From the NCBI RefSeq assembly GCF_003385955.1, contig NZ_QRDW01000007.1, forward strand, positions 124,001 to 188,000: DNA of 64,000 nt, written 5' to 3'. The position numbers were made by a program, and so were the translations under genes. The DNA is from Aestuariispira insulae (GTDB taxonomy: Bacteria > Pseudomonadota > Alphaproteobacteria > UBA8366 > Aestuariispiraceae). Shown in pieces: positions 1 through 64,000 of this stretch (the stretch's first letter is position 1; each line of letters opens with the position of its first letter). Below the pieces are notes generated by a model, which ran no database searches, was not told where the DNA came from, and saw only the letters and a program-made list of their open reading frames with translations.

Positions 1-56
1 CGGTATCAGTTTCACCCAACTGCAGAAATTGGCCAGTTCTAATTCTCCTTGATTTT

Positions 57-71
57 GTTCTTATTTTGTTC
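57..71 (+). promoter_or_regulatory. LexA-type SOS box (GTTC-N7-GTTC)
   Basis: The sequence reads GTTC, seven bases (TTATTTT), GTTC, which matches exactly the GTTC-N7-GTTC operator described for alphaproteobacterial LexA. It lies 45 bases before the start of the glyoxalase-like gene, a place from which a repressor could block that promoter. It could instead serve a gene beyond the left edge. The assignment rests on the motif alone, and the surrounding bases are T-rich, so chance is possible. Confidence 0.5.
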
Positions 72-116
72 TAATTATTTTCCGAAGACTTGATCCAGAA
101 TATGGGGGTAACCAGT

Positions 117-548
117 ATGGAACAGCGATTGAGCCTGGTCTCATTGGGCGTGAATGATTTGGGTCGGAGCCGGGCCTTTTATGAAAAAATGGGCTGGCAG
201 GCTTCGCCGAAGAACAGCAACGACAATATCGTCTTTTTCCAACTGGGCGGCATTGTGCTGGGCCTCTACAGCCGGGCGGCGCTTGCCGAAGAGGCCCGCT
301 TGACCGATGACGGCGGCTTCGGCGGCATCACGCTGGCCCATAACGGCCGCAGCAAGGAAGAGGTTGACCAGGTTCTGGAGGAGGCCGTTGCCGCCGGGGC
401 CACCCTGCTGAAACCGGCTGAAGAAGTGTTTTGGGGCGGTTATTCCGGCTATTTCGCCGATCCCGATGGCCATCCCTGGGAAGTGGCCTATAACCCGTTC
501 CTGCCCATTGCCGAGGATGGTTCCGTCACCCTGCCGGAGGATGAATGA
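117..548 (+). CDS. VOC (glyoxalase/bleomycin-resistance) family protein
   Basis: A 143-residue single-domain protein of the vicinal oxygen chelate superfamily. The N-terminal strand and helix LGVNDLGRSRAFYEKMGW and the C-terminal FADPDGHPWEVAYNP are typical of the two beta-alpha-beta-beta-beta modules; the terminal glutamate in WEVAYNP is the usual metal ligand position. The substrate cannot be told from sequence. I chose the ATG at 117 because the family homology begins just after it; an in-frame ATG at 102 is possible. The stop overlaps the next start by four bases (ATGA), so it is translationally coupled to the NUDIX gene and probably sits under the LexA-type box. Confidence 0.85.
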   Translation: MEQRLSLVSLGVNDLGRSRAFYEKMGWQASPKNSNDNIVFFQLGGIVLGLYSRAALAEEARLTDDGGFGGITLAHNGRSKEEVDQVLEEAVAAGATLLKPAEEVFWGGYSGYFADPDGHPWEVAYNPFLPIAEDGSVTLPEDE

Positions 549-1006
549 TCATGGCGGATGGTGAGCGTTTCAAACTGCCCGCTTCGGTTTTCGTGATGGC
601 GCGCGAAGCGGGCCGGGTCCTATTGCTGCGCCGGAACAATACCGGCTGGATGGACGGCCATTTCAGCCTGCCGGCGGGGCGCATAAAAGGGGGTGAGACG
701 CTGGTCAGCGCCGCCCGGCGGGAATTGGAAGAGGAAACCAGCCTGGTTGCCAAGGAATCGGCCTTGTTCCTGGCCCATGTGCTGCACAGCCGGAATGAAG
801 ACGGACAGGAATGGACCGGCTATTTCTTCGAATGCTCACGCTTTGACGGCAGCCCCTATCTTAATGAACCGAATAAACATGACCGGCTGGGCTGGTATGA
901 GGCGGACCAATATCCATCCCCCCTGGTGCCATATGTGGCTCAGGCCCTGTCCGCAATTCGATGCAGCCAGCCCTTTTCCGCCTATGGCTGGGCCGCAACC
1001 GGTTAA
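545..1006 (+). CDS. NUDIX hydrolase
   Basis: A 153-residue NUDIX-fold pyrophosphohydrolase. The box reads G-R-I-K-G-G-E, seven residues, then RELEEETSL. This fits GX5EX7REUXEEXGU except that the last glycine is serine, which still leaves all the acidic metal ligands. The family cleaves nucleoside diphosphate-linked compounds, including oxidised dNTPs; the motif does not settle the substrate. The first ATG (545) overlaps the upstream stop; a second ATG at 551 is equally possible. With the VOC gene it forms a two-gene unit behind a possible LexA box, so a nucleotide-sanitising role in DNA damage is a reasonable inference only. Confidence 0.87.
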   Translation: MIMADGERFKLPASVFVMAREAGRVLLLRRNNTGWMDGHFSLPAGRIKGGETLVSAARRELEEETSLVAKESALFLAHVLHSRNEDGQEWTGYFFECSRFDGSPYLNEPNKHDRLGWYEADQYPSPLVPYVAQALSAIRCSQPFSAYGWAATG

Positions 1007-1111
1007 CCGGTTGGCATCGCATCACCATGGTTCAGTTTGATTTCCAGCCGCTGGCTCCCTACCTATTGTAGATGCGTGAAGACTTTTTGAATTCTGCCGG
1101 AAATCATAACC

Positions 1112-3073
1112 TTGCCTGAAAACACCTCCCTCCCCTGGCTGCTGGCCGGGCCGATCTTGCGAAAGATTGAACCAAGCCGGATCAGCTTTTGGCTGGCATC
1201 AAGCGCAGGCGGCCCGCTGCGCCTGACCCTGCAGCCGGAGGACGCACAGCAACAGGTCCTTGAGATCAACTCAGATGACAGCGGGCACAGCCGACTGTTG
1301 CAGGCTGGCGAGAAACTCTTTTTCCATCTGATCTCCCTGGACCTGTCCAGCCCGCTGCCTGTTGACCGTCGGGTCGACTATGTCTTGGAGCGGCAGCAGG
1401 ACGGCAAGGGCTGGATCGATATCACGAGCGAAGCCCCTTATCTGCTCTATCCCAACCAGAACCGAATGACCTTCAGGGTGCCAGGCGAAATCAAATCGAT
1501 CCTGCACGGATCCTGTCGCAAGCCGCATCATAATTCCGGTGATGGCCTGGTGGCGGCAGACAATCTGATGGCAGACCTTATGAAGCCAGGCCCGAGGGAA
1601 GATCCCCTTCCCCCCCACCGGCCCTCCCTGTTGCTGATGACCGGCGACCAGATCTATGCCGATGACGTTGCCGGACCGATGCTGATCGCAATCCATGATG
1701 TGATCGCCAGACTGGGCCTGTTCACGGAACGGTTCGACCTGGCAGAGCATGAGGATTACCGCACTTCAGATAAAATCCACCATCATGATTACAGCTACTA
1801 CCGGCGCAGTGAGATGCTGCCCAAGCTCCAAGGGGAAGATGATCTCGCGAAGGTTTTTTTCGGCGGCATTCGCAAACCGGTTTTCACCTCGGACACCAGT
1901 GACAATCACCTGATCACCCTGGCAGAACATCTGGTGATGTATCTGATGGTCTGGTCACCGGTGCCCTGGGAATTCGCGGACACATCCCCGCCGGATGGCT
2001 TAAGCCCGAAACAAAGTGCGCGCTACCGGCGCGAAAGACAGATCATCCGATCGTTCAAAGAGGGGCTCCCGCAGGTCCAGCGCCTGTTGGCGCATTTACC
2101 GACCGCCATGATTTTTGACGACCATGATGTGTCTGATGACTGGAACCTGAACCGGGAATGGGAAGAAGAGGTCTATGGCCACCCCTTTTCCAAACGCATG
2201 GTGGGCAATGCCCTGGCGGCCTATCTGACCTGTCAGGGGTGGGGCAATGCCCCCACCGAATTTCCCACCACGCTCATGGAGCATCTGGACCAGACCCTCA
2301 AACAGCCCGGCAGCAGCGAGCATGATGAGTTTACTGATGAACTTTTGCGGTTTGAAGGCTGGGAATATATCTGGGAGACCAGCCCGCCACTGACCGTGAT
2401 CGATACAAGGACAAGGCGATGGCGTTCGGAAAGCTCGCGTGTCAAACCAGCAGGCCTGCTGGACTGGGAAGCAATCACCGACCTGCAGCAAATGCTGAAA
2501 GGCAAGGAGGCCGTGATCCTGGTTTCATCCGCTCCGATTTTCGGGGTGAAACTGATTGAAAATATCCAGGCCTTTTTCACCTGGCTCGGCAAACCTTTGA
2601 TGGTGGATGCGGAAAACTGGATGGCCCATCCCGGAACGGCCCACGCGATCTTGAATATCTTCATGCACAAGAGAACGCCCAGGAATTTTACCATCCTCTC
2701 TGGAGATGTGCATTATTCCTTCGTCTATGACGTGGAACTGCGCCGCCATAACCGGGGGTCGGATATCTGGCAGATCTGTTCCAGCGGCTTACGCAACGAA
2801 TTTCCGAAAACCCTGCTGGATCGTCTGGATATCCTGAATCGCTGGCTATACTCGCCCTCATCGCCGCTGAACTGGTTTACCAAGCGACGCCGCATGCGGG
2901 TGGTCCCCAGGCGGCCCGAAGGGTTGGAGGACGGTCGGCGCCTTCTTAACGGCGCCGGAATCGGTCTGGTAGAATTTGACGATCAAGGACGCCCGGAACG
3001 TATCCGCCAGCTGTTGACCAATGGTGAGTTCCGGGGTTTCGAGCGCATGGAACATCACCACCAATATCGCTAA
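1112..3073 (+). CDS. PhoD-like metallophosphatase
   Basis: A 653-residue member of the PhoD-like phosphatase superfamily. Visible metal/active-site blocks are GSCRKPHHNSGDGLVAADNL, TGDQIYADDVA, FDDHDVSDDWN and, near the C-terminal third, SGDVHYSF. These supply the Asp and His ligands of a dinuclear calcineurin-like centre. No signal peptide or Tat motif is seen, unlike classical secreted PhoD, so it is probably cytoplasmic and may not be an alkaline phosphatase in the strict sense. The start is taken as TTG because an in-frame TGA lies at 1088 and there is no ATG between it and the conserved N-terminus; the ribosome binding site is weak. Confidence 0.8.
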   Translation: MPENTSLPWLLAGPILRKIEPSRISFWLASSAGGPLRLTLQPEDAQQQVLEINSDDSGHSRLLQAGEKLFFHLISLDLSSPLPVDRRVDYVLERQQDGKGWIDITSEAPYLLYPNQNRMTFRVPGEIKSILHGSCRKPHHNSGDGLVAADNLMADLMKPGPREDPLPPHRPSLLLMTGDQIYADDVAGPMLIAIHDVIARLGLFTERFDLAEHEDYRTSDKIHHHDYSYYRRSEMLPKLQGEDDLAKVFFGGIRKPVFTSDTSDNHLITLAEHLVMYLMVWSPVPWEFADTSPPDGLSPKQSARYRRERQIIRSFKEGLPQVQRLLAHLPTAMIFDDHDVSDDWNLNREWEEEVYGHPFSKRMVGNALAAYLTCQGWGNAPTEFPTTLMEHLDQTLKQPGSSEHDEFTDELLRFEGWEYIWETSPPLTVIDTRTRRWRSESSRVKPAGLLDWEAITDLQQMLKGKEAVILVSSAPIFGVKLIENIQAFFTWLGKPLMVDAENWMAHPGTAHAILNIFMHKRTPRNFTILSGDVHYSFVYDVELRRHNRGSDIWQICSSGLRNEFPKTLLDRLDILNRWLYSPSSPLNWFTKRRRMRVVPRRPEGLEDGRRLLNGAGIGLVEFDDQGRPERIRQLLTNGEFRGFERMEHHHQYR

Positions 3074-3132
3074 CCCGCCACAAAATTCTATCCGCTTGAC
3101 CGGGAATCAGGTGCGCTCTACCCTCCTTTCCC

Positions 3133-3510
3133 ATGAGAGGGAAACTGAACAGGCACATGCGTCTTTGGGCGGCGCTCTTCTTTCTGTTGGCGTTGATCGT
3201 CAACGGGTTCGGGCATGGTTTGTCCCGCTCTCAAACAACTTTGCCCGATTTTTCGGAACTGGGTTTCACCGGTGACCTAGCCGCCTTTCTTTGTATCTCT
3301 CCCAATGGCAATGGCCCAAAAAGCGGCCAGACCGAGGGCTGTGACAATTGCCGGCTGGTCGTAGCGGCCGCCCTGCCAGCTGCCCCGAAAACCCCCGCGG
3401 AAATCCTGGCGGCGGAATATAGCGCCACCCCGCAGTTGGAAGACTGGCAGCTTCCCTCTCCCATTACCCGAAGCCCGCCCAGCCTCCGAGGGCCGCCTCT
3501 TCCTGTCTGA
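3133..3510 (+). CDS. DUF2946-like small membrane/periplasmic protein
   Basis: A 125-residue protein with an N-terminal hydrophobic helix (LWAALFFLLALIVNGFGHG) that may be a signal anchor. A later EGCDNCRLVVAAALP segment has the CxxC-type pair and alanine/leucine stretch of DUF2946 proteins. These usually sit beside copper or iron uptake genes, and here the next gene is a PepSY transmembrane protein. A second ATG at 3157 would give a cleaner signal sequence. The domain assignment is from memory of the pattern, so the function (metal handling) is inference. Confidence 0.55.
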   Translation: MRGKLNRHMRLWAALFFLLALIVNGFGHGLSRSQTTLPDFSELGFTGDLAAFLCISPNGNGPKSGQTEGCDNCRLVVAAALPAAPKTPAEILAAEYSATPQLEDWQLPSPITRSPPSLRGPPLPV

Positions 3511-3574
3511 TGGTGACCGGTGTTTTGCACCGGATTGAAATTCCCGAAATTAATCAGAAGAAGAGATCGCTATC

Positions 3575-4999
3575 ATGACATTGCAATCCCCCGCCCCTTT
3601 GGGCGCGGCGGGCACATCTGTCCGCACTGAAGGCCTGGCCGGCAAATTCTATGCCGCCGTCTGGCGCTGGCATTTTTACGCCGGGCTTTATGTTATCCCC
3701 TTCCTGCTGATGCTGGCCGTGACCGGCCTGATCATGGTCTATTACAACGCCATCGAAACCCGGTTTGGCGAAACCATCCATGTGCCGATCGGTGATCAGG
3801 CCAGGTCGCCCAATGAAATGGCCGGCGCGGTCCTGGAACAGTTTCCCAACGGCATTCTGAAGCAATTTATCCCGCCCGCCGGACCGGACCGGGCAGCCTT
3901 GTTTCAAGTGGCAACAGAAAACGGTGCCCTGATCGTTTCGGTCGACCCCTATCAGAACCATGTCCTGGCCAGCGTGAACAAGGAAGAGAGCTGGTATAAT
4001 TTTGCCAGCGACATTCATGGCACCTTGCTGATCGGCGACCTGGGTGACCGGTTGATCGAGATCGCCGCCAGCCTGTCGATCCTCATGATTATCACCGGCC
4101 TTTATCTCTGGTGGCCACGCGGCAGTCAGAGCCGGGGCCTATTCTGGCCCAATCTCGCCTTGCGCGGGCGTGCCCTGTGGCGGGATCTTCATGCGGTCAG
4201 CGGTTTTTATCTTTCCATCCTGATGATGTTTTTCCTGTTGAGCGGCCTTTCCTGGGCCGGGATCTGGGGCGGCCAGTTCGTCCAGCCATGGTCCAGCTTT
4301 CCGGCGGAAAAATGGGATGATGTGCCCCTATCCGACCAAACCCACGAGAGCCTGAATCATGGTGGTGCGGTCAAAGAGGTTCCCTGGGGCCTGGAACAAA
4401 CCCCGCTGCCCGCCAGCGGATCAGACAAGGGCATTGAAGGCCTGCCCGAGGGTGTTCCCGTTTCCCTCTCTTCAATCGATTGGTTGGCAAGAGCGACCGG
4501 TTTTGGCAACACCTTTCGGATCAATATTCCGGCAGATGCAAGCGGTGTCTTCACCATCACGTCAGATGCCTGGGACGGTGAATCCGAAAGCCCGACCGGG
4601 GACCGGACCATGCATGTGGATCAATATTCAGGCCGCATCCTGGCACAGGTCGGCTATGACGATTATTCACCAATGGCCAAAGCCATGGCGGTCAGCACTG
4701 CCTTTCATCAAGGCGACATGGGCTGGTGGAACGCGCTGCTCAACGCCCTATTCTGCCTGATGATGATTTTCCTCTGCATCAGCGGCCTGGTGCTCTGGTG
4801 GCTGCGCCGTCCAAAAGGGGTCGCGCGTCTTGCCGCGCCGCCAATGCCAAGCAACATACCGCTCTGGAAAGGGGCCGTGTTCATCATGCTCTTGATATCA
4901 CTGGCCTTCCCCATGGCGGGCCTTACCCTGCTCACGGTGCTGGCCTTTGACCTGCTGATCCTGGGCTGGGTGAAACCCATGAAGTCCATTCTGCAATAA
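3575..4999 (+). CDS. PepSY-associated transmembrane protein (iron-uptake type)
   Basis: A 474-residue inner-membrane protein of the PepSY_TM family. Helices are visible near residues 30-55 (HFYAGLYVIPFLLMLAVTGLIM), about 150-175 (IEIAASLSILMIITGLYLWW), about 205-230 (SGFYLSILMMFFLLSGLSW), about 385-410 (FCLMMIFLCISGLVLWWL) and two at the C-terminus. A long periplasmic loop lies between helices three and four. Conserved His/Trp residues at the helix ends are typical of these proteins, some of which act as ferric-siderophore reductases. It follows the DUF2946-like gene by 64 bases and is followed by a terminator, so the two may be one transcript for metal uptake. Confidence 0.82.
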   Translation: MTLQSPAPLGAAGTSVRTEGLAGKFYAAVWRWHFYAGLYVIPFLLMLAVTGLIMVYYNAIETRFGETIHVPIGDQARSPNEMAGAVLEQFPNGILKQFIPPAGPDRAALFQVATENGALIVSVDPYQNHVLASVNKEESWYNFASDIHGTLLIGDLGDRLIEIAASLSILMIITGLYLWWPRGSQSRGLFWPNLALRGRALWRDLHAVSGFYLSILMMFFLLSGLSWAGIWGGQFVQPWSSFPAEKWDDVPLSDQTHESLNHGGAVKEVPWGLEQTPLPASGSDKGIEGLPEGVPVSLSSIDWLARATGFGNTFRINIPADASGVFTITSDAWDGESESPTGDRTMHVDQYSGRILAQVGYDDYSPMAKAMAVSTAFHQGDMGWWNALLNALFCLMMIFLCISGLVLWWLRRPKGVARLAAPPMPSNIPLWKGAVFIMLLISLAFPMAGLTLLTVLAFDLLILGWVKPMKSILQ

Positions 5000-5008
5000 G
5001 AGATTACC

Positions 5009-5037
5009 GGGGTCGGCAATCGCCGGCCCCCTCATTT
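5009..5037 (+). terminator. Rho-independent terminator after the PepSY gene
   Basis: GGGGTCGGC, loop AATC, GCCGGCCCC form a nine-pair stem (one G-T wobble) followed by CTCATTTT. It begins nine bases after the PepSY stop codon. Confidence 0.65.
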
Positions 5038-5114
5038 TCCAGATAAACCTGGCCATCGGTTGCCACACCGGCCATAGTGCCCGTCCCAGAAACACCCATC
5101 CGCACAGATTGATC

Positions 5115-5690
5115 ATGCCGCTTATCCTCTCCACCGACCGTCTGGTCCTGCGCCCCCTGGAAATGGCCGACCAGGATCTGGTCACCGCCCTGCTGACCGA
5201 TGAGCGCGTCATGCGCTACATCCGTCCGCCTTTCACCGCCGAAGAGGTCGCGGGCTTCATGAAAGAACTGGTGAAGCGGGGCGCAAAAGGGGCGATCGGT
5301 GTCTGGTGTGTCGTGGAAAAAGCAACGGGCGAACGGATCGGCAATTGTGCCCTGATGCCCATGCCGACCGATCAGAGCGTCCCGGACTTCTCTCAGATCA
5401 AGCCGGACCGCCTGCCCGACATTCCGGTCGAAGTCGGCTATGAGCTGCTGCCGGCCGCCTGGGGCAGGGGCTATGCCACCGAGATCGCCAAATGTCTGGT
5501 GAACTGTGCCTTTCAGCACACGGAACTCGCAGAACTAGTCGCCTGTATCGATGACCCGAACGAAGCGTCACGCCGGGTCTTGAAAAAAGCCGGATTGACC
5601 GAAACCGGCCCGATCATGGCCTATGGCGCCATGGGCCCGGGCTTCCGGATCACGAGGGCAGAGTGGGAAGCTGGCCGCCGGTCAAAATAA
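5115..5690 (+). CDS. GNAT family N-acetyltransferase (RimJ/RimL type)
   Basis: A 191-residue acetyltransferase. It opens with STDRLVLRPLEMADQDLV, the usual start of RimJ/RimL-like GNATs, and contains the acetyl-CoA loop VGYELLPAAWGRGYATE and the later VACIDDPNEASRRVLKKAGLTE segment. The family transfers acetyl from acetyl-CoA to an amine, in some cases ribosomal protein N-termini; the acceptor cannot be read here. The ATG at 5115 follows a weaker in-frame TTG at 5109. It stands alone between a terminator and the converging ubiD gene. Confidence 0.85.
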   Translation: MPLILSTDRLVLRPLEMADQDLVTALLTDERVMRYIRPPFTAEEVAGFMKELVKRGAKGAIGVWCVVEKATGERIGNCALMPMPTDQSVPDFSQIKPDRLPDIPVEVGYELLPAAWGRGYATEIAKCLVNCAFQHTELAELVACIDDPNEASRRVLKKAGLTETGPIMAYGAMGPGFRITRAEWEAGRRSK

Positions 5691-5718
5691 GCCGGCAGCC
5701 AACCGAGACGGCCAACGC

Positions 5719-7233
5719 TTACTTCCAGATCGGCTTGCCCGAACCAGGCAGGCCCAGATCCTGCCAGATCTCGCTGACCCGGTCGACGACCTCTTCATCC
5801 ATCTCGATCTTTTCGCCCCATTCCCGTTTGCTTTCTGGGAACCATTTATTGGTGGCATCCAGGCCGATCTTGGAGCCAAGGCTGGATTCCGGGCTGGCAA
5901 AATCCAGATAATCAATCGGGGTGTTTTCAATCACCGTGATATCGCGGGCCGGGTCCATCCGGGTGGAGACCGCCCAGATCACATCCTTCCAATCCCTGGC
6001 ATTAATGTCCTCATCCACTACGATCAGCCATTTGGTATACATGAACTGACGCAGGAAGGACCAGGCGCCCATCATCACCCGCTTGGCATGGCCCGGATAG
6101 GCCTTTTTCATGGAAATCACCGCCACCCGGTAGCTGCAGCCCTCGGGCGGGAGCCAGAAATCCAGGATCTCCGGGAATTGCTGTTGCAGCAGCGGGATAA
6201 AAACCTCGTTCAGAGCCTCCCCCAACACCGAAGGTTCGTCAGGCGGACGGCCGGTGAAGGTGGAGAGGTAGATCGGTTTCTTGCGCATGGTGATGGCGGT
6301 GATGGTGAAAACCGGGAATTTCTCCACCGAATTATAATATCCGGTGTGATCTCCATAAGGTCCTTCATCCTCATATTCATCTAACGAAACATAGCCTTCC
6401 AGGATGATCTCCGCCTGCGCCGGCACTTTCAGCGGCACGGTCTTACAATCGACCAGATCAACCTTTTTGTTCCGCAGCAGGCCCGCGAACTGATATTCCG
6501 ACAGGGTATCCGGCACCGGGGTCACGGCTGCCAGAATGGTTCCCGGGTCCGCGCCGAGGACAGCCGCCACCGGCAAGGGTTCTGTTTTTTCATTTTTCCA
6601 GCGTTGGTGATGCTGCGCACCACCGCGATGTTTGAGCCATCGCATGATGACCTTGTTTTTAGACAGTTTCTGCATCCGGTAGATGCCGAGATTGAAATCA
6701 TCAGCCCGGTCCCCCTTGGGGTTAGGGCCTTGTGTCACCACCAACGGCCAGGTAATCAGCGGCGCTGGCTCGCCCGGCCAGCAGCCCTGGATCGGCAATT
6801 TATCCAGATCCACATCGTCACCGGTCAACACCACATCCTGACAAGGCGCGGAGGAAACCGTTTTTGGTTTCATGGACATGACGGTCTTTACGATGGGCAG
6901 CATGCCCAGGGCTTCCTTGAAACCGCCGGGCGGCTCCGGCTGGCGCAGGAAAGCCAGCGTCTCGCCCACCTCGCGCAACTGATCCGGTGTGCGGTCCATA
7001 CCCCAGGCAACCCGTTCGACGGTACCAAAAAGATTGACCAGCACCGGCATGTCGGAGGGCGTACCGTCTTCTTTGACGACATTTTCAAACAGAACCGCAG
7101 GCCCTTCCTCGGCCAGAAGGCGCGTCTGGATCTCGGTCATTTCCAGATGGGTGGAAACCGGATGGCTCACCCGGACCAGACGTCCCTGTTTTTCCAGATG
7201 GTCCATGAAGTCGCGCATTGATTCGTAGGGCAT
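5719..7233 (-). CDS. ubiD: UbiD-family prenylated-FMN decarboxylase
   Basis: A 504-residue UbiD decarboxylase, the normal length. Seen in order are the N-terminal [17 protein letters not shown], a GIYRMQ block carrying the catalytic arginine, the [11 protein letters not shown] motif with the acidic residues around the prFMN site, and a C-terminal [22 protein letters not shown] segment. UbiD removes the carboxylate of 3-polyprenyl-4-hydroxybenzoate in ubiquinone synthesis, using prenylated FMN made by UbiX. Other members decarboxylate aromatic or acrylic acids, but the close fit favours the ubiquinone role. No ubiX is present nearby. It converges on the acetyltransferase gene. Confidence 0.92.
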
Positions 7234-7347
7234 ATGCGGCCTTTTATCGTTCGGGTCGGGTCCGTCTGGACCGGGACCGGTTTTTTCTTAATCTCAAACC
7301 TTATTTACCCCTTGCCACCGGTCAAGAAAAGCAAGTCTGACATCGGG

Positions 7348-7911
7348 TCATGCGGCATCATGTTCCAGGCAGATGCGATCCGCATCCATCTGCGCCAGCG
7401 GCTCGCCCAGCAGGGAACAGAAATAGGGGGCGCCTTCTTCCGCGTCTTCACGGAAATGGCGGCAACTGCGGCAAAAACCGAACCGTTTGCCACCGGACCT
7501 CTGCAACCCGACCCGCAATAGGTTTTCCATAGCCTCTTCCATCAGGCGGCGCTGATCCTCCGGCAGGGACTTGAGATCCTCTTCCAACAAGGCTTGCGGA
7601 TCCTGTGTGAGAAGCTCTTGCCCGGCCGGAGTGAGCACAAGATGGATCTTTCTTTTGTCTTCCGCATCCTGACGTTTTTCAATCAGCCCCTTTTTCTCCA
7701 GCGCGATCAGGGTCTGGGACACCGTTCCCTTGGTGGAGCCAAGATATTCGGTCGCACCTTTCGGCGAGGCGGAAAAACGGTTGGCCCAGTGGAGATAGCG
7801 TAGAGCCTCCCATTGCACCGGGTTCAGTATGGTTGCCTGTTCGCGTGACCGGACCAGCCCCACCAGACGGTAGAGCAGGGCGGCCAGCCTGCTGTCGGTT
7901 TCTGTCGTCAT
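7348..7911 (-). CDS. MarR-family regulator with a C-terminal four-cysteine tail
   Basis: A 187-residue protein. Residues about 1-135 form a MarR winged helix (ALRYLHWANRFSASPKGATEYLGSTKGTVSQTLIALEKKGLI, then a basic wing). An extra tail of about 45 residues reads CRSC, then Cys after 14 residues, then Cys after 15 more (CX2CX14CX15C), ending LEHDAA. Such spacing could hold zinc or an iron-sulphur cluster, giving redox or metal sensing; this is inference. I start at the ATG at 7911 rather than the upstream ATG because the family fold begins directly after it. It is divergent from an exported protein, and a pair of related sites lies in the shared promoter region. Confidence 0.85.
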   Translation of the reverse strand: MTTETDSRLAALLYRLVGLVRSREQATILNPVQWEALRYLHWANRFSASPKGATEYLGSTKGTVSQTLIALEKKGLIEKRQDAEDKRKIHLVLTPAGQELLTQDPQALLEEDLKSLPEDQRRLMEEAMENLLRVGLQRSGGKRFGFCRSCRHFREDAEEGAPYFCSLLGEPLAQMDADRICLEHDAA

Positions 7912-7919
7912 GACAAAAT

Positions 7920-7986
7920 AGTATCGAGTCAATATTTTCCTTGCAATCGAAAATCTCTTCCCTATTTTAGTTTCGAGTCGATACTT
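7920..7986. promoter_or_regulatory. Paired inverted sites, probable MarR operators
   Basis: AGTATCGAGTCAATAT at 7920-7935 and AGTTTCGAGTCGATACTT at 7969-7986 share the core TATCGA(G/C)TC when the second is read on the other strand. One copy lies just outside the marR start and the other just before the start of the divergent exported protein. This is the arrangement expected for an autoregulating MarR repressor. No binding data; the sites are seen in the sequence, the partner is inferred. Confidence 0.55.
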
Positions 7987-8000
7987 TAATGGAGAATATG

Positions 8001-8741
8001 ATGAAAACCACCTTCACCCTTGCCGGCCTTTTTGCGGTCGCCCTGCCTCTCACCACCCTGGCCCATCCGATTGAATCGCCCCAGGGCGGCCTGGATGCGG
8101 ACCCGGCCTTCGATATTGTTGAAACCCGGGTTATCGCCGACAAAAATAATCTGGTCTTTTCCATCAAAACCGCCGGCATTGCTGGTTCATTAAAGCCCAC
8201 GGCAACCGGCAATCTTGCGGGCAGCGAGGTTTATGCCTATGTCTGGCCGACCAGCCTGGACAGTTCCCTGGTCGGCTTTGAAAAGGAACAAGGCATCCTG
8301 GCCTTTACCGTCACGGCGCATCCGGATTTTGACGACACGCCGCTGTTTGATGAAAATGCCGACGGCGACAAGGGCAATGATGGGGATCTGTGGCACAGCC
8401 ACTGGGTGGTTCTCACCCCGGATGAGGCCTGCGGCAAAGGCGGGCTGAAGGTGCGGGATATTGCAGAAGGCACAACACCGAAACTGCCAAAAACCTGGCC
8501 CGGCCTGCCGATCCTGATCGATAGTCCCGGATGGTCCCCGACCCTGGAAGGAAAGGAGATTTCCGTAACCGTTCCCTTTGAGGAGGTCGGCACCGGCCTT
8601 GGCGACCAGTTTGACGGGGTGACCTCAGCCCTGCGGGTCAACCGCAATATCCATAACCCGCTGCTGTGCGTCAGCGCGGTCTTTGATATCGCATCGGGTG
8701 ACCTGTCCCTGCCAGGCGGCATCAGCGACGGGACTCACTGA
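8001..8741 (+). CDS. Exported protein of unknown function
   Basis: A 246-residue protein with a clear signal peptide (MKTTFTLAGLFAVALPLTTLAHP, cleavage after LAHP or TLA). I do not recognise the mature domain. It is beta-rich in character, with DADPAFDIVETRVIADKNNLVFSIKTAG, a central acidic stretch and HSHWVVLTPDEACGKGGLKV. The ATG at 8001 has GGAG six bases upstream; ATGs at 7989 and 7998 are less well placed. It is transcribed away from the cysteine-tailed MarR gene and is the likely regulatory target. A perfect hairpin follows it. Confidence 0.7.
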   Translation: MKTTFTLAGLFAVALPLTTLAHPIESPQGGLDADPAFDIVETRVIADKNNLVFSIKTAGIAGSLKPTATGNLAGSEVYAYVWPTSLDSSLVGFEKEQGILAFTVTAHPDFDDTPLFDENADGDKGNDGDLWHSHWVVLTPDEACGKGGLKVRDIAEGTTPKLPKTWPGLPILIDSPGWSPTLEGKEISVTVPFEEVGTGLGDQFDGVTSALRVNRNIHNPLLCVSAVFDIASGDLSLPGGISDGTH

Positions 8742-8770
8742 TCCCATAGGCCCATTGATTTTTCCGACCC

Positions 8771-8802
8771 GCCGGACAGGCCAGCATCTTGGCCTGTCCG
8801 GC
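8771..8802 (+). terminator. Perfect 13-pair hairpin after the exported protein gene
   Basis: GCCGGACAGGCCA and TGGCCTGTCCGGC are exact inverse complements around a six-base loop. No T-run follows, so it is either a factor-assisted terminator or an RNA 3' end stabiliser. Confidence 0.5.
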
Positions 8803-8890
8803 AAGTCACTGTATGATCCGCCCCGGGTCGGCAGCCGAAAACCGGCTGCTTGCGGAAACCACCAGAGCGCAAAAAATAATCGGAAAATCA

Positions 8891-9274
8891 ATGACCGAAA
8901 CAAATGAACAATATTATGTGGTCGGCGGCCTGTTCAAGGACACCACCTTCACCGACATTGCCGAAGGCGAAAAGCTGCTGAAGCTTGGCCCGTTTGACAA
9001 TTATGACGAGGCGCTGGCCGTTTGGCGCGCCAAGGCCATGGAAACTGTTGATGAGGCCTATGCCAAATTCAATATCGAAAAGGTCGACCATAAAAAATTC
9101 TGGGTCGTTGGCGGTGAATATACCGACACTGACTTTAAAACCATCAAGGGCGGCGGTGACGAAGACCATATCGGCCCGTTCGACACCCGCGAAGAAGCCC
9201 GCGATGCCTGGAAATCAAAATCCATGGCCAGTGTGGACAATTGTTACGTCCGCTATCGCATCGATAAACTTTGA
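8891..9274 (+). CDS. DUF4170 domain protein with two internal repeats
   Basis: A 127-residue protein made of two copies of one module. The first runs YYVVGGLFKDTTFTDI...LGPFDNYDEALAVW...VDEAYAKFNIEKV and the second FWVVGGEYTDTDFKTI...IGPFDTREEARDAW...VDNCYVRYRIDKL. The pattern matches DUF4170, a small alphaproteobacterial family usually seen as one copy; function unknown. The ATG at 8891 is where the homology starts. It is 19 bases upstream of the next gene, so the two may be co-transcribed. Confidence 0.75.
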   Translation: MTETNEQYYVVGGLFKDTTFTDIAEGEKLLKLGPFDNYDEALAVWRAKAMETVDEAYAKFNIEKVDHKKFWVVGGEYTDTDFKTIKGGGDEDHIGPFDTREEARDAWKSKSMASVDNCYVRYRIDKL

Positions 9275-9293
9275 TCGGGGCAGCGTATATCAG

Positions 9294-9998
9294 ATGACCG
9301 CCGATCGGTCAGAAAGACTCTCCAAGGCGCGGGATTATCCATATGCCTTCCCGCGCCAGTCCTTCATTTATCATGATAGTGAAATCCGCCCCTTTAACCA
9401 GGTGGCCACTGAGGGGCGGATCCCGGTTCTGGCCATCGGGTCCAACCAGTCACCCGTGCGCCTGACCCAGAAATACGGCCATCTGCGCAATCAGCAGATC
9501 CCCGTGCAAAGGGCGGAACTGGATGATTTCGACATTTTTTACTGTGCCCATATCACCAGCTATGGTGCGGTCGGTGCCATGCTACAGCATTGCCCGGGCG
9601 CCCGGGTCGACCTGGCCGTGAATTGGCTGAACGAAGAACAGCTTGAAATCATGCATGCTACCGAAGGCAATTATGCTTTTTGCAGGCTTGAAAATCTCGC
9701 CCTTGCCCTGGACGGTCAAGGCACCCTCGACCAAGCCTATGTCTATGTCGGCACAGCAGGCCACATGATCCTACAGGATCAGCCCGTCGCGATGGCGGCC
9801 GTTTCCTGCCGGAACCGCCGTCATCCGGCCAGCTCCACCGCCGCATTGCTCAGCCGGATTCACAAGATGCATGACCTTGAATTGGATGAGGATGCATTCA
9901 TCTTGCAATTGGTTGAAGACCCTGATTTCCGACGCTTCGTCAGCAGCCGGCTTGCCCGCGGATCGGTTCCCTTTGCCTACCCCCATGATACCGTTTGA
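9294..9998 (+). CDS. Conserved hypothetical protein, possibly gamma-glutamylcyclotransferase-like fold
   Basis: A 234-residue protein beginning MTADRSERLSKARDYPYAF. The only recognisable feature is VLAIGSNQSPVRLTQKYG, which resembles the YGSNL substrate loop of gamma-glutamylcyclotransferase-like proteins, with a later EIMHATEGNYAF segment. The resemblance is weak and I do not assign activity. The frame stays open upstream into the DUF4170 gene, but that part is read in the wrong frame for DUF4170, so I start at the ATG at 9294. No signal peptide or membrane segment is visible. Confidence 0.6.
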   Translation: MTADRSERLSKARDYPYAFPRQSFIYHDSEIRPFNQVATEGRIPVLAIGSNQSPVRLTQKYGHLRNQQIPVQRAELDDFDIFYCAHITSYGAVGAMLQHCPGARVDLAVNWLNEEQLEIMHATEGNYAFCRLENLALALDGQGTLDQAYVYVGTAGHMILQDQPVAMAAVSCRNRRHPASSTAALLSRIHKMHDLELDEDAFILQLVEDPDFRRFVSSRLARGSVPFAYPHDTV

Positions 9999-10139
9999 TC
10001 CAGGATCGCAAGCATGAAGAGCATAGACTCAAAAAAATCGGCCACAAATTGAATGCTATACAATCACCCCCTATGCTTGTAGAACCGAAGACGGAAATTT
10101 TCCAATTCGAACAAGACTTAAGCGTCACAGGCAGAAGCC

Positions 10140-13100
10140 ATGAATTGCATTCATTGCGGATATGACCTTCCCGTCGGAGCAAAATTTTGCTCGGAATGCG
10201 GCACGGCCCAGCCTGGTGAGCTGGAGGAGCAATCCGCAGGTTTCAGCACGGCCCTCCATGCCGGTGGCGAACATCGGCAAGTCACTGTTTTATTTTGTGA
10301 TATCGTCCAATCCACCCAGCTGGCGGAGGAATTGGATGTGGAGGCCCTGCGCGATCTGCTGCTGGCGTATCAGCAAACCTGCGCGGATGTGATTGAGCGG
10401 TTTGAAGGGCATATCTCAAAATATATCGGTGACGGAATCATGGCCTATTTCGGATATCCGATGGCTCATGAGGATGCGCCAAAGCGTGCCGCCCATTCAT
10501 CGCTCGAGATCCTCCGCCGCATGGACAGCTTCAACGACAGTCTTTTTGCCCGGATCGGCATGCGGCTTTCTGTCCGTATCGGCATCCATACCGGCCCGGT
10601 GGTGGCCGGGGAAATGGGGGCGGGACAAACCCGTGAGACATTGGCCATTGTCGGCCTGACCCCCAATTTGGCAGCCCGCCTCGAGAAGACAGCGGAAACA
10701 AATTCCATCGCACTCAGCGAAGAATCCAAACGCCTGATTGAGCCTGATTTTTCCGTTATTGATCTGGGTTTCAGGACCTTGCGCGGTGTCAAAGACCCGA
10801 TCCAGGTGTATCAGCTGGTCGGCCTGGCTAATCAGGTGGAAAAACTACGCGCGCAAAATCTGAAAAGCGATTTTCTGGTCGGGCGCGATCTTGAATTGCA
10901 AATCCTCATGGATAATTGGCGATCGGTCTCCAAGGGATCCGGCGGACGTATCGTGACGATTGTCGGCGACCCCGGCATTGGAAAAACCGGTCTGCTGCGC
11001 GCCTTCCTGCATCAGGCCGCAATCCCCATGAAAAAAACGGTCATGATGGCCTGCACGCCTTATGACCAGCATTCGGCCTTCAGTCCGATTTTGCGCATGT
11101 TGAAAGAGGAATTCAGTTTCATTGCCGGTGAAACCGGTAACATTGAAGCTTATCAGATCAAGGAATGGATCCGGGGCAACGGCATTCGCGATGAGCGCAC
11201 TGTCGGCGCGCTTGCCCGCCTGTTTTTGATGGACCGTCAGGGAGAACTGGAAGAGGGCCACAGTGGCCAGGCCATGCGCCAGGATATTTTTATGGGATTG
11301 GCGCGCTTTTTCAAATCCAAGGGAACACCTTTGCTCGCCATTCTGGAAGACGCCCATTGGACCGATCCCTCCACCCAGGAATTCATCGACCAGATTGTGC
11401 GCCGATCCAGTGATTCTCCCGTCTTGCTGATTGTTTTGAAACGGCCGGAGATTCATTTCCCCTGGGAGAGGATGTCCGTCCACCAAACGATCGGTCTGAA
11501 GGGCCTGGACGAAGCCTCATGCACCGCCATTATCCGTCGTGTCACCAACAGTTTACCCCTCGATAAAAACCTTGAGCAGGATATCATCAACAAAACAGAT
11601 GGTGTGCCGCTTTTTGTCGAAGAACTGACCAAGACCATGATGGAAAGCAAGATCCTGGTGGAGAAAAACGGCAAGCTTGGTATCAGTGCCGCCTCACCGG
11701 AACTGGAGATGCCCGCCTCATTGATGGACAGCCTGATGGTTCGGTTGGACCGCCTGGGCGATGCCAAAGCTCTGGCACAAATAGCATCCGTTCTGGGAAG
11801 AAGCTTCACCTTCGATGCGCTATGTGCGCTGGCCGATTCCGATCCTGCAACCATCAGCCAAACACTCGAACAGCTGATTGAATCAGACTTTGTTGTTCAT
11901 GTTGAAGACCCTGTAGGGCTGGCCTATGAATTCCGCCATGCCCTATATCAGAAAGTGGCCTATAACAGTCTTCTGCGCCAAAACAGATCGGCCATGCATG
12001 CCCTGGTCGTGGACTGGATCGAGCATGACCCCGTGCGTTTGCGCCAAACCCGGCCGGAAGTCCTGGCCTATCATTGCGATCAGGCGGGCTTGATTGCCAA
12101 GACGGTGCAATATTGGCTAAAGGCGGGAGAACGCGCCAGCCAGGCCTCCGCCTGTGAAGAAGCGGTCAGGCACCTCACCCAGGGACTGGCACAGCTCGAA
12201 AAACTGCCACCCATTCGCGCCAACCAGACCTTGTCACTGCGCTATCATGTTCTGCTGGGCAGCACCTTGATCATCACCGATGGACCCGGCGCCCCCAAGA
12301 CCCGGGAAGTGTATGATAAGGCATTGAAACTTTGTGAGATTCTGCCGGAAACCAAATGGCATTTCCCCGCCTATTGGGGCTGGTGGCGCATTTCCGAAAA
12401 TTTCACCATTATGCTCTCACGGGCGGAACGCCTGGTGGAAGTGGCGGAAAATATGGACGAACCTGAATTCGGTCTGCAGGCACATCACTGTAACTGGGCC
12501 AATTCCTTCCTGGTCGGCGACCATAAATCCGTATGCGACCATGCCTATACCGGCCTGCAGATCTATGAAAACGGTCATTTCGGCCAGATCGGGTCACTCT
12601 ATGGCGGCCATGATCCAAAGGTTTGCGCACTCGGCGAGCTGGCACTTTCCAAATGGCTGACCGGTTATCCCGACCAGGCCCGTGCCTATATGGATCGCTG
12701 TTTGGAATGGGCCGATGAATCCGGCCATTTGGGCAGCCGTCTGCATGCGCTGGATATTGCCACCATGTTCTATCACTACTTGCGCGATGTGGATATGGTC
12801 CGGGATTTTGCCCATGAACTCAAATTGCTCGGGGAAAAGAATGATCTGGAAGACTATCTCGCGAAAGGCATGATCTTCGAAGGATGGTGGCATATCGAGG
12901 AAGGCCTGGTCGAACCCGGCGTGATCCTGATCCGAAACGGCATTGAGATCATGCGCAAAGTCGGCACCCAGGAAGACTTTCCGGTTTTCCTCTGTATGCT
13001 GGCCGAAGGCCAACGCCAGTTGGGCGATTTCGAAGCCGCCGTCACCATGTTGGAAGAAGGCTTGAACGTGATGAAGCGGGAAGGCGTTGCCTATTGGGCC

Positions 13101-13385
13101 GCGGAATTGAACCGGCAATATGCGGAAACCTTGCTGGCCATGACGGTCGATGATGACGCCTGGATTGATGCCTATCTGAACGAAGCGATGAAAATCGCGA
13201 AAAAGCAGAAATCACGATCCTTGGAGTTGCGTTCCGCAGCAACTTTTGCGAAAGTCCTTATCCAGCGCAGCAAACCAAGTGAAGCTCGCAATATATTGGA
13301 AACAATAGAAAACTGGTTTACCGAGGGGACGGAAACCAGAGACCATCAAGAGGCTAGGGCGCTGTTGGCATCCATCACTTCTTGA
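10140..13385 (+). CDS. Zinc-ribbon / class III nucleotide cyclase / AAA ATPase / TPR regulator
   Basis: A 1081-residue multidomain protein. Residues 3-20 are a zinc ribbon (C3-x2-C6, C17-x2-C20). Residues about 45-230 are a class III adenylate/guanylate cyclase homology domain, with the metal aspartate D54 in VTVLFCDIVQST and a second in KYIGDGIMAYFGYP. A Walker A (GDPGIGKTG) near residue 280 and ILEDAHWTD as Walker B mark an AAA/STAND ATPase, followed by a long helical TPR region to the end. Such proteins are signalling ATPases of unknown ligand. Only 28 bases separate it from ycaO, so it may be the first gene of that operon and its regulator, though this is inference. No transmembrane segment is seen. 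Confidence 0.85.
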   Translation: MNCIHCGYDLPVGAKFCSECGTAQPGELEEQSAGFSTALHAGGEHRQVTVLFCDIVQSTQLAEELDVEALRDLLLAYQQTCADVIERFEGHISKYIGDGIMAYFGYPMAHEDAPKRAAHSSLEILRRMDSFNDSLFARIGMRLSVRIGIHTGPVVAGEMGAGQTRETLAIVGLTPNLAARLEKTAETNSIALSEESKRLIEPDFSVIDLGFRTLRGVKDPIQVYQLVGLANQVEKLRAQNLKSDFLVGRDLELQILMDNWRSVSKGSGGRIVTIVGDPGIGKTGLLRAFLHQAAIPMKKTVMMACTPYDQHSAFSPILRMLKEEFSFIAGETGNIEAYQIKEWIRGNGIRDERTVGALARLFLMDRQGELEEGHSGQAMRQDIFMGLARFFKSKGTPLLAILEDAHWTDPSTQEFIDQIVRRSSDSPVLLIVLKRPEIHFPWERMSVHQTIGLKGLDEASCTAIIRRVTNSLPLDKNLEQDIINKTDGVPLFVEELTKTMMESKILVEKNGKLGISAASPELEMPASLMDSLMVRLDRLGDAKALAQIASVLGRSFTFDALCALADSDPATISQTLEQLIESDFVVHVEDPVGLAYEFRHALYQKVAYNSLLRQNRSAMHALVVDWIEHDPVRLRQTRPEVLAYHCDQAGLIAKTVQYWLKAGERASQASACEEAVRHLTQGLAQLEKLPPIRANQTLSLRYHVLLGSTLIITDGPGAPKTREVYDKALKLCEILPETKWHFPAYWGWWRISENFTIMLSRAERLVEVAENMDEPEFGLQAHHCNWANSFLVGDHKSVCDHAYTGLQIYENGHFGQIGSLYGGHDPKVCALGELALSKWLTGYPDQARAYMDRCLEWADESGHLGSRLHALDIATMFYHYLRDVDMVRDFAHELKLLGEKNDLEDYLAKGMIFEGWWHIEEGLVEPGVILIRNGIEIMRKVGTQEDFPVFLCMLAEGQRQLGDFEAAVTMLEEGLNVMKREGVAYWAAELNRQYAETLLAMTVDDDAWIDAYLNEAMKIAKKQKSRSLELRSAATFAKVLIQRSKPSEARNILETIENWFTEGTETRDHQEARALLASITS

Positions 13386-13413
13386 CCGTCTGACAGACAG
13401 GGGAGTAGAGGGG

Positions 13414-14688
13414 GTGCTTCAACGCGCACGGCATCAGGCCAGCTCGGCAGCAAATGAATATCGCGGCCAACCAGCCGTACCGAAAGGATACCGGTCCGGC
13501 ACCCATCGGGCGGTTTCGCCGGACAAAACACTTGCGCGCATCGAACCATTGTTGCCGGTCTTCGGGATCACCCGGATCGCCAATATCACCGGCCTCGATT
13601 GTCTGGGCATCCCCGTCTTCATGGCCTGCAGGCCCAATTCCCGTTCGCTCGCTGTTTTTCAGGGCAAAGGACTGGACCCGGCCGCTGCCAGGGCCTCTGC
13701 CATCATGGAAGCCGTTGAAACCTTTCACGCGGAAACCATTGACCTGCCGTTAAAATATGGCGCTGTGGAAGAAATCTGCTACAGCCATGCCATCGCCGAA
13801 ATCCATAAGATGCCCTTTTCCAAGGAGGGCAATTTTGACCCTCTATGTCCGATCTTCTGGATCGAAGGAGAAGATTTGCTGAATGGCGGGCGTAAATGGC
13901 TGCCATTTGAGCTGGTTCATGCCAACTACACCCTGCCCCATCTGCCAGGATCCGGCAGTTTTGCCGCCACCACCAACGGCCTGGCCTCGGGCAATGTCAA
14001 AGAGGAGGCCATAAGCCACGGCTTGTATGAAGTCATCGAACGCGATGCCATAACCTTATGGAAATTATCGGGCGATCAAACCCAGGCGGCTACCGTTGTT
14101 GATCCCCACAGCATCGATGACCCCGCCTGTAGAGACTTAATCGACCGGATCAAGGCCGCCGGGATGGATCTGGTGATCTGGGACATCACATCAGACATTG
14201 GCCTGCCTGCTTTCCAATGTCTGATCGCGGGTCGAGACCGGACCGTGGGCGCGCCGGAATTTGGTTCCGGGTGCCATTTATCCAGGCCCGTTGCCCTGGC
14301 GCGTGCCCTGACGGAGGCCGCTCAAGCCCGCACAACCTATATCACGGGCGCACGGGACGACATCACCGCACGCGATTACGCAGCCGATGCCGTTGCGCTG
14401 CGCCACGACAATGCCCGTGCACTTGTCGCGGATCATGTGCCGGCCCGGTCGTTTCAGGATATTCCGCATCATGAAACCGACTGTCTGGCATCGGATCTCG
14501 AACATACTCTGTCTGCATTGGCCGATTCCGGCATCACCGAAGTCATGCATGTGGATCTCAGCAAGCAGGCGCTCAATATTCCGGTATCGAGAGTGGTTGT
14601 GCCGGGATTGGAAAGCCTTCTGGAAGGGCCGCATTCGGATTACTTGCCGGGCGAGCGCGCCCTCAAACTGCTGGAGGCCACGTCATGA
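13414..14688 (+). CDS. YcaO-family ATP-dependent peptide backbone-modifying enzyme
   Basis: A 424-residue YcaO protein starting at GTG, with GGAG eight bases upstream. Family features are FQGKGLDPAAARASAIMEAVETFHAE in the N-terminal half and the ATP/Mg block EEAISHGLYEVIERDAITLW. YcaO enzymes activate peptide amides with ATP to make azolines, thioamides or amidines. No separate E1-like or ocin-ThiF partner gene is present; instead TfuA follows with a four-base overlap. The YcaO-TfuA pairing is the combination known to install thioamides, for example in thioviridamide and thiovarsolin pathways and on methyl-coenzyme M reductase. The probable substrate is the RAVM-repeat protein encoded three genes downstream. 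Confidence 0.9.
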   Translation: MLQRARHQASSAANEYRGQPAVPKGYRSGTHRAVSPDKTLARIEPLLPVFGITRIANITGLDCLGIPVFMACRPNSRSLAVFQGKGLDPAAARASAIMEAVETFHAETIDLPLKYGAVEEICYSHAIAEIHKMPFSKEGNFDPLCPIFWIEGEDLLNGGRKWLPFELVHANYTLPHLPGSGSFAATTNGLASGNVKEEAISHGLYEVIERDAITLWKLSGDQTQAATVVDPHSIDDPACRDLIDRIKAAGMDLVIWDITSDIGLPAFQCLIAGRDRTVGAPEFGSGCHLSRPVALARALTEAAQARTTYITGARDDITARDYAADAVALRHDNARALVADHVPARSFQDIPHHETDCLASDLEHTLSALADSGITEVMHVDLSKQALNIPVSRVVVPGLESLLEGPHSDYLPGERALKLLEATS

Positions 14689-15443
14689 CCATCTGTGTTT
14701 TCCTTGGTCCCACCCTGGCCCATTCCGAAGCGCAAACGATCCTGGATGCCGTTTACCTGCCGCCGGTCGCCCAAGGGGATATCATCCGTGCGGTTGAAGC
14801 ATATGATCCACAAACCCTTGTTTTGATTGATGGTCTGTTCGAGCAAACCCCCGCCGTCTGGCATAAAGAGATTCTCTGGGCTCTGGAACAGGGCCGCACC
14901 GTTTGTGGCGCCTCCAGCATGGGAGCCTTGCGGGCCGCCGAGCTTTGCCAGTTTGGCATGATCGGCCATGGACGCATCTATCAAGCCTATCGGGATGGGG
15001 TGTTTCCCCCATTCACAAAGGAGCGGTTCGAGGATGATGACGAAGTCGCCGTCATTCATGCCCCCAAGGAATTGGCTTATGCAGGCTCGGTTGCCATGGT
15101 GGATATCCGGGCCACCCTGGATGCGGCTGAACAGGCGGGCATTATTGATGACCGTACGCGGGATCGGCTGGCCCGCTTGGCGAAATCCCTGTTTTACAAG
15201 AACCGCCACTATCCCGAGTTGCTGCGCCTCGGCCGTGCCGACGGCCATGATCTGGACCAACTGGAACAATGGCTCGAAACCGGTCGGATCAACCAAAAAC
15301 GCCTGGATGCGGAAAGCCTGTTACACAAGGTGGCCGCCGGGGAAGTGATCAGCCGGCCGCCCACTTTCCGCTTCGAGGAAACCACGGTTTGGGACGCCGC
15401 CCTTCAGGGCCTTTCCCTCCCTTCAACAAAAGAGGGGGATTGA
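14685..15443 (+). CDS. TfuA-like protein, YcaO partner for thioamidation
   Basis: A 252-residue protein matching the TfuA core domain: VFLGPTLAHSEAQ at the start, then VLIDGLFEQTPAVWHKEILWAL and GASSMGALRAAELCQFGMIG. TfuA was named from trifolitoxin production and works with YcaO proteins, where it is thought to supply or deliver sulphide for thioamide formation. The ATG overlaps the ycaO stop by four bases, so the two are made together. The three C-terminal dozen residues are proline/threonine rich and variable. The next gene starts three bases after its stop. Confidence 0.9.
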   Translation: MTICVFLGPTLAHSEAQTILDAVYLPPVAQGDIIRAVEAYDPQTLVLIDGLFEQTPAVWHKEILWALEQGRTVCGASSMGALRAAELCQFGMIGHGRIYQAYRDGVFPPFTKERFEDDDEVAVIHAPKELAYAGSVAMVDIRATLDAAEQAGIIDDRTRDRLARLAKSLFYKNRHYPELLRLGRADGHDLDQLEQWLETGRINQKRLDAESLLHKVAAGEVISRPPTFRFEETTVWDAALQGLSLPSTKEGD

Positions 15444-15446
15444 CCA

Positions 15447-16700
15447 ATGTCACGGAAGTTGGACGCCAGATTGCAGGGCCATGGCACCAAATTCCGCCTC
15501 CACGCCCAGCCGCCCTTTCTGGAAGGATATGAGATCCCGGAAACAGTCTGGCTCTCCCCGCCACCGGGCAGCATCCAGCCAGGCCCGTCCGATCATCGGA
15601 TGTATGTGATCGACCCCAAAGAGAAGAAAGATTTTTACGAAGACCCTTTTTCCCTCCCCTTTAAAGGCCCCGCACATCCCCCTGCTCCGCCTTGCCCGCA
15701 AGGCCATTTTGATCATCATGGCCAGGACAGCCGTGAATTCCGTGCCGCCCATATGTATGGAACCGTCCGCCGGGTGCTGGATATATGGGAAGATTATTTC
15801 CGCGGACCTATTCCCTGGCATTTCCGCCAGACCCATGACCGATTGGAAATGATTCCCTGGCTGGACTGGAATAACGCGCAATTCGGCTGGGCCTTTATGG
15901 AGGCGGGCTATGGCAGGGATGGCCAGGGCAACCGACATGCCTATGCGCTGAATTTTGATGTGCTGGCCCATGAGGCGGGACATGGGCTGGTCTTTTCCAT
16001 GGTCGGCATTCCCAGTGAGAGAAATATAACAGCTGAATATCGCGGCTTTCATGAATCCGCCAGCGATCTTGTCGCTGTGCTCTCTGTGCTTCATTTCGAG
16101 AAATTCCTGGATCGCCTGCTCAGGAAAACCGCCGGTAACCTCTATCTTGAAAATATGCTGAACCGGGTTGGCGAACTCTCGCAAACCGAGGAGATCAGGC
16201 TGGCCTCCAACGCTTACCGCATGCGCGACTGCATTGATGTGCGAACCCCGGTTGAAGAGCTGAGTTATAAGCAGGTGCATAGTCTGGGCGAACCCCTGAC
16301 CGGTGCCTTTTTCGACATATTGGTCGAGATTTATCAAAACAACCTGGTCCGTCTGGGTGCAATTCCGGCTGAGTTAAACCGGGATTCCACCCGCAATTCA
16401 AAACTGGCGCTGGCTGGCGATCGCCTCCATAAACAGTATCAGGACTGTTATGCCCAATCTCCTGATCTTTTCCGGCAGGCCCTTGAAATTGCCCGTGATG
16501 CCCTGGGATATCGGCTGGCCGAATGCTGGCGTCAGTTAAGAGCCGACCATCTCACTTACGGCGGGGTCGCCAAAACATTCCTTACCATCGACAGGCGTTT
16601 GAGCGGCAATTGCTATCAAAACGCCATCATTGAAAGTTTTCGTTGGCGCGAGATTGGGTTTGGGTATCCGCGCAGCCGGAAAGCGCATGAAGCGCACTAG
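15447..16700 (+). CDS. Zinc metallopeptidase of the RiPP cluster (gluzincin type)
   Basis: A 417-residue protein. H175-E-A-G-H179 is an HEXXH zinc motif, and E203 in GFHESASDLVA fits the third ligand of thermolysin-like (M4-type) gluzincins. There is no signal peptide, so it is likely cytoplasmic, which suits processing of a peptide precursor. It lies between tfuA and the repeat-protein gene and probably cleaves leader or repeats; that is inference. The last 35 residues look foreign: SGNCYQNAIIESF resembles the GNCYDNA-x-x-ESF signature near the end of IS3-type transposases. The original C-terminus may therefore have been replaced by insertion sequence debris. Confidence 0.75.
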   Translation: MSRKLDARLQGHGTKFRLHAQPPFLEGYEIPETVWLSPPPGSIQPGPSDHRMYVIDPKEKKDFYEDPFSLPFKGPAHPPAPPCPQGHFDHHGQDSREFRAAHMYGTVRRVLDIWEDYFRGPIPWHFRQTHDRLEMIPWLDWNNAQFGWAFMEAGYGRDGQGNRHAYALNFDVLAHEAGHGLVFSMVGIPSERNITAEYRGFHESASDLVAVLSVLHFEKFLDRLLRKTAGNLYLENMLNRVGELSQTEEIRLASNAYRMRDCIDVRTPVEELSYKQVHSLGEPLTGAFFDILVEIYQNNLVRLGAIPAELNRDSTRNSKLALAGDRLHKQYQDCYAQSPDLFRQALEIARDALGYRLAECWRQLRADHLTYGGVAKTFLTIDRRLSGNCYQNAIIESFRWREIGFGYPRSRKAHEAH

Positions 16701-16756
16701 TTCGTATTTTTTCCGGCATGGGGCCGGGACTTGTTACTTTGAGAAGGGGAATAATC

Positions 16757-17593
16757 ATGCCGAAGAAGGTCACATTAGGGGACCCCTACCATTTCACGGT
16801 TTATGGACAGGTGGTCGACGGATTTAACATTGATCCCAAGGCGCTGAGCCGCCGTCTCCAAAAATTCCTGGGTCAGGATCCGAAATCCAAGCCGGTCCTG
16901 GCGTATATCCACGGGTATATGGTGGATCAGGAACAGGCTTTGCTGGATGAACCGGTGCTGATGCTGATGCCCAATGGCGGGGCAGATGCAAAAGGCTGGG
17001 AGGATGCTTTTCCGAAATCCGACTATTCAATGTGGGAACTTGATCAGGACGATCCAAGCCTGGAGATCGCCACACTTGAAGGCACGGTTAGCGAGATCCT
17101 GGAAGAAGAGGAATTCGACGACTGGACCGATGCCGAAGAAATGGATGTGGCCGACGAAATCGGCATGGTCAACGACGGCAGCGGCCTGACCCTGCGTGGC
17201 GCAGACGGCCGTCTCTACTTCGTGCCCGGCGACCTCGACAGTTACGAGGTGATTGACGAAAACGTGAAATCCGAACTGGCGCTGAGCAACGGTGTCGATC
17301 GCCCTGATCTCGCCGTTCGGGAGACGTTTCCCGGGGATGATTTGACCGGTCGTGCGGTCATGGCATCCCGCGCTGTCATGGCATCCCGTGCCGTCATGGC
17401 ATCCCGTGCCGTTATGGCATCCCGCGCCGTTATGGCATCCCGTGCCGTCATGGCATCCCGTGCCGTTATGGCATCCCGCGCCGTTATGGCATCCCGCGCC
17501 GTTATGACATCCCGTGCCGTAATGGCATCCCGTGCCGTCATGACCGGACGGGCGGTCATGTCCAGCCGCCACCAGGATGACGACGAGGATTAA
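16757..17593 (+). CDS. Putative multi-core RiPP precursor with twelve RAVM hexapeptide repeats
   Basis: A 278-residue protein starting at the ATG at 16757 behind GAGAAGGGG. Residues 1-198 form a long, acidic region (DWTDAEEMDVADEIGM and similar) that I do not recognise. Residues 199-270 are twelve tandem hexapeptides: eight RAVMAS, then RAVMTS, RAVMAS, RAVMTG and RAVMSS. The protein ends RHQDDDED. Following ycaO, tfuA and a metallopeptidase, this has the layout of a leader plus repeated cores, as in thiovarsolin precursors. It is the probable thioamidation substrate. Length and leader are unusually long for a RiPP precursor, so a structural or signalling repeat protein remains possible. A strong terminator follows 28 bases downstream. 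Confidence 0.75.
   Translation: MPKKVTLGDPYHFTVYGQVVDGFNIDPKALSRRLQKFLGQDPKSKPVLAYIHGYMVDQEQALLDEPVLMLMPNGGADAKGWEDAFPKSDYSMWELDQDDPSLEIATLEGTVSEILEEEEFDDWTDAEEMDVADEIGMVNDGSGLTLRGADGRLYFVPGDLDSYEVIDENVKSELALSNGVDRPDLAVRETFPGDDLTGRAVMASRAVMASRAVMASRAVMASRAVMASRAVMASRAVMASRAVMASRAVMTSRAVMASRAVMTGRAVMSSRHQDDDED
17351..17566 (+). repeat. Twelve 18-bp in-frame tandem repeats (RAVMxx array)
   Basis: Units of 18 bases run without spacers, with the pattern CGN GCN GTN ATG xxx xxx. Codons for Arg, Ala and Val vary at the third base between copies (CGT/CGC/CGG, GCG/GCT/GCC, GTC/GTT/GTA), while amino acids one to four never change. Positions five and six are AS, except TS in unit 9, TG in unit 11 and SS in unit 12. 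Confidence 0.95.
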
Positions 17594-17621
17594 TCCCGTC
17601 ACCAGTTTGATCGTGCTGAAC

Positions 17622-17649
17622 GCCCGGGAGATTTCTCCCGGGCTTTTTT
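17622..17649 (+). terminator. Strong intrinsic terminator closing the YcaO/TfuA cluster
   Basis: GCCCGGGAGA and TCTCCCGGGC form a perfect ten-pair stem with a two-base spacer (four-base effective loop), followed by six T. It ends the transcript that contains the repeat protein. Confidence 0.9.
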
Positions 17650-17671
17650 ACGGTCACATTTCCGGAAGTCG

Positions 17672-18205
17672 TCAACGACCGGCATCCACCTCAGTAAGGG
17701 CTAACGCACCAATGGTCGCCACTACGGTGCCATGCTCATCCATGAGGGGGCAATCGAGGGATTCGAAGCTTTTCCGCCCCTCGGCCGTCACTAATTCACC
17801 GCAACAGCGATAGCATAGCCGGTCATCCACCACTTCCTGAAAATAGCGCGCCAAAGTCCGGGCTTCCTGCTTTTGATCGGTATAGCTGAATGTCTCACCC
17901 TTTTGATAACCGCCGACCAGACGCCTAACTTCCCGGCCATTCCGCTGATAGAGGAAACTGCCATCCCCCAACACCCGGACCATGTAATAATTCGGACGGA
18001 ACTCCACATCACTGTCCAGATTGTCCACGTTCCAGGCGTCAACGCGCGCGCCATCCCGGCGCCATTTCTCATAGAGCCTGCGCACCACATCGGTCTGGAA
18101 GGCAACAGAACCCACAACCGGGTAGCGTTCAATATACTGGAAATTATCCTTGCGCCCGGGATTATCATCACCGGGAAGAATCGTTGCTTTTGATCTCTGC
18201 GTCAT
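17672..18205 (-). CDS. PAS_5/DUF1457-type PAS domain protein
   Basis: A 177-residue single-domain protein. The pattern VVRRLYEKWRRDGARVDAWNVDNLD...NYYMVRVLGDGSFLYQRNGREV and the later LTEVDAGR end fit the alphaproteobacterial PAS_5 (DUF1457) proteins, which have a PAS-like sensory fold and no known output domain. A CYRCCGEL segment near residue 132 carries three cysteines. It is convergent with the RAVM-repeat gene and separated from it by the terminator, so a link with that cluster is not evident. Confidence 0.72.
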   Translation of the reverse strand: MTQRSKATILPGDDNPGRKDNFQYIERYPVVGSVAFQTDVVRRLYEKWRRDGARVDAWNVDNLDSDVEFRPNYYMVRVLGDGSFLYQRNGREVRRLVGGYQKGETFSYTDQKQEARTLARYFQEVVDDRLCYRCCGELVTAEGRKSFESLDCPLMDEHGTVVATIGALALTEVDAGR

Positions 18206-18310
18206 GGTCCCCCCGTTAGAACCTTGATTCCGTTCTTAACTTGCCCCTCCTCCCTCTATAATAGCCATTTCCGTTTAAATTATCGTTAATGGCGAGGCCT
18301 TTTCCCACAT

Positions 18311-19057
18311 TCACGCCATTAACTGACAGACAAAGATCCGTTCCGGCGCCGTTCTGCTTGCAGCTTCACACCCCCAATCGCCATAGCAGGAGACAACCTC
18401 CAGGCCCGCCGCCTTCAACCCCAGTCGGATCTCCCCCTCACTGGGAAATCGCAAAAGACCCGATCCCTGCCAGACCTCACCACTCCGCCTGTTTTCCCGC
18501 CAAATCCGATAGTGAAGACATGATGTTTTGCGGTCATAATCCTGTTTGATTGAACAATCGATCCACTCACCATTCGGCATCCGATAAGACCGATAGGCCT
18601 TACGATCGCAGGAGGATGCCAATGGCGAGATATCCCGATTACGGGTCTCAAACACAAACCGCCCGCCCGGCGCCAGGTGACGGCGCACACAGCCGAACAA
18701 AGCCGCTTGATCCTCGTCCCGGATCAGATTTTGAAATCCATGGCCGGTCATGAAAACCAGTGGAAAACGGGTTCTCAAATCAAAATCGCGACAGTCGGCT
18801 TTGAGGAAGGAGATTGGCAACTCACCGGCAAGGCCGCGGCCATGGACCAACATCGGTTCACTCAGGTCAACCCCTGTCACCTGATAGCCTTCCCTGGCCA
18901 GAGGAATGCCGATCCGGCCGGTGCCGCAGGCGATATCCAAAACCGGCCCGCCGGTCTGACGCGCCTGGGCCAGGAAGAAATCCAGATCCTGATCCGTGCC
19001 ATTTTCCAGATCATAGAGATCCGGCCGGTCATATTCGGAAAGATCGATGTCCCGCAT
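18311..19057 (-). CDS. Class I SAM-dependent methyltransferase
   Basis: A 248-residue methyltransferase. GGPVLDIACGTGRIGIPLAREG is motif I for SAM binding, VTGVDLSEPML supplies the acidic ribose-binding residue, and FVFETRN follows later. The substrate is unknown. I start at the ATG at 19057 (MRDIDLSEYDRPD); a longer frame would begin inside the terminator of the upstream operon. The gene lies downstream of petC on the same strand but is separated from it by that terminator. The stop codon lies in a ten-base inverted repeat (18285-18294 with 18314-18323) that may act as its own 3' hairpin. Confidence 0.82.
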   Translation of the reverse strand: MRDIDLSEYDRPDLYDLENGTDQDLDFFLAQARQTGGPVLDIACGTGRIGIPLAREGYQVTGVDLSEPMLVHGRGLAGELPISFLKADCRDFDLRTRFPLVFMTGHGFQNLIRDEDQAALFGCVRRHLAPGGRFVFETRNRDISPLASSCDRKAYRSYRMPNGEWIDCSIKQDYDRKTSCLHYRIWRENRRSGEVWQGSGLLRFPSEGEIRLGLKAAGLEVVSCYGDWGCEAASRTAPERIFVCQLMA

Positions 19058-19070
19058 ATCCAAACCCCAT

Positions 19071-19102
19071 AAGAAAACGGCCCGGTAACAATACCGGGCC
19101 GT
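19071..19102 (-). terminator. Terminator of the petABC operon
   Basis: Read on the minus strand, ACGGCCCGGTA and TACCGGGCCGT make an eleven-pair stem with a four-base loop, followed by TTTTCTT. It lies just after the petC stop. Confidence 0.88.
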
Positions 19103-19130
19103 CTCCAATCATCAACCGGGAAACCGGTGA

Positions 19131-20039
19131 TTACTTCTTCACGTTTTTCCAAAGACGGCGCTTGGCCGCAATGGTCAGGCCCAGCAGGAAGACCAGGAAG
19201 AGAATAACCTTCCAGCCCATTTCCTTACGCTGTTCCAGTTCCGGTTCGGATGCCCAGGCCAGGAAAGTCGCGATATCGCGCGCGATCTGTTCCTTGGTGG
19301 CCTCGGTGCCATCCTCATATTCCACATAATCATCGTCAATCGGCGGTGCCATGCCGATGTTATGCCCCGGGAAATAACGGTTGAAATATTTGCCCTCAGC
19401 GGTGACATGCTCCTTGAAGCCTTCCTCCAGCTGATGCTTGGTCAGATGACCGGTTTCTTCCGCATGATCCCAGCGTTCTTTCAGCCAGGCATTGGCCGTC
19501 TCATCATCCTCTTCATAGCCGGTCAACAGGGCATAGATGTAATCAGCGCCGCTCGCGGTGCCATTACCCTGCATCCATTTGGCAAAGTTGAGGGGGATAG
19601 AGCCATAGCCGGTGGCACGGGCCTTGACGATCAGCGACAGATCGGGCGGCAATGCGCCACCATTGCTGGCACGGGCCGCATTGTCGTTGGCAAACGGGCT
19701 GACGAATTTGTCAGCCGGGATGGCCGCACGGAAGAACATCTCCCCTTCGTCATCCGGACCGTCCATCACTTCATATTCAGCGGCGAAGGCCTTTACCTGA
19801 TCCTCGGTGTAACCGAGATCCATCAGGTTCCGGTAGGCAACACGCTTCAATCCGTGACAGGTAGAGCAGACCTCTTGATAGACCTGCAGGCCACGCTGGG
19901 CGGATGCCTTGTCGAACTTACCGAAATAACCGGTCCAGGACCATTCCTGTTCCGCCGGGACGATCTTGTCGCCTGCTGCCTGGGCGCCGGTGGCCCCCAT
20001 CATCAGGGCTGCAGCAAGAGCAAATACAGACTTACGCAT
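19131..20039 (-). CDS. petC: Cytochrome c1 of the bc1 complex
   Basis: A 302-residue cytochrome c1. It has a signal peptide (MRKSVFALAAALMMGATGAQAA), haem c attachment C58-S-T-C61-H62, the axial methionine in IGMAPPI, and a C-terminal anchor helix (GWKVILFLVFLLGLTIAAKRRLW). It passes electrons from the Rieske protein to soluble or membrane cytochrome c in the periplasm. It is the last gene of petA-petB-petC, 15 bases after petB. An acidic insertion (YEEDDETANAW, DDDYVEYEDG) is present but is not unusual for the family. Confidence 0.95.
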   Translation of the reverse strand: MRKSVFALAAALMMGATGAQAAGDKIVPAEQEWSWTGYFGKFDKASAQRGLQVYQEVCSTCHGLKRVAYRNLMDLGYTEDQVKAFAAEYEVMDGPDDEGEMFFRAAIPADKFVSPFANDNAARASNGGALPPDLSLIVKARATGYGSIPLNFAKWMQGNGTASGADYIYALLTGYEEDDETANAWLKERWDHAEETGHLTKHQLEEGFKEHVTAEGKYFNRYFPGHNIGMAPPIDDDYVEYEDGTEATKEQIARDIATFLAWASEPELEQRKEMGWKVILFLVFLLGLTIAAKRRLWKNVKK

Positions 20040-20054
20040 TATTCTGGTCTCCTC

Positions 20055-21323
20055 TTACTTCGCAGCCATGACCGGCTCGGAGATCGAGGCGGGCAAGGGT
20101 TTGGGACGTTCGAACCAGCCGATGACCGGGGTCAGGACCAGTAGATGGAAGAAATACCAGAAGGTGGCGACCTGAGAGAGTGCCACATACCAGCCTTCAG
20201 CCGGTTTGCCGCCGCAATAGCCGAGCACGATGACATCGGCCACGAAAAGCAGCATGAACCATTTGTAAACCGGACGGTATTTGCAGGATTTCACCTTAGA
20301 GGTATCCAGCCACGGCAACAGGGCCACCAGGATCAGGGAACCGAACATGCCCAGAACACCCGCCAATTTGGCATCGATCCCGATCCAGGCCATCGGCCAG
20401 TAAAGCGGGAAATCCGGGGTGAAGGCACGCAGGATCGCGTAATAGGGCAGGAAATACCATTCCGGAACAATATGCGCCGGGGTCACCAGCGGCTCGGCCG
20501 GGATGTAGTTATCCGGATGACCCATATAGTTCGGTGCGTAGAAGACAAAGAACGCCCAGAACAGAATGAAGGCCACAAGCGCGATGGTGTCTTTCGCCGT
20601 CATGTAGGGATAGAACATCACGGTGTCCTGCGGGCCTTTCGGATCAATCCCTTTCGGGTTGTTGGAACCGGCAATATGCATGGCAATGATATGCAGGATC
20701 ACAACGCCGAAGATCACGAACGGCAGCAGGTAATGCAGCGAGAAGAACCGGTTCAGGGTCGGGTTATCAACCGAGAAACCGCCCCACAGCAGGGTCACGA
20801 TCGGGTCGCCCACAATCGGCAGAGCCGAGAAAAGGTTGGTGATCACAGTCGCACCCCAGAAGGACATCTGGCCCCAGGGCAGCACGTAGCCCATGAAGGC
20901 GGTGCCCATCATGAGCAACAGGATCACGACACCCAGGATCCACAGGATCTCACGTGGTGCTTTATACGATCCGTAATAGAGGCCACGGAAAATATGAATA
21001 TAAACCACGATGAAGAACATCGAGGCGCCATTCATATGGATATAGCGCAGCAACCAGCCGTAATTCACGTCACGCATGATGCGCTCGACGCTGTCAAAGG
21101 CATAGTCAACATGCGGGGTATATTGCATGGAAAGCACGATACCGGTGACGATCATGACGATCAGACACATGGTCGCCATACCGCCGAAGCTCCAGAAATA
21201 GTTCAGGTTCTTCGGGACGGGAAAGGCACGGTATTCATGGTGCAGATAGGAAAAAACCGGCAGGCGCACATCGATCCAGCGCACGACCGGGTTTTTGAAT
21301 TCGGGAGCAGGTCCACTCATCAT
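20055..21323 (-). CDS. petB: Cytochrome b of the bc1 complex
   Basis: A 422-residue cytochrome b, the single-polypeptide form usual in alphaproteobacteria. The quinol-oxidation site motif appears as PEWYF ([16 protein letters not shown]). The region [33 protein letters not shown] carries haem-ligand histidines, and the C-terminal domain has three further helices. It receives electrons from ubiquinol and moves them across the membrane to the quinone-reduction site. It follows petA by eight bases and precedes petC by fifteen, so all three are one operon. Confidence 0.96.
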
Positions 21324-21331
21324 TCGTCCCC

Positions 21332-21877
21332 TTAGCCGATTTTCACAACGGATTCATCAATGAAGGCATATTCCGGAACACCAAGGTTCTTGGGAGCAGG
21401 CCCCTTCCGGATACGACCGGAAGTGTCATAGTGAGATCCGTGGCAGGGGCAGAACCAACCGCCGAAATCACCTTTCGGCTCGCCGTCCTTGTTGCCCAGC
21501 GGAATGCAGCCCAGATGGGTGCAGACGCCGACCATGATCAGCCATTCATCCTTCTGAACGCGATCGCCGTCGGTCTGCGGATCCACCAGGTCATCCAGGT
21601 TTACCGCTTGTGCCGCTTCAATTTCCTCCGCCGTGCGATGACGGATGAAAACCGGCTTACCGCGCCATTTAACAACGATGCTCTGGCCTTCCTCAACTGC
21701 GCTGAGGTCCACTTCCGTGGAGGCCAGGGCCAAAGTATCTGCGGCCGGGTTCATGGAATCGATCAGCGGCCAGGCAAAAAACGCCCCGCCCACTGCGCCA
21801 GTCGCGCCGACAGCAATATTCAGAAAATCCCGGCGGTTCGGTTCTTCACCGTTGGCCGGCTGGCTCACATCAGCCAT
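21332..21877 (-). CDS. petA: Ubiquinol-cytochrome c reductase Rieske iron-sulphur subunit
   Basis: A 181-residue Rieske protein. The N-terminus has a Tat-like anchor ([26 protein letters not shown]). The 2Fe-2S site is visible as CTHLGC and CPCHGSHYD. The ATG at 21877 follows an AGGGG ribosome binding site; a longer frame of nine residues has no support. It takes electrons from ubiquinol bound to cytochrome b and hands them to cytochrome c1. It is the first gene of the operon, and about 290 bases of promoter region separate it from the divergent trmL. Confidence 0.95.
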
Positions 21878-22170
21878 CTTCGTCCCCTCATTCCGATCTA
21901 ACAAGCCCTAGGGCAGCTCGAAATATCCGAAAAAATTTCGGCTCGCGTGCACCAAAACGGGCTGGAAAGCAGTCTTTGCGCTCTGCCCGCCCGCGTTCCG
22001 GTTAGGGAACGATGCACCATTTATCCGGGTTCCTATACAAGATAAGTCCTTAAATGGAAAGGCCATCATCTAACATTTGCGCGGAAACTCAGGCTTCTAT
22101 AGTAAATTGGCAACAGATAAAAAACGGAATCCCATCATACGGTTTCCATAGAGAATACGGTGGATCGGCA

Positions 22171-22638
22171 ATGGCTTTGAGACTGGCGCTTTACCAACCA
22201 GAAATCCCACAAAACGCAGGCACTCTGCTGCGTTTTGCCGCATGTATGGGCCTCGGCGTGGATGTCATCGAACCCTGTGGATTCGTCTGGTCGGAACAAA
22301 AAATGCGGCGTGCCGGAATGGATTATCTAGACGCGGTTGAAATACGTCGCCACCGGTCTTGGGACTTTTTCCGGCAATCCCTGGAAGATGAGGGCCGCAG
22401 GCTGGCCCTGCTCACCACCAAGGGCGCACAGGCCTATACGGATTATTCTTTTGCGGAACAGGATACACTGATGGTCGGTCGGGAAAGCGCCGGCGTGCCG
22501 GAAGAAGTCCACGCGGCGGCCCATGCACGTCTGTTGATCCCCATGGCGCCGGAAATGCGGTCAATCAATGTTGCGGTTTCCGCCGCCATGGTTTTAGGTG
22601 AGGCGTTGCGCCAAACTGGCGGCTTCCCCCAGAGCTGA
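22171..22638 (+). CDS. trmL: tRNA (cytidine(34)-2'-O)-methyltransferase TrmL
   Basis: A 155-residue SPOUT-class methyltransferase, standard length. The N-terminal LALYQPEIPQNAGTLLRFAA and the knot motifs VGRESAGVPEEVH and LIPMAPEMRSINVAVSAAMV are those of TrmL/TrmH-like proteins. TrmL methylates the ribose at wobble position 34 of tRNA-Leu isoacceptors. I start at the ATG at 22171, where homology begins, not at earlier in-frame codons. It is divergent from petA and 54 bases before hemF on the same strand. Confidence 0.93.
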   Translation: MALRLALYQPEIPQNAGTLLRFAACMGLGVDVIEPCGFVWSEQKMRRAGMDYLDAVEIRRHRSWDFFRQSLEDEGRRLALLTTKGAQAYTDYSFAEQDTLMVGRESAGVPEEVHAAAHARLLIPMAPEMRSINVAVSAAMVLGEALRQTGGFPQS

Positions 22639-22692
22639 AGTTCGTCCCCCGGACGCACCCATTTTAGACTTTTCTTTGGAAGGCAGAGATTC

Positions 22693-23580
22693 GTGAATAG
22701 CACTGACACCACCGCAGAGCTTTTGGAAAACCGGAAGACCGAGGCCAGCGCCTGGTTCGAGGATCTGAGGAATCAGATCTGCAAAGCCTTTGAAGATCTG
22801 GAAGATGAACTCACCGGCACCAATGCAGACCAGGAACCTGGACGCTTCGAGCGCAAGACCTGGCAACGCCCTGACCAGGTCGGCGAAACCGGCGGCGGTG
22901 GCACCATGTCGATCATGCGAGGCCGTGTTTTTGAAAAGGTTGGGGTGAATATCTCTACCGTGCACGGTACTTTTTCCGAGCAGTTCCGAAAGGAAATTCC
23001 GGGTGCCGAAGAATCAGAGGGTAAATTCTGGGCCAGCGGCCTTTCCCTGGTGGCCCATATGCATTCACCGCTGGTGCCCGCTATCCATATGAATACTCGC
23101 TTCATCGTAACCTCGAAATCCTGGTTTGGCGGCGGCACCGATCTCAACCCCATGTATGAAATCGAGGCGGAAACCCAGGAATTTCACGATGTCCTAAAAG
23201 CCACATGCGACAAATATGATCCGGCCTACTATCCGAAATACAAGGAATGGTGCGACGATTATTTCATGATCAAGCATTGGAACGAGCCACGGGGCGTCGG
23301 CGGGATTTTCTTTGACTATTTGGATAGCGGTGACTGGCAGACGGATTTCAACTTCACCCAGGATGTCGGCCGGGCTTTCCTGGATATTTATCCGCGTCTG
23401 GTGGCACGCCATATGAACGAGAACTGGACAGAGGAACAACGCGAGTGGCAGTTGATCAAGCGCGGTCGCTATGCAGAGTTTAACCTGGTCTATGACCGGG
23501 GCACGCGGTTTGGGTTGATGACCGGCGGCAACCCGGAAGCGGTGCTCATGTCCCTGCCGCCGGAAGCACGCTGGCCCTAA
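22693..23580 (+). CDS. hemF: Oxygen-dependent coproporphyrinogen III oxidase
   Basis: A 295-residue HemF starting at GTG. Diagnostic blocks are [44 protein letters not shown], and the C-terminal [39 protein letters not shown]. The enzyme uses O2 to decarboxylate two propionates of coproporphyrinogen III in haem synthesis, which fits the aerobic bc1-containing neighbourhood. It is probably co-transcribed with trmL and converges on the O-antigen-ligase-like gene, with a GC-rich hairpin between. Confidence 0.96.
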
Positions 23581-23597
23581 ACAACAGACTGCTCCAA

Positions 23598-23624
23598 GGG
23601 GGGAGGCGATCAGCCCCCCGCCTT
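23598..23624. terminator. Possible terminator between hemF and the ligase-like gene
   Basis: Six G and six C pair around a ten-base loop, followed by GCCTTTT on the plus strand. It reaches into the last codons of the converging gene. Confidence 0.45.
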
Positions 23625-24875
23625 TTCCGGCACACGGCTGGCCAAAGCGACACCAATCAACACGGCAAAACCGGCCTGCCACCAGCTTGTCCAGATCGAG
23701 AAATTGGCAAGCGAGCTGATCCAGAACGCGAAGATCACGCCAACCGCCGCCCATCGGGCCTGCCCCAGGCGCGGATCATATAGGATACCACGGGTCAGCA
23801 GCACAAGCGCGGCAACCGCACCAACCAGGCCCGGCACCCCGGTTTCGACCAGGACTTCCAAAACCCAGTTATGGGGGTGGGAGCCGATGAATTGCACGGT
23901 TTCAACTTTTTTCACCAAGTTCAATGTGATTTCAGCCCGCGCCGAAGGCAGCAGATTGGAACAGTCAATCCCAACACCCAACAGCGGGTTCGCCACGACC
24001 AAATCATAGATGAAGCCCCAGATTACCTGGCGATGGAGATCGGGAAACGGCAGCGCAATCTCAGGCAGGCGCATACCGTCAAACGGCATATGGGGCAAAG
24101 CCTGGAGGAATAACAAACCACCGATGGAAACGGCCGAAAACCCGGCGACGACAATGGTCCGCTGCAAAATGCCCGGCAGTTTAACCAACAGCCAGCAGGC
24201 AGCCGGTCCGACAAAGCCCACCAAGGCCCCAATAACCGCCGCACGGCTGATTTCAACGCCATTGTAATAAATCACCAGGACAGCAACCGGCAATGTCGTC
24301 AGAGACAACCAGCGCCATGCCCCCCGGTCCCGTAAGCCCCACCAAAACAATAGGGGCATCGTGCAGGCCACCAGGGATGCATAGGGTTTAAACACCCTGA
24401 TAAAGCTTAACTCTTTGCCGCGCAAGGCCTCCAACAGGCCCAAAAAGTCTGGGTTTACATAGGCGACGGCAACAATATAGCCACCTATGACCAGCGCACT
24501 CACCGTCAAGGAACGCATGAAGATTCCGATCATTTCCTGACGGCTGGCAAACTGTCGGGCAACCTCTGCCGCCAGAAAAATGTAGCCGGCGGAATGCGCC
24601 AGGGCGCCCAGAGCGTTTTTAGGATCATAGGCGACAACCGAACTAATCAGCCACCAAAGCAGCATGGCCGAAAGAACCAATCCGTGCGGGGATACAACAA
24701 GGCTCCGCCAATGCTGCCAGCCCCGTTCCTGTACAAACCGGTACAACAGAATCAATGCAGACAGGGCAATCGCAACCGCCATGACCGATCGGCCGATCAC
24801 AAAAAACGGTATGCTGATACCGAGAAATGCGGCCTGAAGTGAAGAGAGGCGCGCCGAAACGGTAGGCAAGTTCAT
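23610..24875 (-). CDS. O-antigen ligase (WaaL)-family membrane protein
   Basis: A 421-residue inner-membrane protein with about ten to twelve hydrophobic helices. The large periplasmic loop contains GVGIDCSNLLPSARAEITLN and SHPHNWVLEVLVETGVPGLVGA, the H-x(n)-H-N-x-x-L-E pattern of Wzy_C/O-antigen ligases and polymerases. Members join O-polysaccharide to lipid A core or polymerise it. No other polysaccharide gene is nearby, so the role in this strain is open. The ATG at 24875 has an AGG upstream; an alternative start at 24929 lacks a ribosome binding site. Confidence 0.78.
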   Translation of the reverse strand: MNLPTVSARLSSLQAAFLGISIPFFVIGRSVMAVAIALSALILLYRFVQERGWQHWRSLVVSPHGLVLSAMLLWWLISSVVAYDPKNALGALAHSAGYIFLAAEVARQFASRQEMIGIFMRSLTVSALVIGGYIVAVAYVNPDFLGLLEALRGKELSFIRVFKPYASLVACTMPLLFWWGLRDRGAWRWLSLTTLPVAVLVIYYNGVEISRAAVIGALVGFVGPAACWLLVKLPGILQRTIVVAGFSAVSIGGLLFLQALPHMPFDGMRLPEIALPFPDLHRQVIWGFIYDLVVANPLLGVGIDCSNLLPSARAEITLNLVKKVETVQFIGSHPHNWVLEVLVETGVPGLVGAVAALVLLTRGILYDPRLGQARWAAVGVIFAFWISSLANFSIWTSWWQAGFAVLIGVALASRVPEKAGG

Positions 24876-25026
24876 ATCAAAGCCTAAATTTTTGGTTATT
24901 GTTACGTGACGATTCGCCAGCTTGGCCATGATATAGAAACTCTCCCCTGTACTTCAATTGTCCTTTGCAAGAAAATGCCGCTCTCGCCATTTTGTCGCCC
25001 GACCAACACCAACCGGACACTCAATC

Positions 25027-26520
25027 ATGACCGCTAAATCAGCCTATCAGGACCTCCAAGACCGTTTTCAACGCATGGCCGTTTTTTCCGAAGCCATGTC
25101 CGTCCTTCATTGGGACATGGCCGTCATGATGCCACCGGGCGGTGCTGAGCCCCGGTCTGAGCAACTGGCCGCTTTGAAGGTCATGCATCACAAGATGCTG
25201 ACCGATCCTGCGGTCCGGGATCTGCTGGACGCCTCTGAAAATATGGCACTTGATGATTGGCAGCGGGCCAATCTCAATGAAATGCGCCGGGCCTATATCC
25301 ATGCCGTTGCAGTACCGGAAGACCTGGTGGCGGCAAGCTCCAAATCCGGTATGGAATGCGAGACTTTGTGGCGCCGGGCCAAGAAACAAAATGACTTTGA
25401 CCTGGTTGCGCCCGCCCTGACCAAACTGCTGGGCCTGACACGCCAAGTAGCCCAGGCCAAGGCGGAAAAATTGGGATGCACAGACTATGACGCGCTGTTG
25501 GATGAATATGAACCCGGCGGAAAATCCGCCAATATTCAGCCAATTTTCGACGATTATGCAGCCTTCCTGCCCGACTTCCTGGATCAAGTGCTGAGCCACC
25601 AGGAGGCCAAATCCCCTCTGCCGCCCCTAAAAGGACCGTTTCCAATCGAAACGCAAAAGCGGATGACCCGGCAATTTGCCGAAACAGTGGGCTTCAGCTT
25701 CACCCGCGGCCGCCTGGATGAAAGCGCCCATCCCTTCTCTACCGGCTATAAAGGCGACAGCCGGATCACCACGATCTATAGTGAGGATGATTTCAGCGGC
25801 AGTTTGATGGCCGTGCTGCATGAATGTGGCCATGCGCTCTACGAGCAAGGATTGCCGGATGCCTGGACCCATCAGCCGGTGGGTGATGCAAGAGGCATGA
25901 CCATCCATGAAAGCCAGTCGCTGATCATCGAGATGCAAGCCTGCCGGTCACGGGAATTCGCCTCCTTTGCCGCCCCGATCTTACGGGAGGCCTTCGGCCA
26001 TCAGGAAGGGTTGAGTGACGAAAACTATTACCGCCGCAATATCCTGGTAAAGCCGGATTTCATCCGGGTCGATGCCGATGAAGTCACCTATCCCGCTCAT
26101 GTGATCCTACGCTTTCGGCTGGAACAGGCCATGTTGAAGGGTGATTTGACAGTGGCGGAGTTGCCCGGCGCCTGGAATGAAGGCATGACCTCCTTGCTGG
26201 GCATCACCCCGCCCACCGACACGCTTGGCTGTATGCAGGATATCCACTGGTATGACGGCGCTTGGGGTTATTTCCCGACCTATACTCTAGGCGCCATGAC
26301 CTCGGCTCAGCTCTTCCAGGCCGCAACCGAGGCCGATGCCGCCATCCTGCCGGCCATTGGTAAAGGCGATTTCTCGCCCCTGCTTTCCTGGTTGCGGACG
26401 CATGTGCATGGGCAGGGCTCGCTGCTCAGCACCGATGAGCTGGTCAGCCGCGCGACGGGACGGCCACTGGATCCGGAAGCCTTTAAAAACCACCTCAAAC
26501 GCCGCTATCTCAGCGATTAA
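25027..26520 (+). CDS. M32 (Taq-type) metallocarboxypeptidase
   Basis: A 497-residue carboxypeptidase of family M32. H265-E-C-G-H269 (HECGHALYEQG) is the zinc motif, with HESQSLIIEMQ supplying the third ligand glutamate, and the conserved IRVDADEVTYPAHVILRFRLEQ and DIHWYDGAWGYFPTYTLG follow. The enzyme removes C-terminal residues from peptides in the cytoplasm. The start is the ATG at 25027 (MTAKSAYQDLQDRFQ); the frame is open upstream but shows no homology there. It is a single gene, followed 108 bases later by the MscS channel gene. Confidence 0.92.
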   Translation: MTAKSAYQDLQDRFQRMAVFSEAMSVLHWDMAVMMPPGGAEPRSEQLAALKVMHHKMLTDPAVRDLLDASENMALDDWQRANLNEMRRAYIHAVAVPEDLVAASSKSGMECETLWRRAKKQNDFDLVAPALTKLLGLTRQVAQAKAEKLGCTDYDALLDEYEPGGKSANIQPIFDDYAAFLPDFLDQVLSHQEAKSPLPPLKGPFPIETQKRMTRQFAETVGFSFTRGRLDESAHPFSTGYKGDSRITTIYSEDDFSGSLMAVLHECGHALYEQGLPDAWTHQPVGDARGMTIHESQSLIIEMQACRSREFASFAAPILREAFGHQEGLSDENYYRRNILVKPDFIRVDADEVTYPAHVILRFRLEQAMLKGDLTVAELPGAWNEGMTSLLGITPPTDTLGCMQDIHWYDGAWGYFPTYTLGAMTSAQLFQAATEADAAILPAIGKGDFSPLLSWLRTHVHGQGSLLSTDELVSRATGRPLDPEAFKNHLKRRYLSD

Positions 26521-26628
26521 GCGCTTGCAACCGGCCCCGTAATTCCTTTGAATAGTGCCGGTTTTGGAAAAAACACAGCGATAGCGTCTGAACAGACCGT
26601 CCGCCTTCTTCTTTGGGGAGACCACAGC

Positions 26629-27462
26629 GTGGAAAAATTACAAGAAATCGTGCCGCCCGGCCTGCTGGAAAGTGGTTTGGATTACGCGATGCAAGCCCTC
26701 ATTGCCATCCTGATCCTGATCGTAGGCTGGACCATCGCTGGCTGGGTCAAACGCCTGACCCTACGGGCGATGAACAAGATCCCCAATATGGATGCAACCC
26801 TGAAGCCACTGCTATCCAACATCGCCAAATATATCGTGATTATCATCACGATTATCGCGGTCCTCTCCGAATTTGGTATTGAAACCACCAGCATCATCGC
26901 TGTTCTCGGTGCCGCGGGTCTGGCCATTGGCCTGGCCTTGCAGGGCACTTTGCAGAATATCGCAGCCGGTGTGATGATCCTGATTTTGCGCCCACTGCGG
27001 GTCGGTGATTTTGTCGAAGCCGCCGGCACCAGCGGTGTTGTGAAGGAGATTGGGCTGTTTACAACCCAGTTTACGACGCTGGACGGCCTTTTCCTGTCGG
27101 TTCCGAACAGTTCCATTTGGGGCGGCATGGTTAAGAATTACAATATGAACCAAACACGCCGTGTGGATTTGGAAGTAGGCATTTCCTATGACGATAACCT
27201 GACCGAGGCACTGACCTTGCTGGAAACATTCCTGAAAAGCCGCGACAAGATGCTGGCCGATCCGGCCCCGGCCGTCATGGTGATGGCACTGGCCGACAGC
27301 TCGGTGAACATCAATCTGCGCTGTTGGGTCAACACACCCGATTATTGGGCTTTTGTCTGTGATCTGAAACGGGATGTGAAGGTCCACCTGGAAGCCAACG
27401 GATTTACCATCCCTTATCCGCAGCGCGATGTGTATCTTCACCAGGTCGAAAAAACGTCATGA
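26629..27462 (+). CDS. Small-conductance mechanosensitive channel (MscS family)
   Basis: A 277-residue MscS-type channel. Three helices are visible: ALIAILILIVGWTIAGWVKRL, YIVIIITIIAVLSEFGI and the pore-lining GLAIGLALQGTLQNIAAGVMILILRPLRVGD. The beta domain VEAAGTSGVVKEIGLFTTQFTTLDGLFLSVPNSSIW follows. It opens under membrane tension and protects against osmotic downshock. I choose the GTG at 26629, since GGGGAG lies eight bases upstream and the homology begins there; the frame remains open to 26548. Confidence 0.92.
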   Translation: MEKLQEIVPPGLLESGLDYAMQALIAILILIVGWTIAGWVKRLTLRAMNKIPNMDATLKPLLSNIAKYIVIIITIIAVLSEFGIETTSIIAVLGAAGLAIGLALQGTLQNIAAGVMILILRPLRVGDFVEAAGTSGVVKEIGLFTTQFTTLDGLFLSVPNSSIWGGMVKNYNMNQTRRVDLEVGISYDDNLTEALTLLETFLKSRDKMLADPAPAVMVMALADSSVNINLRCWVNTPDYWAFVCDLKRDVKVHLEANGFTIPYPQRDVYLHQVEKTS

Positions 27463-27555
27463 ACGGATTGCCCAAACGCCTTTTCCCGGACGTCTTTGGG
27501 CGCTAAAAGCAGTAACCGAGTAACACAGGGGCAGCCATCCGGCTGAAAAGTAGCG

Positions 27556-28962
27556 ATGAAATATGTCAGTACACGGGGCAAGGCACCGGAGTTGAATTTT
27601 GACGAGGTCCTGCTGACGGGACTGGCCCGCGATGGCGGCCTCTATGTTCCGGCTGCCTGGCCAAAGCTGACAGAAGATGACCTGCGCGAGATGCGGGGTC
27701 TCTCTTACGAGGAAATCGCTGCACGGGTGATGTATCCCTTTGTTGAGGGCTGCATCCCGGAAGATGATTTCGCCCATCTGGTGGCCGACGCCTATGCCGG
27801 TTTCGACCATGACGCAACCTGCCCCCTGAAACAGCTGGATTCCAATACCTGGGTCATGGAACTGTTTCATGGTCCGACCCTGGCCTTCAAGGATGTGGCG
27901 CTGCAACTGCTGGGCCGTTTGTTTGATTACGTGCTGAAAAAGCAGGGCAAGCGGGTCACCATCGCCGGGGCCACCTCCGGCGATACCGGCTCCGCCGCCA
28001 TTGAGGCCTGCCGGGACCGGGAAGCCATCGATATTTTCATCCTGCATCCGCATAACCGTACCTCCGAGGTGCAGCGCCGCCAGATGACATCCGTCCTGTC
28101 GATGAATGTCCATAACGTGGCGGTCGAGGGCACCTTTGACGACTGCCAGGATCTGGTGAAAGCCATGTTCAACGACCTTTCCTTCCGGGACGAGGTCAAT
28201 TTGTCTGCGGTCAATTCCATCAACTGGGCCCGGATCATGGCCCAGATCGTTTATTATGTTTATGCCGGTGTCAGCCTGGGTGCGCCGGAACGCGGCATCA
28301 CCGTTTCCGTGCCGACCGGAAATTTCGGGAATATTTTTGCCGCTTATGCCGCCCGTGAAATGGGCCTGCCGATCGATCAGTTCATCGTCGGCTCCAACAG
28401 CAATGACATCCTGACCCGTTTCTTAAGTGACAATGACATGTCCATGAAACAGGTTTCACCCAGCCTGTCGCCCAGCATGGATATTCAGGTTTCCTCCAAT
28501 TTCGAGCGATTGCTGTTTGATCTTCTGGACAGGGATGGCGAGGAGGTTGAAGAAACCATGCAGCAATTCCGCGCCAGCGGCAAAATGCCGATGGAGGAAG
28601 ACCGCTGGCGGCGCGCAGCCAAAGATTTCACCGGCCATTGCCTGGATGACAATGAAACCCTGGCGGCAATTGGCGCGATCCACGAGAGCAGCGGCGAACT
28701 GGTCGATCCCCATACGGCGGTCGGCATCATCGCCGGCTGGACCCAGCGCAAGGACCCGGCATCACCCTTGGTCTGCATGGCCACCGCCCATCCGGCCAAA
28801 TTTCCAGATGCGGTTGAAGAGGCCACCGGTATCCGACCGGCCCTGCCGAACAAGCTGGCCGACCTGTTCGACCGGGAAGAGCGGTTTGAGGTCCTGCCCA
28901 ATTCCGTGGATGCCATCCAGACCCGGATCCGCAAGTCCAACAGTGCCGGCAGCGCTGAATGA
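27556..28962 (+). CDS. thrC: Threonine synthase
   Basis: A 468-residue threonine synthase of the long bacterial/yeast-like type. It begins MKYVSTRGKAPELNFDEVLLTGLARDGGLYVP and holds the PLP lysine in GPTLAFKDVALQLLGRL, with ATSGDTGSAAIEACR as the substrate/phosphate loop and SVPTGNFGNIFAAYAA as the PLP phosphate loop. It converts O-phosphohomoserine to threonine. It overlaps the M16 peptidase gene by four bases (ATGA), an arrangement common in alphaproteobacteria. Confidence 0.96.
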   Translation: MKYVSTRGKAPELNFDEVLLTGLARDGGLYVPAAWPKLTEDDLREMRGLSYEEIAARVMYPFVEGCIPEDDFAHLVADAYAGFDHDATCPLKQLDSNTWVMELFHGPTLAFKDVALQLLGRLFDYVLKKQGKRVTIAGATSGDTGSAAIEACRDREAIDIFILHPHNRTSEVQRRQMTSVLSMNVHNVAVEGTFDDCQDLVKAMFNDLSFRDEVNLSAVNSINWARIMAQIVYYVYAGVSLGAPERGITVSVPTGNFGNIFAAYAAREMGLPIDQFIVGSNSNDILTRFLSDNDMSMKQVSPSLSPSMDIQVSSNFERLLFDLLDRDGEEVEETMQQFRASGKMPMEEDRWRRAAKDFTGHCLDDNETLAAIGAIHESSGELVDPHTAVGIIAGWTQRKDPASPLVCMATAHPAKFPDAVEEATGIRPALPNKLADLFDREERFEVLPNSVDAIQTRIRKSNSAGSAE

Positions 28963-30215
28963 CGCAAGTACGAACCAGCACCCTTTCCAACGGGCTGCGC
29001 GTTATCACCGACCGGATGGATTCGGTCGAATCCGTTTGTATCGGCGTCTGGGTCGGCACCGGCAGCCGCGCGGAGACCGCGCCCATCAATGGCACGGCGC
29101 ATTTTTTGGAACATATGGCTTTCAAGGGCACGACCCGGCGGTCCGCCCTTGATATCGCCATGGAAGTGGAGGCGGTCGGCGGCCATTTCAACGCCTATAC
29201 CAGTCGCGAAAACACCGCTTACTATATGAAAGTGTTGCGCGGTGATGTTGGCCTGGCAGTCGATATCCTGGGCGATATCCTGCAAAACCCCAGCTTCATA
29301 GAAGCGGAGTTTGAGCGGGAGCGTGGGGTCATTCTTCAGGAAATCGGACAATCCCTGGATACCCCCGACGACATCATCTTCGATTATTTCCAGGAAACCG
29401 CCTTTCCCGATCAAGCCATTGGCCGCCCTATTCTGGGGACAGCCCCGCTGATCCGGGATTTCCAGCGCCAAACCCTGATTGATTTCATGAAGGCACGTTA
29501 CCAGGCCCGCAATATGGTCCTGGTGGCCAGCGGCGCGGTCGACCATGACATGATCGTCGCCCAGGCCGAAGAGGCCTTTGCCAACCTGACCAATGACCCG
29601 GTGCCGGAAATTGACAAGGGCCGCTATCAGGGCGGTGATTTCCGTAAGGAACGGGATTGCGAACAGGTGCATCTGTTGCTGGGTTTTGATGGGGTCACCT
29701 ATGGCGGGCCGGATCATTTTGACGCCCATATGCTCTCCACCCTTTTGGGGGACGGCATGTCTTCGCGCCTGTTCCAGGAGGTGCGTGAGAAACGGGGCCT
29801 GGTTTATTCCATCTATTCCTTTTCCAGCGCCTTTTCCGATTGCGGCCTGTTCGGCATTTATGCAGGCACCGGTGAAGAAGAGGTTCGCGAACTGATTCCC
29901 GTGGTCTGTGATGTGCTCTCCAGCCTGCCGGAAGACCTCACGGAAGAAGAGATCAGCCGCGCCCGGGCGCAGCTGAAATCCAGCCTGCTGATGGGATTGG
30001 AATCAACCAGCGGCCGGGCCGATCAGTTGGGCACACAGATGCTATCCTACGGGCGCGCGCTCAGCATGGACGAGATCATCACCAAGATTGATGCCTGCAC
30101 CCGTGACAGCGTTGCCAGCCTGGCCGGCCGCCTGTTCAGGGGCACCCCCACCCTAGCCGCCACCGGGCCGCTCAGCCATTTGGAAAGCCATGACCAGCTA
30201 ACGGCGAGGCTTTAA
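28959..30215 (+). CDS. M16 zinc peptidase (mitochondrial-processing-peptidase-like)
   Basis: A 418-residue M16-family peptidase. The inverted zinc motif H48-F-L-E-H52 (GTAHFLEHMAFKGT) is intact, and ERGVILQEIGQSLDTPDD provides the downstream glutamate ligand. The C-terminal half is the inactive partner domain with DGMSSRLFQEVREKRGLVYSIYSF, typical of MPP-beta-like proteins. The cellular substrate in bacteria is not known. The gene is coupled to thrC by a four-base overlap and is followed one base later by an acetyltransferase gene. Confidence 0.93.
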   Translation: MTQVRTSTLSNGLRVITDRMDSVESVCIGVWVGTGSRAETAPINGTAHFLEHMAFKGTTRRSALDIAMEVEAVGGHFNAYTSRENTAYYMKVLRGDVGLAVDILGDILQNPSFIEAEFERERGVILQEIGQSLDTPDDIIFDYFQETAFPDQAIGRPILGTAPLIRDFQRQTLIDFMKARYQARNMVLVASGAVDHDMIVAQAEEAFANLTNDPVPEIDKGRYQGGDFRKERDCEQVHLLLGFDGVTYGGPDHFDAHMLSTLLGDGMSSRLFQEVREKRGLVYSIYSFSSAFSDCGLFGIYAGTGEEEVRELIPVVCDVLSSLPEDLTEEEISRARAQLKSSLLMGLESTSGRADQLGTQMLSYGRALSMDEIITKIDACTRDSVASLAGRLFRGTPTLAATGPLSHLESHDQLTARL

Positions 30216-30216
30216 C

Positions 30217-30819
30217 ATGCTGGGGCTGCTGTTTGGATCGCGAAACAACACGCGCCTAACCGGCCCCACCGTGCATATCCGCCCCCCGAAATCCCGTGAC
30301 TATGCCGCCTGGTCCGCCCTGCGCGAAGAAAGCCGCGATTTCCTAAAACCCTGGGAACCCACCTGGGCATCCGATGCCTTGAGTAAACGCGGCTTCAAAC
30401 GGCGCCTGGAACGGTTCAACCGCGAATGGGAAGACGGCACCGGCAGCCCGTTTTTCATCATCCGCAATGCGGATAGCCAATTGGTCGGTGGCATCACCGT
30501 TTCCAATATCCGCCGCGGGATCGTGCAAACCGCCAATATTGGCTATTGGACCGGTCTGCCCCATATCCGTAAGGGTTACATGGCGGAAGCCCTGCAGCTG
30601 ACCCTTGACTACTGCTTCCGCATCCAGGGTTTGCACCGGGTGGAGGCAGCCTGCCTCCTGCGCAACAGTGCCAGCCGCAGCCTCCTGGAATCAAACGGCT
30701 TTACCGAAGAAGGCCTGGCGCGCCAATATCTGTGTATCGACGGCCAATGGCAGGATCACGTAACCTATGCCATCCTGCGCACCGACCCGCGCCCGATGCC
30801 GGCTGTGAAAGAACCTTAA
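30217..30819 (+). CDS. rimJ: RimJ-like GNAT acetyltransferase
   Basis: A 200-residue protein with the RimJ-type pattern: VHIRPPKSRDYAAWSALREESRDFLKPWEPTW near the start, GGITVSNIRRGIVQTANIGYWTGLPHIRKGYMAEALQ as the acetyl-CoA loop, and RVEAACLLRNSASRSLLESNGFTEEGLARQYLCIDGQW. RimJ acetylates N-terminal residues of ribosomal protein S5 and others. The third gene of a thrC/M16/acetyltransferase operon, separated by a single base from the peptidase. Confidence 0.85.
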   Translation: MLGLLFGSRNNTRLTGPTVHIRPPKSRDYAAWSALREESRDFLKPWEPTWASDALSKRGFKRRLERFNREWEDGTGSPFFIIRNADSQLVGGITVSNIRRGIVQTANIGYWTGLPHIRKGYMAEALQLTLDYCFRIQGLHRVEAACLLRNSASRSLLESNGFTEEGLARQYLCIDGQWQDHVTYAILRTDPRPMPAVKEP

Positions 30820-30880
30820 GTCTTCAACCACACAAAAACCGATCCACCAAGGCCATGGCGGGGACGGCATGTTGCGATTC

Positions 30881-32137
30881 CTACTGCGGATAAACCGTCA
30901 TGTAGAATGCACCGGCATCTATGGCAAAAGGCGATCCATGCAAAGCGGTCAGGGCACCGGTGCTCTGGTTAATCGAATAGCCCGATACATTGTGGGATTG
31001 TGCGTTGCCGATATAGCCGTATTGGCCGGACGGGCTGATGGTGAAACGCGTGGCGAATGTCCCTCCGGTCCCGAAGGGCGAACCGGTGATTTCCGTCAGG
31101 GCACCGGTTTCCTGATTCACAGTGTAGCCGTGAATGACATTGGCCTGACTGTCCGGAACATAGAGAAATGATCCATCCCGGCTCATCGTGAGATAGGTGG
31201 GGTCATAGCCAAAAGTTACCGATCCGGGATCAACTGTAGACAGACTGCCGGTCGTGCCATCCACCTTGAATATCATCGGCACGGATTTATTAAAAAAATT
31301 AATGGCATAAGCAAAATTACCGGACGGCGACAAGACCATTCCGGAGGCGGCCACCGCATACCGGCCGTCTTTGACCTCGCTGACTTCGCCGTTGGCTTGA
31401 TCGATGGAAAAGACATAGCCCTTTTTCTCGTACCCGGCCTGAATATAGAGATTATCGCCGGCCGCATCCATGACCAGGTTGTTCCCTGCCTCAAGTGCCA
31501 TCGGCATGCCATTAATGGCCGTCAGGCCCCCGGTTCCGGCATTCAGGCTATATCCATAGAGATGACTGTTCGCCAATACATAGACATATTTCCCGGTAGG
31601 ATGGATCTTTGGGGAAAAAGGCGGTCCTCCCAAGGCATATGGGGAGCCGCTGGCCTGGCTCAGGACGCCATTGCTGCCAATAGTGAAAACTGCCAGGGAC
31701 TGAGTGATATTATTCGTTGCGATAGCGGTGGTGCCGTCCGGCGAAAATTGCAGCTTGCTGGGACCCCGGCCACCGGAATCGGAATTGGCCAGGATTGCCA
31801 GCTGCCCTGTGCTCACATCAAAGCTATAGGTTGTAATGTTGTTATCGTCATAATTTGCAGTATAGGCATAATCGGCCTTAGGGCCGATCACCAGGAGCCT
31901 CGCACCGTCACTGGAGGCAAAAGGGGTGCCAGGCACCGCAGTGAACGCGCCGGTCGTTTCATCAATGCTGTAGCCGTATATCTTGCTATAGTGTGGCTGA
32001 GGCCCATTGTCCCTGCTTGGAGCCAGGTCCGGGTTCGTCATAAAGATAAAGTTGCCATTAGACAGGGCGGGTGCCGACAGACCTGACAGGGCGACCATGA
32101 CTGCTGTTGCCATGCCGGACAAACGGATCAATTTCAT
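30881..32137 (-). CDS. Exported beta-propeller protein (lactonase/YncE-like)
   Basis: A 418-residue protein with a signal peptide (MKLIRLSGMATAVMVALSGLSAPALS). The mature part consists of about seven similar blades built on GYSIDETTGAFTAVPGTPFASSDGARLL-like units, each with G-x-L-T-x-I-x-G-S-P-F and an S-P-x-G/YVYV strand. This is the pattern of the 6-phosphogluconolactonase-like seven-bladed propeller family. Being exported and repeat-regular, it is more likely a binding or surface protein than a true lactonase. It stands alone, converging on the rimJ operon. Confidence 0.78.
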   Translation of the reverse strand: MKLIRLSGMATAVMVALSGLSAPALSNGNFIFMTNPDLAPSRDNGPQPHYSKIYGYSIDETTGAFTAVPGTPFASSDGARLLVIGPKADYAYTANYDDNNITTYSFDVSTGQLAILANSDSGGRGPSKLQFSPDGTTAIATNNITQSLAVFTIGSNGVLSQASGSPYALGGPPFSPKIHPTGKYVYVLANSHLYGYSLNAGTGGLTAINGMPMALEAGNNLVMDAAGDNLYIQAGYEKKGYVFSIDQANGEVSEVKDGRYAVAASGMVLSPSGNFAYAINFFNKSVPMIFKVDGTTGSLSTVDPGSVTFGYDPTYLTMSRDGSFLYVPDSQANVIHGYTVNQETGALTEITGSPFGTGGTFATRFTISPSGQYGYIGNAQSHNVSGYSINQSTGALTALHGSPFAIDAGAFYMTVYPQ

Positions 32138-32515
32138 TAAATTTCCCCCATTTGATTATTACGAAACAGTAATATCTCCCATAAGAAGCAATATATGATT
32201 GTTTAACCTGTTAAAATTGTAAATGAAATTCCATCAAAACGGGATTTACCAAGCACAATACCTCTTTAAGATATCCCTGCAATAGAATGGCTGGGCCTGC
32301 GAGAACTGCTTGGCCTTCATCTCTTTGGAGCTCGTTTGGATGATGCCTCCACAACCAATTGAAGCCAAACCGCTTTGACCAAAAGCCTGCTGCGGGGCAG
32401 TATCTGTTTTATTAACGACCAGTAGCAGGATAGAGAGGTTCACGCGATCCTGTGCGTTTAACCGCAAACGGTGGCGGCGGGAGGGCTCTCTGATAATCTC
32501 GTGCGAGGGGAATCT
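32138..32515. other. Intergenic region, 378 bases, no gene seen
   Basis: This AT-rich stretch separates the divergent propeller gene and the MptE-like gene and must hold both promoters. An open frame of 73 codons on the minus strand starts with TTG, has no ribosome binding site and no recognisable sequence, so I do not call it. I see no terminator or clear repeat. Confidence 0.5.
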
Positions 32516-34441
32516 ATGTTAGATGACAATCTCAGTCTGCTGAATCAGCAGGGCCAATCCGATCTAGCGGAGCGCATCAAAAACCAGGGTGATGACCGGT
32601 CCCGCCTGGAAGGCAGCCTGGATCAGGGGCCGGTCAATCTGTTTGACGACAAGGGCAATCCCTATTATGGCGATGACGCCTTGCGCCTGGCCGACGCTCA
32701 GGTCGAGGGATATCTGAAACAGCCACAGCGCTATTTCGCCGAACCGCCGCGCCATGGCGGCGACAGCACCGGCCTGTATCATGATCAGCTGATCAGGGAG
32801 TTGCTGCAGCAATTTTCCAAAACCGAGATTAATGCCAACCCCGATGCAACCGGTGGCTATCTGGTGCTGTTCGGGCTGGGGCTTGGCCTGCAGATCCCCT
32901 TGCTGCTTGAACGCCTGCCGGTACGCAACCTGATCATCATTGAGCCGAACCTGTCTTTCATCCGCCATGCGCTTGCCCTGCAAAGCTGGGGCAAGATCTA
33001 TCAGGATATTGAAGACCGGGGCGGGGAGGTTTCCTGGATCGTTGACAACGAACCGACCCGGGCGGCATATGCCCTGCTGCATGGCCTGCGCAGCCGCGAT
33101 TATCCGCTGGTCGACGGCAGTTATCTGTTTCCGCATTATCAGTCGCCCTATTTCGATGAGCTGGTTTCCTGCTTTCGCGAAATTCAGGTGAACCTGCGGG
33201 CCTCCATGGGTTTCTTCGAAGATGAATGCCTGATGCTGAAAAATGCCTGGCAGAATTACCTAGGCTATGCAGCGGGTTATTTAGGTGCTGATGCACATAT
33301 AAGGAAAACTCTGCCGGCCTTCATCGTCGGCAGCGGCCCCTCCTTTGACGAAGCCCTGCCCTGTCTGCGCGAAAACCGTGAGCGCGCGGTCTATTTTTCG
33401 GTCGGGACCGGGATCTCCAGCCTGGTCAAACATGGCATCCAGCCCGATTTCCATTGTGAGGTGGAAAATACCGCCCTGACGGTCGAGGCCCTTGAAAAAG
33501 CCAGTCCCGGCGGCTTCCCGGAAACCGTGCTGATCGCGGCCAACACCGTGCCACCGGAAACCGCAGCAATGTTCAAATCAGTGATTTTTGTGCATCGAGA
33601 TTCCGTGGTGCCCACCAGACTTCTCACCGCCGACGATGCCTGTGTGCCGCTGGCGGTGCCGACCGTTGCCAACATGGCCTGCCGGGCGGCCATGGAATTC
33701 GGCTTTCCTGAAATCATTTTGTTCGGGGTGGATTTCGGCTCCCGTCAGCCGGACAATCATCATTCAAGCGCGTCGGTCTATGAGACCGAAGGCAGTGATT
33801 TCTTCAGATCCGGTGCTGGAATGGCCGCTCTGACGATCCCGGTGGACGGCAACCGCGGCGGAACCGTTTACACCAACCGCAGTTTCCTGAATGCCAGGAT
33901 CTATCTGGAGCAACTGATCGCCAGCAGCAGCGGGTTCAAAATCTACAATGCCGGTAACGGCTTGCGGATCGAAGGCACTTTGCCCGCCCTGCCGGACCAG
34001 GTCCAGCTCAACAATCCGCCCGAGGCACGCACGGCCCAGCTGGCCGGTATTCTGGATCACATCGTAACCGTGCCGGCAGGCACGCTTTGCGATACCGAGC
34101 GGCTTTCCGAATTTTCACAGACTGTGGCCCGGCATTTCCAAAATATGATCGAAGCCCTTGATGCCAGCCCGTCCCCGGATGTGGCGGCCCTCTACGACCA
34201 ACTGCGCCCATTACTTCAGCAGGGCCAAGGCGATATCGCCCACGGGGTGGAGGCGGCCAGCCGTGCGCTGGCATCGGGTAGCCTCATGATGATGGTCCAG
34301 ACCGCCTGGTTCCTGGTCAGGCGTATGGATGAATCAGACCAACAGCCTTTCTGGGACCGGTTCCGGGAAGAGATGAGAGATCAATTGGCGGCCATGCAGA
34401 CAGCAACCGACCGGTTACTGGCTTCCCTTTCATCAGACTGA
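32516..34441 (+). CDS. DUF115 (MptE-like) motility-associated glycosyltransferase-type protein
   Basis: A 641-residue protein. The middle carries the MptE-like/DUF115 signature: PAFIVGSGPSFDEALPCLRENRERAVYFSVGTGISSLVKHGIQPDF and later IILFGVDFGS. Bacterial members of this size include Maf proteins, which glycosylate flagellin with sialic-acid-like sugars. The N-terminal part (GYLVLFGLGLGLQIPLLLERLPVRNLIIIEPN) is the second conserved block of Maf-type proteins. No flagellin or nonulosonate gene is nearby, so the flagellar role is inference. The ATG at 32516 follows GAGGGG. Confidence 0.78.
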   Translation: MLDDNLSLLNQQGQSDLAERIKNQGDDRSRLEGSLDQGPVNLFDDKGNPYYGDDALRLADAQVEGYLKQPQRYFAEPPRHGGDSTGLYHDQLIRELLQQFSKTEINANPDATGGYLVLFGLGLGLQIPLLLERLPVRNLIIIEPNLSFIRHALALQSWGKIYQDIEDRGGEVSWIVDNEPTRAAYALLHGLRSRDYPLVDGSYLFPHYQSPYFDELVSCFREIQVNLRASMGFFEDECLMLKNAWQNYLGYAAGYLGADAHIRKTLPAFIVGSGPSFDEALPCLRENRERAVYFSVGTGISSLVKHGIQPDFHCEVENTALTVEALEKASPGGFPETVLIAANTVPPETAAMFKSVIFVHRDSVVPTRLLTADDACVPLAVPTVANMACRAAMEFGFPEIILFGVDFGSRQPDNHHSSASVYETEGSDFFRSGAGMAALTIPVDGNRGGTVYTNRSFLNARIYLEQLIASSSGFKIYNAGNGLRIEGTLPALPDQVQLNNPPEARTAQLAGILDHIVTVPAGTLCDTERLSEFSQTVARHFQNMIEALDASPSPDVAALYDQLRPLLQQGQGDIAHGVEAASRALASGSLMMMVQTAWFLVRRMDESDQQPFWDRFREEMRDQLAAMQTATDRLLASLSSD

Positions 34442-34447
34442 GACTAT

Positions 34448-34472
34448 GATCCCCGGCATTGTGCCGGGGATC
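34448..34472. terminator. Bidirectional hairpin between converging genes
   Basis: GATCCCCGGCA and TGCCGGGGATC are perfect eleven-base complements around TTG. It separates the DUF115 gene from the converging reductase gene. T-runs are poor on both sides. Confidence 0.6.
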
Positions 34473-34480
34473 TTCCATTG

Positions 34481-35569
34481 TCAAAATTCCACTTCGACCG
34501 GTCCCAGCGGGTTTGAACAGCAGGCCAGGATATAGCCCGCCTCGATATCGGCGTCATTGATGCCGCCATTGTGGACCATGTGCACATCCCCGCTGACCTT
34601 CTTAACCTTGCAAGTGCCGCAAACCCCGAACTGGCAGGCATTGGGGATATGAAGACCCGCTTCCTTGGCGGCGGCCAGAATGGTTTCGGATTCCTGGATC
34701 TTCACTTCCTTGTCGGATTTGATAAAGCTAACCGTCGCTTTATTGCTTTCATCGATGATCACATCATCATGTTCGGGGGCTTCCTCTTCCGAGGCCACCG
34801 GCGCGGAGAAGCTTTCTTCATGATAGCGATCCATATCATAGCCGGCGCTGTTCAGAATATCGCGTACCGCCTGCATATAGGGTTCCGGACCACAGCAGAA
34901 AATCTCGCGCTCCATATAATCCGGACAGATCAGTTCCAGCATCAATTGGTTCAAGCGGCCGGTATAGCCGGTCCAGGCACCATATTCGTCCGGACGTTCA
35001 CAGATATAGGAAAGCTTGAAATCCGAAACTCGCGCGCTCATTCCCTCCAGTTCGCGTTTGAACAGAAGGTCGCTGGGGGTTTGGCAGGATTGAATGAAAG
35101 AAACATCCGTATGCATACCATAATCGAACAGCCACCGGGTCATGGACATCAGGGGTGTGATGCCAACCCCGCCCGCCAGGAACAGATATTTATCCGCCAA
35201 GTGGTTATGCAGAGTAAAGATGCCGGCAGGCCCATAGGCCTTCACCTCCATCCCCTCTTTCATATTCTCGTGCAGCCATTTTGAGACATAGCCGTCTTTC
35301 GTCGCCTTTACGGTAATCGTGATGGAAAGCGGCCGGGACGGGCTGGAGGAAATGGTGTAGGTGCCATGCACGACCTTGCCGTCAATCTCCAGCTCCAGAG
35401 TGATGAACTGCCCCGGCAGATAGAGGAACCAGGCCTGGTCCGTGGTCTGGAAACAGAAGGTTTTCACATCATGGGAATCCTGCAGCACCATAGAGCAGAT
35501 CAGTTTCTGGTTATGGCTGTCCCAAGGTTTGCTCTGATTGAGGGCGGAGATGGTTTTTACAACGGACAT
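34481..35569 (-). CDS. gbcB: GbcB-like FAD/2Fe-2S reductase
   Basis: A 362-residue reductase of the ferredoxin-NADP reductase type with a C-terminal plant-type ferredoxin. Order: FAD-binding domain (about 20-125, with GTYTISSSPSRP), NAD-binding domain (about 130-250, with LFLAGGVGITPLMSMTRW and EIFCCGPEPYM), linker, then 2Fe-2S domain with C-QFGV-C-GT-C and a final cysteine in ILACC. It delivers electrons from NADH to the Rieske oxygenase encoded upstream. The pairing matches glycine betaine monooxygenase GbcAB. A strong hairpin lies between the two genes, so its level may differ from that of the oxygenase. Confidence 0.8.
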   Translation of the reverse strand: MSVVKTISALNQSKPWDSHNQKLICSMVLQDSHDVKTFCFQTTDQAWFLYLPGQFITLELEIDGKVVHGTYTISSSPSRPLSITITVKATKDGYVSKWLHENMKEGMEVKAYGPAGIFTLHNHLADKYLFLAGGVGITPLMSMTRWLFDYGMHTDVSFIQSCQTPSDLLFKRELEGMSARVSDFKLSYICERPDEYGAWTGYTGRLNQLMLELICPDYMEREIFCCGPEPYMQAVRDILNSAGYDMDRYHEESFSAPVASEEEAPEHDDVIIDESNKATVSFIKSDKEVKIQESETILAAAKEAGLHIPNACQFGVCGTCKVKKVSGDVHMVHNGGINDADIEAGYILACCSNPLGPVEVEF

Positions 35570-35597
35570 GGTGTTTCTCTTTTATCTTTTCGGAAGG

Positions 35598-35632
35598 CAA
35601 AAGGCGGGAATGTGCAGTCACACATTCCCGCC
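35598..35632 (-). terminator. Hairpin with T-run between gbcA-like and gbcB-like genes
   Basis: On the minus strand GGCGGGAATGTG and CACATTCCCGCC form a perfect twelve-pair stem with a six-base loop, followed by TTTTG. It can act as a terminator or a partial (polar) attenuator between the oxygenase stop and the reductase start. Confidence 0.75.
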
Positions 35633-35640
35633 TGAGACCA

Positions 35641-36885
35641 TTAGGCTGACAATAGTTTCATATCAGGCTGATCTTCCAGGATCCGGGCTTCCATCTCTGC
35701 GCAATACCAGTCGATGAAATTCTGCACACCAAATTCGATCGTGTCGGAATAGGGCCCCGGCTCATAGGCCATGGAATTGATGCCCTTCTGGTTGTTTTCC
35801 GCCAACTCCCGGTCCTGCTCATTGGTGGCTTTCCAGACCGTGGTCAGTTTATCCAGGTCATAATCAACGCCTTCCACTGCATCTTTGTGAACCAGCCATT
35901 TGGTGGTGACCATGGTTTTCTGCGGTCCCAGAGGCAGCACCCGGAAGGCCAGCACATGATCGGATTGCAGATGGTTCCAGGTATTGGGCAGATGCAGCAT
36001 GCGCACCGACCCAAGGCCACGGTCGGTCAGATTCCCCAGCATCTTTTCGCAGGCCGGGGTACCGTCGATGGTCATGCTGTCGGCTTCGTTGATGAAGGGC
36101 AGGCGCACGGCGCGATATTGCAGATTGGCCGGGGTCGGTTCATGAGGCAGCCCCTGGGCGGACCATTCCCTGGCCTTGCGCTCCATCAGATCCTTGTATT
36201 TGGGGTCAATACGCGGATCATCGGAATTATCAAATTCCGCCAGGGTATTCAGCAGCTCGGGATGGGACCCGGCGCAGTGATAACATTCCCGGTTATTCTC
36301 AATCACCAGCTTCCAGTTGGCATCTTCGATCAGGGTCTGTTCAAAAGCGACCTTGCTATTGTCGATATCATGGGGCGCCAGATAGGGTTCCACTTCTTTG
36401 CGGAATTGATCAAAGGCTGGTGGGTTCTTTGCCAGGCTGATGAAGATATAGCCACCGCATACCTCCAGATGAACCTTTTTGAGCTTGTAATCCGTGGTCT
36501 TGAATTCGGGGCCCATATTGCCCGCAAAGATCAGGCTGCCATCCTGATTGTAGGTCCATTGATGATAGGGGCAGACCAATTTCGGCGCATTGCCTTTATC
36601 CTTCAGGCAGATTTTCGATCCGCGATGGCGGCAGGTATTGAAAACACCATGGATCGAGCCATCCGGGTCGCGGGTCACGATGATCGGGTTATTGCCGATG
36701 TCAACGGTGAAGAAATCCCCGCTGTTGGGGATGTCACAGGTCAGGCCGACATAGATCCAGCCTTTTTCCCAGATATGCTTCATATCCAGATCAAAGAATG
36801 CCTGGGCATTATAAAATGGCTGTTCCAGTGAGAAGTTGGCCTTGCGCCGCAACAGCATGGCCAGCATCCGGTTTTGCGTATCCAT
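35641..36885 (-). CDS. gbcA: Rieske non-haem iron oxygenase alpha subunit, GbcA-like
   Basis: A 414-residue ring-hydroxylating-type oxygenase. Rieske ligands are C-R-H (CRHRGSKICL) and C-P-Y-H (LVCPYHQW). The mononuclear iron site lies in ENNRECYHCAGSHPELL, a block typical of the GbcA/stachydrine/carnitine-type N-demethylases rather than aromatic dioxygenases. SLEQPFYNAQAFFDLDMKHIWEKGWIYVGLTCDIP also fits GbcA. Probable reaction: O2-dependent demethylation of glycine betaine to dimethylglycine; a related quaternary amine is possible. The ATG at 36885 is chosen where homology begins (an ATG at 36918 is possible). A cobalamin riboswitch lies about 190 bases upstream on the same strand. Confidence 0.82.
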   Translation of the reverse strand: MDTQNRMLAMLLRRKANFSLEQPFYNAQAFFDLDMKHIWEKGWIYVGLTCDIPNSGDFFTVDIGNNPIIVTRDPDGSIHGVFNTCRHRGSKICLKDKGNAPKLVCPYHQWTYNQDGSLIFAGNMGPEFKTTDYKLKKVHLEVCGGYIFISLAKNPPAFDQFRKEVEPYLAPHDIDNSKVAFEQTLIEDANWKLVIENNRECYHCAGSHPELLNTLAEFDNSDDPRIDPKYKDLMERKAREWSAQGLPHEPTPANLQYRAVRLPFINEADSMTIDGTPACEKMLGNLTDRGLGSVRMLHLPNTWNHLQSDHVLAFRVLPLGPQKTMVTTKWLVHKDAVEGVDYDLDKLTTVWKATNEQDRELAENNQKGINSMAYEPGPYSDTIEFGVQNFIDWYCAEMEARILEDQPDMKLLSA

Positions 36886-37074
36886 AACAAAATCCACTTC
36901 TTGTCGTTTCCGCCAAGGCATGATCCCGGACGGCTTTCGGATGTTATGAATCACGTGGTTGAGGATAAGGCGGCGGGACCATTCTCACCCGCGGATCCTG
37001 AAAGCGGGCAAGCCTGAAAGGCGCATTGGTCACGCACGTCTCGTCAATCGCCCACCGCGATCCGTCGAGTTAAC

Positions 37075-37240
37075 ATGTTCCAGGCTGGTTTCCGGACTCA
37101 GAGGTGAAGGCCGTCGCCTTCCCCCCACCCCTTCCCGGGCGATCCGCCCAGTGGTTCCGGTGGGGACTTCCTCTTTACCGTTGCGGGGGCAGCACCGGGA
37201 TCGACGGTTATCCGCCTCACCGGTTTCCCAATTATCCGAT
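37075..37240 (-). ncRNA. Cobalamin (B12) riboswitch upstream of the Rieske oxygenase
   Basis: Read on the minus strand, the region carries the conserved parts in the right order. These are GGGAAACCGGTG (plus-strand 37218-37232), then GCTGCCCCCGCAACGGTAA (37175-37193), CCACTGGGCGG followed by GGGAAGG (37130-37154), and the B12-box-like GTCCGGAAACCAGCC (37083-37097). The gene immediately downstream is the GbcA-like oxygenase, 190 bases away. B12 riboswitches normally repress when coenzyme B12 is bound. I see no clear T-run terminator between it and the gene, so control is more likely at translation. Confidence 0.88.
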
Positions 37241-37370
37241 TGAAATCAAAGATGATTTCATCCAGCACCTGCAACAATTCCCGATACCGGGAATACCGTA
37301 AGATCTAGCAGCCGATCCGGGAGCACTCCGCCCTGTAAGCGGCATCAATCTGGAAAAATGCGACTGGATT

Positions 37371-37409
37371 AAAGAAAACCGGGACGGCCAGGGGAAAGCC
37401 GTCCCGGTT
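37371..37409 (-). terminator. Terminator of the DUF533 gene
   Basis: On the minus strand AACCGGGACGGC and GCCGTCCCGGTT pair over twelve bases with a nine-base loop, then TTTTCTTT follows. It lies 107 bases beyond the DUF533 stop and before the riboswitch, so it insulates the riboswitch transcript from read-through. Confidence 0.85.
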
Positions 37410-37515
37410 ACAAGGGACATCGGTCAACTCAGCCGGGTCAGGGAGGGGACAGGGGAGATCATGAGGCCCTTTCCCGGCAGGAGATCACGTGACCGCGCCC
37501 GGTCGTTCCAAAAAT

Positions 37516-38232
37516 CTATTCCTGTTCAGCGGCATCCGCCGCCGCATGAAGATGCGCCACCAGATCGGCTTCCAGGCCCATCCTTGCCGCCAGCATGGCC
37601 AGATAACCCTGTTCCGCCGGGCCATTGCGGTCAACAATCAGGACTGAGGCCAGATAAATTTCCGCCTTCTGCTCCGGACAGTCGACAGACCCGGCCACGG
37701 CTTCGATATCCATTGGCTTGGCAAGCTCTGTTTCAACAAACTGGCGGTGGCTGTTTTCCAGGGACAAACGGCCCAACTGTTCAGAAATGCGCGCGCGCTC
37801 ATCCGGCGTGATATGCCCGTCCGCTTTTGCCGCATTGATCATAGCCCGCACCAGCGCAGTTCCCAGATCATCCTGTGCGGCGGCAGCCTGTGGCAGGAAC
37901 GCGCTGTCCGCCGGCGCAGCCAGGTCCGCCTCATCCAGGGGCGCAGGAGCTGTCGCCTTATTATTCTGCCAATCGCGATAGGCCTTATAGGCCAAACCGC
38001 CAACCAGGGCGACGCCGCCCACTTTCAGGGCCTTTTTCGCAATCTTCTTCGGTTTTTTGCCACCCAGCATCAACCCAGCCAGGCCACCAACCACCGCTCC
38101 GGTCGCCAAGCCGCCTTTGCCGCTCAGCATGGATTGAAGATCGACACCGGTACCGCCGCCGGCCCCGCCGGCGCCCTGGCCACCCAGAAACTGATTGAGA
38201 AGTTGGCCCGCGTTTTTCATGCCGTCATCCAT
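37516..38232 (-). CDS. DUF533/TerB-like protein (YebE family)
   Basis: A 238-residue protein. The N-terminal part is glycine-rich (FLGGQGAGGAGGGTG) with a hydrophobic stretch GLATGAVVGGLAGLMLGG and a second, ALKVGGVALVGGLAYKAYRDW. The C-terminal 100 residues (ALVRAMINAAKADGHITPDERARISEQLG...VLIVDRNGPAEQGYLAMLAARMGL) form the DUF533/TerB-like helical domain. The family includes E. coli YebE, an envelope-stress-induced membrane protein; function unknown. A second ATG at 38220 (MKNAGQLLNQFLG) may be the true start. Confidence 0.82.
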   Translation of the reverse strand: MDDGMKNAGQLLNQFLGGQGAGGAGGGTGVDLQSMLSGKGGLATGAVVGGLAGLMLGGKKPKKIAKKALKVGGVALVGGLAYKAYRDWQNNKATAPAPLDEADLAAPADSAFLPQAAAAQDDLGTALVRAMINAAKADGHITPDERARISEQLGRLSLENSHRQFVETELAKPMDIEAVAGSVDCPEQKAEIYLASVLIVDRNGPAEQGYLAMLAARMGLEADLVAHLHAAADAAEQE

Positions 38233-38583
38233 TTCATCTTGTCATCATTCACATTTAGGCAGATGGGGAGGCGGAATCCTGGTTGCAATAGTCCAGAAAC
38301 AAAACGCCACAAATTTGCCTCAATCCGGCCCCCGTCGCCCAAAACACCTGAAAAACGGGCAGATGATTTAGATCACTACCCTTTTTAAGCGTATTTTGAT
38401 AAAGTCGGAGCACCATGGAATTTTGGCTGTACACGGTATCTGCAGAGCAGAATGCGTGAACAGGGGCCTAGGGTAATAAAAAAAGTCAGTGGGGTGGATA
38501 GTTAACAGCCGGACCGGGACCATTCGGACCCGGTTTGCCGGTTTGTGCTGCAAATACCGTGTTCCTTGCAATTGGGGGAAGGA
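38233..38583. other. Intergenic region, 351 bases, no gene seen
   Basis: The region separates the divergent DUF533 gene and the unknown 38584 gene. A short inverted repeat, ACCGGG and CCCGGT around 38512-38533, is present. No reading frame with a ribosome binding site and no recognisable RNA is visible. Confidence 0.45.
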
Positions 38584-39858
38584 ATGCGCAATGACCCTGC
38601 ACACCCCGGGAAACCGGCGGACTGTATAATAAAAAGTGATTTCCGGGCCTTTGACCGGAATTACGAAATCACGGCTCAGAAATATCTGGACAGCCTGAAA
38701 CAGCTGCACACCCCTTTCCGGCAGAAGGACACGCCGGAATTATCGCTTCAGGCATCCCAGCAATATTACATCTATGCCAAATGGCTGGCCCGTTATACCG
38801 CGCATTGGCACAGGTTGAACCGCCAGATCGAACGGCTGGAAAACAGTTTCCTGTTGCCGGATCAGAGCTATGTTTCCACACAGTCCCCGGATGACGGCTC
38901 CTGGGGCTGGCATTATCAGGAATTTCATCACAAGCTGGATGCAACGATCGGACGGCTTTATGAGCTGGCCGAAGAAGAAAGGGCCCCGCGTTTCCCCCTC
39001 GATTTCCTCAAACCCATCTCCAACAAACGGCGTATGCTGGAATATCTGGAAAGCATGCGGATTTCCAACATCGCCGAAACCGGGCGCAACCAGCGCGATG
39101 AATTTGGCGGGGTGGTGTCCTGCCTGGCGCAAATCTGTTTCAAACCGGTTTTGCGGAATTATGTCCGGCGCTATGTGCCGGAACTGCACCTGACCGATAA
39201 ATATGTCGATGCCTTTGAGCGTTTCCTGGATGACTCCCAAAACCCAGAAACCGGTTATTGGGGCCCCTGGTATGAATCGAATGGCACCCTCTATCGCTAT
39301 GACGATCTCAGCTACACTTTCCACATCATCTCTTACCGCAAGGGAAATATTCGGGGCTGGCGCAAAATCATTGAAACCACATTGCTCAACAGCCAACGCG
39401 AATATCCCAACGGCTGGCTGGTCGGAGGCAAGTTCAACAACCATAACAGCTATGATGTGACCAAAATCTTCCGGTTCGCCTGGCCCTATATGACCGCCGC
39501 CGAACAGGAACAGGCCGCCGCCGCGATCCGACGCATGCTGCATTGGTGTCTTTATGACTCCATGGATCCGGAAGGTTTCTTTCACTGCCGCGACGGTTTT
39601 TACCATTCCGTTGAAAATGCGTTCTATTTCGGCATCGCACTGCTGGATGAAACCGGTTTCTTTGACCGCAACAAACGGTTTTGGACCAAGGAACATTTTG
39701 TTCCGAAACCGGAATTGCGCGAACGGATCGCCCATTACCTGGCCCAGTTGAACCAGGCCGATGACATGGTGACCGCAGCCTGGTGGAAACTGGGCTGCCA
39801 TATCAGCGAGATCAGCCCGTGTCATAATGAAAAAGACCAACAACCCGTGGTCCACTGA
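38584..39858 (+). CDS. Unknown protein, possible alpha-alpha toroid fold
   Basis: A 424-residue protein that I do not recognise. The ATG at 38584 follows GGGGGAAGGA and is preferred over an in-frame codon 39 bases earlier. It is rich in Trp, Tyr and His, with WARY-type aromatic helices (YYIYAKWLARYTAHWHRLNRQIERL), PDDGSWGWHYQEFHHKLDA, NPETGYWGPWYESNG and PNGWLVGGKFNNHNSYDVTKIFRFAWPYM. The G-x-W-G and aromatic helix pattern recalls terpenoid-cyclase/glycan-active toroids, but this is only resemblance. No signal peptide. The stop lies inside the region just before the MATE transporter start, so the two are probably co-transcribed, hinting at export of a product. Confidence 0.6.
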   Translation: MRNDPAHPGKPADCIIKSDFRAFDRNYEITAQKYLDSLKQLHTPFRQKDTPELSLQASQQYYIYAKWLARYTAHWHRLNRQIERLENSFLLPDQSYVSTQSPDDGSWGWHYQEFHHKLDATIGRLYELAEEERAPRFPLDFLKPISNKRRMLEYLESMRISNIAETGRNQRDEFGGVVSCLAQICFKPVLRNYVRRYVPELHLTDKYVDAFERFLDDSQNPETGYWGPWYESNGTLYRYDDLSYTFHIISYRKGNIRGWRKIIETTLLNSQREYPNGWLVGGKFNNHNSYDVTKIFRFAWPYMTAAEQEQAAAAIRRMLHWCLYDSMDPEGFFHCRDGFYHSVENAFYFGIALLDETGFFDRNKRFWTKEHFVPKPELRERIAHYLAQLNQADDMVTAAWWKLGCHISEISPCHNEKDQQPVVH

Positions 39859-39883
39859 GGTCCAGCGGTATCGGAGAGAAAGA

Positions 39884-41239
39884 ATGAAAGAGCAAACTTT
39901 TCTGCAAGGCGCCCCGATCAGCCATATCCTGGGTATGGCCTGGACCAGTATGGTCGGATTGGTGGCCGTGCTGATGGTCGACGCACTGGATCTGTTTTTC
40001 CTGAGCCTGCTGGGCGATGTGGAAATCATCGCCGCCCTGGGTTTTGCCTGGCCGGTGATCCTATTCATCCTGGCGCTGTCGCTCGGTTTTTCAACAACCA
40101 TGATGGCGCTGGTCGCGCGCGCAGTCGGGGCCGGGCGCCGCCCACGCGCTCGCCGCTTGGCCTTTAATATCCTATTATTCGGCCTGATCTTGAACAGCCT
40201 TCTGTGTCTGGTGCTGTGGCTTTTCACCCCGGAAATAATGGCCCTGTTCGGCGCGGAAGGCCGGGTCCTTGACCTGGCGATCGGCTATTTACGCATTATT
40301 TTGCTGTGCCTGCCCATCGTCACGATCAGCATGGCAGCAGGCGCGCTGCTGCGGGCCATCGGTGCCAAAAAGCGAGCCATGGCCGCCAAATTATCCGGGG
40401 CATTCAGCAATGCCATCCTGGATCCGATCTTCATCTTTGCCATGGGGTGGGGCATTGAAGGGGCCGCCTGGGCCACCGTCTTATCCCGTCTTTTCATCCT
40501 GGCAATCGCCCTGCATGGGGCGGTTAGCGTGCATAACATGGTGGGGCGGTCCGGCTGGCGCGGGTTTCGCCTGGATTTGAAACCGATCCTGGGCAATGCC
40601 ATCCCGATCAGCCTGGCCAAGGCCGGGCCGCCCATCGGCAGCGCCTTCGTCATTTCCGCCATGGCCGCCTATGGCACTGAAGCCATGGCCGCGATGGCGG
40701 TGATTGACCGAATCACGCCTTTCGCCTTTGTCGGCCTGGCCGCCCTGCCCCAGGCCATCGGGCCGATTGTGGGGCAGAATTTCGGGGCTGGTCAGACCGA
40801 ACGCATCCGCGCCGTCTGGCAACAGGTGCTGGGTCTGATGATTGTCTATATGCTGATTGTGGCGCTGGTCATGGCCTTGGGCCGGGACTGGCTGGCAATC
40901 CTGTTTGGCGCCTCGGGCGAGGCGGCGGCCCTGATCGGTTTTTTCTGTATCTGGATCGTACCGCTCTATTTCTTCACCGGCGTTCAATATGTCGCCCACA
41001 CTTCCTTTAACGTCACCGGAAAAGCCCCCATGGCAACCGCCTTTGATCTCGCCCGGGAAACATTAGGCGTCATTCCGTTTGTCTGGCTGGGCAGCCATCT
41101 GTGGGGGGCTGAGGGCATTTTGATCGGTCTGGGCTGTGGCATGGCATTGTTTGGACTGCTGTCAGGCACGGTCTCCTACCGGATCGCCGTGCAGCCGCCG
41201 CAGCCAAAAAGCCGCATACTGGCCCACGGTCACGGATAG
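39884..41239 (+). CDS. MATE-family efflux transporter
   Basis: A 451-residue membrane protein with about twelve helices in two similar halves. MATE features are ISHILGMAWTSMVGLVAVLMVDALDLFFLSLLGD at the N-terminus, VARAVGAGRRPRARRLAFN, and ALPQAIGPIVGQNFGAGQTERIRAVW in the second half. The family exports cationic drugs or metabolites in exchange for Na+ or H+. The ATG at 39884 follows GGAGAG. It starts 25 bases after the stop of the unknown 38584 gene. Confidence 0.88.
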   Translation: MKEQTFLQGAPISHILGMAWTSMVGLVAVLMVDALDLFFLSLLGDVEIIAALGFAWPVILFILALSLGFSTTMMALVARAVGAGRRPRARRLAFNILLFGLILNSLLCLVLWLFTPEIMALFGAEGRVLDLAIGYLRIILLCLPIVTISMAAGALLRAIGAKKRAMAAKLSGAFSNAILDPIFIFAMGWGIEGAAWATVLSRLFILAIALHGAVSVHNMVGRSGWRGFRLDLKPILGNAIPISLAKAGPPIGSAFVISAMAAYGTEAMAAMAVIDRITPFAFVGLAALPQAIGPIVGQNFGAGQTERIRAVWQQVLGLMIVYMLIVALVMALGRDWLAILFGASGEAAALIGFFCIWIVPLYFFTGVQYVAHTSFNVTGKAPMATAFDLARETLGVIPFVWLGSHLWGAEGILIGLGCGMALFGLLSGTVSYRIAVQPPQPKSRILAHGHG

Positions 41240-41266
41240 GGAGAAAAGCGGCCGCCATAAGCCATA

Positions 41267-42043
41267 TCAGCGCAGAAGGGCGATCCGTCCCCCGTCGGCA
41301 TAGCGCCCAAAGATAGCGTCAATCCGACCTTCGGCCTTCATCTCCATCAATGTCCGGTTAATATCGGCCAGCAGGCGGGCCTTGCTTTTATGCAGCTTGA
41401 CCGCCATCGGGGCCTTGCTCAGCTGCATGCCACGCTGGAAATCCTCGCGCACGACCCCTTCTTCTTTCACAAAATGGCTGAAAAGAAACTCATCCAGCAG
41501 CAATCCATCCACCCGTCCCAGCCTTGCCATTTTAAACAGCTGAAGCGGTTGACTGACCCGCGCCCGGAACAGGTCTCCGCGTTGAAACGCAGATGCCAGG
41601 GCAGGATAGGCATAGCCGTTCACATGAGCCAGCTTCAGCCCTTGCATCTCTGCCACCTGCATGGCCCCTTCCCGGATACCGGCGCGCAGATAGACGAATT
41701 CCCTCAGATCAAACAGACTGTTGGAAAAAACCGAAACAGCCTGATTATTCTCATCATTCCAAAGCGGTGAGTCTAAGGGGATCACATCAATATCCCCATG
41801 TTCAAACATAGCAATCAGCCTTTTAACCGGAAAATGCCGCATCTTGAGCCGATACCCGTTCCGCGCTGCCAGTTCACGGATGATATCGACCGCAATCCCC
41901 CGATATTGTCCGTCTTTCACCATGGCAAAAGGCGGCCATGGGTCGAAGCCGACGCTCAGATCCTCCTCTGCGCATGCATGGCTCTCATGGAAAAACAGAC
42001 AGATGATAGCAATCATCCACCCCCGGAATGATACCCTTGTCAA
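41267..42043 (-). CDS. Periplasmic solute-binding (SBP_bac_3) protein
   Basis: A 258-residue protein if started at the TTG at 42043. That gives a good signal peptide, TRVSFRGWMIAIICLFFHESHACA, and an AAGGG ribosome binding site; an ATG at 42016 is the alternative. The mature part begins LSVGFDPWPPFAMVKDGQYRGIAVDIIRELAARNG, the usual opening of family 3 solute-binding proteins. No permease or ATPase gene is beside it, so it may be an orphan receptor or an amino-acid-like binding protein of unknown ligand. Confidence 0.75.
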   Translation of the reverse strand: MTRVSFRGWMIAIICLFFHESHACAEEDLSVGFDPWPPFAMVKDGQYRGIAVDIIRELAARNGYRLKMRHFPVKRLIAMFEHGDIDVIPLDSPLWNDENNQAVSVFSNSLFDLREFVYLRAGIREGAMQVAEMQGLKLAHVNGYAYPALASAFQRGDLFRARVSQPLQLFKMARLGRVDGLLLDEFLFSHFVKEEGVVREDFQRGMQLSKAPMAVKLHKSKARLLADINRTLMEMKAEGRIDAIFGRYADGGRIALLR

Positions 42044-42178
42044 TTGAGTATGCCCTTTGATCAGCCAATCCTTAGATTGCAAGCTTATCGCACTTGTGTG
42101 AAACCAGAATGACAGCCCCGATCATTTTCGGCGCATTATCGCTTGACCCGGGTTCAAAGCCTCACTAACGTTGGCGCC

Positions 42179-42232
42179 ATGAACATGAACCGCGCATATT
42201 GCCCGCTGCTAGGCCTACTACTAGGCGCCTGA
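42179..42232 (+). CDS. leuL: Leucine-rich leader peptide of leuA (attenuator)
   Basis: A 17-codon frame, ATG to TGA, encodes MNMNRAYCPLLGLLLGA. Five leucines fall in nine codons, and four of them use CTA, a codon otherwise scarce in this GC-rich sequence. It lies about 290 bases before leuA. Slow decoding when charged tRNA-Leu is scarce would favour an antiterminator, as in other leu leaders. Hairpins are visible downstream (see the next entry), though the precise terminator is not certain. Confidence 0.7.
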   Translation: MNMNRAYCPLLGLLLGA

Positions 42233-44199
<1,967 letters not shown>

Positions 44200-44230
44200 A
44201 CTTCTAGCCACGTTCTTTTTGTCGGTTATT

Positions 44231-44260
44231 GAGCCCCGGGGGTATCCTCGGGGCTTTTTT
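44231..44260 (+). terminator. Terminator after leuA
   Basis: AGCCCCGGGG and CCTCGGGGCT pair around a short loop, followed by TTTTTT. Confidence 0.92.
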
Positions 44261-44387
44261 ATGTCTCCACTGGTTGCGTTCTTTACTAAAAACTACTATA
44301 GCGGGATTATCGGTTGATAAATCTCCTATAAATTGTTTTCTTACAATCTGTTAAGCAGATCCATCTTTTGGGGAAAGGGGAAGGGTA

Positions 44388-46202
44388 ATGAGGTTCAAAT
44401 CACGGCAGCTGGCCCATGCAGCGGTCCTGGCTTTGTTGGTGCCGGCCTGTGCGCTGGCGGCAAGCCCGTCAAAGACACCAACCGCAGAAGAAGCCGCCGC
44501 TTTTATCCGTCAGGTTGAAGAGACCCTGGACGAAAAAAGCCAGGCCAGCACCCTGGCCGCCTGGACACTGGCCACCGACATCACCCCGGAAAACCGGGAA
44601 AAATCCATCAAAGCCGATGCGGAATATTCCCGGATCCTGGTGGATCTGATTGAACAGTCCAAACAATATCAGGGGCTGGATCTGGATCCAGTGACCGCGC
44701 GAAAGATGGGTCTGTTGAAACGGATGCAGGCCATCCCCAAGCCCAGTGATCATGACAAATTGGCGGAGCTGGCCCGGCTGGAAGCGACCTTAGCTGAAAC
44801 CTATAGCCTGGGCGAGTTTTGCCTCAAGAATGGCGATTGTTTCGATGGCACAGGCGTTATCGGGAGAATGGCAAAAAGCCGGGATGAGGCCGAGCTGAAG
44901 GCGCTGTGGGCCGGATGGCGGGAGATCGCCCCCCCCATGAAGAAAAACTACGCCCGCCTGGTCTCTCTTTCCAACGAAGGTGCGCGCGAGCTGGGTTTTG
45001 CCAATACCGGTGAATTATGGCGCAGCGGCTATGACATGCCGGCCAAGGACTTCCCGGCGGAAGCCGAACGCCTCTGGCAGCAGGTGCGCCCGCTTTATGA
45101 TGCCCTGCATTGCCATACGAAAGCGAAATTGACCGATTATTACGGCCAGGATGTGATGCCAAAGGACGGCACAATCCCCGCCCATCTTCTGGGCAATGTC
45201 TGGGCCCAGCAATGGGGCAATATCTATGATATTGTCGCCACCGGTGATTCCGGACCGGGGTATGATCTGACCCTGCTGCTGGAACAGGAGAATTACAATG
45301 CCCGCAAAATGATGCAGGCGGGCGAAGATTTCTTCGACAGTATCGGCATGGGCACTTTGCCGGCCAGCTTCTGGCAGAAATCCCTGCTGGAAAAACCGAA
45401 TGACCGCAAGGTCGCCTGCCATGCCAGCGCCTGGGACATTACCCGCGATGATGTCCGCATCAAAATGTGCACCAGCGTGAATGCCGAGGATTTCCAGACC
45501 GTCCATCATGAACTGGGCCATATCTACACCTATATGGCTTACAAGGATCAGAGCCACCTGTTCCGGGACACCGCCCATGACGGGTTCCATGAGGCCATCG
45601 GCGATGCCATCGGCCTCTCGGTCACCCCGAATTATCTCCGGCAGATCCGCTTGCTGAAAGCAGCGCCAGAAAAAACCGACCAGGTCGACTTCCTGCTGAA
45701 CCAGGCTTTGGACAAAGTCGCGTTCCTGCCCTTTGGTCTTTTGGTGGATCAATGGCGCTGGAAAGTTTTCTCCGGTGAGGTGAAACCGGAAAACTATAAC
45801 CAGACCTGGTGGGAATTACGCCGCCAGTATCAGGGGATCAGCGCGCCGATGACGCGGGGCGAAAATGCCTTTGATCCCGGCGCAAAATACCACATCCCCA
45901 ACAACACCCCCTATATGCGTTATTTCCTGGCCCATATCATGCAGTTCCAGCTGTTTGAAAAGGCCTGTACCCTGGCCGGACAGGGCGGTGACCTGACCCA
46001 ATGCTCGCTTTTCGGCAACAAGGAGGTCGGCCGACAGCTGACCGCCATGCTGGAAATGGGCGCGTCCAAACCCTGGCCCGATGCCCTGGAGAAATTCACC
46101 GGCAGCCGACAGATGGATGCAGGTCCCATGCTTGCCTATTTCAAACCGTTGAAAAGCTGGCTGGACGAACAGAATAAGGGCCGGTCCTGCGGCTGGCGCT
46201 GA
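44388..46202 (+). CDS. M2-family metallopeptidase (ACE-like dipeptidyl carboxypeptidase)
   Basis: A 604-residue exported protein with a signal peptide (MRFKSRQLAHAAVLALLVPACALAAS). H374-E-L-G-H378 in TVHHELGHIYTYM is the zinc motif, and the downstream DGFHEAIGDAIGLS gives the glutamate ligand. ACE-like sequences such as KPGAKYHIPNNTPYMRYFLAHIMQFQLFEKAC near the C-terminus are clear. Family M2 removes C-terminal dipeptides; periplasmic function is probably peptide scavenging. It starts 129 bases after the leuA terminator and has its own terminator. Confidence 0.93.
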   Translation: MRFKSRQLAHAAVLALLVPACALAASPSKTPTAEEAAAFIRQVEETLDEKSQASTLAAWTLATDITPENREKSIKADAEYSRILVDLIEQSKQYQGLDLDPVTARKMGLLKRMQAIPKPSDHDKLAELARLEATLAETYSLGEFCLKNGDCFDGTGVIGRMAKSRDEAELKALWAGWREIAPPMKKNYARLVSLSNEGARELGFANTGELWRSGYDMPAKDFPAEAERLWQQVRPLYDALHCHTKAKLTDYYGQDVMPKDGTIPAHLLGNVWAQQWGNIYDIVATGDSGPGYDLTLLLEQENYNARKMMQAGEDFFDSIGMGTLPASFWQKSLLEKPNDRKVACHASAWDITRDDVRIKMCTSVNAEDFQTVHHELGHIYTYMAYKDQSHLFRDTAHDGFHEAIGDAIGLSVTPNYLRQIRLLKAAPEKTDQVDFLLNQALDKVAFLPFGLLVDQWRWKVFSGEVKPENYNQTWWELRRQYQGISAPMTRGENAFDPGAKYHIPNNTPYMRYFLAHIMQFQLFEKACTLAGQGGDLTQCSLFGNKEVGRQLTAMLEMGASKPWPDALEKFTGSRQMDAGPMLAYFKPLKSWLDEQNKGRSCGWR

Positions 46203-46233
46203 TTAAAAACTCCCCCTCCCTCAGTATGTTAAC

Positions 46234-46262
46234 GGGGTCCGAATTCGGGCCCCTCTTTTTTT
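46234..46262 (+). terminator. Terminator after the M2 peptidase gene
   Basis: GGGGTCCG, loop AATT, CGGGCCCC (one G-T pair) followed by TCTTTTTTT. Confidence 0.87.
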
Positions 46263-46378
46263 GAGGCTTGCGATAAGAGCGCTTTCATTCGCCCCCCTTC
46301 TTGCTCCAGCAAGCTTACTCAATAATCCAGCCATAACTATTGTTCATGCAATTGACGTTAAAATCCCGGATCAAACAT

Positions 46379-47500
46379 ATGAACATGAAGTCAGCCGCTC
46401 AAAGCCTCGCACTCCTGATCGGCAGTCTGGCCTTTATGGCCATTCTGCTTGAACTGGTTTTGCGGATGATGCCCGTCAATGAAGGCTTGAGCTTTGCACC
46501 GGTCAATCAGCAATCCCCGGTTTTCCACGCAAACGGGTATCAGACGATTTCCTATTCGCTCGGCTGGGACATGTTCAATGCCCGCGAAATTCATATAAAT
46601 CAGGCAGGTTTCCGAAACGATCAGGAATATTCCAACGACACATCCACACCCACGATCGGAATCATCGGAGATTCATATGTTGAAGCCGTGCAGGTGGATT
46701 ACCAGGACACATTCTACGGACGGCTGTCTGAAGAATTCAGCGATCGCCTGAACGTTTACAGTTTCGGTTTTTCCGGTGCCCCTTTGAGCCAGTATCTCAT
46801 TTGGGCAAAACACGCACGTGAAGAATATGGCGTGGACTATCTGAATTTCGTGATCATTGCCAATGACTTTGGTGAAAGCCTAGCAAAATACAAAAAGGGG
46901 CCGGAATTTCATCATTTCTCTCCCTGTGAGACTGAGGCGCCCTGCCTGAGGCGGGTGGATTACGCCCCGGGCCAGGTCAATTTTTTGGCGCGCCATTCTG
47001 CATTGGTCCGATACCTGATCAACAATATGCGTATTTTTTCCGTCCCTGCCCTGGCCCGGCAAAAATGGTCCGAATGGACACAAGACCAGGAGCAGGTTGA
47101 CTATGTCGCCAATGTTTCAGCAACAGTAAGCCAGGAACGTGTGACAGATTCCTACCGCGCCATTGACGCCTTTCTAGACGCCCTACCGGAAATGACCCAA
47201 TTGCCGCCCAACCGGATCTCCATGATCATGGACGGCCGGGATTGTTCCGACGATGGAGCCGTATTCAATGCCAGTTATTTCAACCTGATGCGGATCTATA
47301 TGGCCCAGGAAGCCCAAAAGCGCGGCTACACTGTCCTGGATCTAAGGCCAGCCTTCCGAAAAGATTATGATCTTCATGGATCCACATTCGAGGCCCTGCG
47401 GGATGGCCACTGGAACGAACGCGGCCACCAGCTGGTCGCACGGACTTTGAGTGATTTCTTAAAGTCACAACCGCTGAGCCAGGCCGGAGACGCACAGTGA
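46379..47500 (+). CDS. SGNH-hydrolase-like membrane-anchored protein
   Basis: A 373-residue protein. An N-terminal helix (SLALLIGSLAFMAILLELVLRM) anchors it. IIGDSYVEAVQVDYQDTFYGRL carries the GDS serine block, YSFGFSGAPLSQYL fits block II, NFVIIANDF block III, and DGHWNERGHQLVA near the end supplies the D-x-x-H pair. Members include AlgX/AlgJ-like O-acetyl transferases and esterases acting on surface polysaccharides; the substrate is unknown. Several in-frame starts exist; the ATG at 46379 precedes the membrane segment directly. Confidence 0.72.
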   Translation: MNMKSAAQSLALLIGSLAFMAILLELVLRMMPVNEGLSFAPVNQQSPVFHANGYQTISYSLGWDMFNAREIHINQAGFRNDQEYSNDTSTPTIGIIGDSYVEAVQVDYQDTFYGRLSEEFSDRLNVYSFGFSGAPLSQYLIWAKHAREEYGVDYLNFVIIANDFGESLAKYKKGPEFHHFSPCETEAPCLRRVDYAPGQVNFLARHSALVRYLINNMRIFSVPALARQKWSEWTQDQEQVDYVANVSATVSQERVTDSYRAIDAFLDALPEMTQLPPNRISMIMDGRDCSDDGAVFNASYFNLMRIYMAQEAQKRGYTVLDLRPAFRKDYDLHGSTFEALRDGHWNERGHQLVARTLSDFLKSQPLSQAGDAQ

Positions 47501-47662
47501 TGGGAATATTCTCACGGTCCGCAGGCTATTGACCTCCGGGTCGCGTGACATGCTGGCAATAGTGCAGGCCTGCCTTTTCCCCGCCGCCCACGCTTAATTC
47601 CTTGGAAAGGAATTTGGCTTATCATCTGGCCGGGAGAAGAGATTGATAAACCGGACTTTTCC

Positions 47663-48127
47663 ATGCTCTACAAAACCGTCTCCAGCCCGGCCTTCCTGAT
47701 CCTCATTTCATTCGGTGTCCTTTTTGGCGCGGTCTCGGTCCTGGATGAACAGCTGGATTTCCTGCTGAGCAACTATCACATGAATTTCATGCCCCACGAG
47801 ATCAGCCTGGAAAATGAGATTGTGATCCTGATCGCCACCTTCGGTGTCATGCTGGAACATCGCTATTGGATCATCGAAAAAATCCACGGATCTGCCATTC
47901 CGGAGAAAGAACGACAATTGGACAGCGGTATCCAGCGCGATGGCGTGGCCCTCATCCTGGTGGCGGTCATGCTGGAACTGACCGCTTCCACCTTCAGCGG
48001 CATCAATTTCTGGATCAATGATGCCAGCCTGCTTAAATATGTCGAGATCCTTGTCCTGCTGATTTTCAATGCCATCGCGGTCTTGCTGATCTTCCGCTTT
48101 TTGCTGCGCATGACCGGATTCCGGTAA
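47663..48127 (+). CDS. Small membrane protein of unknown function
   Basis: A 154-residue protein with an N-terminal helix (FLILISFGVLFGAVSVL), a short helix (IVILIATFGVMLEHRYWII), a charged loop with KIHGSAIPEKERQLDSGIQRD, then VALILVAVMLELTASTF and a C-terminal VEILVLLIFNAIAVLLIFRFLLRM. I do not recognise a family. It stands alone, 163 bases from the previous gene and converging on another small membrane protein. Confidence 0.6.
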   Translation: MLYKTVSSPAFLILISFGVLFGAVSVLDEQLDFLLSNYHMNFMPHEISLENEIVILIATFGVMLEHRYWIIEKIHGSAIPEKERQLDSGIQRDGVALILVAVMLELTASTFSGINFWINDASLLKYVEILVLLIFNAIAVLLIFRFLLRMTGFR

Positions 48128-48144
48128 ATCCATTTCAAAGATCG

Positions 48145-48684
48145 CTACAAACCTCGGTGACTAATAGGTGCTTCAAGCCCTTTTAATGACATGGTAAAAG
48201 ATCTGGAGCTGAGCACGAAAAAAGAAATCCACCCTCCAAGCGTCATAAAAAACAATAAGAGATTAACCCTTACATCACTTAGAAAAAGATGATGCTCAAT
48301 TGAAGCTGGATCATCTGAACCACATAAATAGCTCATACTCAGATCAAAGCAGTAGCTGGAGAGACGCCAAGACAGGAAAAAGAGCAACGGCCAAATCAGC
48401 TTTCTCCATTCTGGTGCGCATCGCCCGATATAGGTTCCTCCCCAAAAGAACAAATACATCACCAGATAAAGAATGGCTGCAATCAGACTGTATTTGGATG
48501 ATTCTGCGATCAAGCGGCTTTGTTCTCCACCCGTTATTATCTTGGTACAGCCATCCAGGTTGACCGCACCTACAACCGCTATTCCTGCGGACAAGAATAA
48601 GAAGAGAGGAAAATAGACCACACCTGGCCAGATTCTTGGGAGATGATTTTCAGCAGCCACTCTAACAGACCATTTTTCTTGCAA
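48145..48684 (-). CDS. Membrane protein of unknown function, low GC
   Basis: A 179-residue protein with four hydrophobic segments: VVYFPLFLFLSAGIAVVGAV, YSLIAAILYLVMYLFFWG, KLIWPLLFFLSWRLSSYC and VNLLLFFMTLGGWISFFVLSS. The TTG start at 48684 has GAGAGG eight bases upstream. The coding stretch is visibly AT-richer and uses A/T third positions more than its neighbours, which suggests a recent arrival. No family recognised; the gene is plausible but not certain. Confidence 0.5.
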   Translation of the reverse strand: MQEKWSVRVAAENHLPRIWPGVVYFPLFLFLSAGIAVVGAVNLDGCTKIITGGEQSRLIAESSKYSLIAAILYLVMYLFFWGGTYIGRCAPEWRKLIWPLLFFLSWRLSSYCFDLSMSYLCGSDDPASIEHHLFLSDVRVNLLLFFMTLGGWISFFVLSSRSFTMSLKGLEAPISHRGL

Positions 48685-48767
48685 CTAAAAGCCTCTCTAT
48701 ATCCCAATTATGGCTTTCGTTAGACAGCTGAAGACATATTGAAACCTTCTTCAGAAATTGTGAACTA

Positions 48768-48793
48768 TGCCAGGACTGAGATCAGTCCTGGCA
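48768..48793. terminator. Perfect palindromic hairpin between two minus-strand genes
   Basis: TGCCAGGACTGA and TCAGTCCTGGCA are exact complements separated by only two bases. It lies 17 bases beyond the stop of the enoyl-CoA hydratase gene and could form its 3' end, though no T-run follows on either strand; a palindromic protein site is the alternative. Confidence 0.5.
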
Positions 48794-48809
48794 GGATAAA
48801 AGTTCCAGG

Positions 48810-49637
48810 TCAGCGCAACCTTTCCGCCCAGTTTTTCCAATCCGCCAGTTCACCGGCTCGCGTCTCGCCGCCCTGCGCCAGGAAAAGCTCAACGCGACGG
48901 TCAAAATCCTGCCCCTTCACCAAATCCCGGAACAGCCGGTTATTGGCAATGAAATCCGCCTGCCGGTCGTCTTCCATGAGATTGACCGCCGCCTTGTTCC
49001 GGGCAATGGCCTCCGGTGCGTAACTGGCAATCCGGGTGGCCAGCTCTTCAACAAACCCATCCAGTTCATCTGCCGGCAAGGCACGGTTGATATAGCCATA
49101 TTCCGCCGCCAGGGCCGCCTCAAAATCACCACCGCCAAGGCAGATTTCCATGGCCCGCGCCCGGCCCAGCTTGCGCGCCAGATAGGCCGCCGCCCCACCG
49201 CCCGGCAGGATGCCGATGATGATCTCCATCTGTGAGAGCATCCCTTTGCCCTCGGCGGCAAAACACATATCCATCGCCATGGCAAATTCGGCCCCGCCGC
49301 CTCTGGCCCGGCCTTCAATCTTGGCAATCGACGCCTTAGGCATGCGGCGGAATTTTTCCAGCAGGCCTGAATAAAGCGGCATTTCCTCACTGTCATAGGC
49401 CCCTTGATCGCGGAAGTCCTGCAACAGCGGGAAATGCGCGTGAGAGAGGAAATAATCCGGGTTGGCGCTTTGGAAAACCATGACCCTGACCTCGTCATCC
49501 GCTTCCAAAAGATCCGCCAGCCGGACCATTTCCCCGACCAGGGACATGTCGAGCAAATTAAGCTCGCCATTGTCAAAAGTGATCCAGGCCACGCCATCGG
49601 ACTTGCGGACCGCCAAAGTTTCAAAATCGCTATACAT
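48810..49637 (-). CDS. Enoyl-CoA hydratase/isomerase family protein
   Basis: A 275-residue crotonase-fold protein. The N-terminal VAWITFDNGELNLLDMSLVGEM, the middle RARGGGAEFAMAMDMCFAAEGKGMLSQMEIIIGILPGGGAAAYLARKLG with the oxyanion-hole GGG, and the C-terminal ARNKAAVNLM are typical. The first oxyanion segment (FLSHAHF) and the glutamates of classical hydratases are not clearly conserved, so the exact reaction is unknown. AGGAAA precedes the ATG. It is divergent from a LysR gene 115 bases away, its probable regulator. Confidence 0.82.
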   Translation of the reverse strand: MYSDFETLAVRKSDGVAWITFDNGELNLLDMSLVGEMVRLADLLEADDEVRVMVFQSANPDYFLSHAHFPLLQDFRDQGAYDSEEMPLYSGLLEKFRRMPKASIAKIEGRARGGGAEFAMAMDMCFAAEGKGMLSQMEIIIGILPGGGAAAYLARKLGRARAMEICLGGGDFEAALAAEYGYINRALPADELDGFVEELATRIASYAPEAIARNKAAVNLMEDDRQADFIANNRLFRDLVKGQDFDRRVELFLAQGGETRAGELADWKNWAERLR

Positions 49638-49752
49638 TTTATTTTCCTGTCTTTCCGGTTTCGGTTCCCCATCTGGGACAGGTCATAAATGCCCTTGCAT
49701 ATATTTAACTAAAAGTGATGATAGTTGAGATCGAACTTAACCAAATGGAACA

Positions 49753-50640
49753 ATGTCGCGCTTTTCCCAATATCAGACCTTCATCGCCATCTTGGATTCC
49801 GGCTCGCTGAGCGGGGCGGCACGGGCATTGAATATTTCCCCTTCCGCGGTCAGCAAACAAATCGGCCTGCTGGAACAGCAGCTGGGGAGCCAGCTGCTGC
49901 TGCGCGACAACCGCCGGGTCAGCGCTACAGTGGAGGGGGCCGCCTTTTACAAAGCCGCCAAGGATATCCTGGCGCGGGTGGCGGAAGCGGAAGACGGTAT
50001 TCACCGCAACCGGTCCGAGATATCAGGCCTGATCCGGATCAGCTGTTCAAAATCCCTGGCTCGCTCGCCCCTGTTCGATCATCTGGCAGCTTTTCGTGCC
50101 GAACATCCCCTGATCCGATACGATATCCGGATGACAGACCGGATTGAGAACCTGGACGGGCTGGATTTCGCCTTCCGCCTTGGCGCGCTGGGCGACAGCA
50201 GCCGTCATTTCGCCAAGCGCCTCGTGCAATCCCGGCTGGTCTGCTGCGCCAGCCCCGCCTATATCGCGCGCCATGGAAAACCGGAAACGCTCAGCCAATT
50301 GAACGATCATCCCCTGATGATCCTGATGCCGGACAATCTCTCCGACCAGCTGCGCCGTTTCCTGCGCGATGAAAAGATCATCCTCGACCGCCAGCGCCAT
50401 CACGGATGCGACGATGTGGAAACGGTTTATCAATCGGTGCGCGCAGGCCTTGCGCCCGGTTTGATGCTATCGCTAACGATTGAACAGGAAATGCGGCAGG
50501 GTCTGTTCATTGATCTGTTGCCCGATGAAAATCTGCCGGTCAAGGATCTTAGTCTGGTCAGCAAGGATCTCTCGCTCGCGCCCCGGAAACACCGCCTGTT
50601 CCGGGAATTCATGACCGCATCCTTCCAGGCTGCCCCTTAG
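49753..50640 (+). CDS. LysR-family transcriptional regulator
   Basis: A 295-residue LysR-type regulator. Residues about 1-60 are the winged helix (FSQYQTFIAILDSGSLSGAARALNISPSAVSKQIGLLEQQLGSQLLLRDNRR), and the rest is the periplasmic-binding-like effector domain (LIRISCSKSLARSPLFDHLAAFRAEHP...). It lies divergently from the enoyl-CoA hydratase gene and probably controls it. It overlaps the converging hydrolase gene by four bases at the stop. The inducer is unknown. Confidence 0.88.
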   Translation: MSRFSQYQTFIAILDSGSLSGAARALNISPSAVSKQIGLLEQQLGSQLLLRDNRRVSATVEGAAFYKAAKDILARVAEAEDGIHRNRSEISGLIRISCSKSLARSPLFDHLAAFRAEHPLIRYDIRMTDRIENLDGLDFAFRLGALGDSSRHFAKRLVQSRLVCCASPAYIARHGKPETLSQLNDHPLMILMPDNLSDQLRRFLRDEKIILDRQRHHGCDDVETVYQSVRAGLAPGLMLSLTIEQEMRQGLFIDLLPDENLPVKDLSLVSKDLSLAPRKHRLFREFMTASFQAAP

Positions 50641-51626
50641 CAAAAGCGTTCGAAAAAGCGGGTCGCCTGCAGATCATGCCAGGGTTGCTCACTGCCCTGA
50701 CCATGGAAACCCACATGGCCGCCCTCACGCGGCAACAGGGTGGTGATTTTCGGATTATACGGAAGCGCCTGATAGCTTTCGAACGGGATCCAGGGGTCGT
50801 CCTGGGCATGGATCATCAGGGTCGGTGTTTGAATGGACCCCAGATAACCGCGCGCGCTGTTTTCCTGATAATAATGATCGGCATCGCGAAAGCCGTGATA
50901 GCCCGCCACCACCAGATTATCAAAATCATAGATCCGTTGGATCTGTCCCAGATCTCCGCCCGGCACCGGTTCCAGCATCCGGGGAAGCGGTTTCAACCCC
51001 ATTAGCATGTCATGCAGCAGGACCTTGTGATAGAGGAAATTCCGGATCTTTTCGATCCGCCGCTGGGCCAGTTTGAGTGAAATCGGGGCCGAGACGGAAA
51101 CCGCGGCATCCAGACCGGATTCGGGCCCCGTCTCACCCAGATATTTCAACAGCATATTCCCGCCCAGCGACACCGCCATGGCCACCATGCCGTGGCGGCT
51201 TTCCGGGCGATTGCGGAAATGGCGCACCACCACAGAGAGATCCGCGCTCAGGCCCGCATGATACATGCTCTGTGCCACAGAGGCCCCGGGGCCGGCACCG
51301 CGCAAATTCAAACGCGCCACCGGATAACCCTGTGCCAGGAAATGTCGCGCGGTAATGACGATATTATCGCTGCCCTCACAGCCAGTGAGGCCATGGATCA
51401 ATAGAATCAGCGGACGGTCCTGAGCATCACGGGCCGGTCTATTCACGGCGACACGGAGGTGGTCACCCGGACTGTGCGGCAGAGCCAGCTTCACAATTTC
51501 CGCCTGGCCGGTCAGCCGATCCCGCAGTGGATTGATCAACCGCCGGGTCATTCGGTTGCGGAGCGTCTGCAGATCCCCACCGAACCAGGGGCCTCGCGCC
51601 CGGAAATCCTGAAATGTCAGTTCCAT
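50637..51626 (-). CDS. YheT-like alpha/beta hydrolase
   Basis: A 329-residue alpha/beta hydrolase. The pattern PLILLIHGLTGCEGSDNIVITARHFLAQGYPVARLNLRGAGPGASVAQSMYHAGLSADL, MVAMAVSLGGNMLLKYLGETG as the nucleophile elbow (SLGG) and MIHAQDDPWIPFESYQALP with the acid, then GGHVGFHG for the histidine, match the YheT family. Members act as esterases of unknown physiological substrate. The ATG at 51626 is preferred; an in-frame TTG lies 18 bases upstream. Confidence 0.85.
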   Translation of the reverse strand: MELTFQDFRARGPWFGGDLQTLRNRMTRRLINPLRDRLTGQAEIVKLALPHSPGDHLRVAVNRPARDAQDRPLILLIHGLTGCEGSDNIVITARHFLAQGYPVARLNLRGAGPGASVAQSMYHAGLSADLSVVVRHFRNRPESRHGMVAMAVSLGGNMLLKYLGETGPESGLDAAVSVSAPISLKLAQRRIEKIRNFLYHKVLLHDMLMGLKPLPRMLEPVPGGDLGQIQRIYDFDNLVVAGYHGFRDADHYYQENSARGYLGSIQTPTLMIHAQDDPWIPFESYQALPYNPKITTLLPREGGHVGFHGQGSEQPWHDLQATRFFERFC

Positions 51627-51830
51627 CTCATCAATTGCTCTCAATTAGCCAGCCGCATCAGACCGGTAAAACCCGACCGGGCCGCCACCATGTTTCTTGT
51701 TACGGTTTTGCGAAGCCAAGCAGTTCATCTTGCCTGATATCTGTGACTATCTTATGAATTTCAATAACAAACAAAAAAATTGGCAGGCCCATGAACAGGG
51801 GCGCTTATCCGCAGAGGGAGAGGGTATTCA

Positions 51831-53180
51831 ATGGTATCCGGTGACAATGAATTGTTAAACCGCCTTCAATCCCAGGGGATTGATGATGAAATTCTGGCAT
51901 CCGCCAAATCTTTCCAACCACTGCTGGAAAAGAATATTGATGCCATCCTGGAACGGCTGACCGCCTATATGATGACGGTGGACGGATTGCGTGACGTGGT
52001 GCGCGACAGCGTCCAGGATAAAAGCTATCACCGCATCACCAAGGATCATTGGCTGTCGCTGTTTTCCGGCACTATCAACCAGAGTTATTTCGACGCCACC
52101 CAAGAACGGGGCCGGGCGCAATCACAAATGGGCATGCGGCCACGCTGGCTGATGCGCAATTACAGCTTCCTGCAATCGGAACTGAATTCGGTTGCGGTTG
52201 CCGCCTTCAAATACCGGCCCAAGCGCCTGGCCGGCATCTTGGATGCGATCAACCGCATGGTCTTTCTGGATCTGAATGTCCGCCTGGCCGTCTATTTCTC
52301 GCTGGCGGAAGAATCCGCTGTCATGCGCCGCCACGAAGACCAGAAACAAATGCGTGATTCCTTCGAGCGTAGCCTGCGCGGCCAAATCAACCAGATTGCC
52401 GATCATGTGGCCGATATTGATCCTGTTTCTCATTCCATGGCGGAGATTGCCGAAAATGCCGGCAGCCGGGGTGAGCAGGCGGTCAGCGCCTCAGAAGAAA
52501 TCTCGCAGAATATCAATTCCATCGCCTCATCGGTTAGCCAGCTTTCCGCGTCGATCGGCGAGATCGGACAAAATGTCTCTCAATCCTCCAAAATCGCGGA
52601 ACGTGCCGTTAAGGAGACACATGATACCGATGTGCATGTGAAGGGGCTGGCGGAGGCCGCCGACCGGATCGGCGAAGTGGTCAATCTGATCTCCGATATC
52701 GCCGAACAGACCAATCTTCTGGCGCTCAATGCCACCATTGAAGCTGCCCGCGCCGGAGAGGCCGGGAAAGGGTTTGCCGTGGTTGCCAATGAGGTCAAGA
52801 GTCTGGCCAATCAAACCGCCAGCGCAACCGAGGATATCACCCAACAGGTGAATGCAATCCAGAACGCCACTTCCAAGGCCGTGGCGGCGATCCAGAGCAT
52901 CGGTGAAACCGTGCAGGAAATCAGCGCCAATTCATCGGTCATCGCCAGTGCGGTCCATCAACAGGATGCCGCCACCAGCCAAATCCATCACAATATCGAA
53001 AGCGCCGTCAGCCGCACCGAACAAGTGGCCGGCAATATCACGGAAATGAGCCGGATTGCCGGACGCACCAAAGAGGCCAGCGGCTTGTTGCAGGAAAAAG
53101 CCTCCGGGCTGTCCAGCGCCACCAACGGGTTGCGCCGGGCCGCGGACCAGTTCCTGACCGAACTGGACCCTGCCGACTGA
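51831..53180 (+). CDS. Globin-coupled methyl-accepting chemotaxis protein lacking the proximal histidine
   Basis: A 449-residue soluble chemoreceptor with no transmembrane helix. Residues about 1-155 are a protoglobin sensor: ITKDHWLSLFSGTINQSYFD and RWLMRNYSFL align with globin-coupled sensors, but the expected H-V-R-I-G-x-x-P-R-W block reads Q97-S-Q-M-G-M-R-P-R-W106. Glutamine replaces the haem-ligating histidine. Residues about 200-449 are the MCP signalling domain with IAEQTNLLALNATIEAARAGEAGKGFAVVANEVKSLA. It may sense something other than O2, or lack haem. It overlaps the MEKHLA gene by one base. Confidence 0.83.
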   Translation: MVSGDNELLNRLQSQGIDDEILASAKSFQPLLEKNIDAILERLTAYMMTVDGLRDVVRDSVQDKSYHRITKDHWLSLFSGTINQSYFDATQERGRAQSQMGMRPRWLMRNYSFLQSELNSVAVAAFKYRPKRLAGILDAINRMVFLDLNVRLAVYFSLAEESAVMRRHEDQKQMRDSFERSLRGQINQIADHVADIDPVSHSMAEIAENAGSRGEQAVSASEEISQNINSIASSVSQLSASIGEIGQNVSQSSKIAERAVKETHDTDVHVKGLAEAADRIGEVVNLISDIAEQTNLLALNATIEAARAGEAGKGFAVVANEVKSLANQTASATEDITQQVNAIQNATSKAVAAIQSIGETVQEISANSSVIASAVHQQDAATSQIHHNIESAVSRTEQVAGNITEMSRIAGRTKEASGLLQEKASGLSSATNGLRRAADQFLTELDPAD

Positions 53181-53644
53181 TGCCGGTCATGGATATCCCG
53201 GCGCCAATTGATTGGCTGGAAGCACATTCAAGATGCCTTGCCGACAGTTATCGCCATTGGACCGGCAAGGGTCTTATTGATCCGGGGGACATCCCGCTAG
53301 CAACCGCATTATGGCAGGCACCATACATTCTGGTCTCCCATAATGGAGCCAGTGATCCAATCCTGAATTACGGTAACCGCGCGGCCCTGGATCTTTGGCA
53401 AATGGATTGGCTGGATTTCACAAAAACCCCGTCTCGCTATACGGCTGAACCGGACAAGCGCGCCGCGCGGCATGAAATGCTGGCACGGGCCGGGGAAAGC
53501 GGCCTGATCACCGATTATTCCGGGATCCGGATCTCCTCCAGGGGGCAGCGTTTCATGATCCGCCAAGCCACCATCTGGACCCTGCTGGCCCAGGGCGCGC
53601 CCTGCGGCCAGGCCGCGATGTTCCATGATTGGGATTATCTTTAA
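53180..53644 (+). CDS. MEKHLA domain protein
   Basis: A 154-residue protein. PAPIDWLEAHSRCLADSYRHWTGKGL, ALWQAPYILVSHNGASDPILNYGNRAALDLWQMDWLDFTKTPSRYTAEPDKR and HEMLARAGESGLITDYSGIRISSRGQRF match the PAS-like MEKHLA domain. The family is found in plants and bacteria; function unknown. It follows the chemoreceptor in a TGATG overlap, so the two are translationally coupled, and the domain may have a sensory role beside it. Confidence 0.82.
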   Translation: MPVMDIPAPIDWLEAHSRCLADSYRHWTGKGLIDPGDIPLATALWQAPYILVSHNGASDPILNYGNRAALDLWQMDWLDFTKTPSRYTAEPDKRAARHEMLARAGESGLITDYSGIRISSRGQRFMIRQATIWTLLAQGAPCGQAAMFHDWDYL

Positions 53645-53653
53645 AACCGTTTC

Positions 53654-54409
53654 TCACGCCGCCGCGCGAGAGGATAGTTCCTGATTGATTCTGGCGATCT
53701 GCTCCTCGACCGATACCGGCATATAGGATGTGATCTCCAACGACCGGTCTTCATAGACATCCCGGTCCGGATGCTTTTCCGCCCATTCAGCCACCACGCG
53801 GTCGCGCTCCTCCAGCAGGGCCACAATCTGGGGCCTGAACAGGATGATCATGGCGCTGATCCAGCGGTTGGTCGGCCAAGACGGCCAGGCATGGTCAATC
53901 TCGAAATGATCCAACATCGATACGACATCCGATGCCTTGAACCAATTTTCGCCCGTGACCCAGCGGTTGGTGGAAAAGAGAATGAAGGGATAGCCCGCCG
54001 GCACCATGGATATGGCAATCAGATGGGAGAGAATATCATCACCCTCGGGTACTTTCGCACTGCCCTGGTCGGCCAATGGCTGGATCTCCGCCGGGATCCC
54101 CTTGCGGCGCATGAAGGTGTGGAAATGGCCATGTTCGTTATCCACCCCGCGATGGGCATGATAGTAATATTGAGCATGGGTATCACGGTCATATACATCC
54201 CCCTTGGGATAATGATCCCACTCGAAGAAGGTATCCGCGGTTTTCAACAACTCCCCCACCACATTGGCATTCACCTTGGTCAGCACATGGTAGCATTTTA
54301 GGATCTCCGCTCCCGCCGCCTGCATTTTGCGCAGTCGGTCCGGGGCCAGATCGCGCCAATGCCGGTCATCCATAGCCAAAGGTTTATCCGCACCAAACTC
54401 ACCGTTCAT
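53654..54409 (-). CDS. Conserved hypothetical protein (DUF6969-like)
   Basis: A 251-residue cytoplasmic protein. The block WDHYPKGDVYDRDTHAQYYYHAHRGVDNEHGHFHTFMRRKG is rich in His, Asp and Glu and looks like a metal site. It fits the DUF6969 family as I remember it; this naming is tentative. A second region, PFILFSTNRWVTGENWFKASDVV, is conserved-looking. It converges on the MEKHLA gene and lies 71 bases from the SUMF1-like gene on the same strand. No signal peptide. Function unknown. Confidence 0.62.
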   Translation of the reverse strand: MNGEFGADKPLAMDDRHWRDLAPDRLRKMQAAGAEILKCYHVLTKVNANVVGELLKTADTFFEWDHYPKGDVYDRDTHAQYYYHAHRGVDNEHGHFHTFMRRKGIPAEIQPLADQGSAKVPEGDDILSHLIAISMVPAGYPFILFSTNRWVTGENWFKASDVVSMLDHFEIDHAWPSWPTNRWISAMIILFRPQIVALLEERDRVVAEWAEKHPDRDVYEDRSLEITSYMPVSVEEQIARINQELSSRAAA

Positions 54410-54480
54410 CCCAGAACCTCTTTTCCTTACTTCTGTTAACTATCATCCTTGAAACCTCCTGGCGCATCAAGAGAACTGTC

Positions 54481-55353
54481 TCACTCCAGATCCCGAACCA
54501 GGCGAAAGCCCACCAGGATATGTTTCAAATCCTCCGGTCGGCTATGTCGCGCCGCCGCGCGGCAGATCCCGCATCCTTTGTCATCCCATGAACCGCCCTT
54601 CACGATTCGCCGCCCCGGCCCGGCAGCCGTCGCGGTCCATTCAAAAACCTGACCCGCCATATCCATCACCCCGAAGGGGCTCTGGCCCTCGACGAAATGA
54701 CCGACGGGCAGGGTGTCAAACGGCCCCCGATCATGGCTGTTGAGCCGGACCGCATCAAATTCGTTTCCCCACGGGAACCAGCGACCGTCATCGCCGCGGG
54801 CGGCACGTTCCCATTCCGCTTCAACGGGCAGCCGCCAAGGCTGGCCGGTTTTTTCCGACAACCATTGGGCATAGGCCTCCGCATCTGCAACTGAGACCAG
54901 CACCACCGGGTGATCTGCCCGGCCCTGCGGATATTGCTGCCCCTGCCAGGCATGCCTTCTGGTACGGGAAAAGGGGTGGATCAAACCATATCCCTGCCAG
55001 GTATCCGACGTGACATCGGGAGATGGATGGCCGGTATCCATGACAAAGGCCTGATACTCCCGGTTGGTCACCAGATGGCGCAAGATCACATAGCCGCCGG
55101 TTTCTTCCGGCCCATAGGGAAACTCATTTTCATACCATTGCTGCGCACGGGTCCGGCTGTGGCCATAGGCGACCTCATCCATGTGATAAGCCGCCTCGCG
55201 TTGGGCCCGGCCGGATCCACGCATAAAACTGCCCGCCGGAATGACCTTGGCCTCCGGCTCAGCAGCCATGGCCTGCCCACCGGCAGCCATTTCCGCGGTG
55301 ATGAGCAGGGCAAGCATCACTCTTGATATGAAGGAAATTCTACCGATCCGCAT
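54481..55353 (-). CDS. Exported SUMF1/FGE-like (EgtB/PvdO superfamily) protein
   Basis: A 290-residue protein with a signal peptide (MRIGRISFISRVMLALLITAEMAAGGQAMA) and one FGE-sulfatase domain. Seen are GYVILRHLVTNREYQAFV near the start, HPVVLVSVADAEAYAQWLSEKTGQPWRLPVEAEWERAARG, FDTLPVGHFVEGQSPFGVMDMAGQVFEWTA, KGGSWDDKGCGICRAAARHS and GFRLV. The copper-binding pair of cysteines of true formylglycine-generating enzymes has altered spacing here (C-G-I-C), so canonical activity is uncertain. It is divergent from two CNPC-repeat genes whose repeats carry C-x-P, the start of the FGE target motif C-x-P-x-R. Confidence 0.8.
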   Translation of the reverse strand: MRIGRISFISRVMLALLITAEMAAGGQAMAAEPEAKVIPAGSFMRGSGRAQREAAYHMDEVAYGHSRTRAQQWYENEFPYGPEETGGYVILRHLVTNREYQAFVMDTGHPSPDVTSDTWQGYGLIHPFSRTRRHAWQGQQYPQGRADHPVVLVSVADAEAYAQWLSEKTGQPWRLPVEAEWERAARGDDGRWFPWGNEFDAVRLNSHDRGPFDTLPVGHFVEGQSPFGVMDMAGQVFEWTATAAGPGRRIVKGGSWDDKGCGICRAAARHSRPEDLKHILVGFRLVRDLE

Positions 55354-55565
55354 TCACCTTAATCCAGATAACTGCACCTGGCCGCAATCTAGAACAACCG
55401 GCCAACGAGCGCCCGTCACGGATACTCACATTCATTTGAGGGGACTTTATTCGCCTTTGCCAGAGCCCTGCGCCAGTCTTAGGCCGTGGGTTAAGGGCAA
55501 CCGAACTCAAGAACCAAAAGCGGCGATCGCCGCAGCGAGAACATACGAACCAAGGAGTGACTGAA

Positions 55566-55913
55566 GTGAAGTCGAACAAATCAAAAATGCTGACCGGCAC
55601 CATGATGGGGTTGATTGTAGGCGCAAGTGTCGCGACCCCGGCCCTCTCTGCCACCTATAACACCGACAGCGCAGCAAACCCGGCCGCCATTTCCAAAGCC
55701 AGCGCGCCGCTTCAAGTCGCGTCCGGCTGTAACCCGTGCAATCCCTGCGCAGCGGCAAATCCGTGTAACCCGTGCAACCCTTGCGCGGCGGCAAATCCCT
55801 GCAATCCATGCAACCCGTGCGCCGCAGCAAACCCGTGCAATCCATGTAACCCTTGTAATCCCTGCGCGGCGGCAAACCCGTGCAATCCATGCAATCCCTG
55901 CGCGGCAAACTAA
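55566..55913 (+). CDS. Exported small CNPC-repeat protein
   Basis: A 115-residue protein from the GTG at 55566, nine bases after AAGGAG. A signal peptide ([24 protein letters not shown]) is followed by a tail from about residue 54 made almost only of CNPC, CNPCAAA and NPCNPC units. About 22 cysteines are spaced every third residue or so. The repeats could bind metal or be a substrate for oxidation; no family name is known to me. The signal peptide resembles that of the next gene, so the two are related copies. A hairpin follows. Confidence 0.72.
55725..55910 (+). repeat. CNPC/CNPCAAA coding repeats in the small exported protein
   Basis: Imperfect 9-bp and 18-27-bp units encoding CNP and CNPCAAANP vary at the third base, with Cys and Pro constant. 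Confidence 0.85.
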
Positions 55914-55926
55914 AAATTGGAACTAC

Positions 55927-55959
55927 AGTGATGCCACCGTCCCTGACCGTGGCATCACT
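55927..55959 (+). terminator. Hairpin between the two CNPC genes
   Basis: AGTGATGCCAC and GTGGCATCACT are perfect eleven-base complements around an eleven-base loop. No T-run follows; it may weaken read-through into the P460 gene. Confidence 0.5.
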
Positions 55960-56007
55960 CATTTCAACCACCAGGAAAAACAGGACTAAAAAGGGGAGAA
56001 ATGCCTC

Positions 56008-57114
56008 ATGAGAACCCATCAATCAAAACTGCTGTCCGGTACCGTTGCCGGTCTGATCGTCGGGGCTGGCCTGACCGGCGCCTCTATGATTCCGCTGTCC
56101 AGCATGAGCTTTGCCGCCTCCCCCAGTTCAAGCCAACTTGAAAACCCGGCGGCCAAGCCCCGCCCAGCGGCACATGACATTCAATTGGCCTCAGGATGCA
56201 ATCCCTGTGCGGCAAACCCGTGTAACCCATGCGCCGCGAACCCGTGTAACCCGTGCGCCGCGAACCCGTGTAACCCGTGCGCCGCAAACCCGTGTAACCC
56301 GTGCGCCGCGAACCCGTGTAACCCGTGCGCCGCAAACCCGTGTAACCCGTGCGCCGCAAACCCGTGTAACCCATGCGCCGCAAACCCGTGTAACCCATGC
56401 GCCGCAAACCCGTGTAACCCATGCGCCGCAAACCCGTGTAACCCATGCGCCGCAAACCCGTGTAACCCGTGCGCCGCCAGTGCAGGCAGTGTCTCAAGCT
56501 GTGTGATCCCGCGCCTTGGGAATGCCGGATATAACCCCTGCAACCCCTGTGCTGCTGTGAACCCATGCAATCCCTGCTCGGCTGCCAATCCGTGCAACCC
56601 TTGCGCCGCAGCTGCCGATATTGAGATCACCGCAGCGGAAGCCAGCGCCGTCTATGAGTGTCTCCAGGCCGAAATGGCCGGCTATTCCCGGTCGGGACTG
56701 GATGTGGCCAGCGCCTATCCCGGCTGGACCAATGTGGCAACCGCTCCTTACCCGTCCGATACCCATGGCGGTCGGTTCGTGAACAACTATGTGAATGCAG
56801 TCGGAGCCGCCGCCTATCAGAAATACGAAAATATCGGTACCGCACCGGTCGGTACGGTGACCGCCAAGGATTCTTTCCTGGTCAAACCGAGTGGCAAGAC
56901 CTCCGTCGGTCCGCTTTTTGTTATGGAAAAAATGGCCGCAGGGTTCAACGGTGATACCGGTGACTGGAAATACACCATGATCATGCCAAATGGTTCCGTG
57001 GTCGGCGTCACCAATGGCAAAGGGGCCAAGAACGTCGCTTTCTGCGCGGATTGCCATAATGCCGCCGAAGACCAGGACCGATTGTTCTTCCTGCCGGAAG
57101 AATTCCGGAAATAG
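56008..57114 (+). CDS. Exported CNPC-repeat cytochrome P460 family protein
   Basis: A 368-residue protein. A signal peptide ([22 protein letters not shown]) is followed by residues 64-158 of CNPCAANP repeats, a second set of CNPC units, and from about residue 210 a cytochrome P460 domain. The P460 core reads [37 protein letters not shown], and the haem site is C-A-D-C-H ([24 protein letters not shown]). P460 proteins oxidise hydroxylamine or related nitrogen compounds, or bind NO. The combination with a CNPC array suggests periplasmic cytochrome plus metal-binding domain. It probably works with the FGE-like protein next door. Confidence 0.85.
56197..56484 (+). repeat. Twelve 24-bp tandem repeats encoding CNPCAANP
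   Basis: Units of 24 bases start at 56197, 56221 and every 24 bases to 56461; the last ends CNPCAAS. Bases differ only at wobble positions (for example CCG/CCA/CCT and GCG/GCA), so the array is under protein-level selection or recently expanded. A second, irregular set encodes [24 protein letters not shown] up to about 56620. Confidence 0.93.
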
Positions 57115-57146
57115 GAAAACGCACTCCCCCCCTCAGGGATAACTGG

Positions 57147-57176
57147 GCGGCATCGTCACGGATGCCGCTCTTTTTC
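57147..57176 (+). terminator. Terminator after the P460 gene
   Basis: GCGGCATC and GATGCCGC pair around GTCACG, followed by TCTTTTT. It overlaps the stop codon of the converging thioesterase gene. Confidence 0.85.
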
Positions 57177-57606
57177 ATTCCCGTTTTAAGAACAGACGAT
57201 AACTGCCCTGGGCAGTCGCCAGCAAAGAGCCATTGAGATCCCCCTGATACAGTTGCATGGATGTATGCGCGATGGTCTGACCATGGCCATCCACACACCC
57301 GGTAGCCACCAGGCGCCCGGACCCGGCCCCGCCGATAAAATTGGTGCTCATGGAAATGGTCGCGATCCTTGAGACCGCTAGTCCCAGCCGATACACCGCA
57401 CCGCCGCCAGCCACATCCAGCAATGTCAGAGGCACACCGCCATGGGCAATGCCATATTGGTTGAGATGATGGTCGGAAAGATCAAGCGACACTGCCCAGC
57501 GATCCCCGTCCAATTCCTGAAACTCATACCCGACCAGATCGCCAAAGGCACCGGTCCATGGCAGTTTTCCTATAGCATTTCCCTGTTTTCCCAACCCTGT
57601 CTGCAT
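57175..57606 (-). CDS. PaaI-type hotdog thioesterase
   Basis: A 143-residue hotdog-fold acyl-CoA thioesterase. DHHLNQYGIAHGGVPLTLLDVAGGGAVYRLG carries the HGG element, and SMSTNFIGGAGSGRLVATGCVDGHGQTIAHTSMQLYQGDLNGSLLATAQGSYRLF is the second half. PaaI-like enzymes hydrolyse aryl- or acyl-CoAs. I prefer the ATG at 57606, preceded by GGGGAGG, over the GTG at 57633. It is followed by a bidirectional-type hairpin and lies 74 bases from the transporter gene on the same strand. Confidence 0.83.
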   Translation of the reverse strand: MQTGLGKQGNAIGKLPWTGAFGDLVGYEFQELDGDRWAVSLDLSDHHLNQYGIAHGGVPLTLLDVAGGGAVYRLGLAVSRIATISMSTNFIGGAGSGRLVATGCVDGHGQTIAHTSMQLYQGDLNGSLLATAQGSYRLFLKRE

Positions 57607-57679
57607 CCAAGCCTCCCCTGCTTGTGACGGCACATCCCGTTTCTCATCAGGCTAGCCTGCCGGTCGTAGCGCTGGCAAG

Positions 57680-58684
57680 TCACCCCAGCAGCAGCATGCC
57701 GCCCAGCACAAACACCGCGAGGAAAACCGTCTCTCCCAGGATCAGGAGAAACGGCACTGATCCGGAAGCCACCAGGGATTTAAAGGATGTTTTCATACCG
57801 AGCGCCGCCACGGCCAGAATAATGCACCAACGGGATAAATCGACAAAGAAACCGGTAATCTGGGTTGGCAGATCCATCATGTTGTTCAACGCCATCAAAC
57901 AGACAAAGCCAATGGCAAACAGCGGCACCGGCAAACGCGACGCCGCCCCTTCACCGACTTGACCACGGAACAGCAGCGCGATTACCAGCACAACCGGGAT
58001 CAAGAGCGCCACGCGCATCAGTTTGATCACGGTGGCAACATCCCCGGTATTTTCCGATACGCTGTATCCCGCCCCCACCACCTGGGCCACATCATGGATG
58101 GTGCCGCCCAGGAATATGCCGGTATCCGACTCGCTGAGACCCAGCCAACCGGCCATCATGGGATAAAGGATCATGGCCACCGTGCTGAGCGCGGTCACCG
58201 TGACAATGGTATAAATGGTATCGCGTTCGGCATCCTTATGACCTGGCAGGACCGCTGAGATGGCCAACGCCGCAGATGCACCACAGATCCCGACCGCGCC
58301 ACCGGTCAGAACGCCAAAGGCCCCTCGGCTTTTCGTCAGCCTAGCCACCCCCCAGCCAAAAAGGATGGTTGCCGCAATCGCCGCCAGCATCAATACCGCC
58401 GGTCCCCAGCCCAATCCGGCGATCTGATCAAAGGAGATCCGAAGCCCCAGCAAACCGACCCCGATACGAAGAATGGATTTTGAGGCAATCTCAATGCCCT
58501 TTGTCGTCCGGTCCGATTCAGACAGGAAATTGAAGGCAATCCCCAACAAAAGGGCATAGAGCATGGCCGGGCCGTCATAATGCTCTTCCAGGAACACCGC
58601 GGCGAGGGCCACTGTGCAGCAGGCGATCAGCCCCGGGAAATAGATATTGAAGAAACTCCGTCCCCGCTCCAGCAATGCAACCAT
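57680..58684 (-). CDS. YeiH-family putative sulphate exporter
   Basis: A 334-residue membrane protein with about ten helices. GVGLLGLRISFDQIAGLGWGPAVLMLAAIAATILFGWGVARL, TGGAVGICGASAALAISAVLPG and GIFLGGTIHDVAQVVGAGYSVSE are conserved blocks of the YeiH/YadS (UPF0324) family, annotated as sulphate exporters or pyruvate/sulphonate-related transporters. Its upstream side faces the prkA operon in a 658-base divergent region. The substrate is not established. Confidence 0.85.
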   Translation of the reverse strand: MVALLERGRSFFNIYFPGLIACCTVALAAVFLEEHYDGPAMLYALLLGIAFNFLSESDRTTKGIEIASKSILRIGVGLLGLRISFDQIAGLGWGPAVLMLAAIAATILFGWGVARLTKSRGAFGVLTGGAVGICGASAALAISAVLPGHKDAERDTIYTIVTVTALSTVAMILYPMMAGWLGLSESDTGIFLGGTIHDVAQVVGAGYSVSENTGDVATVIKLMRVALLIPVVLVIALLFRGQVGEGAASRLPVPLFAIGFVCLMALNNMMDLPTQITGFFVDLSRWCIILAVAALGMKTSFKSLVASGSVPFLLILGETVFLAVFVLGGMLLLG

Positions 58685-59342
58685 TTCCGACTCCCTGAAT
58701 ACCGATTTGTTATCTGCGTTATTTTGTCCCGGTTTTTTACATGCAAATAATGGAGAACCACGTCAAGCCCAATGGAACTGCGGCCTTGTGAAGGAAATGG
58801 AAAAGCAAAGCACGGAAATTGCGGATTTCCGCTGAAAATATCCCATACCACATTGAACGAATCATGCTAAGGTCAATGACAGTTGAGAAATCATCAACTA
58901 TGGCAAGGCGATTTCCCGCCCCGAAATCAGCCCTGCCAGAAAAACCGGGCGCTTGGATTGGCGATAGTGGATTTCATCGTCGGCCTGGAGACAGTCACTG
59001 GCATACACGCCGGTGAGACGGGGCGCTTGAACCAAATCGCAAAATCCAGACTCGGCCTTAAGAAAACCATATTTGGCAGATAGGATTCTATTTATTGAAT
59101 CAGAAGAACCGCAACACTATATAAATAGTAGGACAATTCGATATCATCTTTATTGATCAAATACTTAATATGGGAAAATTGGTTCATCTCTTTACCAATA
59201 TTTAACGAAGCGGCGGTAGAATTATGGAAGTCGCGACAGAAGAAAAAGCTTAGGGGGCACTCGCAAGAGGAGGCCCCTTTTTTAATTCCAGTACCTGTTC
59301 GTCTAAGGAGGCGTTTGAACATTTAAGGAGGGTCTATAGTCC
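58685..59342. other. 658-base intergenic region before prkA
   Basis: No convincing gene: short open frames have no start signal or family resemblance. The last 100 bases contain an intrinsic terminator (59252-59283) and two Shine-Dalgarno-like copies, AAGGAGG at about 59304 and 59325. The region must hold the yeiH-like and prkA promoters. Confidence 0.55.
59252..59283 (+). terminator. Intrinsic terminator in the prkA leader
   Basis: AGGGGGC and GCCCCT pair at the ends of a stem-loop containing ACTCGCAAGAGGAG, followed by TTTTTTT. No gene ends here, so it is either an attenuator for prkA or the 3' end of a small RNA from the preceding 500 bases. Confidence 0.65.
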
Positions 59343-61277
59343 ATGGATATTGTGAGCCAGTTCGCAGAACATTATGACCGGCATCATCTGGAGGAGATTT
59401 CGGTTCAAGATTACCTGCTTGCCTGCAAGGATGATCCGTCATTCTATGCCACCACGGCAGAGCGCATGATCAAGGCCATCGGCGAGCCCGCGGTTGTTGA
59501 CACCAGCCAGGATTCCAGGCTCAGCCGGATTTTCCAGAATCGGACCATTAAGACCTATCCCAGCTTTCAGGACTTTTTTGGCATGGAAGACACGGTGGAA
59601 CGTATCGTGGGTTACTTCCGCTATGCCGCCCAGGGCCTGGAAGAACGCAAACAGATCCTTTACTTGCTCGGCCCCGTTGGCGGCGGCAAATCCTCGCTGG
59701 CCGAACGGCTGAAACAGCTGATCGAGCAGGAGCCGATCTATGCCCTGAAAGCCGGCGACCAGATCAGCCCGCTTTTCGAATCACCCCTTGGCCTCTTCAA
59801 TCCGGACAAAATGGGCGACCTTCTGGCTGATAAATACGGCATCGCGCATCATCGCCTGCCGGGGATCATGTCGCCCTGGGCTGTAAAACGACTGGATGAA
59901 TATGACGGCGATATCTCGAAATTTTCCGTTGTGCGGCTGACCCCCTCCAAGCTGCGCCAGATCGGCGTCGCCAAGGTCGAGCCCGGTGACGAGAATAACC
60001 AGGATATCGCAACCCTGGTCGGAAAAGTGGATATCCGCAAGCTGGAACATTTCAGCCAGGATGACCCGGATGCCTACAGCTATTCCGGCGGCCTGAACCG
60101 CTGTACCCAGGGTTTGATGGAATTTGTGGAAATGTTCAAGGCCCCGATCAAGGTGCTGCATCCCCTGCTGACTGCAACTCAGGAAGGCAACTATACCGGC
60201 ACGGAAAGTTTCGGCGCATTCCCGTTCCAGGGCATCGTGCTCGCACATTCCAACGAATCGGAATGGCAGCAGTTCAAGAATAACAAGAATAACGAAGCCT
60301 TCATCGACCGGGTCAGCATCGTCAAGGTTCCCTATTGCCTGCGCGCGACGGAAGAGGCGATGATTTACAAGAAGCTGCTGGAAAACAGCCAGCTGAGTGA
60401 ATCCAACTGTGCACCGGAAACCTTGAATGTGCTCAGCCGGTTCTGTGTGCTGAGCCGCCTGAAGGCCCATGAGAATTCCAATCTTTATTCCAAGATGCGG
60501 GTCTATGACGGCGAAAGCCTCAAAGATACCGATCCCAAGGCAAAAACGGTCCAGGAATACCGGGATGCAGCCGGTGTGGATGAAGGTATGGAAGGGGTTT
60601 CCACCCGATTTGCCTTCAAGGTGCTTTCCGCCACCTTCAACTATGATGTGGAGGAAGTCACCGCCGATCCGGTCCATCTGATGTTCATGCTGGAGCAGGC
60701 GATCAAACGGGAACAATTCCCGCCGGAAACCGAATCCACTTATCTGGAATTCATCAAGGAAGAGCTGGCGCCCCGATATGCGGAATTCATCGGGAACGAG
60801 ATCCAGAAAGCCTATCTGGAAAGCTACAGCGAATACGGCCAGAACGTGTTCGACCGTTATATCTCCTACGCCGATGCATGGATCGAGGAACAGGATTACA
60901 AGGATCCGGACACCGGCCAGTTGTTCAACCGCGAAGTTCTGGATCAGGAGTTGTCAAAAATCGAGAAACCCGCCGGCATCGCGAATCCGAAGGACTTCCG
61001 GAATGAAGTGGTCAAATTCGCGCTCCGGACACGGGCCCAGAATGAAGGCAAGAATCCGGAATGGACCAGTTACGAAAAACTGCGTGATGTGATCGAGAAA
61101 CACATGTTCAGCCATGTGGAGGATCTGTTGCCGGTCATCAGCTTCGGTTCGAAGAAGGACAGCGATACCGATGCCAAACATAAGGAGTTCGTACATCGTA
61201 TGACCGAGCATGGTTATACCGAACGCCAGGTCCGGCGCCTGGTTGAATGGTATATGCGCGTTAACAAGGCTGGTTAA
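59343..61277 (+). CDS. prkA: Serine protein kinase PrkA (YeaG-type AAA ATPase)
   Basis: A 644-residue PrkA/YeaG protein. The AAA part has Walker A GPVGGGKSSLAERL near residue 110 and the C-terminal PrkA kinase-like domain ends RMTEHGYTERQVRRLVEWYMR. E. coli YeaG phosphorylates itself and acts with YeaH in nitrogen-starvation and stationary-phase stress; other bacteria use it in spore or stress control. Spacing from AAGGAGG to the ATG is eleven bases. It begins the prkA-yeaH-spoVR operon, with 19 bases to the next gene. Expression may be gated by the leader terminator. Confidence 0.95.
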   Translation: MDIVSQFAEHYDRHHLEEISVQDYLLACKDDPSFYATTAERMIKAIGEPAVVDTSQDSRLSRIFQNRTIKTYPSFQDFFGMEDTVERIVGYFRYAAQGLEERKQILYLLGPVGGGKSSLAERLKQLIEQEPIYALKAGDQISPLFESPLGLFNPDKMGDLLADKYGIAHHRLPGIMSPWAVKRLDEYDGDISKFSVVRLTPSKLRQIGVAKVEPGDENNQDIATLVGKVDIRKLEHFSQDDPDAYSYSGGLNRCTQGLMEFVEMFKAPIKVLHPLLTATQEGNYTGTESFGAFPFQGIVLAHSNESEWQQFKNNKNNEAFIDRVSIVKVPYCLRATEEAMIYKKLLENSQLSESNCAPETLNVLSRFCVLSRLKAHENSNLYSKMRVYDGESLKDTDPKAKTVQEYRDAAGVDEGMEGVSTRFAFKVLSATFNYDVEEVTADPVHLMFMLEQAIKREQFPPETESTYLEFIKEELAPRYAEFIGNEIQKAYLESYSEYGQNVFDRYISYADAWIEEQDYKDPDTGQLFNREVLDQELSKIEKPAGIANPKDFRNEVVKFALRTRAQNEGKNPEWTSYEKLRDVIEKHMFSHVEDLLPVISFGSKKDSDTDAKHKEFVHRMTEHGYTERQVRRLVEWYMRVNKAG

Positions 61278-61296
61278 GCGGGAGGTTGGATACGGT

Positions 61297-62604
61297 ATGC
61301 ATCATTTCATCGACCGCCGCCAAAATCCAAAAGGGAAAAGCCTCGGGAACCGGCAACGGTTCCTGCGGCGCGCCCGTCATCACATCAAGGAGATGGTCAA
61401 TAAATCGGTGAAGGACCGGGCGGTCAGCGATATCGCCAGCGGCGAGAAAATCTCGATTCCGACCCGGGGCATCGACGAGCCGCATTTCACCAACTCACCC
61501 ACCGGGGGCTACCGGCAGCGCGTCCTGCCCGGCAACAAGGAATTTGTCGTCGGAGACAGTTTCCCCAGACCCAAGCAAGGGGCCGGTGAAGGCCGCGGCA
61601 AAAAAGCATCCGAGGATGGCGAGGGTGAAGACGACTTCACCTTCACCCTGACCCGGGATGAATTTCTCGAGCTTTTGTTTGAGGATTTGGAACTGCCCGA
61701 TTTGGTCAAGACCACTTTGAAGGAAACCACCACCATCCGGCAAAAACGCGCGGGCCATACCTCCGACGGTATGCCGGCGAATTTGAATGTGCTGCGCACC
61801 ATGCGCAATGCCTATGGCCGCAGGCTCGCTCTCAAACGGCCTAAGCTGGAAGAGGTAGAAGCACTGGAAGCGGATATTGCCGATCTGGAGACCCGTACCC
61901 CGCATTCGGATAAGGACCGGAAAAAGCTGGAGGAGCTGAAAGGCCGGTTGGAAGTTCTTCAGCGTAAACGCAAGGTTGTCGCCTATATCGACCCTGTGGA
62001 TGTGCGCTACAACGCCTTCGTGCCAGAGACCGTGCCCAACTCAAAAGCTGTCATGTTCTGTCTGATGGACGTGTCCGGATCTATGGGCGAACGGGAAAAG
62101 AATCTGGCGAAACGCTTTTTCCTGCTGCTGCATCTCTTCCTGGACCGTTGCTACGAACATACAGAGATCGTTTTCATCCGGCATACCCATTATGCCCAGG
62201 AAGTGGACGAAGACACCTTCTTTTACGGTCGTGAGACCGGCGGCACGGTGGTGTCCACCGCCTTGGTCGAGATGGAACGTGTGTTGAAGGAACGCTATCC
62301 CACGGATGAATGGAATATCTACGCCGCCCAGGCTTCAGACGGTGAGAATCTCAGCCGGGATTCCGCCAAATGTGAAAATTACCTGGAGCAGCACATCATG
62401 CCCTTGTGCCAATTCTACGCCTATGTGGAGATCATCGAGGAAAGTGAGATGGAAATTCTCAAATCCGAGGAAACCGGCGGGGAATTGTGGCGTGCCTACC
62501 GGTCAGTGCGCGAACGCTGGCCCAACTTCGATATGAGACGGGTGGCCGATCCCTCGCATATCTATCCGGTTTTCCGGGAATTGTTCGCCAAAAAATTAGG
62601 GTAA
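61297..62604 (+). CDS. yeaH: YeaH/YhbH family (DUF444) protein
   Basis: A 435-residue protein. MHHFIDRRQNPKGKSLGNRQRFLRRARHHIKEMVNKSVKDR is the typical basic N-terminus, and the C-terminal half is a von Willebrand A-like domain (MFCLMDVSGSMGEREKNLAKRFFLLLHLFLDRCYEHTEIVFIRHTHYA) with a MIDAS-type D-x-S-x-S. It works with PrkA in E. coli; the exact role is not known. The ATG at 61297 follows GGAGG by eleven bases, and the frame upstream is not homologous. It is the second gene of the operon, 18 bases before spoVR. Confidence 0.94.
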   Translation: MHHFIDRRQNPKGKSLGNRQRFLRRARHHIKEMVNKSVKDRAVSDIASGEKISIPTRGIDEPHFTNSPTGGYRQRVLPGNKEFVVGDSFPRPKQGAGEGRGKKASEDGEGEDDFTFTLTRDEFLELLFEDLELPDLVKTTLKETTTIRQKRAGHTSDGMPANLNVLRTMRNAYGRRLALKRPKLEEVEALEADIADLETRTPHSDKDRKKLEELKGRLEVLQRKRKVVAYIDPVDVRYNAFVPETVPNSKAVMFCLMDVSGSMGEREKNLAKRFFLLLHLFLDRCYEHTEIVFIRHTHYAQEVDEDTFFYGRETGGTVVSTALVEMERVLKERYPTDEWNIYAAQASDGENLSRDSAKCENYLEQHIMPLCQFYAYVEIIEESEMEILKSEETGGELWRAYRSVRERWPNFDMRRVADPSHIYPVFRELFAKKLG

Positions 62605-62622
62605 GGAGGGGATCGACTTATA

Positions 62623-64000
62623 ATGGCCAAGAAAAAACTTGAGACCCAGCCGCTTTTCACAGAATCCGACTGGACCTTTGAGAGCATGGGGATCGTCTAT
62701 GAAGCGATCCAGGATATCGCACTCAATGACCTGAGCCTGGATGTCTATCCCAACCAGATAGAGATCATCTCCTCCGAACAGATGCTGGATGCCTATTCCT
62801 CCATCGGCTTGCCCTTGATGTATCAGCATTGGTCCTTCGGCAAACGCTTTGTCCGGGATGAGACCATGTATCGAAAAGGCATGACCGGACTCGCTTACGA
62901 GATTGTCATCAATTCCAATCCCTGCATCAGCTACAATATGGAAGAAAACACCATGGCGCTGCAGACATTGGTCATGGCCCATGCCGCTTTCGGGCATAAT
63001 CATTTCTTCAAGAATAATTATCTCTTCAAGCAATGGACCGATGCAGACGGTATTTTAGATTACATCTCCTTTGCCAAGAATTTCATCATGAAATGCGAAG
63101 AGAGATATGGTTTCCAGGCCGTTGAGGACCTTCTTGACGCCGCCCATTCCCTGATGTCGCATGGTGTGTTCCGCTATCGTCGGCCGCCGCGCCCGACCAA
63201 AGAGGAACTGGAAGCCATGCGCCGCATGCGCGAAAGCCATGAGGAAAAGCAAAGCCAGCTTGATATCTGGATGGAAAGCATGCTGAACCCCTCCCCCGAG
63301 GAGCGGGAGCTCAACCGCCGGGAACGGGTCGACCGACAGAGTAAAATGAACCTGCCGGAAGAAAACCTGCTCTATTTCTTCGAAAAAAACAGTCCGGTCC
63401 TGGAACCCTGGCAGCAAGAGATTTTACGAATCGTGCGCTCCCTTGCACAATATCTCTATCCGCAAAAACAGACCAAAGTGATGAATGAGGGCTGTGCCAC
63501 CTTCGTCCATTACTACATCATTAACCGCCTTCATGATCAGGGCCTGATCACCGATGGTGCCTTTATGGAGATGCTGCATTCCCATACCAATGTTGTGATG
63601 CAGCCGGATTTCGACGATCCGCGTTTTTCCGGAATCAATCCCTATACGCTGGGTTTCAACATGATGATGGATATCAAGCGGATCTGCGAGGATCCCACGG
63701 ATGAGGACAGGGAATGGTTTCCGGATTTCGCCGGATCCGACGATTGGCGATCCGTATTGAAGCACGCCTGGGCCAATTACCGCGATGAATCCTTCATCCA
63801 ACAGTTTTTAAGCCCGCATCTGATGCGCAAGATGAAGCTGTTCGTGATCACGGATGATTCCAAGAAGGACGAGTTGGAAGTCACCGAGATCCATAGCTCA
63901 CGCCATTATAAGAAATTGCGCCAGACACTTGCGAACAGTTACGACATCACCAATTACGAAGCCAATATCCAGGTCATGGATGCCGACCTTAAAGGCGATC
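62623..64000 (+). CDS. spoVR: SpoVR family protein (cut by the window end)
   Basis: The frame runs from the ATG at 62623 to the window end without a stop, 459 codons so far. It starts MAKKKLETQPLFTESDWTFESMGIVYEAIQDIALNDLSLDVYPNQIEIISSEQMLDAYSSIGLP, with YQHWSFGKRF, and later motifs such as MNEGCATFVHYYIINRLHDQG, GFNMMMDIKRICEDPTDEDREWFPDFAG. These match SpoVR, known from Bacillus spore cortex formation and from stress operons (YcgB in E. coli) in Gram-negatives. AAGGAGGGG lies 13 bases upstream. Completes the prkA-yeaH-spoVR operon; a metal-containing function has been proposed but is not shown. Confidence 0.94.
   Translation, partial: MAKKKLETQPLFTESDWTFESMGIVYEAIQDIALNDLSLDVYPNQIEIISSEQMLDAYSSIGLPLMYQHWSFGKRFVRDETMYRKGMTGLAYEIVINSNPCISYNMEENTMALQTLVMAHAAFGHNHFFKNNYLFKQWTDADGILDYISFAKNFIMKCEERYGFQAVEDLLDAAHSLMSHGVFRYRRPPRPTKEELEAMRRMRESHEEKQSQLDIWMESMLNPSPEERELNRRERVDRQSKMNLPEENLLYFFEKNSPVLEPWQQEILRIVRSLAQYLYPQKQTKVMNEGCATFVHYYIINRLHDQGLITDGAFMEMLHSHTNVVMQPDFDDPRFSGINPYTLGFNMMMDIKRICEDPTDEDREWFPDFAGSDDWRSVLKHAWANYRDESFIQQFLSPHLMRKMKLFVITDDSKKDELEVTEIHSSRHYKKLRQTLANSYDITNYEANIQVMDADLKGD

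Follow-up and report, generated by a model that had tools for sequence, protein, structure and literature searches.

The stretch of DNA analysed here (the window, 64,000 nucleotides of genome G000, from the family f1, with 14 genomes) carries on its minus strand a cobalamin riboswitch followed by the genes of a GbcA-like oxygenase and a GbcB-like reductase. Read along that strand, the features of the locus were the following:

37409-37377, minus strand: intrinsic-terminator-like site behind the upstream gene (consensus match only)
37287-37066, minus strand: complete aptamer of a cobalamin riboswitch, RF00174 (cmscan, E 9.5e-25, 103.3 bits)
37062-37046, minus strand: post-aptamer hairpin GATCGC-GGTGG-GCGATT (pattern and compensatory changes)
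36956-36948, minus strand: distal segment, possible partner of the 5′ arm of the hairpin (8/9 pairs; in G000 the arm has a better duplex elsewhere)
36951-36943, minus strand: predicted anti-start segment ATTCATAAC (9/9 pairs with the start region, seen in the MFE fold)
36888-36880, minus strand: start-codon region GTTATGGAT, pairing with the anti-start segment (MFE fold, 9/9 pairs)
36885-35641, minus strand: gbcA-like Rieske oxygenase gene, 414 aa (NF058607, 636.4 bits, E 1.5e-191; Pfam Rieske and Ring_hydroxyl_A)
35569-34481, minus strand: gbcB-like reductase gene, 362 aa (NF058606, 457.2 bits; FAD, NAD, and 2Fe-2S domains)

The RF00174 match covered model positions 1-189 of 189, with a score far over the gathering score of 31.5 (Infernal), and it was the sole Rfam match at the gathering score within the 64 kb. 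This search with the Rfam cobalamin model had been proposed in the earlier note, and the recovery of the whole aptamer bore out its claim of a minus-strand cobalamin riboswitch facing the Rieske oxygenase gene. The span given there (35641-37240) was right about the element and fell 47 nt short of the 5′ end of the aptamer. The aptamer is separated from the ATG of gbcA by 180 nt. A different, overlooked target on the minus strand was excluded, since no ORF of at least 80 aa is listed in this gap and the next gene is the Rieske oxygenase. An intrinsic terminator as expression platform was also rejected; none was detected by consensus on the minus strand of the window between the aptamer and gbcA. 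The upstream TerB-like gene is set off from the riboswitch by the terminator-like site at 37409-37377, so that the riboswitch transcript probably starts between this site and 37287; a search of the window gave no match to a sigma-70-type promoter for it. Two TerB-like proteins were recognised by eye in this genome, one adjoining the gbcA riboswitch (window 37516-38232, minus strand) and the other at L065:14177-14905.

By homology, the best family of the oxygenase was NF058607 (GbcA), with 636 bits and the next family far behind at 116, which agrees with the earlier reading of the Rieske gene as GbcA-like. Since the score is under the curated cut-off of 670, we call the protein GbcA-like. The adjoining reductase had NF058606 (GbcB) as its best family, below the cut-off of 500 and with the next family at 210 bits. 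The start of gbcA was placed by homology at the ATG at 36885, taking into account that NF058607 matches from residue 3; there is a GTG in the same frame at 36954. Residues C85, H87, C105, H108, H203, H208, and D358 were invariant in 8 homologues, and we take the first four to be the Rieske CxH...CxxH motif and the other three to be the His/His/Asp iron site. As judged from these similarities, the GbcAB-type enzyme is probably an O2-using demethylase of glycine betaine. The same switch could serve a different quaternary amine such as stachydrine or carnitine, GbcAB then backing up a different methyltransferase of the MttB family. We consider this unlikely: the NF058607 score under the cut-off would fit it, as would the best solved relatives of the oxygenase, 3vca and 4qup (406 bits; the title of 4qup reads demethylase), both of which we assume to be the stachydrine demethylase Stc2, but the distance to the next family speaks for GbcA. 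Among plasmids, 337 records matched GbcA, each with less than 60% identity.

The pairing of riboswitch and gbcA is a real and recurring regulatory link. GbcA was found at E <= 1e-60 in 8 of the 59 genomes searched, all of them within the family (8/14), and every one of these eight had a cobalamin riboswitch directly upstream on the same strand; the seven relatives were found again on a repeat search. G000 itself holds five cobalamin riboswitches and one GbcA at this threshold. Eight pairings in the eight GbcA genomes among 59 searched are far beyond chance. In the class, a GbcA-like match at E <= 1e-80 was present in 36 of 385 genomes. The check covered 26 loci, out of 32 class genomes outside f1 with such a match, by pattern and by Infernal (20 + 6), and both methods agreed on all 26; a riboswitch preceded gbcA in four (G297, G379, G418, and G189). 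Among the best 80 named loci, mostly from Gammaproteobacteria and scanned with the pattern over at most 1500 nt of upstream sequence (1477 nt in L176 and 372 nt in L193), the only one with an upstream riboswitch was that of Rhodoferax lacus, which Infernal scored at 110.7 bits. Of the named loci, Infernal was run on L131 and on L130, L150, L202, and L207-L209, the latter six giving no cobalamin riboswitch. In the family of Rhodoferax, 13 of 299 genomes had a match at E <= 1e-100; the GbcA of R. lacus was 58% identical to the query and the other 12 were 43-46% identical. The class of R. lacus (369 genomes) gave one further match at E <= 1e-110, G1040, without a riboswitch. In total, riboswitch and gbcA were paired in 13 genomes and on two gbcA lineages. 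Two observations were made at these loci: in L213 two cobalamin riboswitches lie back to back (2833-3041 and 3146-3356), one directed towards gbcA and the other away from it, and in L202 (3307-5733, an Oceanospirillaceae MAG) GbcA starts an 808-aa frame whose length would suit a GbcA-GbcB fusion.

The phylogeny of gbcA was calculated as a quick tree of 114 rows with SH-aLRT support only; it omits L250-L260 as well as L225, L230, and L232, whose matches contain an in-frame stop. The riboswitch-bearing sequences fell in two regions. In the first, G000, G001, G297, and R. lacus adjoin gammaproteobacterial GbcA (support 93, not starred), and those next to G000 include the sequences of Pseudomonas and Chromohalobacter, a neighbourhood that argues against a quaternary amine other than glycine betaine as the substrate. 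In the second, G005, G007-G011, G379, G418, and G189 belong to a starred 17-row clade (alpha-type GbcA), which also holds the riboswitch-free G148, G083, G378, G394, L202, and L207-L209. The riboswitch label changes six times on the tree, and at least five of the changes are forced by starred branches; R. lacus, G297, and G379 are among the rows flagged for long branches. Since the riboswitch-bearing members of f1 sit in both regions (G000 and G001 in one, G005 and G007-G011 in the other), the family contains two lineages of gbcA, each preceded by B12 riboswitches.

A hairpin of the form GATCGC-GGNNG-GCGAT[C/T], which we take to be P13, directly follows the aptamer in all 13 gbcA leaders. Among 43 other family riboswitches, one (that of fdhA in G001) showed the same pattern, against 0 of 13000 shuffled leaders, and the exchanges in its stem are compensatory (G-C/A-U and U-A/C-G). 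In cobalamin riboswitches the loop of the post-aptamer hairpin can contact L5; here the loop was complementary by eye to CCACT/CCATT of the P5 region in 11 of 13 leaders, with a mismatch in G005 and G008. Further downstream, distal segments picked by eye can pair with the 5′ arm of the hairpin (9/9 pairs in G001, G005, and R. lacus; 8/9 in G000; 9/11 in G007 and G009-G011), and in 7 of 8 leaders of f1 the distal segment adjoins or overlaps an anti-start segment that can pair with the start region. Anti-start and start region form 9/9 pairs in G000 and G001, 8/9 in G005, and 7/8 in four other leaders of f1; an anti-start of this kind was not recognised in G008, G297, G379, G418, G189, and R. 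lacus.

This arrangement of hairpin, distal segment, and anti-start suggests that the ligand closes the hairpin, frees the anti-start, and covers the start codon, that is, a plain OFF design with two states, for which the controls were mixed. Of 300 shuffles each, 1 in R. lacus, 11 in G001, 12 in G005, and 80-105 in G009-G011 reached the energy of the arm duplex. In 6 of 13 leaders the arm formed its best duplex with the segment proposed here, the best duplexes of G000 and G007 using other segments, and arms and segments swapped between genomes paired nearly equally well (7-9 of 9). The pairing of the start region was reached by 3 of 100 shuffles in G005, 7 in G000, and 8 in G001, and by 21-75 of 100 in nine leaders; in R. 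lacus it was below all 100 shuffles, the start being unusually open. We therefore dropped start pairing as a statistical argument, as it was mostly not above shuffles. The mixed outcome of these controls would be compatible with a riboswitch left behind by a B12 gene, or with one that switches gbcAB on instead of off. It is very unlikely that either is the case, considering the 13 cases on two gbcA lineages and a hairpin that is missing from 42 of the 43 other riboswitches of the family.

A B12-dependent counterpart of GbcAB had been suggested in the earlier note among the corrinoid methyltransferases, together with a look for MtgB- and MtgC-type genes elsewhere in the genome. MttB-family and MtgC-type genes were found. 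PF06253 (MttB) matched in 24 of the 59 genomes and in all 14 genomes of f1, with seven matches in G000, a number that leaves some room for a partner acting on another quaternary amine. MttB is present in 14/14 genomes of f1 and GbcA in 8/14, which is the pattern expected of GbcA as a backup. MttB was also searched for in 70 genomes, hand-picked from those with GbcA-like matches, and 12 had MttB: all five further genomes with a riboswitch-gbcA pair and seven riboswitch-free ones (G148, G083, G098, G390, G219, G314, and that of L202). For the named loci, the genomes of 50 hand-picked ones out of the best 80 were searched, and R. lacus and the genome of L202 were the only two with MttB. Thirteen of the 77 tree rows scored had riboswitch and MttB, none had the riboswitch only, six had MttB only, and 58 had neither, so that MttB accompanied 13 of 13 riboswitch-gbcA genomes against 6 of 64 other rows (Fisher p 1.5e-10, kinship ignored); G314, with MttB and without the riboswitch, lies outside this table. 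With correction for kinship, three independent pairs were for the association and none against (p 0.25), and this test was dropped as an argument because three pairs are too few. The real exceptions in the alpha-type GbcA clade are G148, G083, and L202, with MttB and without the riboswitch; G098, G390, and G219 are grouped on a deep branch of their own in the tree.

The other genes of the corrinoid system were read in G000 only, where they form a cluster:

contig C2, about 288.6-299.6 kb: Mtg cluster with two MtgC-type genes, DUF1638, an MtgD-type gene, RACo, two MetF-like genes, and a homocysteine methyltransferase (partial match)

Both corrinoid proteins had MtgC as their best NCBIfam family, with 212 and 223 bits, under the cut-off of 370. 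The MtgD-type gene encodes a Pterin_bind protein, the homocysteine methyltransferase, counted as MtgE-like, is a partial match, and the MetF-like genes were recognised by eye. A Bmt/MtgE-type enzyme (NF005718, 462 bits, above the cut-off of 338) is located apart from the cluster (L262). Two of the MttB copies matched PDB 9yce, "Glycine betaine methyltransferase" (E 7.3e-120 and 1.9e-126), and both scored better against 4yyc, a putative trimethylamine methyltransferase; five of the seven copies are followed by long oxidoreductases that by eye resemble dimethylglycine/sarcosine dehydrogenases. The corrinoid counterpart can be refined to an aerobic system, MtgBCD, as the candidate for the direct B12-dependent equivalent of GbcAB, the betaine specificity of the MttB copies being putative. 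In Ruegeria pomeroyi, according to passages of PMC12478193, MtgBCD has been demonstrated as an aerobic system, and MtgC and MtgD are required for both betaine demethylation and methionine synthesis (Mausz et al. 2025).

Since a B12-dependent route to the same step also appears to be present, the cell probably changes to the B12-free enzyme at B12 shortage. We consider it rather likely that the locus is a B12-gated isoenzyme switch, in which B12 represses GbcAB, a B12-free backup for MtgBCD on glycine betaine. When cobalamin is plentiful, it would bind the leader RNA and hold the post-aptamer hairpin closed; the distal segment, the alternative partner of the 5′ arm, would be set free, the neighbouring anti-start segment would pair with the start codon, and GbcAB would not be made. 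MtgBCD, the corrinoid system, would then demethylate glycine betaine. At B12 shortage the leader would open and the O2-dependent GbcAB would take over the demethylation step, with release of formaldehyde. The pair of riboswitch and gbcAB is probably a B12-sparing switch, as had been suggested before, and the cell would presumably benefit from it. If this is true, B12 would decide which of two unrelated chemistries breaks down a major osmolyte, and betaine turnover, formaldehyde release, and oxygen use would depend on vitamin supply.

We also inspected the targets of the 39 other riboswitches in the relatives within f1. By eye, 18 were cobalt/B12 uptake genes (CbtA-, CbiM-, HupE-, BtuB-, or BtuFCD-like) or BluB-like genes, six riboswitches preceded a conserved small ORF, and about a third of the targets were unassignable. 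Together with the leader model, these other targets underlie the proposed repression of gbcAB by B12. One riboswitch preceded a formaldehyde dehydrogenase and one a homocysteine methyltransferase, both in G001, where the two riboswitches are divergent. The dehydrogenase gene, fdhA, starts 283 nt behind the riboswitch C1:1707645-1707446 and encodes a glutathione-independent enzyme (TIGR02819, 710.6 bits, cut-off 636.95). Formaldehyde is a product of GbcAB (passages of PMC12478193), and since MtgBCD does not yield it, co-regulation of fdhA and gbcA fits in this one genome. FdhA as a general partner of riboswitch-gbcA was rejected, TIGR02819 being found at E <= 1e-80 in 1 of 20 genomes (G001).

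Among the 14 genomes of the family, G000 (L064:5258-6322, minus strand) and G001 (L270:182-1246) were the only two with a homocysteine S-methyltransferase behind a cobalamin riboswitch. The two copies are 82% identical and resemble human BHMT (151 bits). In the alignment, W44, Y77, and Y160 of human BHMT, which we take to be its betaine-binding aromatic residues, are replaced by F, N, and T; for this reason betaine was rejected as the methyl donor and we do not claim such a role. G000 has no match to MetE (PF01717) and no MetH-sized PF02607 protein, and it is possible that the riboswitch-controlled enzyme is a B12-free methionine synthase. These same observations would suit a role of GbcAB in methyl or glycine supply instead of as a catabolic replacement for MtgBCD: at B12 shortage, methionine or corrin synthesis would draw on it for glycine or for C1 units derived from formaldehyde. 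Such a role appears quite improbable, because the riboswitch-methyltransferase pair is confined to two of the 14 genomes, against riboswitch-gbcA in eight, and because of the replaced aromatic residues. Returning to the switch between MtgBCD and GbcAB, it is quite possible, if short of probable, that the B12 status of the cell decides which of two entire one-carbon routes is in use, as in G001. One would be the corrinoid Mtg system, responsible for betaine demethylation as well as methionine synthesis; the other would be a B12-free set of GbcAB, formaldehyde dehydrogenase, and the unusual homocysteine methyltransferase, each under a cobalamin riboswitch. This wider reading includes a dedicated two-state leader on two different gbcA lineages.

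The control of B12-independent isozymes by cobalamin riboswitches, e.g., metE, is established (passages of PMC2211319 and PMC3766115), and a fatty-acid desaturase has also been suggested as such a target (a passage of PMC2211319). Our locus is like the metE systems in its RF00174 aptamer, in the co-occurrence of a B12-free and a B12-dependent enzyme within one genome, and in the expected repression by B12, and unlike them in its target, a predicted O2-dependent catabolic Rieske demethylase with a chemistry unrelated to that of the corrinoid methyltransferase. The nrd genes are a further case of an isozyme under a B12 riboswitch, and to our knowledge the known pairs concern biosynthesis. With GbcAB of Pseudomonas and Chromohalobacter, where gbcAB is controlled by the transcription factor GbdR, our pair shares the oxygenase and reductase composition and belongs to the same family by sequence and tree; in contrast, 79 of the best 80 named loci were without an upstream riboswitch (pattern). 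With respect to MtgBCDE of R. pomeroyi, which converts betaine to dimethylglycine, homologous gene types are present in G000; unlike GbcAB, that system is B12-dependent, transfers the methyl group to tetrahydrofolate, uses no O2, and releases no formaldehyde (passages of PMC12478193). Bacteria with GbcAB and without MtgBCDE are mentioned in a passage of the same article, whereas G000 has both systems, with GbcAB behind a B12 sensor.

The earlier note knew of no described case of a Rieske demethylase under a B12 riboswitch, and none was found in the open-licence library searched. No paper there joined cobalamin riboswitch, glycine betaine, and Rieske, or B12 riboswitch, betaine, and demethylase. 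Cobalamin riboswitch and Rieske were mentioned together in two genome papers, in unrelated passages (for PMC5317091, as judged from its riboswitch passage), and in the one paper with gbcA and riboswitch the word "riboswitch" appeared once, within a reference list. The main text of PMC3766115 contains none of the words "oxygenase", "betaine", and "Rieske". The search covered main texts in an open-licence library, and a case may have been printed elsewhere. The kind of control is known; the target, its chemistry, and the leader appear to be new.

A minor observation concerns a small protein of about 100-126 aa that lies directly behind a cobalamin riboswitch in seven genomes of the family (L065:9126-9506 on contig C5 of G000, L265, L280, L289, L293, L297, and L301) and looks alike by eye in all of them. 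The protein of G000 had no Pfam or NCBIfam match. Its gene is followed in G000 by that of an MCP-signalling protein, and by eye a similar-looking one was seen in G005.
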